A DNA stretch of 64,000 nt. Source: Flammeovirgaceae bacterium SG7u.111. GTDB lineage: Bacteria > Bacteroidota > Bacteroidia > Cytophagales > Flammeovirgaceae. Position 1 is the first letter of the stretch, and every line of letters begins with the position of its first letter. The stretch covers positions 4,231,635 through 4,295,634 of the forward strand of contig CP139021.1 of the NCBI GenBank assembly GCA_034044135.1. Direction: 5' to 3'. This document shows positions 1 to 64,000 of the stretch, one piece after another. Under the pieces are notes generated by a model. It saw only the letters and a program-made list of their open reading frames with translations. It did no database searches and was not told the origin of the DNA. Position numbers and translations under genes: made by a program.

Positions 1-1022
1 TAGTTTGTGAAAAATATGGATCTCCCGAGGTACTCCAACTCCAAGAAGTAGCCAAACCAAGTCCGAAAGAAAATGAAGTTTTGGTAAAAGTGCATGCCGC
101 TTCGGTAACTACCGCAGATACTATGATACGCCAAGGAACGCCTTTCTACGGCAGGCTGTTTATTGGTTTGTTCAAGCCAAAGCACTCTATCATGGGAACA
201 GGATTTGCAGGCGTGGTGGAAGCTATTGGAGAGCATGTCTCGCAATTTGAGATGGGGCAAGAAGTATTTGGGGAGACCGCTTTGGGCTTTGGGGCTAATG
301 CCGAATATGTCTGCGTGCCTGAAGATGGGGTAATTACAACCAAGTCCAGCAATATTACTTTCCAAGAAGCTGCGCCTATCTGCGATGGAGCCCTAACTTC
401 CTTCAACTTTTTGAAAGAGTTGGCAAAAGTAAAGCTTGGGCAAAAAGTGCTTATCATTGGCGCATCGGGAAGTTTGGGAACAGCTGCGGTTCAATTGGCA
501 AAGGCTTTTGGGGCAGAAGTAACGGGTGTTTGTAGCAGCAGGAATGTTGCCTTGGTCAAATCCCTAGGTGCAGATCATGTCATCGACTATTTGAAAGAAG
601 ACTTCAGGCTAAATAATTCTACCTATGATATTATATACGACACTGTTGGCAAAAGCTCTTTTTCCCAGTGCAAAAGTTCCCTTTCTGTCAATGGCTTGTA
701 CCTTTCGCCAGTGTTGAACATGCGCTTGCTTTTCCAAATGATCTGGACGACAAAAAGCAAGAAGAAAGCGCTGTTTGAAGCTACAGGGTTGAAAAAACCT
801 GTTGAACTTAGGGAAATGCTCAAAGAACTCAAGCTGATGATTGAAAATAACTTATTTTCAACCGTAGTCGGGCGGGAATATCAGCTAGAGCAGATAGCGG
901 AGGCGCACCGATACATTGACCGTGGGCATAAAGTGGGAAATGTTGTAGTGAACATTATACATAATGAAAGCGATTTGGTTAGCACTGAAGACGAACAGAA
1001 AGTTTTGACAAATACCCACTAA
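1..1022 (+). CDS. Zinc-independent MDR NAD(P)H oxidoreductase (quinone oxidoreductase-like), 5' end cut off by the window
   Basis: The reading frame is open from the first base, reading VCEKYGSPEVLQLQEV before the first possible internal start (TTG at 81), so the true start lies left of the window. The GroES-like N-terminal half is followed by a Rossmann NAD(P) site around residues 140-155 (GASGSLGTAAVQ) and the substrate half. The catalytic-zinc GHE motif and structural-zinc cysteine cluster of classical alcohol dehydrogenases are absent; GTGFAGVVEAIG stands in their place, which points to the zinc-free quinone oxidoreductase branch. Such enzymes reduce quinones or enones with NADPH in the cytoplasm. 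The exact substrate cannot be read from sequence. It may be cotranscribed with the membrane protein gene that starts 97 bp downstream. Confidence 0.85.
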   Translation, partial: VCEKYGSPEVLQLQEVAKPSPKENEVLVKVHAASVTTADTMIRQGTPFYGRLFIGLFKPKHSIMGTGFAGVVEAIGEHVSQFEMGQEVFGETALGFGANAEYVCVPEDGVITTKSSNITFQEAAPICDGALTSFNFLKELAKVKLGQKVLIIGASGSLGTAAVQLAKAFGAEVTGVCSSRNVALVKSLGADHVIDYLKEDFRLNNSTYDIIYDTVGKSSFSQCKSSLSVNGLYLSPVLNMRLLFQMIWTTKSKKKALFEATGLKKPVELREMLKELKLMIENNLFSTVVGREYQLEQIAEAHRYIDRGHKVGNVVVNIIHNESDLVSTEDEQKVLTNTH

Positions 1023-1118
1023 ATAAACTGACACGCTATCTTGGAGACGATTCAAGCGGACTCCCGATTTCACTTTTCTCAGTATAAAACTCCTCTCAAC
1101 TTTAATCTCAAATTCAAC

Positions 1119-1823
1119 ATGAACTCTATTCGGATTTCATCCATGAAATATGCTCGGTTTGCTGGGCTGTTGTATATTCTCATAGCCATTTTTTCAGGCT
1201 TTAGCATGGGCTACCTCCCAACTATTTTGATAGCTAAAGGTGACGCTGCTGCCACTGTTCAAAACTTCAACCGCCATTGGGAATTATTCCAATTAGGACT
1301 CGCCGCCGACATTCTGGTATGTATAATAGAAATTGTCTTATCCGTAATTCTTTACCAGCTTTTTAAGGAGGTAAACAGGGCTATTTCCATGATGGCAATG
1401 TTTTACAGGCAAGCGATGGCGATCATTATGGGTATCAATTTGATCAATTACCTTATGCCTGTTACCCTTATGAACGGGCAAGATTATCTATCCGCCTTTG
1501 AGCCTAACCAACTAGAATCTTTAGCTTTATTTTTCTTGGAAGCGCACCAGATAGTGGTACTTATCTGGGGTATTTTCTTTGGTTTCCATTTAGTTTTACT
1601 AGGGTATTTGGTCTTCCGCTCTGGTTTGTTCGCCAGTTGGCTGGGTGCATTGCTCATGGCTGGTGGTTTTGGCTATGTGGTGGAAAGTTCCAAAGAATTC
1701 CTTTTCCCACAAGTTGAGTTATTTTCTTGGTTGGCTATAGCTTTGCTTGGCTGCGCAGTCATCAGCGAACTTACTTTTGCCATTTTGCTCTTGGTAAAGG
1801 GAAGAAAAGTGTTTTCGAATTGA
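1119..1823 (+). CDS. DUF4386-like integral membrane protein
   Basis: The protein is about 234 residues with roughly six hydrophobic spans (for example GLLYILIAIFSGFSMGYLP, then VCIIEIVLSVILYQLF, and a C-terminal LAIALLGCAVI). The opening RISSMKYARFAGLLYI resembles DUF4386 proteins, whose function is unknown. The frame is open upstream to a TTG at 1041, but the stretch before 1119 is polar, unlike the family, and has no upstream signal, so the ATG at 1119 was chosen; ATG 1143 is a further alternative. It lies between oxidoreductase and VOC genes in the same direction, which may be only loosely linked. Confidence 0.75.
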   Translation: MNSIRISSMKYARFAGLLYILIAIFSGFSMGYLPTILIAKGDAAATVQNFNRHWELFQLGLAADILVCIIEIVLSVILYQLFKEVNRAISMMAMFYRQAMAIIMGINLINYLMPVTLMNGQDYLSAFEPNQLESLALFFLEAHQIVVLIWGIFFGFHLVLLGYLVFRSGLFASWLGALLMAGGFGYVVESSKEFLFPQVELFSWLAIALLGCAVISELTFAILLLVKGRKVFSN

Positions 1824-1890
1824 TACCTTCTCATAGTTTTTCCTACTTGCAAAGTTTGGTATATTAGCTCCAACTTATTCAAAATATCAA

Positions 1891-2268
1891 ATGAACTACG
1901 AAGCGCAATCCATCAGGACTTTTATTGGGGCAAAAGACTTTGGGGAATCAAGGAGTTTTTACCTTGAGCTGGACTTTATTGAAGTTCCGCTTGGTCCTAA
2001 AATGAGTTTCTTTAAGGTTGACGAGAAACTAGGCTTTTACCTACAAAATGCTTATGTGAAAGACTGGATAGATAACTCCATGATCTTTCTAGAAGTGGCT
2101 AACCTTGAGGAATGTTTGAAGGGGTTAAAAGAAAAAAACTTGACAGAAAAATATAAAAACGTCCGCCTTTCGGGAATTAAAACAGATAGCTGGGGCAGAG
2201 AATTTTTCCTTCATGACCCCTCAGGAATTCTTTGGCATTTTGGGGAATTCACTTCTTCCAAAAGTTAA
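1891..2268 (+). CDS. VOC (glyoxalase/bleomycin resistance) family protein
   Basis: This 125-residue protein fits a single vicinal-oxygen-chelate domain with two beta-alpha-beta-beta-beta modules. The first opens with RTFIGAKDFGESRSFYLELD, the usual start where a substrate loop follows the first strand. The second ends with GREFFLHDPSGILWHFGEF, the family-typical DPxGxxWxF close. VOC proteins are metal-dependent isomerases, dioxygenases or antibiotic-binding proteins and usually work as dimers. The substrate here is unknown. The next gene (GNAT) starts 28 bp after the stop, so the two are probably cotranscribed. Confidence 0.85.
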   Translation: MNYEAQSIRTFIGAKDFGESRSFYLELDFIEVPLGPKMSFFKVDEKLGFYLQNAYVKDWIDNSMIFLEVANLEECLKGLKEKNLTEKYKNVRLSGIKTDSWGREFFLHDPSGILWHFGEFTSSKS

Positions 2269-2296
2269 CATACGCTCTAATAACAGAAATTTAGGA

Positions 2297-2746
2297 ATGA
2301 TAAAAATAACACGAACAAACTCAGAGAACAAAGACTTTGCTGCATTGGTAAAACAGCTTGATGCTGCTCTGGCGGAAACAGATGGAGATGACCATGCTTT
2401 TTACAACCAATTCAACAAAACCGATAAGATCAACCATGTATTGGTCGCTTACAAAAACGATGAAGCTCTGGGCTGCGGGGCTATTCGCAAATACGATGCT
2501 ACTACTATGGAAATAAAGCGTATGTACACCTCTCCTGAGAGCCGAGGAATGGGCATTGCCAGCCAAATTCTCCATGAACTGGAAAAATGGTCAGCCGAAC
2601 TAGGCTTTCAAAAATGTATTTTAGAAACGGGGATAAACCAGCATGAAGCCATCGATTTGTACAAAAAGAATAATTACCAATTAATTCCTAACTATGGCCC
2701 ATATGCAGGAATTGATACCAGTTTTTGTTTTGAGAAAGTATTGTAA
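2297..2746 (+). CDS. GNAT family N-acetyltransferase
   Basis: The protein has about 149 residues. The acetyl-CoA binding loop is visible as SRGMGIASQIL (the R/Q-x-x-G-x-G/A motif A), preceded by the strand MEIKRMYT and followed by LGFQKCILETG and the YKKNNY element typical of motif B. GNAT enzymes transfer acetyl from acetyl-CoA to an amine. The acceptor is unknown; the general form (small, MIKITRTNSEN start, ALGCGAIRKYD) matches uncharacterised cytoplasmic members. The frame extends back to 2213, overlapping the VOC gene, but the ATG at 2297 gives a normal family N-terminus and a clean intergenic gap. Confidence 0.88.
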   Translation: MIKITRTNSENKDFAALVKQLDAALAETDGDDHAFYNQFNKTDKINHVLVAYKNDEALGCGAIRKYDATTMEIKRMYTSPESRGMGIASQILHELEKWSAELGFQKCILETGINQHEAIDLYKKNNYQLIPNYGPYAGIDTSFCFEKVL

Positions 2747-3022
2747 CTTTTATAGGTGGCACACAAACCTCTTTTCTAAAGCAATGGGTATCCCTTTTTT
2801 AGTACAGCTTATATTCCCGAACACAACTCTATTTTAAATTACTATCCTATCCCCAATAATTTCCCCACGTAACATATCAGACGTTTCCCCACCCTAAAAA
2901 CCTTAATAAATGTAAAATTAAGAGAAAAAGAAGGAGTTATATAAGGTGATTATGCTGCCCTAAAGCAGCAACAAAAATAAGCTAAATATAGACCAGTAGT
3001 TACCCCAAACAACTTCTTTAAG

Positions 3023-6000
3023 ATGAATACTAAAACTTTCAAGTTTTTCCTTATTTCTACTTTTTGCAGCCTTTTGTGCTGGGCAAATGCCTTTGCTCAA
3101 TACGGCATTTGGATAAACGATGGGCAAGAACATATCAATAAGCGAGAGGTCTCACTCCGGATTTTGGGCGAAGGCATGGAAGAAATGATGCTCTGCAACG
3201 AGTATATTTTTGCTGGCTCTGCTTGGCAACCTGTGCAAGAGAAAATAGACTGGGTTCTTGATGAAGGCGACGGCCTCAAAACGGTCTGTATCAAATTTAG
3301 GGACAAAGACGGCAACGAATCGGGTTATATTTTTGACGAGATCATGCTCGATACCCAAGCTCCTTTTGGGGGAAGTTTGCTGCTTGCCGGAGGGAATACC
3401 TACATTACACATTACATGAACGTAGGGATGGAAATAGCTGCCTACGAAGCAGATGAGATGTTTGTAAGCACAGATGAAAACTTTAGTACGGGAAGATGGC
3501 TTCCCTTCAACTCCCAATTTACTACAAACCTTAGTTCGGGCGATGGGGAGAAAAAAGTCTACGTGAAGTTTAGAGACAAAGCTGGAAATGTATCGGAAAC
3601 TACAAGCGATGCCGTAATTTTAGACACAACCCCCCCTTCTGATCTTAGGTTAGAAATAATTTCAGACGACATCATTCTTGATGAGACAACAGGCAAGAAA
3701 TATCTGAACCAAGTGAACTCCAAAGTAGACCTTGAAGCTTTCGCCAAAGGTGCTGAATACATGAAAATCACCAATGTATTTTCCGACTACGGGCTAAAAT
3801 GGAGAATGGTGGACGATTACTACGAAGACTGGCCGCTCGATAACCCAAGGGATGGCGTCTATTATGTATATGCGCAGTTTAGAGATGTTGCCGGCAACCA
3901 TTCTCGCATAGTAAAAGATGAAGTGATTGTGGACACCTATCCGCCAGTTGCGCCCAATGTAGCCATTGAAAATGATGAAAAATTTGCCACAGGCGAATCG
4001 GTTGAACTAGATCTTTTTGCCTTAGAGGCGACCGAAATGATGATAAGCGACGACCCTAAAATGCTCGGCGCAGAATGGCAACCATTTCAGCGCCAAGCTA
4101 CTTGGAACTTTGAAGAAGGCGATGGGGAAAAGCGAATTTTTGTAAAATACAGAGATATAGCTCACAACGAAACCCCCGTAGTTAGCGATGAAGTACTTAT
4201 TGATAGGCTAGCCCCACAAAACTGTTCTATCAGCTTACAACATGGCGACGAGGTAATTGACGATCAGTTCGTAATTGTCGATTTGAATGCCGACGATGCC
4301 CTGATGATGAAAGTAAGCGAAGATCCTACTTTCTACCAAGTACCTTGGCAATATTACAAAGCAGAGCCATTTGTATTTACCCTCAACCGTGACCCTGGTC
4401 ATAAAAAAGTATATGTGACCTTCAAAGATGAAGCAGGCAACCAAACGGATATTTACGAAGATTCGATCATCATCAATGCACCGCCTGTTCGCTACCAACT
4501 AGCAATAGACCGCGCTGCTAAGTATTGTACCGACCCCGAAGGAAAAACCATGCTGTATATCCACTCAAGGGAAGCAAGTGAAATGATGGTTAGCAACCTC
4601 AAGCATTTTGATGATGCCGATTGGGAACCTTATGTTAGGGAAAAGCCTTGGCAACTAGAACCTGGCGTGGGAGAAAAAGAAGTTTTCATCAAATTTAGAA
4701 GTGCCATAGGCACGGAATCTCCTCGAATATCGAGCAAAATAATTCTTGACAACGAAGCTCCCCAAAATATTGCACTAAGCGTAAATAAAGGAAAATCCGA
4801 AACGCTACTTTACCACACAAAAGTAATGGTGAAAGCTGAAAATGCGGAATTTATGCAGATCAGCAACCGCCCTGACTTTTTGGAAGCCCCTTGGCAACGC
4901 TACACAATGGAGCCAGTTTCGCTCAAGCTTGTCCCCCAATCTGGCGACATCCGAATTTATGCTCGCTGCAAAGACTTGGCAGGAAATATTTCCGACACAG
5001 TTTCTGTTCCATTAACTGTAGGATTAATGCCTCTTCGAGCAAAAATATCCATCGACAAAGATGCTATTTATTCCCACAGCAAAGAGCTGAAGGTAAAACT
5101 TGATCTCTATGCACAAGATGCCACCGAGATGATGGTTAGCAACAACAGCAGCTTCAGGGGTGCAGAATGGGAGCCTTACCAAGAACAAAAGGACTGGGAG
5201 CTTACCGATGTAGATGGAAAAAAAACGGTATTTGTCAAGTTTAGAAGTAGGACAAAAACTGAATGCCGCCCAGTTTCAGATGATATTATCTTAGATATTC
5301 ATCCGCCACAAAAACCCAGCATCACGCTGGCAAATGGCAAGCCTACCACCAAAGATTATTATGTGTGGAGCGAATTAAAAGCCGCCGATGCGGTACTCAT
5401 GAAAGTTAGTTTGTTCGAAGACATGCACGACGCTAGATGGCAAGCCTATACCCACAAACCTTACCTCACTTTTTTAGGTACAAAAGGCGACATGACCGCC
5501 GTTTATGCCCAATTCCAAGATGTTTCGGGAAATATCACCGATGTAGTTTCGGATAGTATATTTGTAGAAGTCACACCAAACCAATGCAAAATTTCCATCA
5601 ACAATAACGATCCTTATACTACCAATAGAGAAAGCAAGGTCTCACTTCTGCTCAAATCAGACAACGTCGACAAAATGATGATCAGCAACAATTCCGATTT
5701 TGCAGGGGCAGAATGGGAGCCTTATCACATCAAAAAAGAATGGGTACTTACTCCAAATGACGGAGAAAAGGTTGTTTACGCCAAGTTCATTAGCAAAACT
5801 GGAACGGAGTCGAAAGTGGTGAAGGATAAAATATTAATAGATACCAAAGCTCCTTTCGATTGCGCAATGGAAGTGAGTAGCTCAAGATGGTGGGAAAGAC
5901 TCAACCCCAACTATATCCAAGTAAAGGTGAAAGCAAAAGATGCCGTTTTAATGCAACTAAGCGAAAACGGAGAATTCAATAGGGTACGTTGGTTGCCTTA

Positions 6001-7240
6001 TACGGATGTTCCATTTACTTACAGGGTAACCCATGGCGATGGTGTCAAAAAACTTTATGCTCGTTTCAAAGACTTGTATGGAAATGTATCTGAAGTAGTT
6101 AGCGGATCGGTGAATATCGACAAGCTTCCTCCTCAAAACAACAGCTTGGTGATAAACGACGGAAAGGCTTTTACCAACTCTGAACATGTAAAATTACACT
6201 TGTACTCCGAAGATGCGGCAATGGTACGAATTAGCAATACTTTGCCATCCATCAAAACTGCCCGCTGGGTGAAATACGAGGAAGAAATAGATTGGAAACT
6301 AACAAATAGCGAAGACAACATAAAGCATGTGTACATCCAGTTCAAAGATGCTACGGGAAATGTAACCAAACCTGTAGAAGTGAAAGTAGAGCTTGATAGA
6401 AAGCCTCCACTAGATGCCATTATGACCATAGAAGGAGGTTCTTATTGCCATAATCCAAATGGGCTCGTTATGCTCAACCTTAAGTCGGAAGGAGCCACCA
6501 GAGTGATGCTTAGCAACTCGAATAACTTTGAGGGGAAAAGCTGGAAAAAGCTAACACCGAAAATGGAATGGCAACTAGAAGGTCCTGATGGAGACAAGGT
6601 TATATACGCCCGCTTTAGTGATGAGTCGGGCAATGAACCTGACATGGCTTCGGTAAGTGTTTTACTAGATAGAAAAGCACCCGAAGGAAATGATTTTACC
6701 ATCAACAAAGGAGCGGAATTCACCAACTCCGCCAACGTAGAGCTCAGCCTTGAGTCTATAGGAGCTCATGAAATGGTCATCAGCAACACAGGACTATTTG
6801 CTATTCCTGAAAAGTGGGAACCATTTAAGAAAACCAGAAAATGGAACCTGAACCACTTAGAAGGGAAAAAAACAGTTTTTGTGAAATTCAGAGACAGGGC
6901 AGGAAATGTAACTGAAGTGCTCACCCAATCGATCATTCTCGATTCAGAATCGCCAGTAGTCCATACCTTCAAAATAAATGGAGATGAGACTATGGTAGAT
7001 GGCTTGCAAGTTTCATTAGATTTCCACCTAAAAGACGCTCCATACAATGAGATGCCCGATGCCAAATTCATGCAGATAGCCAATTCTCCCAACGGATTGG
7101 AAAGCGCAGAATGGCAGCCTTTGTTCAATGGGGCAAATTGGAACATAGGAGGAACGGGACTTCAAAAAGTATATGTAAGATTTAAAGATGTAGCCGGAAA
7201 TGTCACCAGACCTTTTGCCGCACAGATTACGGTTTATTAG
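3023..7240 (+). CDS. Secreted giant protein of about 15 tandem Ig-like repeats
   Basis: A signal peptide (MNTKTFKFFLISTFCSLLCW, cleaved near ANAFA-Q) is followed directly by about 15 repeats of about 92 residues (276 bp) that fill all 1405 residues. Each repeat has the same order: a strand near xxINxGxxYT, then A(x)EMMxSN, W(E/Q)PY, a second W, GEKxVYxKFxD, GNxS, and a closing DxIxLDxxxP. Repeats 4 to 11 alternate between a type with MMVSN, EWEPY and GTES and a type with LMKVS/MQIS and GN(I/V)(S/T)D, so the unit of duplication seems to be a pair. No enzyme domain, plug, transmembrane helix or C-terminal sorting domain is visible. The repeats resemble bacterial Ig-like/OmpL47-type surface modules, suggesting an extracellular filamentous adhesin or scaffold. 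This role is an inference. Confidence 0.85.
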   Translation: MNTKTFKFFLISTFCSLLCWANAFAQYGIWINDGQEHINKREVSLRILGEGMEEMMLCNEYIFAGSAWQPVQEKIDWVLDEGDGLKTVCIKFRDKDGNESGYIFDEIMLDTQAPFGGSLLLAGGNTYITHYMNVGMEIAAYEADEMFVSTDENFSTGRWLPFNSQFTTNLSSGDGEKKVYVKFRDKAGNVSETTSDAVILDTTPPSDLRLEIISDDIILDETTGKKYLNQVNSKVDLEAFAKGAEYMKITNVFSDYGLKWRMVDDYYEDWPLDNPRDGVYYVYAQFRDVAGNHSRIVKDEVIVDTYPPVAPNVAIENDEKFATGESVELDLFALEATEMMISDDPKMLGAEWQPFQRQATWNFEEGDGEKRIFVKYRDIAHNETPVVSDEVLIDRLAPQNCSISLQHGDEVIDDQFVIVDLNADDALMMKVSEDPTFYQVPWQYYKAEPFVFTLNRDPGHKKVYVTFKDEAGNQTDIYEDSIIINAPPVRYQLAIDRAAKYCTDPEGKTMLYIHSREASEMMVSNLKHFDDADWEPYVREKPWQLEPGVGEKEVFIKFRSAIGTESPRISSKIILDNEAPQNIALSVNKGKSETLLYHTKVMVKAENAEFMQISNRPDFLEAPWQRYTMEPVSLKLVPQSGDIRIYARCKDLAGNISDTVSVPLTVGLMPLRAKISIDKDAIYSHSKELKVKLDLYAQDATEMMVSNNSSFRGAEWEPYQEQKDWELTDVDGKKTVFVKFRSRTKTECRPVSDDIILDIHPPQKPSITLANGKPTTKDYYVWSELKAADAVLMKVSLFEDMHDARWQAYTHKPYLTFLGTKGDMTAVYAQFQDVSGNITDVVSDSIFVEVTPNQCKISINNNDPYTTNRESKVSLLLKSDNVDKMMISNNSDFAGAEWEPYHIKKEWVLTPNDGEKVVYAKFISKTGTESKVVKDKILIDTKAPFDCAMEVSSSRWWERLNPNYIQVKVKAKDAVLMQLSENGEFNRVRWLPYTDVPFTYRVTHGDGVKKLYARFKDLYGNVSEVVSGSVNIDKLPPQNNSLVINDGKAFTNSEHVKLHLYSEDAAMVRISNTLPSIKTARWVKYEEEIDWKLTNSEDNIKHVYIQFKDATGNVTKPVEVKVELDRKPPLDAIMTIEGGSYCHNPNGLVMLNLKSEGATRVMLSNSNNFEGKSWKKLTPKMEWQLEGPDGDKVIYARFSDESGNEPDMASVSVLLDRKAPEGNDFTINKGAEFTNSANVELSLESIGAHEMVISNTGLFAIPEKWEPFKKTRKWNLNHLEGKKTVFVKFRDRAGNVTEVLTQSIILDSESPVVHTFKINGDETMVDGLQVSLDFHLKDAPYNEMPDAKFMQIANSPNGLESAEWQPLFNGANWNIGGTGLQKVYVRFKDVAGNVTRPFAAQITVY

Positions 7241-7277
7241 ATTTCATCACAATTTATATTTTCTCAAAACATAATAG

Positions 7278-7316
7278 AAAATGCCTCATGCTACAGTGTG
7301 AGGCATTTTCTTTTTC
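7278..7316 (+). terminator. Intrinsic terminator after the Ig-repeat gene
   Basis: An 11-bp perfect stem (AAAATGCCTCA at 7278-7288 with TGAGGCATTTT at 7299-7309), a 10-nt loop and a following T-rich run (TCTTTTTCC) lie 38 bp after the stop at 7240. It separates the Ig-repeat gene from the unrecognised gene cluster downstream. Confidence 0.85.
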
Positions 7317-7439
7317 CAAATACCATAATCACGCAGAAATCAGGAGCAACTCCAACTTATTATTTGGTCATTTCAGCTATTTAGTTAATTTTTTACCCCT
7401 CCAATATAGGTTTATTAGATTATTTTTCGTTTATTGAAC

Positions 7440-7532
7440 ATGAAGTACGCCAAATCTTTGGATCAGCTGCTAAAGCTGGCAGATCTTCTGCACCAAAACT
7501 CTGATTTGAGAATACATTTCATAAACACATAA
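7440..7532 (+). CDS. Possible 30-residue leucine-rich small ORF at the head of the unknown cluster
   Basis: ATG at 7440 opens a 31-codon frame (MKYAKSLDQLLKLADLLHQN, then ten more residues) that ends 32 bp before the next gene. The first 20 residues would form an amphipathic helix, and codon choice (GCC, CTG, CTT) looks coding-like against the AT-rich flanks. There is no Shine-Dalgarno sequence, which is not informative in this phylum. It could also be leader sequence or chance. No homolog is recognised. Confidence 0.3.
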   Translation: MKYAKSLDQLLKLADLLHQNSDLRIHFINT

Positions 7533-7564
7533 TCCATTATTCTAACACCAACACTTGTAACATT

Positions 7565-7963
7565 ATGAGTTCACAAAACGAACAAAAAGTAGTAAAAGGC
7601 TTCCAAAAACTTCTGGGAGACATTGGCGAAGCTATTGGCGATGCCGCATCCCTCGAAGTATCTACTTTCACTGGAAATTTCCAGTACAAAGTATCGGAAG
7701 TGGTTAAAAACGACACTGACCGAGCAAGGGTGGACCAAGTCCTCAAAAAAATGACTTCTGTAAAAGGAGAAGTTGACCTTAAGCTCTTTGCCTTCACCAG
7801 TATCAAGATCGACTCGGATGTCACCAACATTGTTCGAGACGATATTTCAGAAGCGGACAAAGAACTGCTTACCCTCCACAAAGACATGATTGCCGAATCG
7901 CGCGAGGCTAGGGCCAACATTTTTGAAATGGTTAAAAACTTGGTAAACACATTCGGTAAATAA
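7565..7963 (+). CDS. Unrecognised 132-residue protein, DGD-H module family member A
   Basis: Not recognised as any named family. There is no signal peptide or membrane segment. It has two features shared with its neighbours: an N-terminal stretch at residues 26-36 (DAASLEVSTFT) and a C-terminal module at 79-125 containing a beta-strand, IDSDV (82-86, where the others have DGD), EL(L)xLH with His105, and a terminal amphipathic helix (ARANIFEMVKNLVNTF). Aligned from ID(S/G)D, the E-L-x-x-x-H spacing is identical to that in the 9665-10033 protein with no gaps. It is followed after 2 bp by the next gene, so the two are translated from one mRNA. Function is unknown. Confidence 0.75.
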   Translation: MSSQNEQKVVKGFQKLLGDIGEAIGDAASLEVSTFTGNFQYKVSEVVKNDTDRARVDQVLKKMTSVKGEVDLKLFAFTSIKIDSDVTNIVRDDISEADKELLTLHKDMIAESREARANIFEMVKNLVNTFGK

Positions 7964-7965
7964 GA

Positions 7966-9594
7966 ATGGCAATCCCCAGAGATCTGATAGAAAGGCTAGA
8001 AGAAGAATACACGACTCTCCCCGACCCTACTGACGAGATTTTGCAGCACTTGCAGGAGCTTGGCTATATAAATAGGGCGCTGGGCGATGCTTTGCTCAAC
8101 TCTCAGATCGATGAAGGAAAACAAGCGTTTAAGGAGGACTTTTTATCGTCAGGCTTGCTTAGTCGCAAAGAGATTTCCGACAGCTTGAGGCTAGACGAAG
8201 AAACGTTCCTCCTCCAAACTTCCCGACAGGCAACGGACATTGACGAAGGTTTTACCTTCAAGCAAATGCCTGAACTGGGTACGACCAATCTCATCACCCG
8301 AATTATCCATTACAGACTGGAGCTTTTTGGACTTTGGGATGGAAATGCGTTTCCCATTTCGTCACCATTTTCCATCAATGCGCTGCTGATGCTAAGAAGG
8401 CTGGAAGAATACACCGACCTTTCGGAGCTTGATTGCATTAACCAACTAGCAGACATTGAAGGGTTTACATATCGGCTATTGGAAGAAAGACCTCCAGAGG
8501 ATTTCATTTTGACTTTTAGAGGAAAAAAACTGGAAGGTGATGAGTTTAAAAAACTGGAAAGAAGGCGGGCATTTGGCAGGCAACTGGTAGACGAGTTTGG
8601 GGAGAAGAACGAATACATTAAAAAGCTCAAAAAAACGGTTCTGAAAGACAACGAGGATAAAATTGATTATCACTTCCTTAGGAAAGAATCGAGAAATGAG
8701 TTCAAAAAATTCGTACTTAGGCTCATCCAAGTTCACCAATGGCAGGAAGGCTTTTACGACGGCTTGCTAGACTCCAACATGGGCGATGCCACGGTAAGCA
8801 GCGTGCTAGAAGCAATTAATTTACACAATGAAAGTACGGATGCCGACATCAAACCACACCGAGCGCTTACCTATCTGGACGATGGTTTTTATATGTTCAA
8901 CGGGCTGTTTTTCTTGAAGCAATACATGGTGGAAAACGAGGGGCACAACCCCGAAAAGCTATGGGAAGAATTGGGCAACCAAGTGGCCGAAGCCTCGGAA
9001 GAAGACCGCGAACAATACAACGAAAACCTCTCTAAGATAAAGAAAGAGCTGGTTTCGGGGAGTGACAAGCCAACAGTTAAAAAAGGATTTTTTAAAAGGG
9101 TCTATTGCGGAGTAAAAAAAGTACTCCAAAAGGCTATGGCAATGATTAAAAAGCTATTCAAATTCGTCCTTACCAAGCTCAAACAATTGACCAGTTTCCT
9201 CACCCGTATTTTCAAAATTTTCTATGAAAACCTGCGGTTTGGGATCAAAGCCTTTCTGGATGGGCTAAAGTTTATTATTGGAAGGAAAATGGTGGTTACC
9301 GCTACAGAAAAAGACTTTATTATTTCCACTTTTTCGTTGGACGGCGACTGCATGAATTTGGCTAATCAGTCGGCGGCAAAATTGGTGAAAGACCACAGGT
9401 TCAAAACAGGGTACTTTTTTGCTACCATGTTTTTTTCCTTAAAAGTGGTGCAAGGCGTGCTCCAACTCGTACTTAGGGCGGTAAACATGCTTTCGTGGCC
9501 GCTCTTGCTCATTAAAATAGTGCAAGTGGTCAAAATGATTGTGGAAGAATCTAAAGAGCTACGGCTCAGCTATGAAGCACAACCTGTTCCATAA
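7966..9594 (+). CDS. Unrecognised 542-residue protein with a cationic amphipathic stretch and the DGD-H module, member B
   Basis: Not recognised. The first 360 residues are soluble, charged and mostly helical, starting MAIPRDLIERLEEEY. Residues about 374-440 form an unusual Lys/Phe-rich, amphipathic run (for example KKLFKFVLTKLKQLTSFLTR) that looks able to lie on or enter a membrane. The C-terminal part carries the cluster's shared module: FIISTFSLDGD with LDGD at 458-461 and a downstream His477 (LVKDH). It then ends in two hydrophobic segments (FFATMFFSLKVVQGVLQLVL and SWPLLLIKIVQVVKMIV). There is no signal peptide, so it is probably an inner-face membrane-associated protein. It is the largest protein of the cluster and is tightly coupled to the gene 2 bp upstream. 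Confidence 0.75.
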   Translation: MAIPRDLIERLEEEYTTLPDPTDEILQHLQELGYINRALGDALLNSQIDEGKQAFKEDFLSSGLLSRKEISDSLRLDEETFLLQTSRQATDIDEGFTFKQMPELGTTNLITRIIHYRLELFGLWDGNAFPISSPFSINALLMLRRLEEYTDLSELDCINQLADIEGFTYRLLEERPPEDFILTFRGKKLEGDEFKKLERRRAFGRQLVDEFGEKNEYIKKLKKTVLKDNEDKIDYHFLRKESRNEFKKFVLRLIQVHQWQEGFYDGLLDSNMGDATVSSVLEAINLHNESTDADIKPHRALTYLDDGFYMFNGLFFLKQYMVENEGHNPEKLWEELGNQVAEASEEDREQYNENLSKIKKELVSGSDKPTVKKGFFKRVYCGVKKVLQKAMAMIKKLFKFVLTKLKQLTSFLTRIFKIFYENLRFGIKAFLDGLKFIIGRKMVVTATEKDFIISTFSLDGDCMNLANQSAAKLVKDHRFKTGYFFATMFFSLKVVQGVLQLVLRAVNMLSWPLLLIKIVQVVKMIVEESKELRLSYEAQPVP

Positions 9595-9664
9595 GATTTC
9601 ACCTGCATGGAAAATTTGAAATTGAATCAATTTATTTGTAAAAACACATCAAAATACTAATACA

Positions 9665-10033
9665 ATGGCAGCTAATACAAAAAAAGAGTCGACCTTATTA
9701 GACAAATTGGTAAACAGTGCAAATGACCTTACCACACTCAACATCGAAACGGTGATGTGCAAATTGGAAGTTGATAACCAAGGGAAAATTATTTACCCAA
9801 AATCTCAAGAGGTTCAAGGCATAGTAAGCAGGATCGACCTGATAGACGGTGATGTGAAGACCCATGTAACTGAACCATTTTACAAGAAATACCCCGAATT
9901 GGTACAGTTCCACCAATCCCGTGAGGCAAAAGGCAGCGAGATTATCGAGAGCAACATCGAAACTATTGGGACAATTGTAGATACGTTGAAAGGTATTCTC
10001 CCAGCATTGAAAGATCTCTTTCCAGAAGAGTAA
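9665..10033 (+). CDS. Unrecognised 122-residue protein, DGD-H module family member C
   Basis: Not recognised as a named family. It has the N-terminal motif DLTTLNIETV (21-30), equivalent to DAASLEVSTF in member A and DLTFMEINTI in member D. It also has the C-terminal module: SRIDLIDGDV (55-64), PELVQFH with His83, a serine-containing helix (SEIIESNIETIG), and a hydrophobic amphipathic tail (IVDTLKGILPALKDLF). There is no signal peptide. It lies 70 bp after member B and 76 bp before member D, in the same direction, and is probably in the same transcription unit. The match with member A from IDxD to the His is ungapped over 24 residues, good evidence of common ancestry. Function is unknown. Confidence 0.75.
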   Translation: MAANTKKESTLLDKLVNSANDLTTLNIETVMCKLEVDNQGKIIYPKSQEVQGIVSRIDLIDGDVKTHVTEPFYKKYPELVQFHQSREAKGSEIIESNIETIGTIVDTLKGILPALKDLFPEE

Positions 10034-10055
10034 TTTTTCTAACTTAGCAACCTTC

Positions 10056-10075
10056 AAGCTGGCACATGCCAGCTT
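10056..10075. other. Tight palindromic hairpin between members C and D
   Basis: Two 9-nt perfect arms (AAGCTGGCA and TGCCAGCTT) are separated by only CA, 22 bp after the stop of member C and 35 bp before member D. No T-run follows, so it is not a standard terminator. It could be an mRNA-stability or attenuation hairpin, or a protein-binding palindrome. Confidence 0.5.
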
Positions 10076-10109
10076 AGGTATTTCCTTGAATATTTTTTTA
10101 TAAAGTAAC

Positions 10110-10826
10110 ATGGGCCTTTTCTCCAAAAAAGACAACAGTGCAGAAAGCAAAAAGTCAGTGATTCTGGATATACTCGATGACTTGACTTTTATGGAAATCA
10201 ATACCATAATCAAACCTGCAATGGGGGCAAGTACGACCCCTGCGTTCGACGAATTAGTAGCACAATTGAAAAAAAGCTATGCCTACCGACTCGGCACTTT
10301 GATACACAAAAACAATATTGGGTACGATTATGACAAGGGCAAATGCCAGTCCTATGAATTTTTGCATACTGAGCTAAAGCAAACGGAAGCATATATGCAA
10401 AAACATAAGCAACGAATGGACGCCGAAGACTTTGTTATTTTTAGTAGAATTATGGGTTTTTGCGATTATTTGGAAAGGGCAGATATCGTAGTAGAAGCTA
10501 AAGATTCATCAGCTGGATTAAAACCGATGGATATTTACCACATGGATCTCGATATGTTTGACAAATACGACTTTAAACCCATAAACCCTCGGGACAAGGC
10601 TAGAATAAGGAGAATGTACGATCTAGGCTCAGAAAAGATCATTCTCCAGACTCGGTTTGGCATTGATGGAGACGTGGTGACACGAATAAGTGAGCACTAT
10701 GCATCTGCTCCGAAAGAAGCACTTACCAAAATCCATGACAAACATGTCCAGCTCTCTCTGGACTATTGGCAAAGCTTGATAAAAACAGCAACTGAGCTAG
10801 TTGGGGGGATTTTCGGCAATAAGTAG
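10110..10826 (+). CDS. Unrecognised 238-residue protein, DGD-H module family member D
   Basis: Not recognised. It begins MGLFSKKDNSAESKKS, then has the cluster's N-terminal motif DLTFMEINTI (25-34), a helical middle (EFLHTELKQTEAYMQKHKQR) and a soluble region to about 170. The C-terminal module reads ILQTRFGIDGDVVTRIS (DGD at 186-188), then KEALTKIH with His209, a serine-containing helix (QLSLDYWQSLI) and a short amphipathic glycine-rich tail (ATELVGGIFGNK). There is no signal peptide or clear membrane span. Its last codons contain a run of six G (10803-10808), across which the following frame (member E) overlaps by 26 nt, so the 3' end could be altered by a one-base slip. Confidence 0.72.
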   Translation: MGLFSKKDNSAESKKSVILDILDDLTFMEINTIIKPAMGASTTPAFDELVAQLKKSYAYRLGTLIHKNNIGYDYDKGKCQSYEFLHTELKQTEAYMQKHKQRMDAEDFVIFSRIMGFCDYLERADIVVEAKDSSAGLKPMDIYHMDLDMFDKYDFKPINPRDKARIRRMYDLGSEKIILQTRFGIDGDVVTRISEHYASAPKEALTKIHDKHVQLSLDYWQSLIKTATELVGGIFGNK

Positions 10827-11280
10827 TTTGAAGGGAACTCGCGGTCATATCAAGTTTTTAAAGTCACTCCTATTGCTAGGGGAAGTCAGCTTTTTGTCCA
10901 AAAACAGCAAGGGTGAATTTGTGATTGAAACGAAACTCTATTTGGACGGGGATATTGTTTGTAAGGTATTTTCGGAAAATGAAGAAGAAGAAGAAGTGAT
11001 TGATAAGCATATAAAAATGATCAAAAAACAGGTCAGTATACTTAGGCACCTGAGCAAATACATCACTGCTTTCATTACCACCATTTCCACCACTGCTGGA
11101 TATTTAGTCCAGCTAGAATCTAACATTCCGAATAACTTAGGGCTAATAATCCCAACTGTTGGGTTCGTATTTCCACTCTTCTTCAAAAAGCAATTTTTTG
11201 GAGGAGCAATGAGTATATTTACTTTTATAACTAAAACCTTTACAAAAGATTCCTTGAAAAGCTTTACCAACGTAAGCTAG
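10801..11280 (+). CDS. Unrecognised membrane-associated protein, DGD-H module member E, no ATG start
   Basis: Not recognised. The open frame overlaps the end of member D by 26 nt in the +1 frame. No ATG is available near its start: TTG at 10801 or TTG at 10828 are the only usual options, or it is reached by a +1 shift at the six-G run in member D. It carries the shared module (GEFVIETKLYLDGDIV with DGD at 49-51, then VIDKH with His70). It continues into hydrophobic segments (KYITAFITTISTTAGYLV and LGLIIPTVGFVFPLFF), so it is likely membrane-embedded. Its stop overlaps the stop of the convergent LuxR gene by 3-4 nt. It may be a separate gene, the second half of a D-E fusion, or a frameshifted remnant. 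Confidence 0.55.
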   Translation: MGGFSAISSLKGTRGHIKFLKSLLLLGEVSFLSKNSKGEFVIETKLYLDGDIVCKVFSENEEEEEVIDKHIKMIKKQVSILRHLSKYITAFITTISTTAGYLVQLESNIPNNLGLIIPTVGFVFPLFFKKQFFGGAMSIFTFITKTFTKDSLKSFTNVS

Positions 11281-12053
11281 ATCAAACCTTCTCTAATTGC
11301 CTGAACAACCAATTCTGTACTATTTTTACTCTCTGTTTTTTCCAACATATTTTTACGGTGGGTCTGCACCGTATGGACACTAATTCCTAGTTTATGAGCT
11401 ATCAATCCATTTGGATGCCCCATGGCTATCAGTCTCAAAATATCCCTTTCCCGCTTCGTGATAACCGATTCTAAAAGCCTGATCTTACCTGTGTTATATA
11501 CTTTATAAAAAACAGTCTCATAATCATCGTGCTCATTCAAAAACCGCACTGTTGCGCGCATGGGCAACTCTTCTCCTTCACCAAAAACGGTAAAATGCCC
11601 CAGCCCAACAATAGGCCTCCCGTTGGTATCTGCTAAAATATTCACCTGGTTTTCAAGTATATTCACATAATTCCCCTCTGCATTTTTAAAGCGATAGTTG
11701 TACTGGAAATCTAGCCTATCGAGTAATTGGGGTGGGTAATTTTCTAAGTAGAACTCTACCAGCTCTCGAAGGAGCTGCAGCCATGTTTGAATTTCATCAG
11801 GATGTATAAACGAAAGAAAGTGAGGGATTCCTTTTTCTAAAAACTCTTCCTTATCTTGCCCAGTGGCAAAGCCAAAGTTTTTGCTGATAAATTCGTATTT
11901 ACTAATACTCGTATTTGTGATCATTAGGAAAGTAGAACTTGGAGGAAGCACCTTATCCAACTCTTTCAGGTGCTTGATATGCCCCTTAATTTCTTCTTTT
12001 CTAAAATCATATGTAGTCCTGAAAATCTCGTTGTAATGGTCAAACTTCCCCAT
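11277..12053 (-). CDS. LuxR-family transcriptional regulator with PAS-like sensor domain
   Basis: The protein has 258 residues. The C-terminal 60 residues are a LuxR/FixJ helix-turn-helix: ITKRERDILRLIAMGHPNGL, then GISVHTVQTHRKNMLEKT and a short final helix. The N-terminal 190 residues fit a PAS-type fold (YEFISKNFGFATG, HPDEIQTWLQLL, YNYRFKNAEGNYVNIL) of the kind seen in Bacteroidota one-component regulators with a PAS sensor. No receiver domain or phosphoacceptor Asp is present, so it probably senses a ligand or redox state directly. It is convergent with the unknown cluster and divergent from the esterase gene. The 34-nt palindrome upstream of its start is a plausible binding site. Confidence 0.85.
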   Translation of the reverse strand: MGKFDHYNEIFRTTYDFRKEEIKGHIKHLKELDKVLPPSSTFLMITNTSISKYEFISKNFGFATGQDKEEFLEKGIPHFLSFIHPDEIQTWLQLLRELVEFYLENYPPQLLDRLDFQYNYRFKNAEGNYVNILENQVNILADTNGRPIVGLGHFTVFGEGEELPMRATVRFLNEHDDYETVFYKVYNTGKIRLLESVITKRERDILRLIAMGHPNGLIAHKLGISVHTVQTHRKNMLEKTESKNSTELVVQAIREGLI

Positions 12054-12077
12054 AGCTAATTGTTAATAAAATGTTGG

Positions 12078-12111
12078 TTCAAAAGAATAAACATTCGTTT
12101 ATTCTTTTGAA
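12078..12111. promoter_or_regulatory. 34-nt perfect palindrome in the divergent luxR/esterase intergenic region
   Basis: Perfect 15-nt arms (TTCAAAAGAATAAAC at 12078-12092 and its reverse complement at 12097-12111) flank ATTC. It lies 24 bp upstream of the LuxR-type start and 63 bp upstream of the esterase start. Between two divergent starts a terminator makes no sense, so an operator is the best reading. The adjacent LuxR-type protein is the obvious candidate to bind it; this is inference. Confidence 0.6.
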
Positions 12112-12173
12112 AAACAGAAAGTAAACATCGGTCAAACCTTTCTTATTTGCGAAAGTATTATTTTTAATAAAAA

Positions 12174-13328
12174 ATGTATCTACAAAGTGCAAAACAAATG
12201 AAGTACTTTATTTTATTCATTTTTCTTCTAGTTCCAGAAATCAGGACTTCATCGAGCCTAAACTTTACGCTCATTAGGCCAGACGACCTCATGATCAGGT
12301 ACATGGGCCGCTTTGATTTCAGGAACCCACTTCAGCCTTCTTTCGGCTGGCCTGGTTCCAGCATCGAATTTATGTTTGAAGGCACTTCCTGTACCTTATT
12401 ACTCGAAAACTTTTCGGAAAACAAGGACGGTTATGGAATGCCCCACCTGAGCTATTACAATGTTTGGCTCGACGGAAGGTTGCTCGCTCCACTGGAAGTG
12501 ATGAATGGCAAAATTATTTACCCCATAGTGAGCGGATTAGGCGATAAAGCTCACCACTTGAGGCTTTTCAAAAGAACCGAGGCTCACACTGGAGTAACTG
12601 CATTTAGGGGAGTAAGACTCGATAGAGGAAAGCGGCTCCTGCCCCTCCCCCGTCGCAAGCAACGGAAAATTGAATTTATAGGAGATTCTATCACCTGTGG
12701 CTATGGTAATGAAGGAGACAATAAGCGTTGTAAATTTTCGGGAAAAACAGAAAATAACGAAAGAGCTTATGGAGCTATTACAGCCAAAAACTTGCATGCA
12801 GAATACGTTGCCGTGGCGTTTTCGGGAATAGGGATGTACCAAAACTACGATAGGAATAAAGAACGGACGATGCCCACTATGTACGACCGAATCTACCCTC
12901 AAAACGACTCGGTTTTTTGGGATTTTTCCTACTGGAAGCCACAACTAGTGGTTATCAACTTGGGCACAAACGATTTTGCCCATGAGAACCCACCCCGCTG
13001 GCGGTACGTTGATACCTACAAAAAATTTGTGCGCAAAGTAAAAAGCAACTACCCTCATTCAAAGGTGCTTTTGCTGCTTAGCCCCATGGTGTCGGATGCT
13101 TATCCTAAACCCAGAAGGGTGCGGAGTACGCTAGCCTCTTGCCTTCAGCAAGTGATAAAAGAACTCAACCAAGAAGGAATTTGGAACTTGCATTATTTCG
13201 AGTTGAGCGAGCTCGATGCACAAAATGAAAAAGACTTCGGTTGCGATTTCCATCCCAGTGCCAGCAAGCACCTTCAGCATTCCGACGAACTAACTCTATT
13301 TACGAAAAAATTGATGAACTGGGAATGA
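12174..13328 (+). CDS. Secreted CE2-like SGNH/GDSL carbohydrate esterase
   Basis: A signal peptide (MKYFILFIFLLVP region) precedes an N-terminal jelly-roll (GRFDFRNPLQPSFGWPGSSI, FEGTSCTLLL) and a C-terminal SGNH hydrolase, the order of carbohydrate esterase family 2. The nucleophile motif is FIGDSITCGYG with Ser172. Block III is INLGTNDFAH, and the His/Asp end is CDFHPSASKHL. CE2 enzymes remove acetyl groups from xylan or glucomannan side chains outside the cytoplasm or in the periplasm. The ATG at 12174 is taken; the in-frame ATG at 12198 (MKYFILF) gives a more classical signal peptide and is a real alternative. It stands alone but faces the LuxR-type regulator across the palindrome, which suggests regulation by it. 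Confidence 0.85.
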   Translation: MYLQSAKQMKYFILFIFLLVPEIRTSSSLNFTLIRPDDLMIRYMGRFDFRNPLQPSFGWPGSSIEFMFEGTSCTLLLENFSENKDGYGMPHLSYYNVWLDGRLLAPLEVMNGKIIYPIVSGLGDKAHHLRLFKRTEAHTGVTAFRGVRLDRGKRLLPLPRRKQRKIEFIGDSITCGYGNEGDNKRCKFSGKTENNERAYGAITAKNLHAEYVAVAFSGIGMYQNYDRNKERTMPTMYDRIYPQNDSVFWDFSYWKPQLVVINLGTNDFAHENPPRWRYVDTYKKFVRKVKSNYPHSKVLLLLSPMVSDAYPKPRRVRSTLASCLQQVIKELNQEGIWNLHYFELSELDAQNEKDFGCDFHPSASKHLQHSDELTLFTKKLMNWE

Positions 13329-13362
13329 GTTAGAAGCTACTACTATGGCTTATAAAAAAGAT

Positions 13363-13397
13363 GATCGCCCATTTGCCAACAAGGCAAACAAACGATC
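13363..13397 (+). terminator. Weak imperfect hairpin after the esterase gene
   Basis: GATCG (13363-13367) pairs with CGATC (13393-13397) outside TTTGCC/GGCAAA (13372-13377 with 13383-13388). It lies 35 bp after the stop of the esterase gene. There is no uninterrupted T-run, only TCTTCTATTTTG, so termination is possible but not certain. The rest of 13398-13623 shows nothing recognised apart from the likely promoter area of the next gene. Confidence 0.35.
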
Positions 13398-13623
13398 AGT
13401 CTTCTATTTTGCTTCATACCTGAAACTCAAACGACAGGTAAGTGCGATAACTTATATGCAATCCTGTAAATTTCTTATGAAGTTAATGAGTCTTCTCCTT
13501 AACAGAACTACTTCAGCCTGATAGCAATTTTCCTTCTCGTCCAACCAAAAAAACAACGAGTGGGTCAATGCGAGTATAGGACATTATTATATTAAATTAC
13601 ACTCTCTAACCAACTAGCTGAAA

Positions 13624-16600
13624 ATGAAGAAACTTTTTGTACTACTCACTCTATTTTTATTTTTTACCACATCAAATAGCCATGCCCAAGACTTGCTGGA
13701 AAGCAGGAAAAGCAGCTCCGTAAAGCATATATTTCGGATCACGCCCGAGCAGGCGGAAACCATTTACCGCAAAGGGGCTCACGAGGTTGATGATGCGTAT
13801 TTCCAAAACCTGATAGCCACTTACCACCTCGACAGCGGCTACTACGAAGAACTGCCAATTGGGCATTACCTCTACGTACACGTAGCGGGCAACCGGGTGG
13901 ACTTTGAACTCGAAACGGTTAATACGTTGCAAGTAAACGTGCTGGACAACCATCGGGATTTGATTATTTCGGTACACGAAAAAAATGGAAAAGTTGCGGA
14001 GGGCGCAAAAGTCAAACTGAAAAAGAAAAGCCTTCATTTTGACAAAAAGCTTCAGGCTTTTCGGCTAGGCAAGGCAAACAAGCACGGCTTGCTAAAGGTC
14101 AGCTACCAAGGCGAGGAAGGCTATTATAACGTGGAGCAATATGGAAAAAGCAGCCGTTACAAACGTATTTCCAGCAAAATCCTTTATTCTGTGCCGCTTC
14201 GGTATGTTTGGATTCCTCTCCGATTTATCATTTTCATTCCTATAGATGGAGTTCGGTCAATTGTACATCATAGCCCTACAGGTTCTATTTATTGGTTTGT
14301 AAAACAGTACAGGAAGATTTTTGAAAGGGATTATTATGACTACAACCGTTACAATTCGGATAAACACCGAGGCTACATGGTGTTCAACCAACCCAAATAC
14401 CGCCAAGGCGATACGGTGAAAATCAAGGCTTTTATAGTGAACAAAAAGGGAAAGCCCGTAGATAAGAAACTGGATTTGGTTCTTTCTGGAGGTGGAAAAA
14501 ATATAGACTTAGACTTCCTCGAACCATATACCGCAGGCGGGTACAGCTATGAATTTGTGCTGCACGACAGCCTTGGGCTTAGGCTGGACAGCTATTGCAG
14601 TATTCGTTTGGAAAACGAGGATGGGGATAGCTACATAAGCGGAGCGTTTCGGTACGAAGATTACGAGCTCAAAAGTGCCACCTACACGCTTCGCACGGTG
14701 GAAAAAGAGCATTTCCGTGGCAGACCGTTTTCCCTCATTATGCAGGGCAAGGACGAAAACGACCTGAACATCATGGACGGTAGGTTTGTGCTTTCCCTCA
14801 CCACCAACCACGTGAGCAGGTTTTACCCCGACTCGGTATTTGTGCCCGACACGCTCTGGACGCACCGCCAAGCGCTCGACCCTGTGGGGGAAACCAAGCT
14901 CACCATCCCCGACTCTATTTTTCCACAAACCAACCTGATCTACAAAATAAATGTGGATTTTTTGACCTCGGACAACGAGAAAATACACAAAAGCAAGAAT
15001 GTAAGCTACTGGTTCGAGAACAAAGAAATCAAGTTTGAAGAAGAAGGAGATCGTTTGAGTATTTCTTACCATAAAAATGGGGAAACAAAGACTGGAAAAG
15101 CTATTTTAGAAGCATATGACTCAGAAGAAAACCTTTTGGAAGAAAGAACTTTGGAGCTACCCATCAAGGTACAGATCAATCCATTTGTAGCAGAATATTG
15201 GGTGGAAACTGATAGCACTTCAAATTGGCACGAATTGGGAAATGGAAATATTTCCATCTCTGGTTACCGAACGGCAGATTCGGTGTTCTTCGCTGCCCAA
15301 AACCCTTCGAACATCCCCTTCACGTGGCAACTCTACAGCAAAAACAGTGAAGTTGCCCGAGGCAACGGAAAGGAGCTGAACCTTCGCAAAAGCGTAGGAA
15401 ACAAAAAGACATACTCGATCAGGTGGCAATACATATATGGTGGAAAAGCCAAAAATGGGTCGGCTACGGCTCAGCTTTTTGACAACCAACTGAACCTTAA
15501 GGTTGACCAACCTTCTGTCATTTATCCAGGGCAAAAAGCGAGCATTGAAGTAGCCGTGACCGACTCGAAGGGCAAGCCTGTAAAGGATGTAGATGTGACT
15601 GCTTACGCAAACACCAAAAAGTTTGGGAGCGAAAACCATGACATTCCTTACTTGGGAAAATACCGTGCGCCAAGGGGGGATCTGAACAAATTCAGCTTGA
15701 AAGACACCAAAGGGCACGACGGAAATATCCGACTGCAATACGAGGAATGGAACAAGCTTTCCAAACTTGACAGCGTGGAATATTACCATTTCCTTTACCC
15801 CAAAAATAAGCTTTACAAAACCAGCTTTCCTGTGGAAGACAGCGTTACGCAGTTTGCTCCCTTTGTGGTTGATAATGGGAAAATCGAACCCGTTCATGTG
15901 GTTTACCTTGATAACAAACCTGTTTATTTCAGCTTTTCTCAACAAGCCCAACCTTATTCTTTCCGAGTGGATAGCGGATATCATTACCTAAGGCTGAGGA
16001 CTTCTACTAGGTCAATTATTTTGGATAGCCTTTACTTTGCTCATGGCAAAAAAACAATCTTGAGTGTGGAAGATTCAGCTGTAGCCAAGCACATTTCTTC
16101 TTACACAAAGCTTAACACGTTTAGCGATAATGAAAAAAGGTCTTTGAGCAGGTACATTTTCCCTTATGCCAAAAACCATCCCGAGCAGCTCACTTATCTG
16201 TTGCAGGACTCGATTGTCACGAAGCTAAATCATCCAAAATCCTATCGCTACGGAAGAAGAGTAGAAGATCACACCAGTTTTGTTGGCCCAGTTTCATCTG
16301 CGCCTCTCCAATTTGTAGTGATAGATAGCTTTAACACAAAATTTAATCACGAAAGCAATTTTGAGTATGACTTTCAAAAAGGTTTGCTCAAAATGCGAGA
16401 AAAAGATACAAAAAGTCTGCTCCCTAAACGTTTGAGCAACTCTCTATCAACCCCTTCCTTTACTGGCCGAGCCTATACTGTTAAACAAATGGAAGATTCT
16501 TGGGAGGCATACCTCAAACGAAACATCGCTACCAATAGGATTTGGTACGACAATGCAACTTCGACTGAAAAAGGAAATGGCTGGCTGAAAATCGAACTTG

Positions 16601-19518
16601 AGCACGAAAGCCCCGACAGCTTACGACCACTTTTGCTCAACACGTTCATTTTCACCCTCGACGACCCCGATTTTTTACGGTTGTACCCTGGGAAAACAAA
16701 CAGGTTTCACCAGCTCAAACCTGGCACCTACCGCATGGTCTTCCTTTTTGATGACCACAAATATTGGATACAGGAAAACGTGAACATCCGACCAAATGGG
16801 GCAAACTTCCAACGGGTAAAAATCCCACAGGAACTCAAACAAGACGAGTTTAGCGACAAGCTTACGGAGTTGATTAAGAGAAGGGCGAAAAAGCCGTACA
16901 CAGGCACGCCCCTGAAACAAGAAGTTCAACAAGTTTATAGAGAAACGCAATACACGAACTCCGCCATCAGCGGAAATGTGGTGAGGGGGACGGTGCTTTC
17001 AACCGAAGATGGTGAGCCGCTTCCTGGAGTTTCTATCCTTGTTAAAGGCACAACCTATGGGACAACCTCTGATATTGATGGCAACTATGAACTGGCTGTC
17101 CCTAACTATAATTCAATCTTGATATTTAGTTTTATTGGTTGCGTCACTAAAGAAATACAAGTCAGCCAGAATTTCATTAATGTTTCTCTTGATTATGATT
17201 TAGCACAACTGGAAGAAGTAGTAGTGATTGGGTATGGAACGCAAAAAAGAAGAGAGTTAACAGGAGCAGTGTTTAGCATAAAAGCAAATCAATCCCTACA
17301 AGGAAGAGTTGCTGGAGTTTCGGTCAACCAAAATATCATGATAAGAGGGACTTCTTCTTTAGGTGAAAGCTCACCTCTCTACGTGATAGATGGAATGGTG
17401 TATGATGCAATGCCCGATGGTGTAAATATAGATGATTTTGCCAGTATGGAAGTATTGAAAGATGCGTCAGCAACAGCAATATATGGCGCAAGGGCAGCAA
17501 ATGGTGTAATACTTATCTCAATGAAAGAAGGAAAAGGCTTGGCAAGCCAGATCATTGGTGGAGAAGCCAAAGATGCTTTTTGGGAAAATGCGGCGGCTGG
17601 AAATTCCCTTCGAACCAACTTCGCTGACTATGCATTTTGGCAACCTCGCTTGCGCACCAACAAGGAAGGAAAAGCCTCGTTTGAAGTCACTTTCCCCGAT
17701 GACATCACCAACTGGAAAACCTACTACCTCGCCATGAACGACCAGAAGCAGAGCGGGTACACCAGCGGGGAAATCCGTTCGTTCCGCCCACTTTCTGCAA
17801 AAATGGCGACTCCCCGCTTTTTGGTAGTTGGAGACTCAGTCAACTTTGTAGGCAAAGCCATGAACTACACCGCAGATACGCTGGATATTTCCACCTTCTT
17901 TTTGGTAGAAGGGGAAAAAGTGCTGCCCAAAAACCTCCAACTCGCCAACGCCGCCATCGATTCCATCTACTTGGAAATAGCAGACAAGGATTCGCTGAAA
18001 ATTGGTTTCCAAGTAGAAAAAGCCGATGGATATTTTGATGGGGAAGAAAAAGGCATCCCGATTTTCCCTGTAGGCACGAAGGAAACCAAAGGTCAGTTTT
18101 TAGCACTTTATACCGATACGGTTTTCCAACTTCCGTTCACCCACTCCAACAAGGTTACGCTAAGAGCCGATGCCAATTTATTGAGCATTGCCGAGCAAGA
18201 AATAAAACATGTGCTCAACTACAAGTACCTCTGCAACGAGCAACTCGCCTCCAAGCTCAAAGCCTTGGTAGCCAAAACTAGGATCGACCTTGCGCTCAAG
18301 CGGGAAATTATCTACGCAAAAGACATCCAAAAAATCATTACCCGACTGGAAAACACCCAACGTACTGACGGCACTTGGGGCTGGTGGGAAAACACCGACC
18401 GAGTGGATTGGATAACGCTGCACGTATGGGAAGCTTTGGCACAAGCCAATGAAATCGGGTACTCGAATAAGCTGGACAAAGAGCTCATCAAAAACAGTTT
18501 AGTTTGGGAAATTGACCGAGCAGGCAGCAGGAAAAAAATGAAGATCATCGAGCTGCTGATGGCATTGAATGTTCCATTTGCCTACAAAGACCACCTCCAA
18601 AAAATAGAGGCAGACTCCGTGACTGAATTTACGTTGGGGGAAAAATTTAAGCTCATCCGCATTAGGCAAAAACTTAAGTTGCCTTATGACCTGAAAATAG
18701 TTGAAGAGAGCAGAAAAGAAACCTTATTTGGCGATTATTATTGGGGGGAAGAGAGCCGTTATTACGCTTTTGCCCAAAACCCTTCGCTCAATACTGCACT
18801 CGCCTACCGCATTTTGAAAGCCGACAGCACGGACGAATTTACCATGAGAAAAGTAAGAAGTGCTTTGGTGGGAATGCGAAAAGACGGTTTCTGGCAAAAC
18901 ACCTATATTTCTTCCTACGTGTTAGAATCCATTTTGCCCGACCTCCTCGGCGATACCCCAGGCGAGCTACCCGATGCAACGCTAACCCTTAGCGGAGCTG
19001 CAAATGTACGGTTGACAAGCTTCCCTTATACCACCGAGCTGAACCAGCAGGGCGTACTGAACATCAAAAAAGGAGGAAAACTTCCCGTTTATTTGAGTGT
19101 ATTTGAAGAGTTTTGGCAGCCCAACCCCACTCCTGTGGACAGTGCCTTCACCGTTCGCTCCTACTTCGATTTGCTAGATACGGCATCCACCGAGCTAAAA
19201 GCTGGGGAAGCTGTGAAGCTCAAAGTGGAAGTGGTGGTGAAGAAAAAATCTGAGTACGTGATGATTGAAGTTCCCATCCCCGCAGGCTGTACCTATGAAA
19301 ACAAACGCCAATATTATTACAGGGAAACCCATCGGGAATATTTCAGAAACCAGACGAGTATTTTCTGCCAAGACCTTCCTGCTGACACCTATGAGTTTGA
19401 GGTAGAGTTACTGCCGAGGTACAGCGGAAAATACACCTTGAACCCCGTAAGGGCCGAGCAGATGTACTTCCCTGTTTTCTATGGTAGAAATGGGTTGAAA
19501 AGAGTGGTGGTGGAGTAG
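13624..19518 (+). CDS. Giant alpha-2-macroglobulin-like protein with an inserted SusC-type regulatory/plug segment
   Basis: The protein has 1964 residues. A signal peptide (MKKLFVLLTLFLFFTTSNSHA) is followed by macroglobulin-type beta domains, with an MG2-like part near residues 250-350 (GYMVFNQPKYRQGDTVKIKA). At about residues 1119-1310 lies a carboxypeptidase-regulatory-like domain (VRGTVLSTEDGEPLPGVSIL) and a TonB-receptor plug-like part (LEEVVVIGYGTQKRRELTG, PLYVIDGM, EVLKDASATAIYGARAANGV). No beta-barrel follows. Then comes the A2M domain (FADYAFWQPRLRTNKEGKAS) and the thioester site KYLCNEQLAS with Cys1537 (C-x-E-Q), then the helical thioester domain (TDGTWGWWENTDRVDWI) and receptor-like C-terminal domains. 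Bacterial A2Ms trap proteases in the periplasm. The plug segment sits where eukaryotic A2Ms have the bait region. It is a single-gene unit closed by the terminator at 19547. Confidence 0.85.
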   Translation: MKKLFVLLTLFLFFTTSNSHAQDLLESRKSSSVKHIFRITPEQAETIYRKGAHEVDDAYFQNLIATYHLDSGYYEELPIGHYLYVHVAGNRVDFELETVNTLQVNVLDNHRDLIISVHEKNGKVAEGAKVKLKKKSLHFDKKLQAFRLGKANKHGLLKVSYQGEEGYYNVEQYGKSSRYKRISSKILYSVPLRYVWIPLRFIIFIPIDGVRSIVHHSPTGSIYWFVKQYRKIFERDYYDYNRYNSDKHRGYMVFNQPKYRQGDTVKIKAFIVNKKGKPVDKKLDLVLSGGGKNIDLDFLEPYTAGGYSYEFVLHDSLGLRLDSYCSIRLENEDGDSYISGAFRYEDYELKSATYTLRTVEKEHFRGRPFSLIMQGKDENDLNIMDGRFVLSLTTNHVSRFYPDSVFVPDTLWTHRQALDPVGETKLTIPDSIFPQTNLIYKINVDFLTSDNEKIHKSKNVSYWFENKEIKFEEEGDRLSISYHKNGETKTGKAILEAYDSEENLLEERTLELPIKVQINPFVAEYWVETDSTSNWHELGNGNISISGYRTADSVFFAAQNPSNIPFTWQLYSKNSEVARGNGKELNLRKSVGNKKTYSIRWQYIYGGKAKNGSATAQLFDNQLNLKVDQPSVIYPGQKASIEVAVTDSKGKPVKDVDVTAYANTKKFGSENHDIPYLGKYRAPRGDLNKFSLKDTKGHDGNIRLQYEEWNKLSKLDSVEYYHFLYPKNKLYKTSFPVEDSVTQFAPFVVDNGKIEPVHVVYLDNKPVYFSFSQQAQPYSFRVDSGYHYLRLRTSTRSIILDSLYFAHGKKTILSVEDSAVAKHISSYTKLNTFSDNEKRSLSRYIFPYAKNHPEQLTYLLQDSIVTKLNHPKSYRYGRRVEDHTSFVGPVSSAPLQFVVIDSFNTKFNHESNFEYDFQKGLLKMREKDTKSLLPKRLSNSLSTPSFTGRAYTVKQMEDSWEAYLKRNIATNRIWYDNATSTEKGNGWLKIELEHESPDSLRPLLLNTFIFTLDDPDFLRLYPGKTNRFHQLKPGTYRMVFLFDDHKYWIQENVNIRPNGANFQRVKIPQELKQDEFSDKLTELIKRRAKKPYTGTPLKQEVQQVYRETQYTNSAISGNVVRGTVLSTEDGEPLPGVSILVKGTTYGTTSDIDGNYELAVPNYNSILIFSFIGCVTKEIQVSQNFINVSLDYDLAQLEEVVVIGYGTQKRRELTGAVFSIKANQSLQGRVAGVSVNQNIMIRGTSSLGESSPLYVIDGMVYDAMPDGVNIDDFASMEVLKDASATAIYGARAANGVILISMKEGKGLASQIIGGEAKDAFWENAAAGNSLRTNFADYAFWQPRLRTNKEGKASFEVTFPDDITNWKTYYLAMNDQKQSGYTSGEIRSFRPLSAKMATPRFLVVGDSVNFVGKAMNYTADTLDISTFFLVEGEKVLPKNLQLANAAIDSIYLEIADKDSLKIGFQVEKADGYFDGEEKGIPIFPVGTKETKGQFLALYTDTVFQLPFTHSNKVTLRADANLLSIAEQEIKHVLNYKYLCNEQLASKLKALVAKTRIDLALKREIIYAKDIQKIITRLENTQRTDGTWGWWENTDRVDWITLHVWEALAQANEIGYSNKLDKELIKNSLVWEIDRAGSRKKMKIIELLMALNVPFAYKDHLQKIEADSVTEFTLGEKFKLIRIRQKLKLPYDLKIVEESRKETLFGDYYWGEESRYYAFAQNPSLNTALAYRILKADSTDEFTMRKVRSALVGMRKDGFWQNTYISSYVLESILPDLLGDTPGELPDATLTLSGAANVRLTSFPYTTELNQQGVLNIKKGGKLPVYLSVFEEFWQPNPTPVDSAFTVRSYFDLLDTASTELKAGEAVKLKVEVVVKKKSEYVMIEVPIPAGCTYENKRQYYYRETHREYFRNQTSIFCQDLPADTYEFEVELLPRYSGKYTLNPVRAEQMYFPVFYGRNGLKRVVVE

Positions 19519-19546
19519 TATGTCTAAAATTCGGAACAAGTACTGG

Positions 19547-19585
19547 TAGCCCATTTGTTATACACTAGCAAATGGGCTATTTTTC
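19547..19585 (+). terminator. Intrinsic terminator after the alpha-2-macroglobulin gene
   Basis: An 11-bp perfect stem (TAGCCCATTTG at 19547-19557 with CAAATGGGCTA at 19569-19579), an 11-nt loop and a T-run (TTTTTC) lie 29 bp after the stop. It separates this gene from pncA, which begins at 19610. Confidence 0.9.
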
Positions 19586-19609
19586 ATCCCGAAACAAACG
19601 AAGACACTC

Positions 19610-20230
19610 ATGAAATGCTTGATATTAGTTGATATCCAAAATGACTTTGTAAAAGGAGGTTCTCTCGCTGTTCCCGATGGAGAAAATATCATTTCTACGG
19701 TAAATAAATTGCAAGAAACAGGCTTTGACCTCATCGTTGCCACACAAGATTTCCACCCACAAAACCATGGCAGCTTCGCTTCCAACAACGAAGGTGCTAA
19801 AATCGGCGAGCTTTCAGAGCTCAACGGCTTGGCCCAAGTAATGTGGCCCGACCACTGCGTGCAAGGCACTAAAGGTGCTGGGTTTGTAAAAGAATTGAAC
19901 ATGGAAAAGGTGGAAAAAGTCTTCCCAAAAGGTACTGATCCTGCCATAGATAGCTACAGCGGTTTCTTCGACAATGGGCACAAAAAGGATACGGGACTGG
20001 GTGATTATTTGAAGAAAAAGGGTGTAGAAGAAGTATATGTAGTAGGACTTGCTACAGATTACTGCGTGAAATTCACAGCTATCGATTCCGCAGAGCTTGG
20101 CTTCAAAACATACCTGATAGAAGATGCATCCCGCGGGGTAAACCTCCAACCCGGTGATGTGGGAAAAGCCATAGAAGACATGAAAATGGCGGGAATAACC
20201 ATCATCACAAGCAAGGACTTACTAGCATAA
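19610..20230 (+). CDS. pncA: Nicotinamidase/pyrazinamidase
   Basis: The protein has 206 residues of the isochorismatase-like hydrolase fold. The catalytic Asp8 is in LILVDIQNDFVKGG and the nucleophile Cys152 in VVGLATDYCVKFTA. The metal-binding region is VATQDFHPQNHGSFA, and MWPDHCVQGTKGA is the family signature for nicotinamidase rather than isochorismatase. It hydrolyses nicotinamide to nicotinate for the NAD salvage (Preiss-Handler) route in the cytoplasm. The aldehyde dehydrogenase gene begins 20 bp after the stop, so the two probably form an operon; the NAD-consuming partner makes sense with NAD salvage, but that link is inference. Confidence 0.95.
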   Translation: MKCLILVDIQNDFVKGGSLAVPDGENIISTVNKLQETGFDLIVATQDFHPQNHGSFASNNEGAKIGELSELNGLAQVMWPDHCVQGTKGAGFVKELNMEKVEKVFPKGTDPAIDSYSGFFDNGHKKDTGLGDYLKKKGVEEVYVVGLATDYCVKFTAIDSAELGFKTYLIEDASRGVNLQPGDVGKAIEDMKMAGITIITSKDLLA

Positions 20231-20250
20231 ACTACTAACAATAATCTATT

Positions 20251-21612
20251 ATGAAGACTTTCTACAGCATAAACCCCTACAACCAAGAAACAATTTCGGA
20301 GCATGTTTCACAAACACCTTCCGAGGTAGATTCAATTTTAACCAAGGCTGAAAAAGCATTTCAACAATGGCGATTTTCTGCCAAACTCGAAAGAGTGGAT
20401 TTGCTAAAAAGAATTGCCAGTATACTGAACAAAAACAAAGAGACCTATGCACTTACGATGTCCCTCGAAATGGGAAAACCGCTGAGGGAATCCATTATAG
20501 AAATAGAAAAATCTGCTTGGGGCTGTGAGTATTATGCGGAAAAAGGTATTGAATTTTTGGAAGACCAGTACTTCGATACAAGGGCTACAACAAGCTTTGT
20601 AAGATATGAACCTCTGGGCACTATCTTGGCAATTATGCCTTGGAACTTTCCATTTTGGCAGTTTTTCCGCTTTGCCGCCCCCAATCTTATGGCAGGAAAT
20701 AACATCTTGCTTAAGCATGCCCCAAATGTCTTTGGTTGCGCCAAACACATTGCCGACATCTTAGCAGAAGCAGGACTTCCAGAAGGTGTTTTCCATAACC
20801 TGTTCATCGATACCGACCTTGTCCCAAAAGTTATTGAGCACAAAACTGTGAAAGCTGTAACCTTAACGGGAAGCACCTTAGCAGGAAGCAAAGTGGCTGA
20901 ACTTGCGGGGAAGAATATCAAGAAATCGGTGTTGGAACTTGGGGGAAACAATGCCTTTATAGTACTAGATAGTGCAAACCTTGACGACGCCATTGATTCG
21001 GTTTTTGTTTCTAGAATGAGGAACAGTGGGCAAAGTTGTATAGCAGCCAAAAGGATTTTACTTCAGGAAAGCATCAAAGACGAGTTTTTGGCTAAAATTT
21101 CTATCAAAATGAAGCAAGAGTTACAGCCTGGAAATCCTATAGAGGAAAGTACCACCTTCGGAACGTTGGCAAGAATTGACTTGGCAGATAAGGTTTCAGT
21201 ACAAGTTACCTCAACCATAAAAAGTGGAGCAAAATTACTGGTGGGAGGCGAGCAAAAGCAAGCGTACTTCGCCCCCACTATTCTCGACAATGTACAACCG
21301 AATTCTGTAGCTTTTGAAGAAGAAGTGTTTGGACCGGTCATCTCCACCACAACTTTTGGAACTCTGGACGAAGCGGTGAAGTTGGCAAACCAATCAAACT
21401 ATGGGTTGGGAACTTCTATTTATACCGAAGACATTGACCTTGCCCTACACTATGCTAGCAAGTTTGATGATGGCTCTGTTTTTATCAACGAACTGGTAAG
21501 ATCAGACCCGAGGCTTCCGTTCGGTGGAACAAAAACCTCGGGCTATGGTAGGGAATTAGCTTTAGAGGGCATTCGGGAATTTGTAAATACAAAAACGATT
21601 TACGTTAAATAA
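20251..21612 (+). CDS. NAD(P)-dependent aldehyde dehydrogenase, succinate-semialdehyde type
   Basis: The protein has 453 residues, the normal length for the short SSADH/GabD-like branch. Key features are the NAD-site stretch EPLGTILAIMPWNFPFWQ, catalytic Glu229 in VLELGGNNAF, catalytic Cys263 in RNSGQSCIAAKR and the C-terminal LPFGGTKTSGYGRELA. The start INPYNQETI and SLEMGKPLRESIIEIEKSAW match succinate-semialdehyde dehydrogenases, which oxidise succinic semialdehyde to succinate. Substrate cannot be fixed from motifs alone. It follows pncA by 20 bp and its stop lies 4 bp from the end of the convergent histidine kinase gene. Confidence 0.9.
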   Translation: MKTFYSINPYNQETISEHVSQTPSEVDSILTKAEKAFQQWRFSAKLERVDLLKRIASILNKNKETYALTMSLEMGKPLRESIIEIEKSAWGCEYYAEKGIEFLEDQYFDTRATTSFVRYEPLGTILAIMPWNFPFWQFFRFAAPNLMAGNNILLKHAPNVFGCAKHIADILAEAGLPEGVFHNLFIDTDLVPKVIEHKTVKAVTLTGSTLAGSKVAELAGKNIKKSVLELGGNNAFIVLDSANLDDAIDSVFVSRMRNSGQSCIAAKRILLQESIKDEFLAKISIKMKQELQPGNPIEESTTFGTLARIDLADKVSVQVTSTIKSGAKLLVGGEQKQAYFAPTILDNVQPNSVAFEEEVFGPVISTTTFGTLDEAVKLANQSNYGLGTSIYTEDIDLALHYASKFDDGSVFINELVRSDPRLPFGGTKTSGYGRELALEGIREFVNTKTIYVK

Positions 21613-21616
21613 CCTT

Positions 21617-24016
21617 TTAGACATTGTCGTGCATTTGAGTGGTGGGGAGAGTTATGATGAAGGTAGTTCCATTTTCCCCATCACTTTTCAGTTCGATGCT
21701 TCCATTGTGCTTTTGGATGATACTATGAGTAATGGATAAACCTAAACCAGTACCTTCGCCCACTTTCTTAGTAGTAAAAAATGGTTCAAAAATCCTATTT
21801 TGGATTTCCTCGGCAATCCCTCCTCCTGTATCTGTAATATGAATCTCTATATCTTCAATTTTTTGCTCTTCTACGTCCGTATCATCTGAGCTCACCAGCA
21901 TATTGGCGACTGTCTTTATTTCAATGATATTTTCTTCGCTTTCATTTTCTTGAATGGCTTGAGCGGCATTTACCAAAATATTCATAAATACTTGGTTGAT
22001 TTGTCCGGGCACGCACTCGATAGATGGTAACTCAGGATCGTAATCTTTTATCACTCGTATCCCATCTTTCAATTTATTCCTCAAAAGGGTTAAGGTCGAT
22101 TCTAAGCCCAAATGCAAATCGGCTTTCTTCACCTGCTCTTCGTCTAAGCGTGAAAAACTCCTCAAACCTTGAACAATTTCCGCAGTTCTGCGAGCACCTT
22201 CTTTTATATCGTTCAGCAAGTCGAACACATCGTCCCTAGTTTCTTCGTACGATATCTCTTGCTTTACCCTTTCCAAGTCGTCTAAAAAAGAAGTGATTTC
22301 TTCCGGGCTGTTTTGAGAAGATATTTTCCCATACTGATCTACAATTCCCATAATCTCATTCAGCGTAGAAGCCAAGGTATCTGCTCCAGCATACACAAAA
22401 TTGATAGGATTATTAATCTCATGAGCTATTCCCGCAGTAAGCACACCAATGGATGCCATTTTTTCAGATTGGATAAGTTGTACCTGCGTTTCCTTCAGCT
22501 TGGCCAAAGTATTATTGAGCCTATTGTTCAACACATTTAACTCTTCATTCTTTTGGATAAGCTTCTTATTGGAAACCTCCATCGCATCGTTCGCTTTTTC
22601 AAGCTCTCCATTTTTCTCATACAACTCCCAGTTCATCTCCACCAACTCCTTCGCTTGGAAAGCAATTTCCTTTTGGTGCTGATTAAGTCTATTTCCTCTC
22701 TCCTCTATTTTCGCTTCTAATTGCGAGTTCAACACATGTGTTCGCTGTTCGCTCTTTTTCAATTCCCCAATCAACCTATTTTGCTCTTTAAGCTTTTCAA
22801 TTTCCCTCAACTTCATCCTAAACCCTAACCCCAGAGAAAAAGAGAAAACCTGAATCACAAAACCAACCAAAATAAAGCCTTTCAGGTGATCGATATTCCA
22901 CGCTAATTTGAGGTAAATAGCTACCAATGAAAACCCAACCAATGCAGCCGTTCCTAAAATAACAAAACTACTTGCCCTTTTTTTGCTCCTGAGCATTAAA
23001 TAAACCACAATAGAAGCTACAAGCATATAAGCTGAAAATGCCGCTTGGTTTATGTATTTTACCAAAGCAACATCAAACCAAATAGCTAGTACCAAAAGGC
23101 TTATTACAAACATGGAAAGGAAAACCAGCTCTGCTTTTTGTACAAAACCTATCGCCTTGGGGAAATAACGAGTTGCTTTGGTATAAGTCGAAATAAACTT
23201 TAAAAAGAAAAAAGGTGCTATAATGGATAGTTGAAGTAGAAATTGGTTAAGGACAGGAAAGTTCTTAAATACCGTTTCAAGAGCAAAGCCAAATTCATAA
23301 ATGAACAGAGTGCTCATACTTAATATATAGAGGGCATAGTAAATATGCGTTTTGTCTTTATGCAGTTTGTAAATCAATAGATTGTAGAGAATAATTATCC
23401 CCATCATCCCTACGAAAATCCCTATCAGCAAGTTTCTCTTCTCAAGCGAAGAATAATACTTATCCGAGCTTTCCAAAAGCAAGTCGAACTCTGGGATGGT
23501 TTTATCAATGTTATTGATCTTGATATAAATTACGGCGAGATCTTCATCTGACAAATCGAGCCTTACTTTACAAGCTCGTTTTTTTGGCTGAGCTTTTTCA
23601 TCATAGATGACATACTCCCCTGTTTTTTTGTGAGAGTATTGATGTTCATCATTTTTTTTGTAGTAGACTTCAATGAAATTTGTACCCACTGGAGCTATAT
23701 TCAATACCCATTCGTCCCTATACCCACTATAATTCTCAATTACTATTCTACCCCAATACGTACAGTCATTTTTGAACTGATCAATATTTTCTGCCTTTTT
23801 AAACTGGGATTTATGGGAGGAAGATATCACTTGCTGGAAACTCAAGTTATTACTTGGGTCTTCCAGTACATATAAATATTTATCGAGGTATTCGATTTCT
23901 TCTCTATCTGTGTAAATAGTTAGTTTGTTATCATCCTGCTGCTTTGCAGAAGACTGAAAAATAACCAAGAAGAATAAAACTGAAAACGTAAAAGAATATT
24001 TTGTCTGTTTAGTCAT
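21617..24016 (-). CDS. 7TMR-DISM sensor histidine kinase
   Basis: The protein has 799 residues. A signal peptide (1-24) precedes an extracytoplasmic 7TMR-DISM beta-sandwich (about 30-180), then seven membrane helices (about 190-395, from [20 protein letters not shown]), and a long coiled coil (about 400-515; [20 protein letters not shown]). The HisKA-type H-box is [20 protein letters not shown] with His532, followed by the ATPase domain: N-box [16 protein letters not shown]1 [11 protein letters not shown]-box FFTTK and G2 [14 protein letters not shown]. It phosphorylates itself on sensing an external or membrane signal. No response regulator gene lies beside it, so the partner is elsewhere. 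It converges on the aldehyde dehydrogenase gene and is divergent from the gluzincin gene. Confidence 0.92.
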
Positions 24017-24274
24017 TATAGCTAGTTCATGAGTTTATTTGCAAAACACACAAAACAAAAACGATAACTGTAACCAGACTAGTAAACAATTACATTAATA
24101 AGTGTGAATTCTTCCTATTTTTTTTATTGATCAACTCAACTTTTGCAACATAAATAAAAAACAGATTTTGTATATTGGATATTTTAGGTAAAATATAACC
24201 GAAGCTATAATTTTAGCGTTCTAATTAAAACGTTCTAAGTACTAACAAAACGTATTTTCAATCCACCGAAAACT

Positions 24275-25210
24275 TTGCAATATTGCACTAAACATATAAT
24301 CTATTTGATCCTACTGGTCACCATGTCATCTGGGCAAGTTGCGGCTCAGATAAGTAACCATGCCCCAGAAGTTGAGATCAAGAATGATGGATATGAACTT
24401 ACCCAAAGCGAATACCTCGCTGCCGAAAAGGGCATCTCGTTTATTACATCTCGCTACACAACTGTTTTTGGATTTTCTTTTGACAAAAATCTGGACATAA
24501 GGCTACGAGTTTTTGGTGATTTTTATTCTTACAAAGTATATCAAATAGGCTTTTCTCACTCCACGACCAACTGTGCCTTCTACTCGGCAAAGTTCAACGA
24601 AGCCATTGTTTGGAGAAGGAAAAAGCATACCACTCTTCTCAAAGATATTTATCACGAAGTCAACCACTTACTTTTTCGAAACATTAAATCTTCTTCTAGT
24701 TCTGATTTTGTAAAAAGACCGCTTTGGCTAAACGAAGGACTATCCGAGTACTTTGAAAGGCTAGTAGTGAGAAGAGAAGATATCTCTATAAAACTTCAGG
24801 CTAGCAAAGCAGAAAGGTGTAAAAAATGGGTAGAAGAAGGCTCGATGATACCGTTGAAAGATTATCTTTCACAAAGCAATAAAGAATGGAAAAGGAATGA
24901 AACAAAGGAACTAGGCTATCAGTCAAGAAGCGTGGCATGGTCGCTTATTTACTTCCTAATGAACGACATTGAATCTCAAAAAATATTAGGAAAGGTCATC
25001 AGGCACATTGAGCAAAACCAAGAAACTGAAGGTATTTCATATAAAGCTATTCAAAGGCATTACCCTGGAGGGGTCGCTAAGCTGGAACAAGATTGGCACA
25101 AATGGATTCTCTCCGACTTCCAAGCCCACAGTTTCAGCCTTCCGGTCACCTACTTGCCCAATATCCATAAAAAAACACCCGTTCACATTCCTATTTCTAG
25201 AGGGATGTAA
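24275..25210 (+). CDS. Secreted gluzincin-type zinc metallopeptidase (peptidase MA-like)
   Basis: The protein has 311 residues. It carries the zinc motif HEVNH (His127, His131) with the gluzincin glutamate helix LWLNEGLSEYFE (Glu154) downstream. The final segment IQRHYPGGVAKLEQDWHKWI is typical of DUF1570/peptidase MA-like proteins. A hydrophobic N-terminus (HIIYLILLVTMSSGQVAAQ) is a probable signal peptide, placing it in the periplasm or outside. The frame has no ATG before the signal peptide; TTG at 24275 is the only usual start that keeps it, while ATG at 24323 would destroy it. The promoter region holds two direct copies of CGTTCTAA near 24219 and 24231. The substrate is unknown. Confidence 0.75.
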   Translation: MQYCTKHIIYLILLVTMSSGQVAAQISNHAPEVEIKNDGYELTQSEYLAAEKGISFITSRYTTVFGFSFDKNLDIRLRVFGDFYSYKVYQIGFSHSTTNCAFYSAKFNEAIVWRRKKHTTLLKDIYHEVNHLLFRNIKSSSSSDFVKRPLWLNEGLSEYFERLVVRREDISIKLQASKAERCKKWVEEGSMIPLKDYLSQSNKEWKRNETKELGYQSRSVAWSLIYFLMNDIESQKILGKVIRHIEQNQETEGISYKAIQRHYPGGVAKLEQDWHKWILSDFQAHSFSLPVTYLPNIHKKTPVHIPISRGM

Positions 25211-25213
25211 CTC

Positions 25214-26350
25214 TTACCGAAAGGAGTCTCCAAAATCTATTTCAAGCTGAATGGGCAACCCATCTGCTCTTTCGTCTAAATTTGATACAGCAACGCCAAT
25301 TAACCGAAGCGCTTTTTCAGGAACATTAGGTTGCTCCAATAACTCCTCCACCGTTTTTACCAATTCTCTTTCCGAACTCACCCCGTGCTTCAAAGTCTTG
25401 CTCCGTGTCTTTTGCTCAAAGTCAAACGATTTTAGCTTTAGCGTAACCGTTTTCCCCGTAGCCTTCGATTTTTTCAACCTTTCAAACACCATTTTTGCAA
25501 TACCGACTGCCCGCTCCCTTACCTGCTCAAAGTCTTCTATATCTTCCTCAAAAGTTCGCTCAGCCCCAAAGGATTTGCGAATTCTGTTTGGTTTCACTTC
25601 CCTCCTATCATCTGCCCTCACTATGCGGTAATAATACCTCCCCGCTTTCCCAAACAACCTGATCAGATCAATTTCAGATTTTTTCTTAAGATCGGCCCCT
25701 TTGAATATCCCTTGGTCTTTCATTTTCCCTGCGGTCACTTTCCCTATCCCAAAAAACTTCTCAATAGGCAATTTTTCTAAAAATGCATCGGCTTGCTCGG
25801 GCTTTATTACAAAAATCCCATCAGGTTTATCCATATCAGAAGCGACCTTTGCCAAAAACTTATTAAAGGAAACTCCAGCAGAAGCCGTTAGTTGGGTTTT
25901 TTCCTTGATCTTCCTTTTTATTTCTTTTGCTATCAAGGTTGCCGAAGGGTTTCCAAAATTATTCTCGGTTACATCTAAAAATGCCTCGTCGAGTGAAAGC
26001 GGCTCGACCAAGTCGGTATATTCAAAAAATATCTCTCTTATTTGAGTAGAAACCTCTTTATAAACATCAAAACGGTGCGGTGCAAAAACCAGTTGGGGGC
26101 AAAGACGAAGAGCTGTTTTAGAAGCCATGGCCGAACGTACGCCATACTTCCGTGCCTCGTAACTTGCAGCAGCCACAACTCCACGCTCACGTGAGCCACC
26201 TACCGCAACAGGCTTTCCCCTCAGGTCGGGATTATCTCGCTGCTCCACCGATGCGAAAAAGGCATCCATATCGATATGGATTATTTTTCTTTGAGGAATA
26301 ATTTCCAATGTTCTCTTTTTTAGGTAGCTAAATTCACTTTTGTTCGTCAT
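25214..26350 (-). CDS. dinB: DNA polymerase IV (Y-family, error-prone)
   Basis: The protein has 378 residues. Y-family motifs are IIHIDMDAFFASVEQ near the N-terminus (metal-binding Asp, Phe steric-type residues), YEARKYGVRSAM and the catalytic PLSLDEAFLDVTE. The little-finger region contains RIRKSFGAERTFEEDI and the LRLIGVAVSNL tail. It carries out translesion synthesis past damaged bases. The full length agrees with other bacterial Pol IV. No LexA-like box was recognised upstream. It converges on the gluzincin gene (4 bp apart) and is downstream of moaA on the same strand with 60 bp between. Confidence 0.95.
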   Translation of the reverse strand: MTNKSEFSYLKKRTLEIIPQRKIIHIDMDAFFASVEQRDNPDLRGKPVAVGGSRERGVVAAASYEARKYGVRSAMASKTALRLCPQLVFAPHRFDVYKEVSTQIREIFFEYTDLVEPLSLDEAFLDVTENNFGNPSATLIAKEIKRKIKEKTQLTASAGVSFNKFLAKVASDMDKPDGIFVIKPEQADAFLEKLPIEKFFGIGKVTAGKMKDQGIFKGADLKKKSEIDLIRLFGKAGRYYYRIVRADDRREVKPNRIRKSFGAERTFEEDIEDFEQVRERAVGIAKMVFERLKKSKATGKTVTLKLKSFDFEQKTRSKTLKHGVSSERELVKTVEELLEQPNVPEKALRLIGVAVSNLDERADGLPIQLEIDFGDSFR

Positions 26351-26410
26351 GATAAGCTCCTACGTAATTCATCTTCCACCCACTGAAGTGAGTAAGATAG
26401 TTCAACCTAT

Positions 26411-27400
26411 TTATCCACCAATAGTAGACATCGATTCATTTATTGGGCTAGCATTTTCCCTATTTTTTTCTGCCTCAAACCCATCTTTTGCTCTTTTGTT
26501 GCAAGCAGCTCTAAAGGCTGATTTCAATGTTTCATCATCAACTCCGCTTCGGAGCAGTTGTTTTATATCCATCACACCGTCATCGTAAAGGCAAGTTTTT
26601 AGCGTGCCTTGCGCTGTCAGTCTTAATCGGTTGCAGCTTCCGCAAAATGTTCGGCTAAAAGCCGGTATAATCCCTAATTGCCCTTCCGAACCCGGAATTT
26701 TATATCCCACAGAAGTAGACGAGACAGGCGTTGGCAAGGAAACCAACTCGGGAAACTTCTCCTTTATGTTTCCCAAAATCCTGACATGATTCCAATGCAA
26801 TTTATCCGTCCCTCCTTCACCGTTGAAAGGCATTTCCTCTATGTACCGTACATCTACTTTATGTTTGATAGTAAAAGCAGCCAAGTCCAAAATATCCTCG
26901 TCATTTTTCCCCTCCATCACCACTGCATTTAGCTTCACTCGGAAACCATTTTCCAACAAATTATGAAGCGTTTCCATTACCTTGGAAAGCTCATCCCTTC
27001 GGGTAATCATCTTGAATCGGTCCCTATCCAGCGTATCGAGGCTTAGGTTTACATCCAAAACACCTAGTGATTTCAACCTATCGATATAAGCAGAAGTTAG
27101 CAGACCATTAGTAGTCAAACTTACCTTATCTATCCCTTCTATAGCCACAAGGTTTTCCAAAAAACTGATCAGTTCCCTTCTCACAAATGGTTCACCACCC
27201 GTAATTCTCACTTTGTTCACTCCCATTTGGGCAAGAACACTACTTATCCTGAGCATCTCTTCGTAGCTAAGCAATTCCTTTTGAGGAAGATACTTTATAC
27301 CTTCTTCTGGCATGCAATAAAAGCAACGCAAATTACATCTGTCGGTAACTGACAAACGCAGGTAATTAACAGGTCTTCCGTGGTTATCAATGAGTTCCAT
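26411..27400 (-). CDS. moaA: GTP 3',8-cyclase (molybdenum cofactor step 1, radical SAM)
   Basis: The protein has 329 residues. It carries the radical-SAM cluster CNLRCFYC (Cys22, Cys26, Cys29), the SAM-binding GGEPFVRREL, and the C-terminal second iron-sulfur site FCGSCNRLRLTAQGTLKTC. The chain ends in the conserved Gly-Gly (STIGG) needed for GTP cyclisation. It converts GTP to 3',8-cyclo-GTP in the cytoplasm for molybdopterin synthesis. None of the other mo genes (moaC, moaE, mog, moe) is present in this window, so it stands outside the usual cluster. It is followed by dinB on the same strand. Confidence 0.95.
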   Translation of the reverse strand: MELIDNHGRPVNYLRLSVTDRCNLRCFYCMPEEGIKYLPQKELLSYEEMLRISSVLAQMGVNKVRITGGEPFVRRELISFLENLVAIEGIDKVSLTTNGLLTSAYIDRLKSLGVLDVNLSLDTLDRDRFKMITRRDELSKVMETLHNLLENGFRVKLNAVVMEGKNDEDILDLAAFTIKHKVDVRYIEEMPFNGEGGTDKLHWNHVRILGNIKEKFPELVSLPTPVSSTSVGYKIPGSEGQLGIIPAFSRTFCGSCNRLRLTAQGTLKTCLYDDGVMDIKQLLRSGVDDETLKSAFRAACNKRAKDGFEAEKNRENASPINESMSTIGG

Positions 27401-27502
27401 CTGAATCTATTTTCAAAAAAAGCCAACGAGGCTATTTAGCTGTTGAAATTGAATAATGCGAATATAAGTAGAAACACGAGATTATCTGAACCTGTTCGGT
27501 TA

Positions 27503-27541
27503 GAACAAAAAAGGTCAGCTATGAAATTTCATAACTGACCT
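27503..27541 (-). terminator. Intrinsic terminator for the lactonase gene
   Basis: Read on the minus strand, a stem of AGGTCAG and TATGAAA arms (15 nt each, one mismatch) is followed by a run of six T. It lies about 23 bp after the lactonase-like gene stop and before moaA, whose start is at 27400. Confidence 0.85.
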
Positions 27542-27563
27542 GAATTATTTTGAAATGATGAAT

Positions 27564-28724
27564 TTATTCCAAATGAAGCATTTTCAGGCAAACTGGTGAA
27601 GGCATTTTTATTTGTTTGTCCAAAGGGCTAAGCATTCCCGTTTCCTGATTGATCGTATAGATCACAATATTGTCAGAGCGTTCGTTGGCACAAAGCAAAA
27701 ATTTTCCGTTGGGAGTGACCATAAAATTCCTTGGCCAGTTTCCCAATACGCTCTCCGTTTTCAACAACTCTAACTTTCCTGTTTCCTCGGCTATCTTAAA
27801 AATAGCCACACTATTATGCCCACGGTTAGAAACATATAAAAACTTACCATTGGGATGGACATGGATATCGGCGCTGTAGCTCTCACCTTTGAAGTCAGCC
27901 GGAAGGCTACTAACATTTTCTTGAATACTCGTTAATTTTCCTTTCTCCTCATCAACTGCAAATACGCCCACCGTAGAAGTCAGCTCCTCTGCCGAGTAGG
28001 CAAACTTACCAGATGGGTGGATGGTAAAATGCCGAGGTCCAGCACCAGAAGCAGCAACTGCTTCCGATTTTGCTTCGCCAAGCTTTCCATCAACTTTGTT
28101 TGGAGCATACGTTTTGATCTTATTAATCCCCAAATCTGGCACATATATAAACTTACCATCTGGCGAAGGGTTTACCGAATGCACATGTGGACCTTCTTGC
28201 CTCTTTTCATTTGCACCGCTTCCTTCATGCTGTACCATGTCAGAAGAAACCCGAATACTTCCATCGTCTTTAATTGGATACATCACCAAATTTCCCGACA
28301 CATAATTCCCAACATACACATAATCGCCATCAGGGTCTACCGCTACATGACAAGGACCTTCGCCATTAGATGTTTGTTTGTTAAGCGCATAAAGCTCACC
28401 GCTAGAGGGGTTGATGGTGAAGGCACTAATAGAGCCCCATTTTTTGTTAGGAATCACTCCACCTCTATTTACCGAGTATAAAAATTTTCCATTAGGATGA
28501 AGTTCTATAAAAGAAGGGCTTACAACACCACCAACAGTCTGTAGCAAAGAAAAAGCACCCGTCTCATCATCAAAATTATATACATAAATCCCCTCGCTCC
28601 CTCTCACAGAATACGTGCCTACATACAGCAACGTTTTCTGCAAATCATCTTGACTCTTAGCTTCTTGTATGCTCATCAAAGAAAAAATATTGATCAATAA
28701 AAAAGAATAATAAATGTAGCGCAT
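27564..28724 (-). CDS. Secreted lactonase-family seven-bladed beta-propeller (6-phosphogluconolactonase-like)
   Basis: The protein has 386 residues. An N-terminal signal peptide (MRYIYYSFLLINIFSLMSIQ, then AKSQ) precedes a propeller in which blades repeat the pattern (H)PNGKFLYVxNxxxNxV: HPNGKFLYSVNRGG, DPDGDYVYVGNYVSGNL, SPDGKFIYVPDLGINKI, HPNGKFLYVSNRGHNSV, TPNGKFLLCANERSDNI. This is the Lactonase (YbhE/Pgl) family. Cytoplasmic members hydrolyse 6-phosphogluconolactone; exported ones such as this are often of unknown substrate, so pgl activity should not be assumed. It is closed by its own terminator at 27503 and has 114 bp upstream before alkB. Confidence 0.88.
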   Translation of the reverse strand: MRYIYYSFLLINIFSLMSIQEAKSQDDLQKTLLYVGTYSVRGSEGIYVYNFDDETGAFSLLQTVGGVVSPSFIELHPNGKFLYSVNRGGVIPNKKWGSISAFTINPSSGELYALNKQTSNGEGPCHVAVDPDGDYVYVGNYVSGNLVMYPIKDDGSIRVSSDMVQHEGSGANEKRQEGPHVHSVNPSPDGKFIYVPDLGINKIKTYAPNKVDGKLGEAKSEAVAASGAGPRHFTIHPSGKFAYSAEELTSTVGVFAVDEEKGKLTSIQENVSSLPADFKGESYSADIHVHPNGKFLYVSNRGHNSVAIFKIAEETGKLELLKTESVLGNWPRNFMVTPNGKFLLCANERSDNIVIYTINQETGMLSPLDKQIKMPSPVCLKMLHLE

Positions 28725-28838
28725 TTGATTAATTTGATTGTTCCGTGCCGAATTTAATAGAAAAAATACTAGCTACCTATTAAACATCTAGCCTTTTGGT
28801 AATCCAAAATAAGATCAGTTGAATTTAAAGCATCAGCC

Positions 28839-29441
28839 TCACTTCACAATCGTCCTGAAGGTAAGGTTGATTCGGGGAGTTTTCACTTTCTTGGTAGGAG
28901 GCAAGCGATGTAGCCAATGGGTTTGGGTTGTCCCTTTCATCACCAACAAACTGCCTTGTTCCAGTACCATTGATACATTTTGTTTGCTTTCTTTATGTTT
29001 GAAAGAGAATTTGCGTTCAGCCCCAAAACTCAAAGAACCAATAGCACCGTGTTCTTTCAAATCCCTTTCCCCATCCGAATGCCACGCCATCCCCTCTTCG
29101 CCGCTATGGTACAAATTCAACAAGCAGGAGTTGAAAGTTTCCCCCGTTTTTTCTTCTACCATTGCTTTCAACTCCAAAAGCTCTTTTGTCCAAGGCAAAG
29201 CCGTTTTAGTAGTGTTCGAATAGGTATATCCAAATTGCTCAGTTCCATACCAAGCTACTTTTCTTTTGGTTATAATTCGCTTACCAAACATGACCGCCTC
29301 GTCGTTCTTCCATGCTACGGTTTCCATTAGGATTTCATAATAATGAGTCGCTTTTTGGAAACTTAAAATCGGTTCATAATAAATTACCTCTCCGTCGTAT
29401 GGCAATAAATTTTGGTACGGTTCAGTGTTAAATAAATCCAT
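28839..29441 (-). CDS. alkB: Alpha-ketoglutarate-dependent DNA dealkylase AlkB
   Basis: The protein has 200 residues of the Fe(II)/2-oxoglutarate dioxygenase fold. The iron site is WHSDGERDL (His-x-Asp) with the distal His in THWLHRLPP, and the 2-oxoglutarate arginines lie in TPRINLTFRTI. The middle motif IGSLSFGAERKFSF is typical of AlkB/ALKBH2-3-like enzymes. It oxidatively removes methyl groups from 1-methyladenine and 3-methylcytosine. Its start lies 32 bp after the stop of the Ada-like gene on the same strand, so the two probably form an alkylation-repair operon. This arrangement supports the functional call. Confidence 0.95.
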   Translation of the reverse strand: MDLFNTEPYQNLLPYDGEVIYYEPILSFQKATHYYEILMETVAWKNDEAVMFGKRIITKRKVAWYGTEQFGYTYSNTTKTALPWTKELLELKAMVEEKTGETFNSCLLNLYHSGEEGMAWHSDGERDLKEHGAIGSLSFGAERKFSFKHKESKQNVSMVLEQGSLLVMKGTTQTHWLHRLPPTKKVKTPRINLTFRTIVK

Positions 29442-29473
29442 CTTTCTTTGATTCTTCCTGCGGTATTTTTCAT

Positions 29474-30331
29474 TTATGAACTTGCCCTCTCGGCATTAAC
29501 ATGTGCCGCTTCCCATCCAAGCATAGCAGTTTTCCGAGTGGTGCCCCATCTATACCCACCAAACAAGCCTGTTGACTGGATAACCCGGTGGCAAGGGATG
29601 AGATAGGCGATAGGATTATTTCCTATTGCAGTCCCAACTGCTCTCGATGCTTTTGGGTTCTGTATTTCACCAGCTATGTCTCCATATGTTGCCAAACTAC
29701 CCATAGGAATCTTTAGCAAGGTCTCCCATACTTTCAGTTGAAAAGCAGTTCCTTTTAGGTGAAGCTTTATCATATTGATATCTCTCCAATCTTGGGAATA
29801 TATTTTCAGAGCATTCTGTTGAATCGCATCCGTTTTAAGGCTAAAATTTGCCTTTGGAAATCGCTTTTGTAATTCAAAGAATGCTTCTTTTTTAGTATCG
29901 CAAAACCCCATATAGCAAATACCTTTGTGGGTAGATGCAACTAGTATACTTCCAAATATACTTTTCTCAAAGCTATAATTGATAGAAAGGTCTTCACCTT
30001 TGTTTTTGTATTCTCCTGGTGTCATTCCCTCTATTTGTACAAACAGATCATGCAACCTTCCTGAGCCCGATAGCCCCGTATCATAAGCTGTATCAATTAA
30101 AGTTGAGCCTGTATTATGCAATACCTGCTTTGCATGTTGGACACTTATGTATTGCAAAAACTTTTTTGGGCTTACACCTGCCCATTCAGTAAAAAGCCGC
30201 TGGAAATGAAAAGGACTCAGATGGACTTTTTCGGCTAATTCTTCCAATGTTGGCTGTTTTTTGAAGTTTTCCAGCAAGTACGTTATTGCTTCCGCTATCC
30301 GGTTATAATTGATCAACTCTTGCTCTTTCAT
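29474..30331 (-). CDS. Ada-like AraC-type regulator fused to O6-methylguanine methyltransferase, lacking the N-terminal Cys domain
   Basis: The protein has 285 residues. An AraC-type double helix-turn-helix (about 15-110: LEELAEKVHLSPFHFQRLFT, LIDTAYDTGLSGSGRLHDLF) is followed by a methyltransferase domain with the active site IPCHRVIQSTGLFGGYRWG. The methyl acceptor is the Cys in PCHRV. The N-terminal Ada domain with its zinc-bound Cys that repairs phosphotriesters is missing: the first residues are already HTH. Thus DNA-binding activity cannot be switched by methylation in the classical Ada way. It repairs O6-methylguanine and may regulate the downstream alkB gene. The start at 30331 fits family length. 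Confidence 0.92.
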   Translation of the reverse strand: MKEQELINYNRIAEAITYLLENFKKQPTLEELAEKVHLSPFHFQRLFTEWAGVSPKKFLQYISVQHAKQVLHNTGSTLIDTAYDTGLSGSGRLHDLFVQIEGMTPGEYKNKGEDLSINYSFEKSIFGSILVASTHKGICYMGFCDTKKEAFFELQKRFPKANFSLKTDAIQQNALKIYSQDWRDINMIKLHLKGTAFQLKVWETLLKIPMGSLATYGDIAGEIQNPKASRAVGTAIGNNPIAYLIPCHRVIQSTGLFGGYRWGTTRKTAMLGWEAAHVNAERASS

Positions 30332-30563
30332 TTTTTCAAGTTTTTAATATATGGTCAAATGTAGAGGTAGAATTTCTAGTATAAAATCCGAAACTTGCTC
30401 AGTTTACCTTATAGCATAGATAACTACTGCTTATTGGTTCAAATCAATTATACCCAAACAAAAATACTTTAGGAATTTCATTGGACCAAAAGCATTTTGT
30501 TTAGTATATGCCGCCAAGAAAATAGAAGTAGTTTTTCCCAATTCAATTTACTAGCGGTATAAC

Positions 30564-32894
30564 TTAAAAATTCCCTGTGGACATAGAGGGCGGCAGGTTT
30601 TCTTCGGCAGCCCCAAAACTTGAATTAGGCTCTGATCCCATTTCCAACACCAACACCCCTCCTGCTACCAAATCGAAATGGCTTATCCAAGCTTTGTCAT
30701 AAGGCCTTCCGTTCAAGGTCGCCGATTGGATATAAATATTTTTAGTAGAATTGTTTTTTGCTTCTATCACAAACTCGCTTCCATCGTCGAAGCTCAGCGT
30801 TGTTTTTTCAAAGAGTGGGCTTCCCAGCACATAATTGGGCATTCCGGGGCAAACGGGGTAAAAGCCCATAGCAGAAAATACGTACCAAGCCGACATTTGC
30901 CCGCTGTCTTCATTTCCACTCAGCCCTCCTTCTCCCAAGCCATATTCCATCGCCATGATGTTGCGGACATACTTTTGGGTTTTCCAAGCTTGCCCTGCAT
31001 AGGCATACATATAAGCGGTCTGATGACCAGGTTCATTCCCGTGCCAGTAGTAACCTTTTTCAAACAGCGTATCGAGTTTTTGGGTGAAAGGCTCTTCCCC
31101 CCCCATAAGCGAAATAAGCCCGGCTACGTCGTGTGGCACATACCAAGTGTACTGATTGGGAGAGCCTTCTGTAATAAAATCTGCCCGGAGCGAATTGGGG
31201 TCAAAAGGGCTTACCCACCTGCCGTCAGCGTGCTTTCCCCTCATGTACCCGCTACTAGAATCATAGACATTTTTGTAGTTCTCAGCCCGCTTTATTAGCT
31301 CAGCATAATCTTCGGCATTATCCAACGAGCGAGCTACTTGGGCAAGTACAAAATCATCATACGCATATTCAAGCGTTCTGGAAACTTGTTCTTTCTTGTG
31401 AAAGGCTTCGTTCACGGGCTCTTCCATAGGCAAGTAATTGTATTTGAGGTACGTATCCAATGCCCTCCTGCCTTTTCCTAGTTTATAATCTTCAAAATCT
31501 GCATTGTGCTCAAAGGCATTTTTTCGCATGTATTTGTACGCCTTCCGAATATCAAAACCTACATTTCCTTTTAGCCACGTATCGCCTAACATCGAGATAG
31601 CATGATCGCCAATCATGGCTGCTGTGTAACTATTCCATGCGGGAAAAATCGGCAACCAATTACCTTGCTCAGCTTTTAACACCAGCGACTGCGCCATATG
31701 CGTACTCCTCCTTGGCTCCACAATATTGAGCAATGGATGCAAAGCCCGGTAGGTATCCCACATGGAAAAGTCAGCATAGTAATCGAAATCTGGTGCTACT
31801 TTCACTTCAGTATTTCCATCAAAAGCAGGGTAGCTCCCATCCACATCACTAAACACACGGGGCAGTAATCGAGCGTGGTAAAGGGCACTGTAAAAAACCG
31901 TTTTTTCCTGCTCGTCTTTTCCTTCTACCAAAATATCGGCCAGAGCCAATTCCCATTCTTCCGTAGCTTCGTCTTGCACCTTCTCATAATCCCAGCTTGG
32001 AATTTCTATTTCTAAGTTTTCCCTAGCTTTTTCTACCGAAGTAAAAGATGTTCCCGCTTTCACTCTCACAACTGCCCCTCTTCTAACTTTCAACTTTACA
32101 TACGCCCCAACACTGTTTCCTTTTCCTTTTTGCTCCAAATTCCCTTCTGCCAATTGATCCTGTTCCCAAGTTCCGAAAGCCTCGAAAGGCTGGTCAAATT
32201 GCAACACAAAATGCCCACTGAACCCGGCTGCCAGCCCCTGGCCTTGGTAAATCCGATGTACGGGGTTATATCCAGAAATCTCCTGCTTTTCAGGATTGAT
32301 TTTCACATAGCCTAAGCCCTTATCGCTATTTGGCTCTACCACAACCCAAGCCTCTCCATTTTCATCGAACTCAAATTCAAAAAAGCCACTTCGGCTCAAG
32401 CCTGTCATTTTTGCTTGTATCCCATAACTCTCTAGCCAAACCTCGTAGCTAGCAGGAGAAACCTTTTCATGCTGGTGGGAAAATGAAGAAGCCCTTTTCT
32501 TAGCAGAAGCTACCAGCTTACCCGTCATGGGCATGAGCGTGAAGCTGCCGTAGTCTTGCGTACAAGAACCTGTCATCCAGTGGCTCCCCCTAAAGCCTTG
32601 GATTTTTGAATCAGTATAATAATAGGGAGAAAGGCATTTTTTTTCGGAGGCCTGAGTTTGTGGAGTCCAGTTGGTCATGCCATTGGGCACACCTACTGCT
32701 GGGAACGTCTGCCCTTTCGCTTCCGACTTGGCCATACTATGTGCTTTGGTACTTTCAGTTGATGCGTTTCCCGTGCCTATCAACGGGTCTACATAGTCTA
32801 TCAGGCTAATTCGTTCTTCTTCAGCTTCTTCTATCTTTTCAGGTGTACATGCTATAATTACCATCCAAAGAAGGATATAGTAATTCATTTTCAT
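30564..32894 (-). CDS. GH92 alpha-mannosidase, lipoprotein
   Basis: The protein has 776 residues, typical for GH92. A lipoprotein signal peptide (MNYYILLWMVIIAC, then TPEKIEE) with a lipobox Cys near residue 16 indicates membrane anchoring. GH92 markers are YVDPLIGTGNAS at the start, FPAVGVPNGMTNWTPQT, the conserved catalytic-domain GNEDSGQMSAWYVFSAMGFY and GSPLFEKTTLSF. These calcium-dependent exo-enzymes remove alpha-linked mannose from glycans, usually alpha-1,2/1,3, at the cell surface. It is not next to the SusC/SusD pair at 51-56 kb, so it is not part of a classical utilisation locus here. Confidence 0.95.
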   Translation of the reverse strand: MKMNYYILLWMVIIACTPEKIEEAEEERISLIDYVDPLIGTGNASTESTKAHSMAKSEAKGQTFPAVGVPNGMTNWTPQTQASEKKCLSPYYYTDSKIQGFRGSHWMTGSCTQDYGSFTLMPMTGKLVASAKKRASSFSHQHEKVSPASYEVWLESYGIQAKMTGLSRSGFFEFEFDENGEAWVVVEPNSDKGLGYVKINPEKQEISGYNPVHRIYQGQGLAAGFSGHFVLQFDQPFEAFGTWEQDQLAEGNLEQKGKGNSVGAYVKLKVRRGAVVRVKAGTSFTSVEKARENLEIEIPSWDYEKVQDEATEEWELALADILVEGKDEQEKTVFYSALYHARLLPRVFSDVDGSYPAFDGNTEVKVAPDFDYYADFSMWDTYRALHPLLNIVEPRRSTHMAQSLVLKAEQGNWLPIFPAWNSYTAAMIGDHAISMLGDTWLKGNVGFDIRKAYKYMRKNAFEHNADFEDYKLGKGRRALDTYLKYNYLPMEEPVNEAFHKKEQVSRTLEYAYDDFVLAQVARSLDNAEDYAELIKRAENYKNVYDSSSGYMRGKHADGRWVSPFDPNSLRADFITEGSPNQYTWYVPHDVAGLISLMGGEEPFTQKLDTLFEKGYYWHGNEPGHQTAYMYAYAGQAWKTQKYVRNIMAMEYGLGEGGLSGNEDSGQMSAWYVFSAMGFYPVCPGMPNYVLGSPLFEKTTLSFDDGSEFVIEAKNNSTKNIYIQSATLNGRPYDKAWISHFDLVAGGVLVLEMGSEPNSSFGAAEENLPPSMSTGNF

Positions 32895-32980
32895 AATAAG
32901 TGGGCTTTGTGGTGGTTTAAAAACCCCAATATACTCATAGAAAGAAAAAAGTCAGGATAATCCTCTGTGATTCTTGACTC

Positions 32981-33024
32981 ATAAAAAGATCCCAATAAAA
33001 CCACACTCAGGGGTTCATTGGGAT
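32981..33024 (-). terminator. Intrinsic terminator for the 33084-34343 gene
   Basis: On the minus strand an 8-nt perfect stem (ATCCCAAT with ATTGGGAT) with a 20-nt loop is followed by CTTTTTATG. It lies 60 bp after the stop codon and about 90 bp before the GH92 start on the same strand, supporting separate transcription. Confidence 0.65.
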
Positions 33025-33083
33025 ATTATATTATGTCAAAAAGCTAAGATTCTATTTTTCACCTAACATCTAAGTTCCATTTC

Positions 33084-34343
33084 TCAGGTCTTTTGCTTTT
33101 TCTTTTTAGCCGCAGGGAACAAGATATTGTTGAGGATCAGACGATAGCCAGGTGAATTGGGGTGAAGATTCAGGTCGGTTGGTTCTTCACCAACGTAGTG
33201 CCTATAATCTTCTGGATCGTGGCCTCCATAAAATGTCCAAGTTCCGTTGCCGTACGTTCCGTGTACATAGCGAGCTTCCCTTGCGCTTTTATTTTCACCC
33301 ATTATAATTACATCGGGCTTCAACAAATGCTTTTTGTAGGCAGTAGTCTGTCCCATAAATCCTTTAATGTTGAGCTGATGGTTTTGCGTAAGCATGGTAG
33401 GAACCGGATCCCACTTTGCCGAAAACTGGAATAAGCTGAAAAAATCATTGTTTTCGGTCAAACCTCTTTCATAGGACTGATTGTCGATGTCCGAATATTC
33501 ATACTCATACGCATTCATTTTCAATCTAAAATTCTGGAAAGCAAATGTTTTGGTATAATCCAATTTAGATTGCGCATTTTTATCGGCAGGATCGCCGTCA
33601 TACATATAATCTACAATATCGACACCTTCTGCCGCCAAAGCAATATCGTAGGTATCGGTAGCCGAGCACATGGCAAACAAAAAGCCTCCTCCGGCACAGA
33701 AATCCCGGATTTTTTTGACCACGGCCAGTTTCAACTCGGAAACCTTTTCAAAACCATGTTTCCTTGCAGAGCGCTCAAATTCTTGCTGTTGCTCTATGTA
33801 CCATTTTTGTCGACTATACGTCGCAAAAAACTTTCCGTATTGCCCAGTAAAATCTTCGTGGTGAAGGTGAAGCCAATCATATTCGGGCAGCTTGCCAAGC
33901 ATTGCCTCATCGTCAAAAACTACATCGTAAGGTATTTCGGCATAAGTCAAAACCAGTGTTACCGCATCGTCCCAAGGCTGCTTCGATTTTGGTGAATACA
34001 CCGCTATTTTAGGAGGAACTTCAAGTTTCATCAAGTCCATATTGGCTTCCGGGCTTGCTATCAACTGCTTAATCTGGATGGCTTGCGCATCGGAAATCAC
34101 TTCATAACTCACCCCTCTTATGATAAGCTCGTTTTCAAAGGGCTTCACGTACTCAAACAGGAAGCTACCGCCCCTGTAATTCAATAACCATTCAGCTTCC
34201 ATATCTTGGGCTAGAACCCAATATGTTACCCCATAAGCTTTTAAATGATTAGATTGCGACTCATCCATAGGCACTAATAAGAAAGCGGCCTTGGTCACAT
34301 TTAAGGAAAATAGAAGGGATATTATAAGCAGCGCTTTTTTCAT
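33084..34343 (-). CDS. Secreted protein of the group often labelled asparagine synthetase B; Rossmann/glutamine-amidotransferase-like fold
   Basis: The protein has 419 residues. A signal peptide (MKKALLIISLLFSLNVTKAA) is followed by FLLVPMDESQSNHLKAYGVT. From memory, related Bacteroidota proteins carry the label asparagine synthetase B. No AsnB features are visible: no Cys2 amidotransferase start and no PP-loop. Instead, the middle (YDWLHLHHEDFTG; AGGGFLFAMCSATDTYDIAL) looks like a class-I glutamine-amidotransferase/ThuA-like flavodoxin fold, with a Cys in MCSATD where the nucleophile elbow would be. It is secreted, which also argues against a role in asparagine synthesis. Function is unknown. 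It is closed by a terminator at 32981. Confidence 0.72.
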   Translation of the reverse strand: MKKALLIISLLFSLNVTKAAFLLVPMDESQSNHLKAYGVTYWVLAQDMEAEWLLNYRGGSFLFEYVKPFENELIIRGVSYEVISDAQAIQIKQLIASPEANMDLMKLEVPPKIAVYSPKSKQPWDDAVTLVLTYAEIPYDVVFDDEAMLGKLPEYDWLHLHHEDFTGQYGKFFATYSRQKWYIEQQQEFERSARKHGFEKVSELKLAVVKKIRDFCAGGGFLFAMCSATDTYDIALAAEGVDIVDYMYDGDPADKNAQSKLDYTKTFAFQNFRLKMNAYEYEYSDIDNQSYERGLTENNDFFSLFQFSAKWDPVPTMLTQNHQLNIKGFMGQTTAYKKHLLKPDVIIMGENKSAREARYVHGTYGNGTWTFYGGHDPEDYRHYVGEEPTDLNLHPNSPGYRLILNNILFPAAKKKKQKT

Positions 34344-34480
34344 ATTTTATTAAATTTCTTCTAAGGATATTTGTTTAAGATAGTATTATTAAGCGTATTT
34401 CAATAACCTAAAGTATTTTTTTTAAGTTTCTTGTATAATGAAGAAGTTCATTTTTAACAAAGAACTCAAATATTGTTCCC

Positions 34481-35716
34481 ATGAATTTCATTGAAAATTT
34501 CAAAGAAGCATTCAAATCTATTCGAGACAATAAGCTAAGGACATTCCTGACCGCCGCTATTGTTGCCATAGGAATAACATCGTTAGTTGGTATCCTAACG
34601 GCCGTAGATGCTATTCAGTCTTCCATTAGCTCAGGTCTTGCCGATTTGGGAGCAAATAGTTTCGATATAAAAGACATCCGCTACAGGTCCAGAAGGTCAC
34701 AGGGAGTAACGCAATCCGTACGGAAGAAAAACATTACCTACGACGAAGCCATTGAGTTCAAATCAAAATACGATGCAGCAGAAAAAATAAGTCTCAGTTG
34801 TTTTGTGACAGGCAATGCGGAAGTAAAGTATGCCTCCAAAAAGACAAATCCTAATACCATTATATATGGAATAGATGAATATTACCTTAGTAATAAGGGC
34901 TATGACATAGGTGAAGGGAGAGGTTTTTCTAATATGGAACTGAAGCTAGGCATCGCTGTGGCCATCATAAGCGAAACTATTGCCGAAACACTTTTTGACA
35001 ATGTAGACCCCATCAACAAAAGCATTTCTATAAGAGGCTATCGCTACAATGTGATAGGGGTATTAAAACAAACGGGCGGACTGGGCAGCGGACAGGTAGA
35101 CCGGTCTATTTTCCTTCCTGTGGTAAATGCCAATAGGTTTTCTGCCATGCTTAATTTGCGCTACACCATCACCACTTCGCTGAACGACCCTGGCCAAGTA
35201 GATTTTGCCATAGGCGAGGCTACAGGGATCATGCGGACTATACGAAGAGATGAACTCGGAAAAGAAAACTCATTTGAAATCTCTCGAAGCGAATCGGTGG
35301 CATCTTCCATCAACGAAACCTCAGGTTATTTGAGAATTGGCGGAGCACTTATAGGCTTGGTTACACTTCTTGGCGCATCTATTGGTCTCATGAATATCAT
35401 GATGGTTTCGGTGACCGAAAGAACCAGAGAAATTGGGGTACGAAAAGCATTGGGAGCAACCCCTTCCCGAATCCGTGAACAGTTTTTAGTAGAAGCTATC
35501 GCCATCTGTTTACTAGGCGGAGCAGCGGGTATTTTGATAGGGATAGCCATTGGAAACTTAGTTAGCTTGCTTTTCGACACTTCCGCATTTGTATTCCCAT
35601 GGATGTGGATTATCCTTGGCTTCACCGTTTGCGTGATAGTCGGCGTACTTTCTGGCTACTACCCTGCAAAAAAAGCATCCAAGCTCGATCCTATCGACTC
35701 TTTGAGATACGAATAA
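34481..35716 (+). CDS. MacB/FtsX-type ABC transporter permease (single copy)
   Basis: The protein has 411 residues. It starts with a cytoplasmic FKEAFKSIRDNKLRTFLTAA segment and first membrane helix, then a periplasmic MacB-type domain (about 50-270). Three C-terminal FtsX helices follow (GGALIGLVTLLGASIGLMNI; LVEAIAICLLGGAAGILIGI; FPWMWIILGFTVCVIVGV). The motif TEREIGVRKALGAT-like (RTREIGVRKALGATP) and YYPAKKASKLDPIDSLRYE end are typical. It forms part of an ABC mechanotransmission exporter or lipoprotein/antimicrobial efflux system. No ATPase gene lies next to it, so the ATPase must be encoded elsewhere. It is closed by the terminator at 35733. Confidence 0.9.
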   Translation: MNFIENFKEAFKSIRDNKLRTFLTAAIVAIGITSLVGILTAVDAIQSSISSGLADLGANSFDIKDIRYRSRRSQGVTQSVRKKNITYDEAIEFKSKYDAAEKISLSCFVTGNAEVKYASKKTNPNTIIYGIDEYYLSNKGYDIGEGRGFSNMELKLGIAVAIISETIAETLFDNVDPINKSISIRGYRYNVIGVLKQTGGLGSGQVDRSIFLPVVNANRFSAMLNLRYTITTSLNDPGQVDFAIGEATGIMRTIRRDELGKENSFEISRSESVASSINETSGYLRIGGALIGLVTLLGASIGLMNIMMVSVTERTREIGVRKALGATPSRIREQFLVEAIAICLLGGAAGILIGIAIGNLVSLLFDTSAFVFPWMWIILGFTVCVIVGVLSGYYPAKKASKLDPIDSLRYE

Positions 35717-35732
35717 GGTTTTCCGAAGTAAG

Positions 35733-35772
35733 AAAAAAGGGCAGCAAACATCAAGTTTGCGACCCTTTTTTT
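35733..35772. terminator. Bidirectional intrinsic terminator between permease and RDD genes
   Basis: AAAAAAGGG pairs with CCCTTTTTT around an inner GCAAAC/GTTTGC stem with an ATCAA loop. The A-run and T-run on both sides allow function for both converging genes (permease stop at 35716, RDD stop at 35789). Confidence 0.9.
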
Positions 35773-35788
35773 ATTTTAATACAAAACC

Positions 35789-36217
35789 TTAGTCCAATAC
35801 TACTCTCGTCTTAGAAATTGAGTCATGCCAGCCTCCAGGCTTTTCTCCTAAAAATGAAAATGCATCGAATGGAATCAAACGGCAAAATGACCTTCCAACT
35901 ATATTTATAAATGTCGGAGTTTCTCCATCTTCGGTCACTACCCTTGTTTTAGTAATATATTTACCCACTGTTTTCCCTCCCAAAAACCCTTCTAAACCTG
36001 AGTAAAAAACAATAGTGACAATCCATCCAACTAGGTAAAATGAGAATTCTGATCCTCCAATAGCTCCATTAATCGCCATGAAAACACCTACTGCAAAAGC
36101 AATAGCGTACACACAAATAACATCTATCAAATAATTCACAAACCTTTTTCCATTAGAAGCGTCCTCTAGTTTTTGCACTTCTGGTTCGTAGTCAAGTAAT
36201 TGTTCTGAGCCTGTCAT
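35789..36217 (-). CDS. RDD family membrane protein
   Basis: The protein has 142 residues and three likely membrane helices (VCVYAIAFAVGVFMAI; FYLVGWIVTIVFYSGLEG). It has the RDD hallmark FVNYLIDVICVYAIAF, where the usual R-D-D is replaced by V-N-Y-L-I-D. It also has KTVGKYITKTRVVTEDGE and SFCRLIPFDAFSFL. RDD proteins are small membrane proteins of mostly unknown function; some are implicated in transport. It is convergent with the permease gene and divergent from the acyl-ACP thioesterase gene. Confidence 0.85.
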   Translation of the reverse strand: MTGSEQLLDYEPEVQKLEDASNGKRFVNYLIDVICVYAIAFAVGVFMAINGAIGGSEFSFYLVGWIVTIVFYSGLEGFLGGKTVGKYITKTRVVTEDGETPTFINIVGRSFCRLIPFDAFSFLGEKPGGWHDSISKTRVVLD

Positions 36218-36379
36218 GTTTTTAAGATTAGTTTATATGAGAATTGTTTAAGTTTTAGACGAACAAACCCTAGCTAAAATTATGTATTCAGGCAATGTTT
36301 CTAGAAAAAAAATATAGGTGAAAGATGTAAGATTCATCTCAAATTTTTACCTTGAAGGCTTGAACCAGAACCTAGCCAA

Positions 36380-37105
36380 ATGCAACCACACAAAGAAAAA
36401 TTCAAGATCATCACTTCACAAACCGATGCCAACAACCGGCTGACCCCAGAAGCTCTGGCAAGTTTTTTCCAAGAAGCAGCACTTTACAATGTCAAAAAAA
36501 TGGGTGTTTCCCACAATTCGCTTTTTGAGCAAGACCTTGGCTGGATTTTGCTCAGACTCAGGATAGAATGGGAACAAGTTCCAGGGCAAGGGGAAACCAT
36601 CGAAATTCGCACTTGGCCCTCTGGCAACGATCGGCTGTATTTCTACCGAGATTACCGTATTTACAACGAAGCGGGAGAGTTCTTAGCCAGGGCCACCAGC
36701 ACTTGGGTGCTCGTCAATATTTCCACAAGGAAAATCTTGCCCATCCCCGAGTTCCTGTCCAAACTAAGCTTTGAATTTGAGCCACCTATGGAGCGCATCA
36801 GCAAAAAGCTTCCGCTCTACAAAGAACAAGCGAGCAGCTTCGCCCTTCAAGTTGGCTGGCAAGACTTGGATTTGTTCAAGCATACCAATAACCCAGTTTA
36901 CCTCCGCTGGATAATGGAAGCATTGCCCGCCGAAGTGCTGGAAAAACAACCCATCCAAGCTATTGACATCAGCTACCGAGCCGAAAGCAAAATGGGGGAA
37001 AAGCTGGAAGTATCTTCGGGCAAATTGGAAGATGGCTCATTTGCGGTCAAAATTGTGCGCCCAGCCGATGGCAAAGAGCTTTTGCGGGCTAATGTAAAAA
37101 TCTGA
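36380..37105 (+). CDS. Acyl-[acyl-carrier-protein] thioesterase
   Basis: The protein has 241 residues of the tandem hot-dog type. The first hot-dog has LTPEALASFFQEAALYNVKK and LGWILLRLRIEWEQVPGQGE, and IEIRTWPSGNDRLYFYRDY is a strong family signature. The second has VGWQDLDLFKHTNNPVYLRW with the catalytic Asn/His loop (HTNNPVYLRW). It hydrolyses acyl-ACP to release free fatty acid in the cytoplasm. M1 aminopeptidase starts 41 bp downstream, but a functional link is not expected. The start ATG at 36380 fits family length. Confidence 0.92.
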   Translation: MQPHKEKFKIITSQTDANNRLTPEALASFFQEAALYNVKKMGVSHNSLFEQDLGWILLRLRIEWEQVPGQGETIEIRTWPSGNDRLYFYRDYRIYNEAGEFLARATSTWVLVNISTRKILPIPEFLSKLSFEFEPPMERISKKLPLYKEQASSFALQVGWQDLDLFKHTNNPVYLRWIMEALPAEVLEKQPIQAIDISYRAESKMGEKLEVSSGKLEDGSFAVKIVRPADGKELLRANVKI

Positions 37106-37146
37106 TCAGAAATAAGACTTATATTAGCTATTCACAACCACTAGCT

Positions 37147-38766
37147 ATGAAAAAACTACAACTATTCACATTATTACTTTTTGCTGTTTTTCAGCTTTTT
37201 GCCCAAGACCGCTACCCCCGCCATCACGAAATGGACGTTACCCATTACGAGTTCAACCTCCAGCTCAACGACAGCACGAATAGCATTGCCGGGCAGGCGA
37301 ATATTTCCATCAGTTTCACCGGATCGGTAAGCACCTTGGCACTCAACCTGATCAGTCTGGATACTGCCGGAAAAGGCATGAAGGTTCAAGAAGTTTTGCT
37401 CGATGGAAAAAAGGTAGAATGGGAACATGAAAATGACTGGATCCGCATCCAAGCTCCCAGACCATTTATGGCGGGTGGCAAAGCAACGGTAAATATTGAA
37501 TACAGTGGAGTTCCTGCCAACGGGCTCGTAATCTCGGAAAACAAATTTGGGGACAGGACCTTTTTTGGGGACAACTGGCCCGACCGCGGCCGCCATTGGC
37601 TTCCTTGCGTAGACCACCTTTCCGATAAAGCCACTGTCGATTTTATCATCACCGCACCTGCTCACTACCAAGTGGTTGGCAACGGGTTACTTGTGGAAGA
37701 AACCAACATAGGGTCCAAAAACAAACTTTACCACTGGCACCAGTCTATTCCCATCCCTACCAAGGTGATGGTGATTGGCGTTGCCCCATTTGCCATCCAA
37801 AAGTTAGGAGATGTCAACGGCATTCCGCTCGAATCGTGGGTATTTCCCCAAAACAAAAAAGAAGGATTTTACGACTATGCACAAGCCGAAAAAATATTGA
37901 ATTTCTTCCATCATCATGTAGGCCCTTACCCATACGAGAAGCTCGCCAATGTCCAGTCAAAAACCATGTTTGGCGGAATGGAAAACGCCAGCAATATTTT
38001 TTACTTTGAAAACTCTGTGACCGGAAACAGGGAAATTGAATCGTTGCTTGCCCACGAAATTGCCCACCAGTGGTTTGGCAACTCCGTTTCCGAAATAAAC
38101 TGGGCGCATATCTGGCTCAGCGAAGGCTTTGCCACCTACTTCACCAACCTTTACTTAGAGTTTACCTACGGGAAAGACAAGCTGGACAAGCAACTAGAAA
38201 CGCAACGCGCAAAGGTTCTTGAATTTGCCAAACAACGAGGAACGCCCGTTGTTGACACATTGGTGAGTGATTATATGGTTTTGCTCAATGCCAACTCGTA
38301 CCAAAAAGGCGGCTGGGTGCTTCACATGCTCCGCAGGCAAATTGGCGACGAAGCCTTTTGGACTGGGGCTCGAACCTATTATGCCACCTACAAAAACAAA
38401 AACGCCCATACAAAAGACTTACAAAAAGTAATGGAAGAAGCTTCGGGGCAAGACTTGGAAACATTTTTCAAGCAATGGCTTTATACGCCCGGGCATCCCG
38501 TGCTCAACTGCCTTTGGAAATACGATGCGAAAAACAAGGTGGTTCAACTAAAAACGGAACAAACCCAGCCGGGAAGCACCATTTTCGTTTTCCCTCTTGA
38601 AGTAAAAATCACAGCTAAGAATGGAGAAAGCAAGGTGGAAAAACTAGAAGTAAAAGAAGGCTCACAAGTATTCGAAATCCCAATGGATGACAAAACAATC
38701 AGCATCGAGCTAGATCCAAATACCAACCTGCTTTTTGAAGGAAGCACGGAAAAAAGAAGGTTTTAA
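37147..38766 (+). CDS. Secreted M1-family zinc aminopeptidase
   Basis: The protein has 539 residues. A signal peptide (MKKLQLFTLLLFAVFQLFAQ) precedes the M1 N-terminal beta-saddle (about 30-210). The catalytic domain follows with the exopeptidase motif FGGMENAS (near 276), the zinc site HEIAHQWFG (His303, His307) and Glu326 in WLSEGFATYF. It ends in a short C-terminal beta part (STIFVFPLEVKITAKNGE). The full-length APN helical C-terminal domain is missing, as in short Bacteroidota M1 peptidases related to ColAP/LTA4 hydrolase. It removes N-terminal residues from peptides in the periplasm or medium. It is closed by a strong terminator. Confidence 0.92.
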   Translation: MKKLQLFTLLLFAVFQLFAQDRYPRHHEMDVTHYEFNLQLNDSTNSIAGQANISISFTGSVSTLALNLISLDTAGKGMKVQEVLLDGKKVEWEHENDWIRIQAPRPFMAGGKATVNIEYSGVPANGLVISENKFGDRTFFGDNWPDRGRHWLPCVDHLSDKATVDFIITAPAHYQVVGNGLLVEETNIGSKNKLYHWHQSIPIPTKVMVIGVAPFAIQKLGDVNGIPLESWVFPQNKKEGFYDYAQAEKILNFFHHHVGPYPYEKLANVQSKTMFGGMENASNIFYFENSVTGNREIESLLAHEIAHQWFGNSVSEINWAHIWLSEGFATYFTNLYLEFTYGKDKLDKQLETQRAKVLEFAKQRGTPVVDTLVSDYMVLLNANSYQKGGWVLHMLRRQIGDEAFWTGARTYYATYKNKNAHTKDLQKVMEEASGQDLETFFKQWLYTPGHPVLNCLWKYDAKNKVVQLKTEQTQPGSTIFVFPLEVKITAKNGESKVEKLEVKEGSQVFEIPMDDKTISIELDPNTNLLFEGSTEKRRF

Positions 38767-38794
38767 GTCTTTCAAATATTTGCTTGGGAGCAAG

Positions 38795-38837
38795 AAAAGG
38801 TTGTTTTATTTGATGAACAAATGAAACAACCTTTTTT
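38795..38837 (+). terminator. Intrinsic terminator after the M1 peptidase gene
   Basis: A 12-nt perfect stem (AAAAGGTTGTTT at 38795-38806 with its complement from 38824) is followed by a run of seven T. It lies 28 bp after the stop at 38766. Confidence 0.9.
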
Positions 38838-39130
38838 TATTTTCATTAATCAGCTCATTGAGAACCAATTACTTTCATAAAACCAGAGAAGACAATTAAA
38901 AAAGCGTACCTTTAACACTGGATTATTTATCCGTTGATACTAATCAACCTTTCGCTCAATACTAGCGAATTACCAAGGCTTCCCATTTCCTTGAGCCCAT
39001 ATTTGATTAATGATACTCGTGTGGCCACTTAATGCCTGACCACTTGGAAGTAACCCTCCATTAGAATTTATTCTGACGCTTTGCCTTTCTCATTAATCTG
39101 CGCGATCCGTTTCAAACAAAAGAGAATTAC
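38838..39130. other. Gene-free 293-bp upstream region of the alanine-dehydrogenase-like gene
   Basis: No ORF or strong hairpin is visible. The sequence GTACCTTTAAC near 38905 resembles the Bacteroidota -7 element TAnnTTTG except for its last base, but no clear -33 TTTG was matched. A partial repeat CCACTT...CCACTTGG (near 39025-39053) may be coincidental. Confidence 0.4.
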
Positions 39131-40285
39131 ATGACTCTATTAACTATGGGTGTTATTGGCACCTCAAAAAAAGTGGATGAAAGACGCGTGCCCCTCCATC
39201 CCGAACATTTAAAAAGACTTCCAGAACACATTCGCCGCCAACTCATTTTTGAAAAAGGCTATGGTGCTCCTTTCAACATCGGTGATGAGGAAATTAGTGA
39301 GCTAACAGGTGGTATCGCTACACGAAGCGAAATCCTATCCGATATCGGGTCAGTTATTATGGCAAAACCAATCCTATCCGACCTGGAAGAACTAAAGGCT
39401 GGTGGTCTTCTGTGGGGGTATCCTCATTGTGCCCAGCAGATGGAAATTACGCAAACAGCTATAGATAAAAAATTAACACTGATCGCTTTTGAGGATATGT
39501 ATGTTTGGCACCCGAACGGCCAAGTAGGCAGGCATACCTTCTACAAGAACAATGAAATGGCTGGCTACAGTGCCGTCATCCACGCACTCCAGCTCAAAGG
39601 GATTGACGGACATTATGGAAACCAAAGAAAAGTGATCATATTCAGCTTTGGCGCAGTGAGTAGGGGAGCTATTTACGCCTTAAAAGCTCATGGCTTCAGG
39701 GATATCACGATCTGTATCCAACGCCCCGACCATGAAGTAAGGGAAGAAGTGTTGGATGTTCATTATGCACGAATAAGGAAGGGCAAGGCTGGCGAGCCAC
39801 GCTTATTGGTAGTGGAACACGATGGTGCTGAACGCCCCCTATTGGACTTGATCCATGAATCTGAAATTATCATTAACGGAACATATCAAGATACCGATGA
39901 CCCGATCAATTATGTGAACGAGGATGAAAAATCGAGCCTAAAACCTGGTTCACTTATCATTGATGTGAGCTGTGACGAGGGAATGGGATTTTATTTTGCA
40001 AAACCCACTACGTTCAAAAACCCAATCATACCCGTTGATAAGATTGATTACTATGCCGTAGATCATACCCCCAGTTATTTTTGGGAAAGTGCTTCTAGGT
40101 CTATCTCCGCTGCACTCATCGTGCACCTACCTTCCGTAATTACAGGGCGGGAAACTTGGAAAAAAAGCCCGACTATCCAAAATGCCATAAATATAGATGA
40201 AGGTGTGATTGTCAAAGAAGGTATTCTTCGATTCCAGCATCGCGAAACATCCTATCCGCATTTGGTAAAGTTAGAGTCTGTTTAA
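39131..40285 (+). CDS. Alanine dehydrogenase/PNT-family enzyme, N5-(carboxyethyl)ornithine synthase-like
   Basis: The protein has 384 residues of the AlaDH/PNT N-terminal fold. It opens with TMGVIGTSKKVDERRVPLHP (the family's substrate-binding NERRVxLxP) and continues VIMAKPILSDLEELKAGGLLWGYPHCAQQ; this LLWGYPHC context resembles the carboxyethylornithine synthase/opine branch more than classical alanine dehydrogenase. The nucleotide site (VIIFSFGAVSRGAIYALKAHG) has a FGAVxxG form in place of GxGxxG. Reductive N-alkylation of ornithine or lysine is a possible reaction; classical alanine dehydrogenation is the alternative. It is isolated, so substrate is uncertain. Confidence 0.75.
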   Translation: MTLLTMGVIGTSKKVDERRVPLHPEHLKRLPEHIRRQLIFEKGYGAPFNIGDEEISELTGGIATRSEILSDIGSVIMAKPILSDLEELKAGGLLWGYPHCAQQMEITQTAIDKKLTLIAFEDMYVWHPNGQVGRHTFYKNNEMAGYSAVIHALQLKGIDGHYGNQRKVIIFSFGAVSRGAIYALKAHGFRDITICIQRPDHEVREEVLDVHYARIRKGKAGEPRLLVVEHDGAERPLLDLIHESEIIINGTYQDTDDPINYVNEDEKSSLKPGSLIIDVSCDEGMGFYFAKPTTFKNPIIPVDKIDYYAVDHTPSYFWESASRSISAALIVHLPSVITGRETWKKSPTIQNAINIDEGVIVKEGILRFQHRETSYPHLVKLESV

Positions 40286-40330
40286 TATTTAGGCTTTCAA
40301 GCAAAATAGGTAAAATTCAAACATGTTCTT

Positions 40331-40409
40331 ACTAACGGTCCGGCTAGCATGTGGAGTTTGGCATCGCGTGCTGGCCTAAAGCGGCTCTTCATGCTAGCCA
40401 TTGTTGTGC
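40331..40409. repeat. Imperfect hairpin with AAC...GTT ends, attC-like (downstream side)
   Basis: GGCTAGCATG (40342-40351) is exactly complementary to CATGCTAGCC (40390-40399). Outside it, TAAC (left) and GTTGTGC (right) give a pseudo-symmetrical end resembling integron attC core sites. The stop codon of the 40394-40966 minus-strand gene lies within the right arm. No T-run follows. It is a good match in geometry to 40973-41031, not a good match to the strict RYYYAAC/GTTRRRY consensus. Confidence 0.5.
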
Positions 40410-40966
40410 TCTGTATTTTTATCTTTTGTTAATTCAGTTATAGAGATTACTAATTTCGATGAATCCATTTTCGATTTCTCTGTATCATCCCATCCGTTCT
40501 CTTGAAACATTTGTCTAATAATAAATGGATGGTAAATTTTCGTCACTCGCCAATTCTCAATCAAGTCACTTTTCATAATGATAGTTATGAATCGTTTTGA
40601 TTTACGATGTCTTCCTATCACCTTTATTTTTTCATACCCATCACCCCAAAGAGGTGGAAAACAATGAACTCTAGTTCCAGGGGAGAAATGTTTACTACCT
40701 CTTATAATTTCCTTTTTCAGTCCGTATTCGAGTTTGTTGACAATATTTCCAATTACACACCAAATAAATTCAACATCTTCTAGATCTTTTTTCTTTTTTA
40801 TAATTCCTAATTCGATCTGTAGTTCATGAACCCGTTCATTATAATTGTCTTCATCAATCCATTCTTGATATGATCTTCCATCTGAAAACTCAAACAAAGG
40901 AGATAGCTTTTTCTTTTGTCCAGTAATTTTATAATACAATCCTTGCAGTTGAATTTTCATCAGCAT
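40394..40966 (-). CDS. Hypothetical protein, immunity-like
   Basis: About 190 residues from ATG 40966 (MLMKIQLQGLYYKITGQKKK); a longer start at 41014 would run into the neighbouring hairpin. Not confidently recognised. The segment GTRVHCFPPLWGDGYEKIKV, then GRHRKSKRFITIIM, resembles small proteins found beside polymorphic toxin and immunity loci (pattern GTKVxxxPPxWGDGYExIxVIGRHR). No signal peptide or membrane span is present. It starts within a few bases of the GTTGTG end of one hairpin and stops inside another, the arrangement expected of an integrated gene cassette. Immunity function is an inference from resemblance and context. Confidence 0.6.
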   Translation of the reverse strand: MLMKIQLQGLYYKITGQKKKLSPLFEFSDGRSYQEWIDEDNYNERVHELQIELGIIKKKKDLEDVEFIWCVIGNIVNKLEYGLKKEIIRGSKHFSPGTRVHCFPPLWGDGYEKIKVIGRHRKSKRFITIIMKSDLIENWRVTKIYHPFIIRQMFQENGWDDTEKSKMDSSKLVISITELTKDKNTEHNNG

Positions 40967-40972
40967 ATTGAG

Positions 40973-41031
40973 CACAACGTTTTGTGTATGGTACGTATCC
41001 CGGAGGGTATGCACTATACAACTTGTTGTGG
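40973..41031. repeat. Imperfect hairpin bounded by CACAAC...GTTGTG, attC-like (upstream side)
   Basis: CACAAC (40973-40978) and GTTGTG (41025-41030) are the ends. Inside, GTGTATGGTACGTATCCC and GGGTATGCACTATACA pair with a few mismatches around CGGA. It lies between the starts/stops of the two minus-strand hypothetical genes. Similar ends are seen in the 40331-40409 hairpin, so the two may be the same family of intergenic sites. Confidence 0.55.
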
Positions 41032-41039
41032 TGTCGTTT

Positions 41040-41462
41040 TTATTTTATTTCTTTAATTTTTCCATTAGTATAAAGTTCTTGGAGAATTGGTTTCAATTCC
41101 TGCCAATCTATTTCTTTACTCATTTCTTTGTAATCATCAGTACTGTCCAAAAACTCCTTCAAAAACCAAGCGTCAATTTTTCCGAACTCTGGAGGATTCG
41201 TCAAGATTACTTCAATGTTTTGTTGTGTTTTTCTTTTATGAAATCCACATTCTCCACCATGAAAAGAGTAATTTACTCTTTCAGAAAGTTTACCACTCCT
41301 AGGAACCTTTGTATTTCCTTTCCAAATTAATTCCTCATATTCCTTTTGAACAGCTATGTCGTAACCAAATTTCTTTCCCAATCTGTTCATTAGTTCCATC
41401 CCTTCAGAGCGATATTCGATAATAGCTCTGGTTAATATGTCTAATGTGATTTTCTTATTCAT
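41040..41462 (-). CDS. DUF6896-like hypothetical protein (immunity-like)
   Basis: About 140 residues from ATG 41462 (MNKKITLDILTRAIIEYRSE); the frame extends further 5' but then overlaps more of the previous gene. The core SERVNYSFHGGECGFHKR, then EVILTNPPEFGKIDAWFLKEF, resembles DUF6896-type proteins (YxFHGxGCxxE and DxxDxWxLxxF), which occur at toxin-immunity loci. The usual acidic VDFDF is not conserved here. The first codons overlap the last codons of the 41455-41730 gene by 8 nt (ATGAATAA), so translation is coupled. Its stop lies a few bases before the CACAAC/GTTGTG hairpin. Confidence 0.6.
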   Translation of the reverse strand: MNKKITLDILTRAIIEYRSEGMELMNRLGKKFGYDIAVQKEYEELIWKGNTKVPRSGKLSERVNYSFHGGECGFHKRKTQQNIEVILTNPPEFGKIDAWFLKEFLDSTDDYKEMSKEIDWQELKPILQELYTNGKIKEIK

Positions 41463-41730
41463 ATAACTTACCGGCATAAAGTAAAAGAGCAAAATTCCTC
41501 CAATTAGGTTCTTCCTTTATTTGTTCGCTGTCTTGTCCATATGCTTCTATAGATTCCAAAAAAGAGGAAATTGTTCCATTCTCCCATCCATTGGCTCCAG
41601 AAGAATATGGAGAAGAAGGGTTTGTTTTTTCCTTTTCATCTTCATCAATTTTATCGTCTTTAAGAGCTTTTACAAATTGGAGAAATGTATCTTTTGAGTT
41701 TACTTTTTCTAATAATTCATGTAAATCCAT
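41455..41730 (-). CDS. DUF7660-like small protein
   Basis: The protein has 91 residues. The pattern LHELLEKVNSKDTFLQFVKAL, SSGANGWENGTISSFLESI, WRNFALLLYAGKLYE is that of the DUF7660 group: HxLLxxVxxxxxFLxFxxAL, NGWENGTIxxFL, and a final WxxxAxxLYxGKxYE. Its function is unknown; these small acidic proteins often lie at immunity or toxin-linked islands. It is the first gene of a two-gene coupled unit with 41040-41462. The upstream 370 bp have no ORF. Confidence 0.7.
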   Translation of the reverse strand: MDLHELLEKVNSKDTFLQFVKALKDDKIDEDEKEKTNPSSPYSSGANGWENGTISSFLESIEAYGQDSEQIKEEPNWRNFALLLYAGKLYE

Positions 41731-42102
41731 TTTAGATATTCTCTTCAGTTTTTCCTAATGCACCACAACCTCTCTCCTAAATGTAATACAAAAAAAATCA
41801 AGTATTATAAAAAAATTTAAGAAAAACAAGGCTTCATTGAACAGGAGGACATTATTAAAAACTTTATTCTCTATCTTCCCATTCTCTTTACTTAAAATAC
41901 AAAAAACTGGTTTGTTGACCAAAAACAACCGTAAGGTTAACCGTTTATTTTACGTTTGCTAAACGTTTAATTATACGGTTATCCAATTGACTGGAGATAT
42001 ATTAATAACCCAAGGATTTCAAGACTTATCAGTGGATTTGAAGACTTATTGCCCCACCTTCAGGGCATTGGCTTTTTGGAAACCCCACCACCTACGCAAA
42101 AA
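41731..42102. other. Gene-free 372-bp region with a nested inverted repeat
   Basis: No ORF. TAACCGT (41938-41944) and ACGGTTA (41975-41981) form outer arms around the palindrome TAAACGTTTA near 41960. A copy of GTTGTGGTGCA on the minus strand near 41755-41765 resembles the end of the attC-like hairpins, but no CACAAC partner was found. The sequence is AT-rich and fits an intergenic border of the accessory island. Confidence 0.4.
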
Positions 42103-43191
42103 TCATCGAAACCTCTTAGCCATTTGCCTATCAACCAGCCACATAAACAGCCAGTAAACTGCAAGTAATATTGGATAATAAACGATCACCATAAACGTGT
42201 ACCCGTGATAATTCCCAGCATCCGGTCCGATAGCATCATCTATGATTCCAAACGAGAATATATAGGCTACCAAAGCAGCAAAGGGAATTGCCAAACAACC
42301 AATTATCATTACCCATGAAAACCGCTTTTCTGAATTAGTTTTCCGAAACAGCCACATAGCAAGAAAGTGAAACAACATGAGAATAACTGCAAAGATAGCT
42401 GCCAAGCCAGTGGGGGAAATAGCCAGTAACATACTTGCCTTTGCATTCATTTCGGGTATGTGCGAAATGATCAATACTTCTGTAGGCAATGCTGAAAAAG
42501 TCCAAACGGCAGTTGAAGCCAAGTCCCCTTTGGTTGGCTGACCAATGTTCGCCACAAAATTTCTATTTGTACCGGAAGCATCGAGCGTGATTTCCAGCTC
42601 CCCAAATGACTTCCAATATTTTGCAGGAGACAAGGCATACCGAAAACTGTATTCCTTCACCCACCAGCTACGGTCTACCCATTGTTCTGCTACATATTCT
42701 ACCTTTATAAGATGGTTTCCTTCGGCAAGGTCCGTTTCAAAAAACTTTAGGTCGTCAATGGATACATAAAACCCACCTGAAGGAAAATTCTCAATATGCA
42801 CCTGCTTTGTATCACTCCAACCTTTGGTTTCAAAAAAATAGCCAAAATCGGAAAAAGGTGTCCCTTCAAGCTCCGTATAGGCTTCGGGAACTGTGCTCAA
42901 ATTGATCTCAACGCCATCTACCCACACTTTAAAACTTTCCTTGAATTCGGAAGCATAGAAAAGCAGAGGAATTTGTTCCCCCGACCTGCCAGCATTTATA
43001 TGATACTCTATGGTAAACTTTGCTGTTCGAAAGTCTCTATCAGGAGTGATATGGATTTTTTCTCGGAGGATATCTACATACTTACTTATGAAAGGCGTAG
43101 CAGCCCATGTGCCTTCTTGGATTGGGGAAGCCATGTTTGCCCAGCATGGCAAGGAAAGCAATATAGTTAGTATAGTTAGGAGTATTTTCAA
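42103..43191 (-). CDS. Exported or membrane protein with C-terminal membrane helices, function unknown
   Basis: The protein has 362 residues. A signal peptide (MKILLTILTILLSLPCWA) leads to an extracytoplasmic beta-rich domain (about 20-255; EKIHITPDRDFRTAKFTIEY, VEYVAEQWVDRSWWVKEYSF). Three or four C-terminal membrane helices follow (LLAISPTGLAAIFAVILMLF; SWVMIIGCLAIPFAALVAYI; MVIVYYPILLAVYWLFMWL). Not recognised. The first half looks like a sugar- or lipid-binding type I membrane sandwich with no motif; this is only an impression. It has a perfect 10-nt inverted repeat upstream. Confidence 0.65.
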   Translation of the reverse strand: MKILLTILTILLSLPCWANMASPIQEGTWAATPFISKYVDILREKIHITPDRDFRTAKFTIEYHINAGRSGEQIPLLFYASEFKESFKVWVDGVEINLSTVPEAYTELEGTPFSDFGYFFETKGWSDTKQVHIENFPSGGFYVSIDDLKFFETDLAEGNHLIKVEYVAEQWVDRSWWVKEYSFRYALSPAKYWKSFGELEITLDASGTNRNFVANIGQPTKGDLASTAVWTFSALPTEVLIISHIPEMNAKASMLLAISPTGLAAIFAVILMLFHFLAMWLFRKTNSEKRFSWVMIIGCLAIPFAALVAYIFSFGIIDDAIGPDAGNYHGYTFMVIVYYPILLAVYWLFMWLVDRQMAKRFR

Positions 43192-43199
43192 GTCTTTTC

Positions 43200-43230
43200 C
43201 GTTTGTGAAGCAAAAAATATTTCACAAACG
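43200..43230. promoter_or_regulatory. Perfect 10-nt inverted repeat just upstream of the 42103-43191 gene
   Basis: CGTTTGTGAA (43200-43209) and its reverse complement (43221-43230) are separated by 11 nt. It lies 9 bp upstream of the start codon, so it would be in the 5'UTR or core promoter. No T-run follows on the minus strand, so it is unlikely to be a terminator. An operator or translation-control hairpin is likely; the binding protein is unknown. Confidence 0.45.
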
Positions 43231-43356
43231 AAGATAGCTGAAAAACTGAGAAAAATAGAGTATTCAATAGTTTCCAATTTGATGTAATCTAATTAAATAA
43301 GCTACTACGATGGACTTGATTGCCTCGAAGAAACAAAACAAACGGGGAAGTTCATC

Positions 43357-45942
43357 TTACTCATGCCTAAGGCTGTTCACAGGGTTTGCCAAAGAAGCTT
43401 TCAAAGACTGGTAGCCAATGGTGAAGAAGGCAATGAATAGGACAAGCGCAGCCGTTAGCCCAAAAAGCCACCACTGGATGTCTATCCGATAGGCAAAACC
43501 CTCCAACCAATTTTGCATCACTGCCCACGAAATAGGGGTGGCGATAAAGAAGCCTATGGTAATCAAACCTAAAAAGTCTTTAGTAATCATTACCACGATG
43601 GTAAAAGGAGACGCCCCTAAAATTTTTCTTATCCCTATCTCTTTGGTGCGCTGTTCGGCAGTGAATGAAACAAGTCCAAACAAGCCCAGGCAGGAGATCA
43701 GGATAGCAAAAACAGCAAAGTAAAATGAGAGCGTAGCTACCCTTTTTTCATTGGCATATTGCCTTTGATAATCATCATCCAAAAATTGAAAGTCGAAGAC
43801 AAAGCCAGGGTTGAACGCCTTATAAAAAGCCTCTATTTTGTCCAAGGTTTCACTCGTTTTCCCACCTGCTAATCTCACCATTACTTTTTCGGTATACTGA
43901 GGACTCAAAATAAAGAACATTGGGTTCACACCCGAATGAAGCGATTCGAAATGAAAGTCTTTTACCACGCCTACTATCTCACAATCGAACCTAGAGAGTC
44001 CAATTTTTTTCCCAATAGGATCTTCCATCCCCATGGCTTTGATACCTGCTTCATTGAAAATAACTGTTAGGCTATCGGCATATGCATCAGAGAAAAATCG
44101 CCCTTCTACCAGCTCTAGGTCAAGTAATTCCATCAGGCCAAAGTCAGCGGGGCGAAAAGCAAATGGAATACGTATATCAGGATCTTTCCCCTCCCAAGAG
44201 ATATTCGAAGTATTGCCACCGCCCACCATACTTTGCGCTGCAGTGGAAGCTCCCACCACTCCCGGAATTCTTTTTAGTTCGGTAAGAAATGCTTCCCGGC
44301 TTTGCTTAATCTCTCCCTCTATTTCAAAATAGACTACATTTTCCTTGTTATAGCCAATATTTTTAGTCCTCACAAAATCGACCTGTTTGTAGATCACAAA
44401 AACCCCCACCAGAAATATGAACGACATGGCAAACTGAAAAACGACTAGCCCTTTACGGATCAATAGTTCACTTAAAGCAGTTTGGATCTTTCCTTTAAGA
44501 ACAGAAATGGGCTTAAACCCTGAGAGGTAAAATGCTGGGTAACTCCCAGCCAATATTCCTGCAAAAAGGGCAATCATGAAAAAAGCAAGGAACATTTTCT
44601 TATCACCAAACAGAAGCAACTGTTTGCCCATAATGAAATTGAACTGAGGAAGCAACAAATACACAAATAAGAGAGCCAAACAAAGAGAAATCATGGAGAT
44701 TAAAATGGATTCTGTGAGGTATTGGAAAACCAAGGAGTATCTCCCCGCTCCTACTGCTTTTTTCACCCCTACTTCTTTTGCTCTACGCGAAGCCCTCGCT
44801 GTAGAAAGGTTCATGAAATTGATACAGGCAATCGCCAAAATGAAAAGTGCCACCACAGAAAAAATCCGAACGTATTCTATTCTTCCACCCACCTGCTTGC
44901 CATCCACATATTTTCCGTGCAGATAGTTATCTGCATAACTAGTTAGCAATAAGGCTCGATGAGTATCTTCACATTTAGTCGAGATCAAGCCCTTTGTTTT
45001 TTGGACAAATGTTTCTTTATCTGCCCCTTCCTTGAGCACTACAAATGTGAAAGGACCAGAGTTTTTCCAGCTATCTGAGTAAGGGTTCTGATCCATCAGT
45101 AGCTCAAACGACAACACAAAATCGAATTTGGCCGAAGAGTTTGAAGGTACGTTTTCAAAAATACCAGAAATCGTGAATTCATTTTCTTGCTGAAATAGCA
45201 ACGTTTTACCAACTACATTTTTGGTGGTATTGAAAAGTGCATACGCCAGTTTTTCTGAAATCACGATGGAATGCTTATTGGCAAGCACCTGATCCGCATT
45301 GCCATACACCAAGCGGTAGGAAAATATATTGAAATAATCTTTACTTGCATAAACTCCTGAAGCTTTGGTATAGTCCTCACCTACAGCTAATGTGAGCTTG
45401 CCAAACCAATCAGCTGGAGCTACCACAGCTGAATACTCCACCTCGGGCATTTCCTCTTTAAGTGCTTGCGCCAACGGCCAGGGAGTAGACTTTGTAGAAC
45501 GAACACTACCCGAATGCCCTTGGACTTCCAAAAATTGATAGAGCCTTTCACTTTTCTCATGAAAGCCATCCATTTTCAATTCATCGTTCACCCACATATA
45601 AATCAGAATCACCCCAGCCAACCCGCTTGATAAACCAACTAGATTAATCAAGAACATGGTTTTATGACGCATTATATTTCTAAACGAAATGAGGATATTG
45701 TGTCGGAACATGGTAGAAAAGTTACTGTTAAATGAATAGATTTTTTTAAGGGCAAAAGGTCGGAAGTACTGAAGCACCTGCCGCCAATAATCAATCTTGG
45801 CTTTCGAGGTAGAAGCACTTTTAAGTTTGCTATAAAACCGCTCTTCCAAGTCGCCCAGCACCTCCTCTGCAAGGTCAGCTCGAAGAAACCAGAGTAGGAA
45901 CTTGGTGGCGAGTTTGGGTGGTATGTTCTGCCTATTTTCCAT
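43357..45942 (-). CDS. MacB/FtsX-type ABC permease with N-terminal prefix domain (paralog 1)
   Basis: The protein has 861 residues. The N-terminal prefix NIPPKLATKFLLWFLRADLA then EEVLGDLEERFY (about 4-70) is the Bacteroidota permease-prefix element. Two FtsX/MacB halves follow (SFRNIMRHKTMFLINLVGLS; and VRTKNIGYNKENVVYFEIEG), each with a periplasmic MacB-type domain. Helices such as RIFSVVALFILAIACINFMN and FYFAVFAILISCLGLFGLVS are followed by REIGIRKILGAS-type loops (KEIGIRKILGASPFTIVVMI). It lacks an ATPase. It follows the paralogous permease by 8 bp, both transcribed from the padR promoter. These transporters typically export lipids or antimicrobials; the substrate is unknown. Confidence 0.92.
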   Translation of the reverse strand: MENRQNIPPKLATKFLLWFLRADLAEEVLGDLEERFYSKLKSASTSKAKIDYWRQVLQYFRPFALKKIYSFNSNFSTMFRHNILISFRNIMRHKTMFLINLVGLSSGLAGVILIYMWVNDELKMDGFHEKSERLYQFLEVQGHSGSVRSTKSTPWPLAQALKEEMPEVEYSAVVAPADWFGKLTLAVGEDYTKASGVYASKDYFNIFSYRLVYGNADQVLANKHSIVISEKLAYALFNTTKNVVGKTLLFQQENEFTISGIFENVPSNSSAKFDFVLSFELLMDQNPYSDSWKNSGPFTFVVLKEGADKETFVQKTKGLISTKCEDTHRALLLTSYADNYLHGKYVDGKQVGGRIEYVRIFSVVALFILAIACINFMNLSTARASRRAKEVGVKKAVGAGRYSLVFQYLTESILISMISLCLALLFVYLLLPQFNFIMGKQLLLFGDKKMFLAFFMIALFAGILAGSYPAFYLSGFKPISVLKGKIQTALSELLIRKGLVVFQFAMSFIFLVGVFVIYKQVDFVRTKNIGYNKENVVYFEIEGEIKQSREAFLTELKRIPGVVGASTAAQSMVGGGNTSNISWEGKDPDIRIPFAFRPADFGLMELLDLELVEGRFFSDAYADSLTVIFNEAGIKAMGMEDPIGKKIGLSRFDCEIVGVVKDFHFESLHSGVNPMFFILSPQYTEKVMVRLAGGKTSETLDKIEAFYKAFNPGFVFDFQFLDDDYQRQYANEKRVATLSFYFAVFAILISCLGLFGLVSFTAEQRTKEIGIRKILGASPFTIVVMITKDFLGLITIGFFIATPISWAVMQNWLEGFAYRIDIQWWLFGLTAALVLFIAFFTIGYQSLKASLANPVNSLRHE

Positions 45943-45950
45943 TTGCTTTC

Positions 45951-48575
45951 TTACTCGGTTCTAAGGTTTTTCACTGGATTAGCCATTGCAGCTTTAATAG
46001 ATTGGTAACCAATTGTAAAATAAGCTACCAAGAAAACCACAAAGCCAACCATAGCAAACATCCACCATTCAACTTCAATTCTAAAAGCAAAATTTTCCAA
46101 CCAGCTATTCATCGCAAGCCATGCTATGGGAATAGAAATTGCAAATGAAATAACTATCAATTGCAAGAAATTTCTAGCAAGCAATGAAAATATTTTCAGA
46201 GTAGATGCTCCTAATACTTTCCGAATACCAATTTCTTTTGTTCGCTGTGTTGCTGAAAAAGCTGCAAGCCCAAACAAGCCTAAAGAAGCGATAACCAACG
46301 CCAATACAGTGAAAAAACCAAAGATTTCCCCCAGCCTTAAATCACTCTTATAAAGTTGATCGAACTTATCGTCAAGGAAAGCATATTCGAATGGGTAATC
46401 ACTTAATGGCTTGATTGTACTTTCAATAAAAGCAATAGTTTCTGGCAAATGATCTGGGCTCACCTTTGCTGATAAAACCCCACGCCATTTAGATTTAAAA
46501 TGTTTAAAAAACAAGGGATGAATGGCATCATGCAAGGAGTGCATATGAAAATCCTCTACCACACCAATAATTACATCAGGATCATTACCTTCTCGAACAA
46601 ACTCTTTACCTACAGCTTCTTCGGGAGTCCACCCCATTTGACTTACGGCTGTTTCATTCAGTATTGTTCCTACATCAAGATCACTGGTATTTTCTAAGTT
46701 GAAATTTCTCCCTGCAAGCAATTTTATATCAAATAGTTTTAAATAATCAACTCCGATTTGAGCAAAATATATAAACAAGGGATCATCAGTTTGTTTTCCT
46801 TCCCATTCATCAATATACCTGCTTGACCCTATATCTATTGGAAGCTCCCCAGATTGAGCTACTGAAATTATATTTGGGTTTTTAATCCACTCATTTTTAA
46901 CTGCACCTAACTTCTCGCTTAGGTTGATATCCTTAATTGGTATTGTTATAATATGATCTTTGTTGTAGCCTAGCTCTTTTGTTTGCACATACTCCATTTG
47001 TTGATAGATTACAAAAGTTGAGATAATCAGGCAAATAGAAACTGAGTACTGAACAACTACCAAAAAACGCTGAAACCCCGAGCCTTTTCGGCTATCAACC
47101 TTGCCTTTCAACACTTTCAAAGGCTGGATTCCTGACATGTAAAAGGCGGGATAACTTCCTGAAAAAACACCTACTACCAATAAGAGTAATAAAAGCCCTG
47201 GTAGCATCAACGAATTTTCAAGCATACCTAAAGAAAGTGGGCGCTCAATTAAATAGCTGAATATAGGAAGTAAGAGCTGGATCAATACTAAGCTTAGTAC
47301 AAATGCTATTAGTGTAATCAGTACTGCTTCGCCTAAAAACTGGGAAATAACCTGCCTTCGGAATGCTCCTACTACTTTTCGCAGTCCTACTTCCCTTGCC
47401 CTATTAATTGAGCGAGCTATAGCCAAGTTCATGTAATTGATACAGGCCAGGACAAGTATCAAAAAAGCAATAGTCGAATAAAAATAGATATAGTTCTTAT
47501 CTCCCTTCACGCCCACATCAAAATTGATATTATTCTGCAAATGAAGATCTAGTAATGAGTTTACAAAATACTCATTATTAGAACCTTCTATCTCATATTT
47601 TCTTGGAATAGCAGCCTCCCTCATTTTGTCTTCCAATTGCTGAGGATCAGCTCCTTCATTTAAAGCAAAAAAAGTAATATAAGAATTGTTATTCCATAGG
47701 TTTTCATCCAAAGCTTTTACATACCCTTCTCGGGTGTTCATGCTAACGATGTACTGAAATTTTAATGAAGATTTTTCTGGAAGATCAGGAATCAACCCGG
47801 TAACTGTGCATTCTAAATTATCTCCAAAAAAATCGAGGGTAATTGTTTTTCCCAAAGGATCTTCAAAGTCAAATAATTTTGATGCCAGCGATTCGGTAAT
47901 GACCATGCTATTAGGAGCTGCCAATGCTTTTTTAGGATTGCCCAGCAACATAGGATAATCAAACACTTCAAAATAGTTATTATCTGCCCAAAGCCCCATT
48001 TCCCAAAAATTATCACCGCCATTCTTCAGTAAATAACTATGGTTAGAAACGCTCGTTGCTTTTTTCACTTCGGGAAACTCTTGCTCTAATAAGGCGGGCA
48101 GAGGCGCTGGAGTAACGGCAAACAAGTCTGAATTTTTAAAATTATTTCCTTTTTGCCGCATGGAAATCCGATAAATATTTTCAGCATTCCCATAAAAACG
48201 GTCGTATGTAAGCTCATGCTCTACATAAAGTACAATCAGAATAAAACTTGCCAGCCCAATTGCCAAACCGCCAATATTTATGAAAGAGTAAAGCTTCTGC
48301 TTCAATAAATTTCTCCAGCTTATTTTAAAGTAGCTTCTAAACAACCCAAAATGGTTCATGTTCGATGTATTTAAATGTTTGAGGGCAAAGGGCCTGAAAT
48401 AATTAAAAACCTGCAGCCAAAAGTCCCACTTAGCTTTCTTAAGTGAACCCTTGTTGAGCTTATCATAAAACCGCTCTTCCAAGTCGCCAAGAACTTCTTC
48501 GGCAAGGTCGTCTCGTAAGAACCAGAGCAGGAACTTGGTTGCAAGTTTGGGTGGGATATTTTGTTTTTCTTTCAT
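45951..48575 (-). CDS. MacB/FtsX-type ABC permease with N-terminal prefix domain (paralog 2)
   Basis: The protein has about 874 residues from ATG 48575 (MKEKQNIPPKLATKFLLWFL); an upstream ATG at 48611 would overlap padR, so 48575 was chosen. It has the same architecture as paralog 1: prefix domain, then two FtsX/MacB halves (SWRNLLKQKLYSFINIGGLA, GLRKVVGAFRRQVISQFLGE, KEIGIRKVLGASTLKIFSLL). The prefix is almost identical to that of paralog 1 (NIPPKLATKFLLWFLR, EEVLGDLEERFY), so the pair probably arose by tandem duplication. It starts 4 nt after the padR stop and is likely translationally coupled. No ATPase gene is present. Confidence 0.92.
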   Translation of the reverse strand: MKEKQNIPPKLATKFLLWFLRDDLAEEVLGDLEERFYDKLNKGSLKKAKWDFWLQVFNYFRPFALKHLNTSNMNHFGLFRSYFKISWRNLLKQKLYSFINIGGLAIGLASFILIVLYVEHELTYDRFYGNAENIYRISMRQKGNNFKNSDLFAVTPAPLPALLEQEFPEVKKATSVSNHSYLLKNGGDNFWEMGLWADNNYFEVFDYPMLLGNPKKALAAPNSMVITESLASKLFDFEDPLGKTITLDFFGDNLECTVTGLIPDLPEKSSLKFQYIVSMNTREGYVKALDENLWNNNSYITFFALNEGADPQQLEDKMREAAIPRKYEIEGSNNEYFVNSLLDLHLQNNINFDVGVKGDKNYIYFYSTIAFLILVLACINYMNLAIARSINRAREVGLRKVVGAFRRQVISQFLGEAVLITLIAFVLSLVLIQLLLPIFSYLIERPLSLGMLENSLMLPGLLLLLLVVGVFSGSYPAFYMSGIQPLKVLKGKVDSRKGSGFQRFLVVVQYSVSICLIISTFVIYQQMEYVQTKELGYNKDHIITIPIKDINLSEKLGAVKNEWIKNPNIISVAQSGELPIDIGSSRYIDEWEGKQTDDPLFIYFAQIGVDYLKLFDIKLLAGRNFNLENTSDLDVGTILNETAVSQMGWTPEEAVGKEFVREGNDPDVIIGVVEDFHMHSLHDAIHPLFFKHFKSKWRGVLSAKVSPDHLPETIAFIESTIKPLSDYPFEYAFLDDKFDQLYKSDLRLGEIFGFFTVLALVIASLGLFGLAAFSATQRTKEIGIRKVLGASTLKIFSLLARNFLQLIVISFAISIPIAWLAMNSWLENFAFRIEVEWWMFAMVGFVVFLVAYFTIGYQSIKAAMANPVKNLRTE

Positions 48576-48579
48576 AGCA

Positions 48580-48927
48580 TCAAGAAAATTGCCCTCCAAG
48601 ATCGAACCCAAATGACGGAAATTGTTTCCAGAGCGAGACCCTCAAATCGCGAGAACTTTCGAGCGCTCGCCTGCCGTAAGCCGTTATCGTATAAATCCGC
48701 TTTCTCCGCCCACCTCTTTCAGCAGTTGCCTTCCCCATTTCAGAAGTCAAAAAGCCCTTGTCTTCCAAGCGGCTTAACGTAGAATGCACTGCACCTATCG
48801 AAACCGACTTTTTTGTCTGCTCTTCAAATTCAGACGCAATCTTAAAAGCGTAAGCCTCTTCTTCTCCCAATATCCCAACCAAGAGCAAGATCACTTCTTC
48901 AAACTCGCCTAATCGTGTTTCCTTCAT
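48580..48927 (-). CDS. PadR-family transcriptional regulator
   Basis: The protein has 115 residues. It has the PadR winged helix: LGEFEEVILLLVGILGEEEA, then SIGAVHSTLSRLEDKGFLTS and the wing AERGGRRKRIYTITAYGRRA, followed by the C-terminal helix. PadR proteins repress transport and efflux genes and release DNA on ligand or stress. It is first in an operon with two paralogous permeases (padR stop to next start 4 nt). A 42-bp inverted repeat sits 13 bp upstream of its start, consistent with autoregulation. The pairing of PadR with this permease class is common in this phylum. Confidence 0.93.
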   Translation of the reverse strand: MKETRLGEFEEVILLLVGILGEEEAYAFKIASEFEEQTKKSVSIGAVHSTLSRLEDKGFLTSEMGKATAERGGRRKRIYTITAYGRRALESSRDLRVSLWKQFPSFGFDLGGQFS

Positions 48928-48939
48928 TATGTTTCTATT

Positions 48940-48981
48940 TTGTAGAACTAATATAAAAGAAGTTATTTATAAGTTCTACAA
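48940..48981. promoter_or_regulatory. Probable PadR operator: inverted repeat upstream of padR
   Basis: Perfect 10-nt arms TTGTAGAACT (48940-48949) and AGTTCTACAA (48972-48981), extending to 14 nt with one mismatch, are separated by 22 AT-rich bases. They lie 13-54 bp before the padR start, spanning where the promoter would be. The symmetry and position are what a PadR autorepressor needs. Confidence 0.7.
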
Positions 48982-49210
48982 TTATGAAAGAAATATGGTC
49001 GAATTTTCTATAAACGGTTTTTTAAAAGTTTTTAGCGGCACTGACATTTGGATTGAGGGGCGGTATTCATACAGAGGCAATAGAGATCGGTAAGCACCTC
49101 TATCGTTTATTTCCATATATTTCATTTTATCTACTCGTATCCTTCCATATTTTTAAGTACATCACTCAAAAATAGAATTGCATCCAAGTTGCATTGCCAA
49201 CTCCTACTTA

Positions 49211-49627
49211 TTACTTCTCTTCTTGCAAATCTAACCAGTGCTGGGCATCTTTAATAAGCTCTCCAAAGGCTTCCACATTGAGGTTCTCAGGTTTTTTAAC
49301 TCGAACGCAGCTCTTTCCACAAGATACTTTCCCCAGCGAACTGGCATAAATTTCCAATAGGCCCTTGCCATCTTTCTGCCCAGCTATGTAGAGGTTAGTG
49401 CTTCCTTTCTGAGGGGCAAGACTGATGAGTGGCCAAGACTCTGTAGATGATTTGGTTTGCCATGGCATTTCCCCATAGCCAATCATAGTAATACTGGCGC
49501 CAATAAAAAGTCGGCGACTTAGATTAGGGGCATGCTCTTGGACAAGGGCATCCAAAAAGAGCATATTCTGTTTTTGATCTCCAGACTTTTCTATCAATTC
49601 TTCTATGGTAGTGGCTTCAACTTTCAT
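49211..49627 (-). CDS. DUF1801-domain protein
   Basis: About 138 residues from ATG 49627 ([16 protein letters not shown]). The DUF1801 (YdhG-like) pattern is visible: [64 protein letters not shown]. Function is unknown; related proteins are small cytoplasmic alpha-beta folds sometimes linked with iron or phosphoglycan genes. The frame continues 24 codons upstream, through the end of yidD, but that segment is lysine-rich, low-complexity and lies in the yidD coding sequence, so 49627 was chosen. It overlaps yidD by 11 nt. Confidence 0.8.
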
Positions 49628-49871
49628 GGCTTTTCTTTTTTTCTTTGGCAGGAGGAACTGGGTCGTAGCCATGTCCGCCCCAAGGGTGACAACTTCCAAT
49701 GCGTTTGATCGCTAGCCACGAACCTTTAATAGGCCCATGAACTTGCAATGCCTCGATAGCATAGTGCGAACAAGTGGGCACATATCTACAACTCGATGGA
49801 AACATCGGGGAAATAAAGAGTTGGTACACCCTCACCAGCAAGACCAAAGGATAGGAAAGTATCTTTTTCAA
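49617..49871 (-). CDS. yidD: Membrane protein insertion efficiency factor YidD
   Basis: The core is 84 residues from a TTG start at 49871 ([20 protein letters not shown]); the frame extends further 5' without recognisable sequence. Conserved YidD elements are [40 protein letters not shown] and [17 protein letters not shown], with the invariant Cys residues in [10 protein letters not shown] and GSCHPW. It is a small amphipathic protein on the inner membrane that helps YidC insert membrane proteins. It usually sits beside rnpA/yidC; here it is followed by a DUF1801 gene that overlaps its end. No ATG is available near the domain start. Confidence 0.9.
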
Positions 49872-50083
49872 ATTGAATTTATCTAAATATTGACTTTTAC
49901 TTAGCCGAGTAAAAGTACCATTTTGCCTACTGACATAAAAACAATAGCAGTCACCCGTAAGAATAAAACAACAAAAAGAACTGATAAAATAGTTTTGCCA
50001 AACCAGTAAAAAACCAAAGCAACTGATGTTCAACAACTTCTAATTTTTCTCCAAAATTTGTTTCACTTTTTTACACTAAAAAG

Positions 50084-50113
50084 TTTGTATTGACAATTTC
50101 TTCGCTACATTTG
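50084..50113 (+). promoter_or_regulatory. Bacteroidota-type promoter of tRNA-Val
   Basis: TTTG at 50084-50087 and TACATTTG at 50106-50113, with 18 bp between, match the TTTG/TAnnTTTG consensus for the Bacteroidota primary sigma factor. Transcription would begin about 7 bp later, near 50120, about 20 bp before the tRNA. Confidence 0.7.
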
Positions 50114-50139
50114 CAATCCCAAATCGAAGCAATTCGAGA

Positions 50140-50214
50140 GGGCTCTTAGCTCAGTTGGTTCAGAGCACCTGCCTTACAAGCAGGGGGTCACTGGTTCGAA
50201 TCCAGTAGGGCCCA
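50140..50214 (+). tRNA. tRNA-Val (anticodon TAC)
   Basis: It folds as a complete cloverleaf: acceptor GGGCTCT with AGGGCCC (one T-G wobble), D-arm GCTC...GAGC, anticodon stem CCTGC/GCAGG with loop CTTACAA (anticodon TAC), and T-arm ACTGG TTCGAAT CCAGT. The 3' CCA is not encoded. An intrinsic terminator follows at 50225. Confidence 0.95.
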
Positions 50215-50224
50215 CAAAAATGAA

Positions 50225-50255
50225 GGGATTCACAGTTATGTGAGTTCCTTTTTTT
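50225..50255 (+). terminator. Intrinsic terminator of tRNA-Val
   Basis: A 10-nt stem (GGGATTCACA at 50225-50234 with TGTGAGTTCC at 50239-50248, one mismatch and one wobble), GTTA loop and seven T follow directly. It lies 10 bp after the tRNA 3' end. Confidence 0.85.
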
Positions 50256-50270
50256 ATATCCAAAACTTTC

Positions 50271-50300
50271 ATGCTCTTAGCCCAATTGATTCAAGGCATC
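50271..50300 (+). other. Decayed copy of the tRNA-Val 5' half
   Basis: GCTCTTAGCCCAATTGATTC and the following eight bases match the tRNA-Val 5' half (from position 3) at 22 of 28 sites, with all six differences transitions. It contains the acceptor remainder and D-arm, not the anticodon or T-arm, so it cannot form a functional tRNA. It could be a footprint of an integration/excision event or an old tandem tRNA copy. Confidence 0.5.
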
Positions 50301-50302
50301 CC

Positions 50303-51098
50303 GACATCTATAGTATCGCTTATTTAGACTAATCTCTAACCTGTTTATTTTCTAGTCTTATTTTTTTATTGTTCGAATTGTTAAGTAGAATAATCTATAA
50401 GAAAGCCTATTTTAACGCTCTCGCTTTTATGGTTCAATAGCTCAGGATATTCCCTGTTTAGCTTCATATGGTGCGTATTAGAAATAATAGGGATAAAATA
50501 GTGCAACCATAGGATAAGATTCAAGAATATTTATCCACTTCAGCCAGTTACTTTTGAATATTGATAAAAGCTTTTATTTGAAGATGTTTCTATATAGCCA
50601 TTAGGTAAGAAATTTTAAGATATAATTTTTGTTATTATTTGTCTTGTAACAAAGATATAATTGAATAGGCGTTTAGTGTATTAACTGGATAAAATTATGG
50701 CTGACAATCAACTGGTCAGGCATATACTAACTTAGTATTTCGCTTAATTAACAATGGAGGCTGCTGTATTTAGGGTTATTCTCCTTTGGGGAAATCTTCA
50801 AATATAGTCGCCAAATGTTTTTCAACTCTATTTGGGCTGTGATCAGACCCATATTACCCATATTAATTGACAATATCGTTTTATAGCAATTGGCAAGGCC
50901 TACCTGAATAGGCTTCTTTGAAGTTGACCAATGGGAACGTTATCGGAAATGTAAATGCTTTTCCTCAATTCTTTCGAAAAGGATTGGGGAAGGGGTTGGA
51001 GTCTATTGCCTTATTATTAAACAATGTGTGAGCGTGATTAATACTCTTATTTTCAATAATAAAATTCATTCTAAATCTCTTATTTTAAACTAGTAATT
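50303..51098. other. Gene-free 796-bp AT-rich region upstream of susC
   Basis: No convincing ORF on either strand. It contains a perfect tandem of CCCATATTA (50848-50856, 50857-50865). No anti-sigma/sigma or HTCS regulator gene of the kind often adjacent to susC is present; the susC promoter must lie here but was not resolved. Confidence 0.4.
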
Positions 51099-54000
51099 AT
51101 GATTATGAAAACGACCAATAATGTAATGGCGAACCTTTTGAAAAGGAAGATGCCAAGATTACTATTGACAGTTTTGCTTTCTTTGGTCATTGTAACATCA
51201 GGCTGGGCGCAGAGCACTGTGTCGGGCAAAGTAACAAGTGCAGAAGACAGTGAAGGAATACCTGGGGTAAGTATCTTGATAAAAGGTACTTCAACAGGTG
51301 TGGTTACCGATATAAACGGCGGGTTTTCTATAAAGGTGGAACCAACAGATGTATTGGTCTTTTCCTATGTCGGCTTTGTCACACAAGAAGTAACCGTTGG
51401 CAATCAATCTAATATTGAAGTAGCATTAGTCTCAGATGTTCAGTCACTTGAAGAAGTGGTAGTGATTGGTTATACCACCAGAAAGAAAGGGGAAGTCACT
51501 GGCTCGGTGAGCACGGTAGGTGAAGAGGTAATTGGAAACACTCCGAACAGAGATTTGCAAAAATCTATGGCAGGTAGAGTGCCAGGTCTTATAGTAGTTG
51601 ATAGGGGTGGTTACCCTGGCGAGTCTGGCAACTCAGACTTATTGATACGTGGTCAATCTACCCTAAACAACAACTCTCCTCTTATTTTGATCGATGGTTT
51701 GGTTGCTGCTTCATTTTCCCACCTAGCCCCACAGGATATTGAATCGTTGACTGTATTAAAAGATGGTGCAGCGGCTATTTACGGAGCTCGTGCGGCAAAT
51801 GGTGTGATCTTGATCACTACAAAACGTGGTAAGCAGGGCAAGGCTAGGATAAGCCTTTCTTCTTTCTACAATATATCTGGGTTTGCAAAAACTCCAAAGT
51901 TGATGAACTCGGCTCAATTTGCCACTTATGAAAACGAGATTTCTGAGAGAAACGGAACTCCGCTCCGCTTCACTCCAGACGAAATAGAAAAGTATGCTGC
52001 AGGCAATGACCCCTTGAATTACCCTAGCACGGATTGGGCAGACCTCACGTTCAGGGATTACGCTCCTGAGTCTAGAACTTCTCTCTCTATTTCAGGTGGA
52101 AGCGAAAAGGTAAGCTACTTTGTAAGTGGTGATTACCTAAACCAAGGGGGCATGTACGAATCTGGAGCCTTAGGTTTTGAACAATATCAAGTTCGCTCAA
52201 ATTTAGATATGCGACTTCATAAGAATTTTAGTTTAGGAGTCGATTTGACAGGAAGGTTTGGCGAAAGAGAAAGACCGGGCGTGGACGAAGGGTATATCTA
52301 CAAACACATCTACACCAATGAGCCTACGGAAGTTGGGGTGTACCCTAATGGCTTGGTAGCTTGGGGTGGTGAGAATGGTTCTAACCCTTACATTATGTCC
52401 AGCAACGAATCTGGTTTTGTAAAGATAAATGACAATGATTTGCGGGGCAAATTCTCTTACGATTGGGATTTGAACACAGTCACTGAAGGCCTTAGCCTAA
52501 GGGGGTATGCTGGTATCAGAAAAATGAGCAATAACCAAAAGGCTTGGTACACACCATGGACAGTATATACTTATGACGAAGGTACTGACGAGTATATTCC
52601 TTCTACAGGCTATTCTCAAAGTGGTAATGAGCGTATTTTAAGAGAAACTTTCTGGAAATTTGATGAGCTTTTATTGAACACTACTGTTAATTATGACAGA
52701 ACATTTAATGATCATACGGTAAGAGGTCTAGTTGGTATAGAGCAGTTTAGCTCTCAAGAAGAAACATTTTGGGCTCAAAGAAGAGGATTTCCTACCAAGG
52801 ATCATCCTTATTTGTTTGCAGGAAGTGATGAGGGGCAGCAATCTTATGGAACAGCTCAAGAATGGGGGAGGCTCAACTATTTCGGGTCATTGTCTTATGA
52901 CTTTAAGAAGAAATATTTCATTGACTTAACCTTGCGCCACGACGGTTCTAGCAACTTTGGAAAGGGAAATCAATATGGTACTTTCCCAGGCGTAGCAGCT
53001 TCTTGGTCGATAGGCAACGAAGCATTTATGGAAGGGATCACTTGGCTTGACGCTTTGAAAATAAGATCTTCTTGGGCTTTGATGGGCAACGACCGTATCC
53101 CAGGCTTCCAATTTCTTACCCGATATGAGTACGGTGGAGAAACAGATGTAGCCCAGCCAAACTACTACATATTCGGCACCCCTGGCTCAAGGTACAATGG
53201 TTATACGCCTGACAATGTTCCAAACCCAAATATCACTTGGGAAAAAGCTGACATGAAAAACATTGGGGTGAGCTTCTTGATGTTCAACAACAGGCTTTAC
53301 GGCGACATCAACTATTTCTACCAGAAACGTACCGATATCTTGATCACTAGAAATGCTTCTATTCCAGATGCCGCTGGCTTGACCTTGCCACAAGAAAACC
53401 TAGGGAAAGTAGATAATTTTGGATGGGAACTTGAGCTAACGTGGAATGATAAGATCGGCGCTGTTGATTACAATGTAGGTTTCAATTTCACAAATGCCCA
53501 AAACAAAATAGTGTATATGGATGAAGCAGCCGATGTTCCTGAGTGGAGAAAACAAGAGGGCCACCCAATGGGCTCGTATATCATTTATCCTACCAATGGT
53601 ATTTTCCGAGACCAAGCTCAAGTAGATGCAACTGAGGTTAAGAAAGACGGAACAGTAGAAGGAGAACCTATTTATATAGATACAAATGAAGACGGCGAAA
53701 TAAATGCCGACGACAGAATAAGGTCTTATACTTCAAATATTCCCCAAATCCAATATGGGTTCCATGGTGGAGCAAGTTACAAGGGATTCGATTTTAGTTT
53801 CCTTCTCCAAGGGCAAGCCAAAGCGGATATGTTGGTATTCTTCGATCAGGGAGGAACTAAGCCAGAATATGTATTCAACGAAAGGTGGACGCCTGACAAC
53901 CGTGAGGCTAGGTATCCGAGGGCTTTTGCTACAGGTGACCCTTATAGTGGAACACAAAACACTGCCGACAACTTTCAAGGTGCTGATTTGTGGATGCACG

Positions 54001-54230
54001 ATGCATCTTTTATCAGACTTAAAGAGGTGCAATTGGCTTACACATTCCCCAGAGAAAAAATCAAATTCGCCGATTTGAAAATCTTTGCAAGAGGGTTCAA
54101 CCTCTTGACGATGGCCTCAGAAGTATCTGACCTAGGGCTTGATCCTGAAATTGGTAATTACAACAACTTCAGAGATGCGAGATATCCATCACTAAGAACA
54201 TATTCCTTCGGATTTAGCCTTGGATTTTAA
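51099..54230 (+). CDS. SusC/RagA-family TonB-dependent outer-membrane transporter
   Basis: The protein has 1043 residues. A signal peptide (LLLTVLLSLVIVTSGWAQ) is followed by a carboxypeptidase-regulatory domain (STVSGKVTSAEDSEGIPGVS), the TonB-associated box SLEEVVVIGYTTRKKGEVTG, and a plug (SMAGRVPGLIVVDRGG, PLILIDGLV, TVLKDGAAAIYGARAANGVI). A 22-strand type barrel follows, ending SLRTYSFGFSLGF with the terminal Phe. SusC proteins move glycans or peptides across the outer membrane using TonB energy. The start may be the second ATG (51105). The paired SusD gene begins 68 bp later. No sugar hydrolase is adjacent, so the substrate is not deducible. Confidence 0.95.
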   Translation: MIMKTTNNVMANLLKRKMPRLLLTVLLSLVIVTSGWAQSTVSGKVTSAEDSEGIPGVSILIKGTSTGVVTDINGGFSIKVEPTDVLVFSYVGFVTQEVTVGNQSNIEVALVSDVQSLEEVVVIGYTTRKKGEVTGSVSTVGEEVIGNTPNRDLQKSMAGRVPGLIVVDRGGYPGESGNSDLLIRGQSTLNNNSPLILIDGLVAASFSHLAPQDIESLTVLKDGAAAIYGARAANGVILITTKRGKQGKARISLSSFYNISGFAKTPKLMNSAQFATYENEISERNGTPLRFTPDEIEKYAAGNDPLNYPSTDWADLTFRDYAPESRTSLSISGGSEKVSYFVSGDYLNQGGMYESGALGFEQYQVRSNLDMRLHKNFSLGVDLTGRFGERERPGVDEGYIYKHIYTNEPTEVGVYPNGLVAWGGENGSNPYIMSSNESGFVKINDNDLRGKFSYDWDLNTVTEGLSLRGYAGIRKMSNNQKAWYTPWTVYTYDEGTDEYIPSTGYSQSGNERILRETFWKFDELLLNTTVNYDRTFNDHTVRGLVGIEQFSSQEETFWAQRRGFPTKDHPYLFAGSDEGQQSYGTAQEWGRLNYFGSLSYDFKKKYFIDLTLRHDGSSNFGKGNQYGTFPGVAASWSIGNEAFMEGITWLDALKIRSSWALMGNDRIPGFQFLTRYEYGGETDVAQPNYYIFGTPGSRYNGYTPDNVPNPNITWEKADMKNIGVSFLMFNNRLYGDINYFYQKRTDILITRNASIPDAAGLTLPQENLGKVDNFGWELELTWNDKIGAVDYNVGFNFTNAQNKIVYMDEAADVPEWRKQEGHPMGSYIIYPTNGIFRDQAQVDATEVKKDGTVEGEPIYIDTNEDGEINADDRIRSYTSNIPQIQYGFHGGASYKGFDFSFLLQGQAKADMLVFFDQGGTKPEYVFNERWTPDNREARYPRAFATGDPYSGTQNTADNFQGADLWMHDASFIRLKEVQLAYTFPREKIKFADLKIFARGFNLLTMASEVSDLGLDPEIGNYNNFRDARYPSLRTYSFGFSLGF

Positions 54231-54298
54231 TTAACTGGATTTAATAAAAGGTTGGGGCAACCCAGAGTTTCATTTAATTCATGTAAAAAAATATTGAG

Positions 54299-55996
54299 AT
54301 GAAAAATATCAAATATATACTTGTCGTGTTTGTACTTCTGGCATCATCTAGCTGCCAAGATGTATTAGATACAGAAGCAAAAGACGCATTTGGAGAAGAC
54401 CTGATCTATAGCGATCCAGCTCAGGTAGAACGCTTGGTTTTCACAGTGTACAACAGTACTGAGAGCTGGTCATTGAACCGCTTTCAGTGGTGGTCAAGAC
54501 GGTTCAATATTGAAGGGGCTTCTTTCGAGGCCAAGTTCAATTTTAGAGATTTAGATCTTTATAGAGTAAGAGGTGGTTGGACAGCGGGCAACGCAGGGGT
54601 TTTCACTCAGAAATGGAGCAACTACTGGGATTATGTGCGATTGGCCAACGAGTTCCTCGATAGGATTGATGATAGTAAAGCAATGGCTATCGATACTGAA
54701 AAAGTGACTATACTTAAAGCTGAGATGAAGTTTTTGAGAGCAAACCTTTACGCCAAACTTATTAAGTTTTATGGTGGTGTTCCTATCATGGAAAATGCAT
54801 TGGGCTTGGACGATGACTTCAACTTGGTGAGAAACAGCTACGAAGAATGCGTGGATTTTATAGTAAAAGAATTGGATGAAGCTGCTGCTGTTCTTCCTAC
54901 ATCACGCCCAAATGTAGAGTTTGGCAGAGCTACCAAATTGGCTGCTATGGCAGTAAAGTCACGCACTTTGTTGTATGCCGCCAGCAAACTGCACGACCCA
55001 TCTGTTACAAACAACCCACTTTATGTCTACACAAAAACGAGTAAATGGCAAGATGCATCCGATGCAGCTAAAGCGATTATCGACATGGTTAATGCTCGTG
55101 ACCTTATTCAGGTAGCCGATGCTAAAGCTTACCAAGAACTATTCTTGTCGCCTAACGATGATATCTTGTTTGCAAGACCATACAGTGCTGCATACTTTGA
55201 ATTTGGAACAGATGCCAACTCATTGTGGGACCAAACACAATCGCCAAATGGATATGGTGGATGGGCATTGTCATCGCCTACGCACAATTTCGCCATGCAG
55301 TTCAATATGGCAGATGGCACAACTACTGAAGGCTCTACTTATGACCCTGAAAACCCAAATGACAACAGGGAAATGAGGTATTATGCAGACCTCTTGTTCA
55401 ACGGGGCTCAATTTAGAGGCCGTGATGTCCAGTATTTCCTCTCTGAAGATGTAAGTGCCTACCCTCACGGAATGGATTCTCCTCAAGGATTAGGCAACAC
55501 GCTCCATTCTTCAAAAACAGGGTATAACATCCGAAAATTCCAAGACGAAAGCGTAGCTCCTTCTGGCGGTATATCTGCCGAGCGCCCATACATATTGTAC
55601 CGATTGGCTGAAGTGTACTTAAACTATGCCGAAGCCCAATACCACCTAGGAGAAGAAGCTGCTGCCCGTGAATATGTAAGCAAAGTTTCAACAAGAGCAT
55701 TACAACCAGCAATCACGGCAAGTGGCACTGAGCTGTTGGAAGCTATCAAAAGAGAAAGAAGGGTAGAGCTTTGCTTTGAAGGGCATAACTTTTTTGATGA
55801 AAGAAGATGGATGATTGAAGACCATTTAGGTTTTGATGTGAATGGTCTTTTATGGACAAAAGCAGCTAACGGAACCGTTTCCCACGAAATGTACAAAGTG
55901 GTTACAAGACCTTGGGACGACAAATATTACTATTTGCCAATACCAATTGCTGAGGTAGAAAGAGCTCCATCTATGTTGCAGAACGAAGGATATTAA
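54299..55996 (+). CDS. RagB/SusD-family nutrient-binding lipoprotein
   Basis: The protein has 565 residues. A lipoprotein signal peptide (MKNIKYILVVFVLLASSSCQ) with the lipobox Cys in SSSC places it on the outer membrane surface. SusD features are VRLANEFLDRIDDSKAMAID, LRANLYAKLIKFYGGVPIME, the TPR-like repeats and ILYRLAEVYLNYAEAQYHLG. The chain ends IKRERRVELCFEGHNFFDER and DDKYYYLPIPIAEVERAPSM. It caps the SusC barrel and binds the substrate. Spacing and direction show an operon with susC, closed by a strong terminator at 56087. Confidence 0.95.
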   Translation: MKNIKYILVVFVLLASSSCQDVLDTEAKDAFGEDLIYSDPAQVERLVFTVYNSTESWSLNRFQWWSRRFNIEGASFEAKFNFRDLDLYRVRGGWTAGNAGVFTQKWSNYWDYVRLANEFLDRIDDSKAMAIDTEKVTILKAEMKFLRANLYAKLIKFYGGVPIMENALGLDDDFNLVRNSYEECVDFIVKELDEAAAVLPTSRPNVEFGRATKLAAMAVKSRTLLYAASKLHDPSVTNNPLYVYTKTSKWQDASDAAKAIIDMVNARDLIQVADAKAYQELFLSPNDDILFARPYSAAYFEFGTDANSLWDQTQSPNGYGGWALSSPTHNFAMQFNMADGTTTEGSTYDPENPNDNREMRYYADLLFNGAQFRGRDVQYFLSEDVSAYPHGMDSPQGLGNTLHSSKTGYNIRKFQDESVAPSGGISAERPYILYRLAEVYLNYAEAQYHLGEEAAAREYVSKVSTRALQPAITASGTELLEAIKRERRVELCFEGHNFFDERRWMIEDHLGFDVNGLLWTKAANGTVSHEMYKVVTRPWDDKYYYLPIPIAEVERAPSMLQNEGY

Positions 55997-56086
55997 TACT
56001 AAACCAAGGGATTACTAAACAATTAATCTTTTGGTTAGGTAGGGTGTATATTGGGAAGGGCAAAAGCCTGACTCCCTATTATGAAG

Positions 56087-56113
56087 AAAGCCGCTAGCAA
56101 TAGCGGCTTTTTT
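56087..56113 (+). terminator. Intrinsic terminator after susD
   Basis: A 10-nt perfect stem (AAAGCCGCTA at 56087-56096 with TAGCGGCTTT at 56101-56110), GCAA tetraloop and T-run. It ends the susC-susD transcript 91 bp after the susD stop. Confidence 0.92.
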
Positions 56114-56184
56114 AGGTTGGAAGGCTAAGTTTAATCAGAAACCTATAAGGTTTTTAAAAACTTATAGGGCTATTTCGTAAACTA

Positions 56185-57465
56185 TTATATCAAATATTGG
56201 AATAAATCAGGTTTTTCGTTTAAGTATTCAGCTACAAAACCATTTTCTTTCATCCGTTCTCTCAGGCCTTCAAGGTCTTCTTGCTTTTGCAATTCAATAC
56301 CTATCAATGCCGGACCTCTTTCACGGCTAGTTTTTTTACGGTACTCAAAGAGTGTAATATCATCATTTGCCCCCAAAACTTTGTCTACAAAATCCCTCAA
56401 TGCTCCTGCCCTTTGCGGAAAACGCACCATGAAGTAATGCTTCAAGCCTTTGAATAACAAGGAACGCTCTTTTATTTCCTCCGTCCGTGTAATATCGTTG
56501 TTGCTTCCACTCAGAATACATACCACATTTTTCCCTTTTATCTCCTCTTTGAAGTAATCGAGCACAGCAATGCTCAATGCTCCTGCAGGTTCTACAACAA
56601 TTGCATCGAGGTTGTATAACTCTAAAATATTGGTGCAAATATGACCTTCAGGCACAAGTGTTATTTCAATGCCATAATGCTTACATAGCTCAAAAGGCAA
56701 CTGCCCAACCTGTTTGACAGCAGCCCCGTCAACAAACTTATCAATGCTATCTAAAGTAATCACTTTTCCCGCTTCCAGCGATTTTTTCATAGCAGGGGCT
56801 CCAGCAGGTTCAATTCCGATTATTTTAGTTTCTGGATGGATTTGCTTAAAGTAACTTGTAACCCCAGAGATCAGTCCACCACCACCAATGGGAACAAATA
56901 GATAGTCAATTTTTTTATCAAATTGCTGCTCTATTTCAAAGGCTACCGTTGCCTGCCCTTCAATAATTTTCTCATCATCAAAAGGGTGGATAAAGGGTAA
57001 GCTAGCTGTATTGCTATACTCCCTAGCTGCATTGTAGCAATCATCGTAGGTGTCACCTATCAATATGATTTTTACATTGTCTTTGCCAAAGTTCTGAACC
57101 TGTCTGATTTTTTGTTTGGGTGTAGTTTGTGGCATATAGATCGACCCATGAACACCCAAAACCCTACACGAATACGCTACGCCTTGGGCATGGTTCCCAG
57201 CACTGGCACAGACTACTCCTTTTGACAACTCTTCTGCACTCAGGCTTTTCATTTTATGATAGGCCCCTCTAATCTTATACGACCTCACAATTTGCAGATC
57301 CTCTCTTTTTAGGAGAATATTGGCTGCATACTCTTCCGACAGACGTAAATTCTGTTGTAAAGGCGTATAGCTTAGTATATCCTTTAAGATCGAGTTTGCA
57401 TTAATTATATCAGGAACACTTGGTATATATGTCATTTTAGGTACTTTGGATTTTGCTTGATACAA
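56185..57465 (-). CDS. ilvA: Threonine ammonia-lyase (threonine dehydratase)
   Basis: The protein has 426 residues. The PLP lysine (Lys64) lies in RSYKIRGAYHK, with ASAGNHAQGVAYSCR, IGGGGLISGVTSYF and the phosphate-binding Gly loop. The C-terminal 90 residues (YFMVRFPQRAGALRDFVDKV) are a single ACT-like regulatory domain, matching the shorter form. It converts threonine to 2-oxobutanoate and ammonia, the first step to isoleucine. No other ilv or leu genes are adjacent. ATG at 57435 (MTYIPSVPDI) is an alternative start with the typical N-terminus; the frame allows 57465. Confidence 0.93.
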   Translation of the reverse strand: MYQAKSKVPKMTYIPSVPDIINANSILKDILSYTPLQQNLRLSEEYAANILLKREDLQIVRSYKIRGAYHKMKSLSAEELSKGVVCASAGNHAQGVAYSCRVLGVHGSIYMPQTTPKQKIRQVQNFGKDNVKIILIGDTYDDCYNAAREYSNTASLPFIHPFDDEKIIEGQATVAFEIEQQFDKKIDYLFVPIGGGGLISGVTSYFKQIHPETKIIGIEPAGAPAMKKSLEAGKVITLDSIDKFVDGAAVKQVGQLPFELCKHYGIEITLVPEGHICTNILELYNLDAIVVEPAGALSIAVLDYFKEEIKGKNVVCILSGSNNDITRTEEIKERSLLFKGLKHYFMVRFPQRAGALRDFVDKVLGANDDITLFEYRKKTSRERGPALIGIELQKQEDLEGLRERMKENGFVAEYLNEKPDLFQYLI

Positions 57466-57651
57466 GCGTAAAAATTGTTTTAGAGTTTATTGGTAAGGAG
57501 TCTCATTTTACTAACTGTTTCTAGCTCGTAAACATCAATAAGCCCAAAGCTATAAGAAATTTTTGTGAAGGTAGAAATTTCAGCTCTTTCAGCACATATA
57601 GGTTGAAGTTCACTTGGAAAGGTTACATCTTTTTTAAACCAGCAACCAGTT

Positions 57652-57876
57652 TTACCTATTCACCTGAATAATATTGACCGGGCAGTTTTTAGCTGCTTGC
57701 GCCTGCTCATCGTACTCCCAGTCGGGTAGGGAGAGGATAAAATAATTCCCTTTTTGCTCACTCTTTTTCAAGTGGCTTTTCCCATCATTTCCCGACATCA
57801 CCCAGTGCTCTGGCGATGCTTCCACACAGGCATTGCAGCCTATGCACTTTTGCCTCAAATGGATTACCTTAATCAT
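57652..57876 (-). CDS. Single-cluster [4Fe-4S] ferredoxin
   Basis: The protein has 74 residues. Three Cys lie in KCIGCNACVEASPEHW (Cys11, Cys14, Cys17) and the fourth in AKNCPVNII (Cys65). The fourth position of the usual CxxCxxCxxxCP is Ser, so only one [4Fe-4S] cluster can form, with the ligand from the C-terminal half. Such ferredoxins carry single electrons to redox enzymes. It overlaps the U32 gene stop by 8 nt and is translated after it, so it probably serves the U32 enzyme. This pairing is inference. Confidence 0.85.
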   Translation of the reverse strand: MIKVIHLRQKCIGCNACVEASPEHWVMSGNDGKSHLKKSEQKGNYFILSLPDWEYDEQAQAAKNCPVNIIQVNR

Positions 57877-59149
57877 TTGCCACTTCTTTTCTTTTTCTCA
57901 CCATTAGTTTTTCTCGCACCACCAGCTTAAAGAGCTTATCGGAAGGGCGAAGCTTGATATCTACGGGCATAGAGAACACCTGCCCTTTTTCTACCTTCTC
58001 CACATCCTTTAGCTCGTAGCGAAGGTTCTCCACCTTCATCCGATGGACGCCTAACGTAGGACCTGTTATCATCACCTCATCGCCTACGCTTAGCTCGCCC
58101 GTTTCTATCTTAAATTCTCCTATTTTTATCTTCGAGAAGAAATTCTGAGCCTTGCCCAAATAAAGCTTCTCCTGCTTGGCAGCAGAGCCGTCCTTGTCTG
58201 TCCATTCGCCTAGCTCCTTGCCCAAATAATACCCTCCCCAAAAACCACGGTTATAGACATTTTCCAAGCGTTCTTCCCAAGCTGCAACCTGTGCTAGGTC
58301 AAATTCTTCCCCTCGCATCCAAGTATCTATCGCCTCTCGGTAGCATTCGGTTACTTCCTTCACATATTCAGGGCCTTTGCTTCTGCCCTCTATTTTGAGC
58401 ACAGCCACCCCCGCATCCAATATCTTATCCAAAAAGCCAATGGTGCATAAGTCTTTCGGACTCATAATGTATTCATTATCTACCTTAAAGCTGTTCCCCT
58501 CATCGTCGGTGATGGTGTAGGGGCGACGGCAATTTTGCTTGCAAGCACCTCGGTTTGCCGAGGAGTTCATGGAATGAAGGCTCAAGTAGCACTTGCCCGA
58601 TACCGCCATGCACAAAGCCCCGTGCACGAATGTTTCTATTTTCATCAGTTTGCCAGAAGGTCCTTTTATTTGCTGGGTTTCCACCTCTTTGCAGATTTTC
58701 TCCACTTGCTGTAGCGTGAGCTCGCGGGAAAGCACCGCCACCTCGGCAAAGTTGGCGTAGAACTTCAGCGTTTCCACGTTCGTGATGTTGAGTTGGGTGG
58801 AAAGATGCAGGGGCATCCCAATTTCTTTGGTATAATTGATCACCGCATGGTCCATGGCAATCACCGCATCTATCCCCTTCGCCTTCGCTGCATCCACAAT
58901 GGTTTTCATCAAGCGGATGTCGTAATCGTAGAGCACCGTATTGAGCGTAATGTAACTTCTCAATCCGTTTTCCTTGCAGATTTGTGCCACTTTCCCTATG
59001 TCTTCTAAGGTAAAGTTGAAAGAAGAGCGGGCACGCATGTTCAACTGCTCAATCCCAAAATACACCGCATCGGCTCCGCCCTGAACCGCAGCCATCAGCG
59101 ACTCAAACGAGCCCACCGGCGCCAACAAAACTGGTTTCTTTCTTTCCAT
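57869..59149 (-). CDS. U32-family peptidase-like tRNA hydroxylation protein (TrhP/YegQ-like)
   Basis: The protein has 426 residues. The opening LLAPVGSFESLMAAVQGGAD, then AVYFGIEQLNMRARSSFNFT, and the cysteine cluster GKCYLSLHSMNSSANRGACK then QNCRRPYTI are U32 hallmarks. Four Cys (ALCMAVSGKC, GACKQNC) can hold an iron-sulfur cluster. Known members hydroxylate U34 of tRNA (TrhP/TrhO route) or 23S rRNA (RlhA), so older U32 peptidase labels are probably wrong. The C-terminal part (ETGELSVGDEVMITGPTLG) is a beta domain found in TrhP-type proteins. The overlapping ferredoxin gene could supply electrons. Confidence 0.9.
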   Translation of the reverse strand: MERKKPVLLAPVGSFESLMAAVQGGADAVYFGIEQLNMRARSSFNFTLEDIGKVAQICKENGLRSYITLNTVLYDYDIRLMKTIVDAAKAKGIDAVIAMDHAVINYTKEIGMPLHLSTQLNITNVETLKFYANFAEVAVLSRELTLQQVEKICKEVETQQIKGPSGKLMKIETFVHGALCMAVSGKCYLSLHSMNSSANRGACKQNCRRPYTITDDEGNSFKVDNEYIMSPKDLCTIGFLDKILDAGVAVLKIEGRSKGPEYVKEVTECYREAIDTWMRGEEFDLAQVAAWEERLENVYNRGFWGGYYLGKELGEWTDKDGSAAKQEKLYLGKAQNFFSKIKIGEFKIETGELSVGDEVMITGPTLGVHRMKVENLRYELKDVEKVEKGQVFSMPVDIKLRPSDKLFKLVVREKLMVRKRKEVAND

Positions 59150-59219
59150 AACTGCAAAAATACAATTCTCCTCAGCCGCTAAGAATGAGTTTTGTCATGC
59201 TTTGATGATGAAAATTGAA

Positions 59220-59460
59220 AGAGATAAAAGAAAAACCGAGTCATTCCACGAAAGTAGGAATCTCTTCCTTAGCCAAAAACCCGAGTCATTCCGCACGTAG
59301 ATGCGGAATCTCCACCCTATCCCAAGAGGCATTGTGGATCGAGCACCTTGAGCCCCTGAAGAGCGGTAATAGAGAAAGCGCAATCCTTGTGGGTTGCAAA
59401 AAAGGCGGACTGCAAGTCCTACGATAAAGGTTCGAGGTTACAAACCTCGAACAGCGGGTT
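59220..59460. repeat. Left part of the repeat island: GTCATTCC palindromes and two perfect hairpins
   Basis: It contains two palindromes of the island's family: ATTCCACGAAAGTAGGAAT near 59236 and ATTCCGCACGTAGATGCGGA (plus AT) near 59288. They share the flanks AGTCATTCC and GGAATCTC. Then come two smaller hairpins: GGACT-GCA-AGTCC (59407-59419, loop GCA) and a perfect 10-nt stem, GTTCGAGGTT (59430-59439) with its complement (59443-59452), loop ACA. No gene is supported here. Confidence 0.7.
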
Positions 59461-59774
59461 GCTTATACCTCAAAAAAGATAGCGTGGGCAGAGAGTAACG
59501 CCGTCACTTCTCCAGATGCTAACATTTATGCTTCTCAGTAGGATTGTCTTAAATGGAAAACCTTTTGATGATAAAGAGTGACGGCGTTACTTTATCTTCT
59601 TTTTTTAGGAAAAATCTAGCATTTGTGTCATTCCGTACAAAGCGTAGCGGAGATACGGAATCTCCTCCCTATTCCCAAGAGGCATTGCGGAACTTTGTTT
59701 CTTTGAATCAGTGCGGCTTTGATGTATTCTAGGAGGGGGATTCCCCGTCGAGCGGGGAATGACTCAAATGGGAG
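59461..59774. repeat. 314-bp direct repeat, left copy
   Basis: It matches 60596-60909 over its whole 314-bp length with no net indel and about 16 substitutions. It contains a 98-bp inverted-repeat element (59494-59591), a palindrome ending AGATACGGAAT (near 59634-59665) and the palindrome ATTCCCCGTCGAGCGGGGAA (59740-59760). Together with the right copy it brackets the TIMP-like gene. Confidence 0.85.
59494..59591. mobile_element. 98-bp MITE-like element with perfect 15-bp inverted repeats
   Basis: The ends are AGTAACGCCGTCACT (59494-59508) and its exact reverse complement (59577-59591), with a 68-nt loop. A second copy lies at 60629-60726 with one mismatch in its left arm. It has no ORF, so it is either a non-autonomous element or a long RNA hairpin inside the direct repeat. 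A T-rich run (CTTCTTTTTTT) follows on the plus strand. Confidence 0.5.
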
Positions 59775-59778
59775 TGGA

Positions 59779-60468
59779 TTATGTATTGTTTGTCCTCTTC
59801 ATCCGCCGTAGCATATAAAGTATAATAAGTACAGTTAATGTTATACCTAACATCATCCAATAAAGCAATGTTGTTCTTGAGTCTAGCTTTTCATTTGTCT
59901 CTTTTAATTGTGAGTGAAGAAGTTCCATTTGAAGGTTTAAAGTGCTATCATATTGATACAAGTATTTCGGTGTTGTATCCCTTTGTACCAAAATATCCAA
60001 TTCTTTATTTTCATCTTTGCCATAGTCTGGATCATAGGCATTAGAAGTGATAAAACTATCATTATGAATTTGCCTTGTTCGAGTACACCCATTTGTTTTC
60101 AAATATCCCCCCGTAGAATAGTCTCGATAAGCATAAACTAAATACATTTTTTCTTTCTTAAAACAGATTCCACAACCATAGTCACAGCTATTGACCAAAG
60201 AAATCATATACTTCCCGTTTCTGCTTTTGTAAAACTGAAATACGGTGCTGTCAACACCACTATAGAATTTGGACACCTCAAAATTATCGACCACAAATGG
60301 ACTCTCAAAAACATAATTAAGCCCAGCTAATGTATCAGTGCTTACATATTTCCCGTAAAAAATTGCACTTGAATAGTTGTAGCTTGTTTGGATGTCCGCA
60401 CGAATACACGTACATGCAATAGAACTCTTGGTTGTTAGTATTAATAAGATTGTAAAGATTTTTCTCAT
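59779..60468 (-). CDS. Secreted TIMP/NTR-like protein with C-terminal membrane anchor
   Basis: About 229 residues from ATG 60468 (MRKIFTILLILTTKSSIACT). After a signal peptide the mature start ACTCIRADIQTSYNYSSAIF has the Cys-x-Cys and AxxYNYSSxIFxGxxV pattern of bacterial TIMP-like (netrin/NTR) proteins. Further Cys lie in SCDYGCGICF and LKTNGCTR. A C-terminal helix (LLYWMMLGITLTVLIILYML) followed by RRMKR anchors it in the membrane. The frame extends to 60534, but the upstream 22 codons have no signal peptide character, so 60468 was chosen. It stands alone between two 314-bp direct repeats. Role unknown; protease inhibition is only suggested by the family. Confidence 0.75.
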   Translation of the reverse strand: MRKIFTILLILTTKSSIACTCIRADIQTSYNYSSAIFYGKYVSTDTLAGLNYVFESPFVVDNFEVSKFYSGVDSTVFQFYKSRNGKYMISLVNSCDYGCGICFKKEKMYLVYAYRDYSTGGYLKTNGCTRTRQIHNDSFITSNAYDPDYGKDENKELDILVQRDTTPKYLYQYDSTLNLQMELLHSQLKETNEKLDSRTTLLYWMMLGITLTVLIILYMLRRMKRTNNT

Positions 60469-60595
60469 AAATGCAAAACTCATCAAGGTATCCCGATAAC
60501 TATAAACCCCAACTCTAGGTGTAGCCTGAGACACACCTGTATATTATAAAAAAATCCGCAAACCAAGGTTCTCTGAACCAGTTTTTAAATCTCTT

Positions 60596-60909
60596 GCCTA
60601 TACCTCAAAAAGGATGGCGTGGGCAGAGAGTAACGACGTCACTTCTCCAGATGCTAACATTTATGCTTCTCAGTGGGATTGTCTTAAATGGAAAACCTTT
60701 TGATGATAAAGAGTGACGGCGTTACTTTATCTTCTTTTTTTAGGGAAAATATAGCATTTGTGTCATTCCGTACGAAGCGTAGCGGAGATACGGAATCTCC
60801 ACCCTATTCCCAAAAGGCATTGTGGAACTTTGTTTCTTTGAATCAGTGTAGCTTTGATGTATTCTAGGAGGGAGATTCCCCGTCGAGCGGGGAATGACTC
60901 CAATGGGAG
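60596..60909. repeat. 314-bp direct repeat, right copy
   Basis: See 59461-59774. It has the same parts in the same order: the 98-bp inverted-repeat element (60629-60726), the palindrome containing CGTAGCGGAGATACGGAAT (near 60766) and ATTCCCC-type palindrome (60875-60895). The last part of it is also the second half of the tandem unit downstream. Open frames in it are repeat artefacts, not genes. Confidence 0.85.
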
Positions 60910-60910
60910 A

Positions 60911-61742
60911 TTTTTTATGCTCGGCTCTTCTGAAGAAGTAATTCCCATGAGGATGGAAATTGAAAGGATGGTTGTTGTTTAGTGTCATTCGCATGCTCCG
61001 AATCATTCTCACGAAAGTAGGAATCTCTTCCTTAGCCAAAATACCCGAGTCATTCCGCACGTAGATGCGGAATCTCCACCCTACCCCCAAAAGGCATTGC
61101 GGAACTTTGTTTCTTTGAATCAGTGCGGCTTTGATGTATTCTAGGAGGGGGATTCCCCGTCGAGCGGGGAATGACTCCAATGGGAAGTTTTTTATGCTCG
61201 GCTCTTCTGAAGAAGTAATTCCCATGAGGATGGAAATTGAAAGGATGGTTGTTGTTTAGTGTCATTCGCATGCTCCGAATCATTCTCACGAAAGTAGGAA
61301 TCTCTTCCTTAGCCAAAATACCCGAGTCATTCCGCACGTAGATGCGGAATCTCCACCCTATTCCCAAAAGGCATTGCGGAACTTTGCTTTTTTGATAACA
61401 GTGCGGCTTTGTGGTTATCTAGGAGGGAGATTCCCCGTCGAGCGGGGAATGACTCCAATGGGAAGTTTTTTATGCTCGGCTCTTCTGAAGAAGTAATTCC
61501 CATGAGGATGGAAATTGAAAGGATGGTTGTTGTTTAGTGTCATTCGCATGCTCCGAATCATTCTCACGAAAGTGGGAATCTCTTCCTTAGCCAAAATACC
61601 CGAGTCATTCCGCACGTAGATGCGGAATCTCCACCCTACCCCCAAAAGGCAATGCGGAACTTTACTTTTTTGATAACAGTGCGGCTTTGTGGTTATCTAG
61701 GAAGGAGATTCCCCGTCGAGCGGGGAATGACTCCAATGGGGA
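60911..61742. repeat. Three tandem 277/278-bp units
   Basis: Units start at 60911, 61188 and 61466 (TTTTTTATGCTCGGCTCTTC). Each contains, in order, the ATTCTCACGAAAGTAGGAAT, ATTCCGCACGTAGATGCGGA and ATTCCCCGTCGAGCGGGGAA palindromes. Copies differ at few positions (for example GTAGG versus GTGGG in the third, TTGATAACA versus TTGAATCA). No spacer-like unique sequence lies between them, so it is not a CRISPR array. Recent unequal crossing-over is likely. Confidence 0.85.
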
Positions 61743-61762
61743 TGGGTTTTTAGTAAAAAAAC

Positions 61763-62857
61763 TCAAGCCCTCCTCAACCCACCAATCTCTATCTCTGCTT
61801 GCTCTTCTTTTTCCATCCCTTTCTTTTTGGTGGAATGATGGGCGAACAGAGCGGTAAGGAACTCGGGGAGCGATTCGTATTCCACCCCAAGCTCATGGTT
61901 GCGCTTGCCTACTTTCCAGATGATCTTCGCATGCTGGAACAAGTCCCTATAGGCGGTGATGAGGTTCATGGACGGGTCGTAGATGTGTGCGGGTTCGGAG
62001 CTAACGCCATTCAGTTCCAGTATTTTTATGTTTTTTCCTCTGTAGAGGTCGTCCAAGCTCTTTACCTTTAAGTCGAAGCGTCCGTAGTTATAGCCAGTTA
62101 TTTGTGTAGAAATTTTATCGAATACTTTTTCCAGCTTTTTAGAGATCAAATAGTTGCCGTTGAGGAAGGTAGTCCCTCGGCAGTGGTTGCCAATAGGCTC
62201 AAGTTTGAGTTTTGCGCCTTTTCCCAACACCTCATTCCATTTGTTTCCAAGTTTTTCTTTAAAGTAATCAGCTCGGTTGTATGCCCGCACATGTGCCTCC
62301 ACCAATTCGGAGATTTTCGATTTCCCATCTCCTTCTATGGTGAGGAAATCTTTGATCACTACCGAGGTGATATGTCCCTCGGCTTCATCGGGCATTCGGT
62401 GGTAGAGGATACCGAGTTCCAGTTCGTAATCTACAAACTCTTGGATGATGAGATCGTCTTCGGTGTTTTGCACAAGGTATTTTTTGAATGCATTTTCGTT
62501 TTCAATCTTTTCCACCCCTCTCCCCCGTTCGCCCACATTGGGCTTTGCTATAAACGGGTAAGAAATTTGGGCATGGGCAATGGCTTTCAGCACTTGCTGG
62601 AAAGGTGTGCCTAGGGAAATGAAGGTGGACTTGGGCAAATAACCTTCATTGATTCGTTCCAGCACGCTTGCCTTCGATTCGCCCATTACCCCACCGAATC
62701 GCATGCCGGGATTTGCCGCCGTGAAATAGGTAAATGACCTAGATCGCAGGGCAAAAATAGGTGCATAGATGTACAAGGGGATATAAAAGAACCAGAAGGG
62801 CCAATATTCGAAGTTCAACTTACGAACAAGGTAGTGGGGTAGCTTCAATTTTTTCAA
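61763..62857 (-). CDS. ATP-grasp domain protein (D-alanine--D-alanine ligase-like)
   Basis: The protein has 364 residues. An N-terminal membrane-near segment (YWPFWFFYIPLYIYAPIFAL) is followed by the ATP-grasp fold: YPFIAKPNVGERGRGVEKIE is the ATP-binding lysine/glycine loop, IIQEFVDYELELGILYHR the second lobe and KILELNGVSSEPAHIYDPSM the metal-binding region. True Ddl has a different N-terminus and is not membrane-linked, so this is a ligase of unknown acceptor, perhaps for a peptidoglycan or glycan amide bond. It stands alone; the repeats lie just beyond its 3' end. Confidence 0.85.
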   Translation of the reverse strand: MKKLKLPHYLVRKLNFEYWPFWFFYIPLYIYAPIFALRSRSFTYFTAANPGMRFGGVMGESKASVLERINEGYLPKSTFISLGTPFQQVLKAIAHAQISYPFIAKPNVGERGRGVEKIENENAFKKYLVQNTEDDLIIQEFVDYELELGILYHRMPDEAEGHITSVVIKDFLTIEGDGKSKISELVEAHVRAYNRADYFKEKLGNKWNEVLGKGAKLKLEPIGNHCRGTTFLNGNYLISKKLEKVFDKISTQITGYNYGRFDLKVKSLDDLYRGKNIKILELNGVSSEPAHIYDPSMNLITAYRDLFQHAKIIWKVGKRNHELGVEYESLPEFLTALFAHHSTKKKGMEKEEQAEIEIGGLRRA

Positions 62858-62936
62858 AAATGCTGATAGTTAAATGAATTATACGATCATGATTGTTATT
62901 CCTCTGCCAAGCTAACACCTTTTGCTTTTAGAAGAT

Positions 62937-63578
62937 TCAATTTACATCTCGTTCTAGAATCTTATTTGTCTGCCTTACCAGTTTGGCAAAGCTACTTCTT
63001 AAATCGAGGTAAATATTATTTTTCTTTATGTAGGTAATTAGCTTTTTGTACTGAGGGCTTCCTTCTTCAAACAGCCCCAAAAAGTCCTTTGTATGTTTTA
63101 CCTGCGTAATCTGATCTTTGTACATGACATAAAATTCATCTCTATATACATACCCGGGCTTATCGGGCACACTGTACAGCAGTCGCCTTTTGTTCTTCTC
63201 AATCGCTTCTTCGTTGACCGTGTACTCACTTGCCATCAAGGTGACATCTCCTTCTACTAGCAGCTCTAGAAACTGATCCACTATGTATCCATCCCGCTTT
63301 TGAATGGGCAGCATGAAAAAGGTTCGTAAGCTATTTCTTTCGGTGTCCACAAAATAGAACATGTCGATTTCACCGGTGGCAAAAGCCTTTATCTTATCGC
63401 CATCTTTGTATTGTATAGCGCCAATTTCGGTGTTGAACTTAATAAGCCCGTTCAAAACGGTTTTATCCAAAAAGGTTATTTCTCCGTTGTACCAGCCATC
63501 TTGAGCGGAGGTTTCAAGGGAGATAAAAAGAAATACGAGTAGTAGTTTAGCCCGAGAGAGTTTTGATAATTTAAGCAT
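62937..63578 (-). CDS. Secreted hypothetical protein
   Basis: The protein has 213 residues. A signal peptide (LLLVFLFISLETSAQ) is followed by WYNGEITFLDKTVLNGLIKF, a short beta-rich pattern often seen in Bacteroidota exported proteins of unknown function, and a helical C-terminus (YKKLITYIKKNNIYLDLRSS). No catalytic motif was recognised. Its start is separated by 79 bp from the end of the next gene's region on the same strand. Function is unknown. Confidence 0.7.
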   Translation of the reverse strand: MLKLSKLSRAKLLLVFLFISLETSAQDGWYNGEITFLDKTVLNGLIKFNTEIGAIQYKDGDKIKAFATGEIDMFYFVDTERNSLRTFFMLPIQKRDGYIVDQFLELLVEGDVTLMASEYTVNEEAIEKNKRRLLYSVPDKPGYVYRDEFYVMYKDQITQVKHTKDFLGLFEEGSPQYKKLITYIKKNNIYLDLRSSFAKLVRQTNKILERDVN

Positions 63579-63887
63579 GTTTAGTGTAGTTTTTTAGTTC
63601 AATCTAAAGGCTCTTTAGAATCTACTTCATAATTCTCAAGTACTTGAAAAGGCTTAAGATTGATAATAGAGAGACTAGAAGAACAGTAATGCTTCGATAT
63701 GAAGATTTTTCTAACTTCTAGCCTCTAATTTCTTGTATATACCGTAAACAATTACCAATAAGCTAGTTATATGAGGTTTCAAGTAAAGTCATAAAGAATC
63801 AATCTATATGACCCAAGAGAAACTGAAAAAGTTGGGGCTTTAGATAGGCTAAACAACTATTGGCACTGGCACTTCCGCTATACTAGA
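63579..63887. other. Gene-free 309-bp region between the secreted hypothetical protein and the hemerythrin-like gene
   Basis: No ORF and no recognised hairpin, promoter consensus or repeat is seen. The sequence is AT-rich and holds the 3' flank of the edge gene and the promoter of the 62937-63578 gene, neither of which could be located precisely. Confidence 0.4.
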
Positions 63888-64000
63888 CTAGTTCAAGCGT
63901 GATCTTCGTCTAAGTTTTTCAACCATTTCGGTTTCTAGCTTTTGGGCTTTGGGAAAAAGAATGGTGTTCTCTATGCGTGAATGGATGAGCAGATCTTTCT
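63888..64000 (-). CDS. C-terminus of a hemerythrin-like / Fe-S cluster repair protein, cut by the window edge
   Basis: The last 36 codons read DLLIHSRIENTILFPKAQKL and then ETEMVEKLRRRSRLN before TAG at 63888-63890. HSRIENTILFPKA is the HxxxE iron-binding motif and C-terminal end of hemerythrin-type proteins, as in RIC/YtfE (ScdA) iron-sulfur repair proteins and related Bacteroidota hemerythrin domains. The start is beyond the right edge. Identity as RIC rather than another hemerythrin cannot be decided from this end alone. Confidence 0.65.
   Translation of the reverse strand, partial: KDLLIHSRIENTILFPKAQKLETEMVEKLRRRSRLN

Follow-up and report, generated by a model that had tools for sequence, protein, structure and literature searches.

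The window analyzed here is a 64,000-nt stretch of the Flammeovirgaceae bacterium SG7u.111 genome (contig CP139021.1), and it contains five consecutive genes on the plus strand, A to E, separated by gaps of 2, 70, 76 and -26 nt. According to open reading frame (ORF) calls, gene A (7565..7963, 132 amino acids) encodes one copy of a small domain, named here DGD-H, with the strand-1 motif SLEVST, the sequence IDSD and His105, while gene C (9665..10033, 122 amino acids) encodes a minimal DGD-H domain. Gene B (7966..9594, 542 amino acids) combines an N-terminal part containing weak peptidoglycan-binding-like places, a long basic or amphipathic stretch at about 370-440 (judged by eye), a DGD-H domain at about 440-480 and hydrophobic segments at 485-503 and 508-526. 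Gene D (10110..10826, 238 amino acids) is overlapped by 26 nt by gene E (10801..11280, 159 amino acids, with an uncertain TTG start codon), in which the DGD-H domain is followed by hydrophobic stretches. A preliminary description had placed this cluster at 7440-11280; the end stands, but the ORFs place the start at 7565. Between the upstream gene, encoding 1405 amino acids, and A lies a terminator-like inverted repeat, AAAATGCCTCA...TGAGGCATTTT, with a T-rich tail (7279..7317, plus strand), which was found by eye and missed by the inverted-repeat scan because its 9-base loop falls outside the scan's loop limits. The G+C content of the operon (0.39-0.44, versus about 0.39-0.46 elsewhere in the first 19.5 kb) was not unusual, and the idea of a genomic island was dropped. 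The Bacteroidota -7 box, TANNTTTG, was not enriched in the window (67 occurrences versus 69.5 expected).

The defining motif reads IDSD in A, LDGD in B and E, and IDGD in C and D, with 20, 16, 20, 21 and 19 residues from the last Asp to the His in A to E, respectively. Among 762 control ORFs drawn from the same loci, 17 contain the pattern [ILVFMYW]D[GSA]D.{12,26}H, and its joint chance across the five protein lengths is 2.4e-10, a value that is indicative only because the pattern was drawn up after the motif was seen; these counts gave no support to a DGD/His spacing no better than chance. Among homologues, the strict pattern is not fixed (A 9/9, B 5/9, C 22/64, D 40/63 and E 22/49), and conservation lies in the last Asp and in the His. 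In the aligned columns, which cover part of the collected rows (8 of 9 for A, 9 of 9 for B, 27 of 64 for C, 45 of 63 for D and 37 for E), the last Asp was kept in A 8/8, B 9/9, C 27/27, D 45/45 and E 35/37 and the His in A 8/8, B 9/9, C 27/27, D 44/45 and E 35/37, with low identity to the window proteins for homologues of D (16-42%) and E (10-23%). The N-terminal motif that had been noted in A, C and D corresponds to strand 1 of the DGD-H domain, and its Thr is conserved (A 8/8, C 27/27, D 44/45 and E 31/37, with T or S in 9/9 B rows). The module itself had been located near the C-terminus, which needs amending: it accounts for the greater part of A and C, in D about 140 residues separate its strand 1 from strands 2-3, and in E it precedes the hydrophobic segments.

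Comparison of the family profiles matched C to A with P 5.6e-8, from the N-terminus of A through the His, and single-pair comparisons gave P values of 7.1e-8 for C-D, 1.8e-7 for D-E, 2.7e-7 for D-A and 3.3e-5 for E-B. The remaining direct pairs were weak (A-E 6e-4, C-E 1.5e-3, A-B 0.006 and D-B 0.07) or, for C-B, not above shuffles (P 0.42, with 37 of 60 column shuffles equally good); the other nine of the ten family pairs beat all 60 shuffles. Scans of the bacterium's own genome also produced weak cross-matches, with the D profile reaching the second E gene at E 0.012 and the E profile reaching the second D gene at E 0.005. Together, these comparisons demonstrate computationally that the domain copies in A, C, D and E descend from one ancestor, with B probably belonging to the same domain family as its least certain member, and they agree with the preliminary description's proposal of a shared module that arose by duplication and diversification within one operon. 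That the shared motif is a coincidence among five unrelated proteins is extremely improbable: the weak pairs and the C-B result would suit such a reading, but it is already contradicted for A, C, D and, via D, for E by P values near 1e-7 for C-A, C-D, D-A and D-E, by the shuffle controls and by the matching structure models of C and D.

In these AlphaFold2 models (pLDDT 76 for C and 90 for D), the common topology is a helix, two strands, a GD turn, a third strand and a long helix bearing the His. The C model has helix 3-21, strands 24-31 and 51-58, GD at 62-63, strand 63-68 and helix 77-118 with His83, while in D strand 1 (27-34) is separated by a helical insert from strand 2 (176-184), followed by DGD at 186-188 and His209 in helix 203-236. 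Fold matches were weak and YbaB-like at best, with YbaB chain 1pug heading the VIA lists for both C (Z 6.1, rmsd 6.4, 92 aligned) and D (the top Z of 6.3, rmsd 7.4, 88 aligned), where Z below 8 may, according to the tool's own note, reflect merely a common arrangement. Foldseek gave E 0.35 for C against 1j8b and E 3.5 for D against 1pug, with no match at E <= 0.001 in the PDB (C and D) or BFVD (D), and the sequence-profile search of the PDB yielded no match (best E 0.036). YbaB/EbfC proteins (PF02575) share with DGD-H the succession of a helix, three strands and a long helix, and C-D-E lies downstream of parA-parB on Azospirillum large replicons, which would accord with a distant YbaB/EbfC-like nucleic-acid-binding fold and an operon acting on DNA or RNA at the membrane. 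We regard this as very unlikely, given the low VIA and Foldseek scores, the lack of profile similarity between the five family alignments and 20 YbaB proteins in hhalign (P 0.19-0.95), the absence of PF02575 from the Pfam matches of A-E and the scanned relatives, and the membrane-type partners in the A-E operon, with transmembrane-like segments in E and B.

The preliminary description had recognized none of the five proteins as a named family, and scans of curated libraries including Pfam, NCBIfam, PADLOC and PHROG likewise returned no family for A-E and placed none of them in unrelated known families. Five low-scoring candidates were taken as chance: ZorA_4 (NCBIfam E 0.0044, 16 bits where the cut-off is 500), a PHROG family of minor head proteins (E 0.0038) and Pfam Spectrin_5 (E 0.056) for A, phrog_16029 (E 0.0095) for C, and PADLOC PDC-M14B (16.4 bits, E 0.0015) for B, which also scored 12.6 bits (E 0.027) against PADLOC CorA. 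Pfam scans of 27 C, 23 D and 3 B proteins revealed scattered matches only (best E 0.0013). Judged by title and the start of the abstract, none of the openly licensed PMC papers listed by the literature searches describes the operon, which may still have been published.

Both the co-occurrence of these genes in other genomes and the conservation of their order, on which the earlier idea of one system leaned, were found in other Cytophagales and beyond. Overall, 47 of the 67 loci carry the full set of C, D and E, with C-D-E loci occurring in Bacteroidota, anammox planctomycetes, Desulfobacterales and Thiotrichales and most loci having C-D-E without A-B. The 67-locus counts omit the E genes of L129 and L130 (E 0.06-0.08, beyond the 0.06 cut-off), E-like ORFs identified by eye in L131 and L132 (150 and 158 amino acids), an E-like ORF of L083 truncated at the contig end, all of L162-L164, and rows identical to another protein. 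C and D shared a strand in 59/59 loci and D and E in 49/49, with a median D-E gap of 2 nt, and the C, D and E tree distances were correlated at 0.83-0.87 (0/2000 permutations as high), as is also expected from shared species history. In the D tree, seven AB-type rows and L089 formed a clade (98/92) separate from the second copy in the window's genome, which has two loci, one of A-E type and one of C-D-E type. The natural unit is C-D-E; A-B is an extension in one sub-lineage, and the A-B-C-D-E form is a distinct sub-lineage. C occurred without D and E in 5/67 loci (four alone and L022 with A-B), D occurred without C in 3/67, and L162 and L163 carry A-B with no C-D-E nearby, so the parts appear able to act apart. 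C-profile matches were found in 35 of 291 genomes of the order and 3 of 395 in a phylum draw, own genome counted, with one match in each of nine genomes of genus g3, and the second-copy D (L018) matched seven Azospirillum large replicons. The E profile also has a low-scoring hit elsewhere in the window's genome, at C1:4552095 (E 0.05), with an internal stop.

Membrane association, as the preliminary description had suggested, is indicated by transmembrane-like segments in most homologues of B (7/9 rows) and E (36/49), versus 1/9 for A, 2/64 for C and 0/63 for D, and these segments are rarely N-terminal. E in the window, with a hydrophobicity peak of 1.49, falls below the 1.6 limit used, so the membrane nature of E rests on its homologues. 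A possible link to the cell wall comes from neighboring genes: peptidoglycan peptidases of the TIGR02594/NlpC-P60-CHAP type with PG_binding_1 adjoin 6 of 12 A-B loci as well as L089. Matches above the cut-off lay beside L083, L087, L088, L089, L090 and L163, with 6/6 neighbor proteins scoring 113-121 bits in the NCBIfam scan versus 70.55 required, while a seventh neighbor (L131) was identified by a home-made profile and not by its NCBIfam score. By eye, these peptidases have no evident signal peptide, and they are neighbors and not homologues of A, C, D or E. TIGR02594 was matched in 3 of 18 genomes of the family, but the window's genome contained no match at E <= 1e-5, and the C-D-E-only loci searched by profile had none in the stretch except L089. 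In Pfam scans, none of the B proteins covered had a PG_binding match; single-pair comparison of B with the neighbors' PG_binding_1 gave weak matches with P 0.008 at 254-286 and at 18-69 and P 0.24 at 118-149, the two best scores exceeding all 100 column shuffles.

A to E, with B probably included, are paralogues in a conserved operon and, because C-D-E travel together and the long set often lies beside a cell-wall-cutting enzyme, they may form one membrane-associated machine. We infer, with about an even chance of being right, that these duplicated subunits form a hetero-oligomer associated with the inner membrane and that its A-E form is coupled to cell-wall hydrolysis. Five paralogous subunits built on one helix-strand-strand-strand-helix domain would assemble through its strands and long helices at the inner membrane, on its cytoplasmic side and with E (and B) as the anchor, and the Asp in the hairpin turn and the His in the long helix would form a putative polar or metal site fixing the fold or interface. 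In this proposal, C-D-E would serve as the core scaffold, which B, where the A-E version is present, would connect to cell-wall hydrolysis, recruiting the partner peptidase or giving it passage where such a peptidase exists. An assembly of this kind would, if real, be a new envelope system.

A rather improbable alternative is that the complex acts as an enzyme or as a metal-dependent carrier, with the Asp and His putatively catalytic or metal-binding. The presence of both residues in all aligned A, B and C rows, and their retention in D and E despite low identity, is what this predicts, but the five families have few such residues in common and enzyme family and fold searches were without match. 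The neighboring genes bring a further reading into play, which we consider possible though on balance unlikely: a programmed-lysis or conflict (immune) system with DGD-H as its sensing or assembly core and TIGR02594, patatin and metallopeptidase-like neighbors as exchangeable effectors that kill the cell itself or a competitor. Caspase-like and patatin neighbors are of kinds met in conflict systems of multicellular bacteria, and the enzyme genes by A-B-type loci are indeed varied, including, besides TIGR02594, at L090 a patatin gene 24 nt downstream together with, several kb upstream, a caspase-like gene, and at L163 an HExxH-type protein after B (family matches E 0.01-0.05 or weaker). Phage lysis cassettes consist of a holin and an endolysin, and A-B loci resemble them in having a hydrolase without evident signal peptide beside membrane-type proteins. 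TIGR02594 domains also appear among T6SS effectors (an excerpt of PMC13055248), A has its weak similarity to ZorA, and the patchy occurrence of C is like that of the conflict systems described in excerpts of PMC7159879 and PMC8195603. Unlike the systems in those excerpts, A-E have no NTPase or other named domain that we could find, and unlike lysis cassettes, most C-D-E loci are without such a hydrolase. Relatives of C, D and B were absent from viral contigs, those of D from phages and those of B from plasmids, and the idea of a mobile element was rejected. PADLOC defence models matched none of A, C, D and E and gave B only the low scores above, no constant effector neighbor of C-D-E was seen by gene length and among the neighbors inspected, and C looks vertically inherited in genus g3 because each genome has one match and neighbors are of similar length in the loci seen.

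Returning to the membrane hetero-oligomer, a bolder version, which we consider quite improbable, is a new inner-membrane machine that occurs in four or more phyla, is built from as many as five paralogues of one new domain and, in its A-E form, exports a signal-less peptidoglycan hydrolase Sec-independently; it would then be a home-grown release or secretion device for a cell-wall hydrolase. These proposals lend themselves to direct tests in Azospirillum or Flammeovirga, owing to the conserved Asp/His pair and the simplicity of the C-D-E operon. What was found is a three-gene unit and its five- or six-gene elaboration, built on one apparently undescribed domain that is unnamed in the curated libraries searched, in records from giant sulphur bacteria, anammox bacteria, sulphate reducers, Azospirillum and many Cytophagales.

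Five neighbouring genes (A–E; 7565–11280, plus strand; gaps of 2, 70, 76 and −26 nt) form an operon in the window, encoding proteins of 132, 542, 122, 238 and 159 residues (the start of E being uncertain), none of which gave a sensible match in Pfam, NCBIfam, PHROGs or PADLOC. As the preliminary description had claimed, all five carry a DGD...H motif, consisting of a hydrophobic residue, D-(G/S)-D and then a His 16–21 residues past the last Asp. A motif-type pattern occurred in 17 of 762 control ORFs, giving a joint chance of 2.4e-10 for the five lengths, with the pattern picked after the motif was known. Homology is a stronger test of the motif than this count. The strict pattern was retained by only 9/9 homologues of A, 5/9 of B, 22/64 of C, 40/63 of D and 22/49 of E; conservation centres instead on the final Asp and the His: among aligned rows, the Asp was found in 8/8 (A), 9/9 (B), 27/27 (C), 45/45 (D) and 35/37 (E), and the His in 8/8, 9/9, 27/27, 44/45 and 35/37, respectively. 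The N-terminal motif also noted earlier corresponds to strand 1 of the domain common to the five proteins, here called DGD-H, with a Thr kept in A (8/8), C (27/27), D (44/45) and E (31/37) and a Thr or Ser in B (9/9).

Profile comparison confirmed that this shared module is homologous. Single-pair hhalign P values were strong for C–D (7.1e-8), C–A (5.6e-8), D–E (1.8e-7), D–A (2.7e-7) and E–B (3.3e-5) and weak for A–E (6.2e-4), C–E (1.5e-3), A–B (5.9e-3), D–B (0.071) and C–B (0.42). Nine of the ten pairs scored above every column shuffle (60 per pair), the remaining one being C–B, for which 37 of 60 shuffles were as good. E is therefore tied into the family through D, and the membership of B rests mainly on E–B, since its other pairs are weak and C–B is no better than shuffles. 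Scanned against the genome, the D profile picked up the second E gene weakly, and a similarly weak signal linked the E profile to the second copy of D. AlphaFold2 models of C (pLDDT 75.9, pTM 0.55; H3–21, E24–31, E51–58, E63–68, H77–118) and D (pLDDT 90.2, pTM 0.82; H10–24, E27–34, helical insert, E176–184, E189–193, H203–236) have an identical order of elements; GD occupies the turn that links the second and third strands, and the His sits within the last helix. Together, these results show that A–E constitute one domain family, of which B is the least certain member. The family is unnamed in the curated libraries, PDB sequences and literature listings searched.

C was present in 15 of 18 genomes and 6 of 8 genera in a same-family search (own genome counted), in 35 of 291 genomes and 17 of 115 genera across the order, and in 3 of 395 genomes drawn from the phylum (own counted); species-representative contigs yielded 40 loci. 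Gene order is conserved elsewhere: the 67 loci that carried any of the genes comprised 47 with C+D+E, 12 with C+D, four with C alone, two with D+E, one with D alone and one with A-B-C. Strands always matched (C and D, 59/59; D and E, 49/49), and median gaps were 30 nt for C–D and 2 nt for D–E. Distances in the C, D and E trees, taken over the 47 loci, correlated at 0.83–0.87, a level reached by 0 of 2,000 permutations and to which shared ancestry contributes. The operon is thus conserved across loci. In genus g3 (L025–L031), C proteins of 199–226 residues end in tails of low complexity in which F(D/N)P units recur; the window C lacks such a tail.

A and B precede C in nine loci (window, L022, L083, L087, L088, L090, L094, L131 and L132); L162 and L163 have A-B without C-D-E nearby, and in L164 A-B lies at the end of a contig. 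When 45 D proteins were placed in a tree, the seven AB-type rows grouped with L089 (support 98/92; inner six, 100/100). The window D is nearest to L083 (95/79, fork not starred) and Bacteroidales rows and lies far from D of L018, its own genome's second copy, which falls among C-D-E copies of its own family. The operon therefore exists in two lineages. Genome searches found these two loci in the window's genome, plus one weak stray E-profile match (G000:C1:4552095-4552373; E-value 0.05, one internal stop). Record titles place D relatives, many from MAGs, in Bacteroidales, Cytophagales, Flavobacteriales, Candidatus Brocadia, Loosdrechtia, Anammoxibacter, Desulfobacterales, Deltaproteobacteria, Beggiatoa, Thiomargarita, Venteria, Thiotrichales and Rhodospirillales, and species-representative D rows were labelled Bacteroidota, Planctomycetota, Thermodesulfobacteriota, Pseudomonadota and Myxococcota. 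Relatives of D also occur on large replicons of Azospirillum, right after parA-parB in both examined; in A. argentinense, C-D-E relatives lie directly behind parA-parB (L129:6419-10468), and L130 is arranged alike.

The A–B version is often linked to a peptidoglycan hydrolase gene. A TIGR02594 gene was found in 6 of 12 A–B loci (the nine above plus L162–L164), as judged with a home-made profile on nine and by eye for L162 and L164. It lies next upstream of A on the same strand in L083, L087, L088, L090 and L163, and in L089 it is next upstream of C, again on the same strand; the proteins at these six places score 113–121 bits versus a cut-off of 70.55, with PG_binding_1 E-values of 4.8e-17 to 6.5e-14 in the three scanned with Pfam. 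In L131 a TIGR02594 gene comes after D and an E-like ORF. One Cys and one His, presumably catalytic, are kept in all six aligned TIGR02594 proteins. TIGR02594 domains are listed among T6SS effectors for peptidoglycan degradation (PMC13055248). Residues 254–286 and 18–69 of B resemble the neighbours' PG_binding_1 (single-pair P = 0.008 each; third place, P = 0.24), with the two best scores exceeding all 100 shuffles; a Pfam scan of B proteins did not detect these places. A profile search of the window's genome gave no TIGR02594 match. The genus-g3 genome G011 encodes a TIGR02594 protein (L168:9549-10205) about 120 kb from its own C-D-E locus. Other neighbours include a caspase-like gene (L090:1438-2748; Peptidase_C14, E-value 7.8e-8) several kb upstream of an A–E operon with TIGR02594, a patatin gene (L090:11152-12183; E-value 1.7e-34) 24 nt downstream of that operon, and, directly after B, a 210-residue protein with a HEYCH zinc-peptidase-like motif and weak family matches only (L163:8768-9400).

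Most B and E proteins have membrane-type segments: by a simple hydropathy rule (limit, 1.6), transmembrane-like segments were called in 36/49 E and 7/9 B rows, versus 1/9 A, 2/64 C and 0/63 D rows, and in 4 of 194 rows across all families the segment starts within the first 20 residues. The window B has hydrophobic segments at 485–503 and 508–526, and the window E peaks at 1.49, slightly below the limit. We infer that the duplicated subunits may assemble as a membrane-bound hetero-oligomer, of which C-D-E would be the core and A-B an extension coupled to the cell wall.

A programmed-lysis or conflict system is the main rival to such an assembly. Against this reading, genus g3 has a single C match per genome in 9/9 genomes, with neighbours of similar lengths, no relatives of B, C or D turned up in viral contigs or of D in phages, and no effector is constant. 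A catalytic or metal-binding role for the Asp and His is less supported, as is a YbaB-like role in nucleic-acid binding: YbaB headed the VIA list of each model (Z = 6.1 for C, 6.3 for D), but profile comparison shows no similarity to it.

Directly upstream of A in the window lies a gene for a 1,405-residue protein with Ig-like repeats (3023–7240; Pfam Big_13, E-value 3.7e-16) and, by eye, a signal-like stretch at its N-terminus. Between this gene and A–E is a terminator-like repeat (7279–7317), read by eye only and absent from the terminator scan's output. On the minus strand, a gene for a PAS_3 and LuxR-type (GerE) regulator (11277–12053) is convergent with E and overlaps its end by 4 nt. Farther along, positions 13624–19518 encode a predicted secreted protein of 1,964 residues, in which, by eye, an alpha-2-macroglobulin-like part is joined to a carboxypeptidase-like/TonB-plug-like middle.
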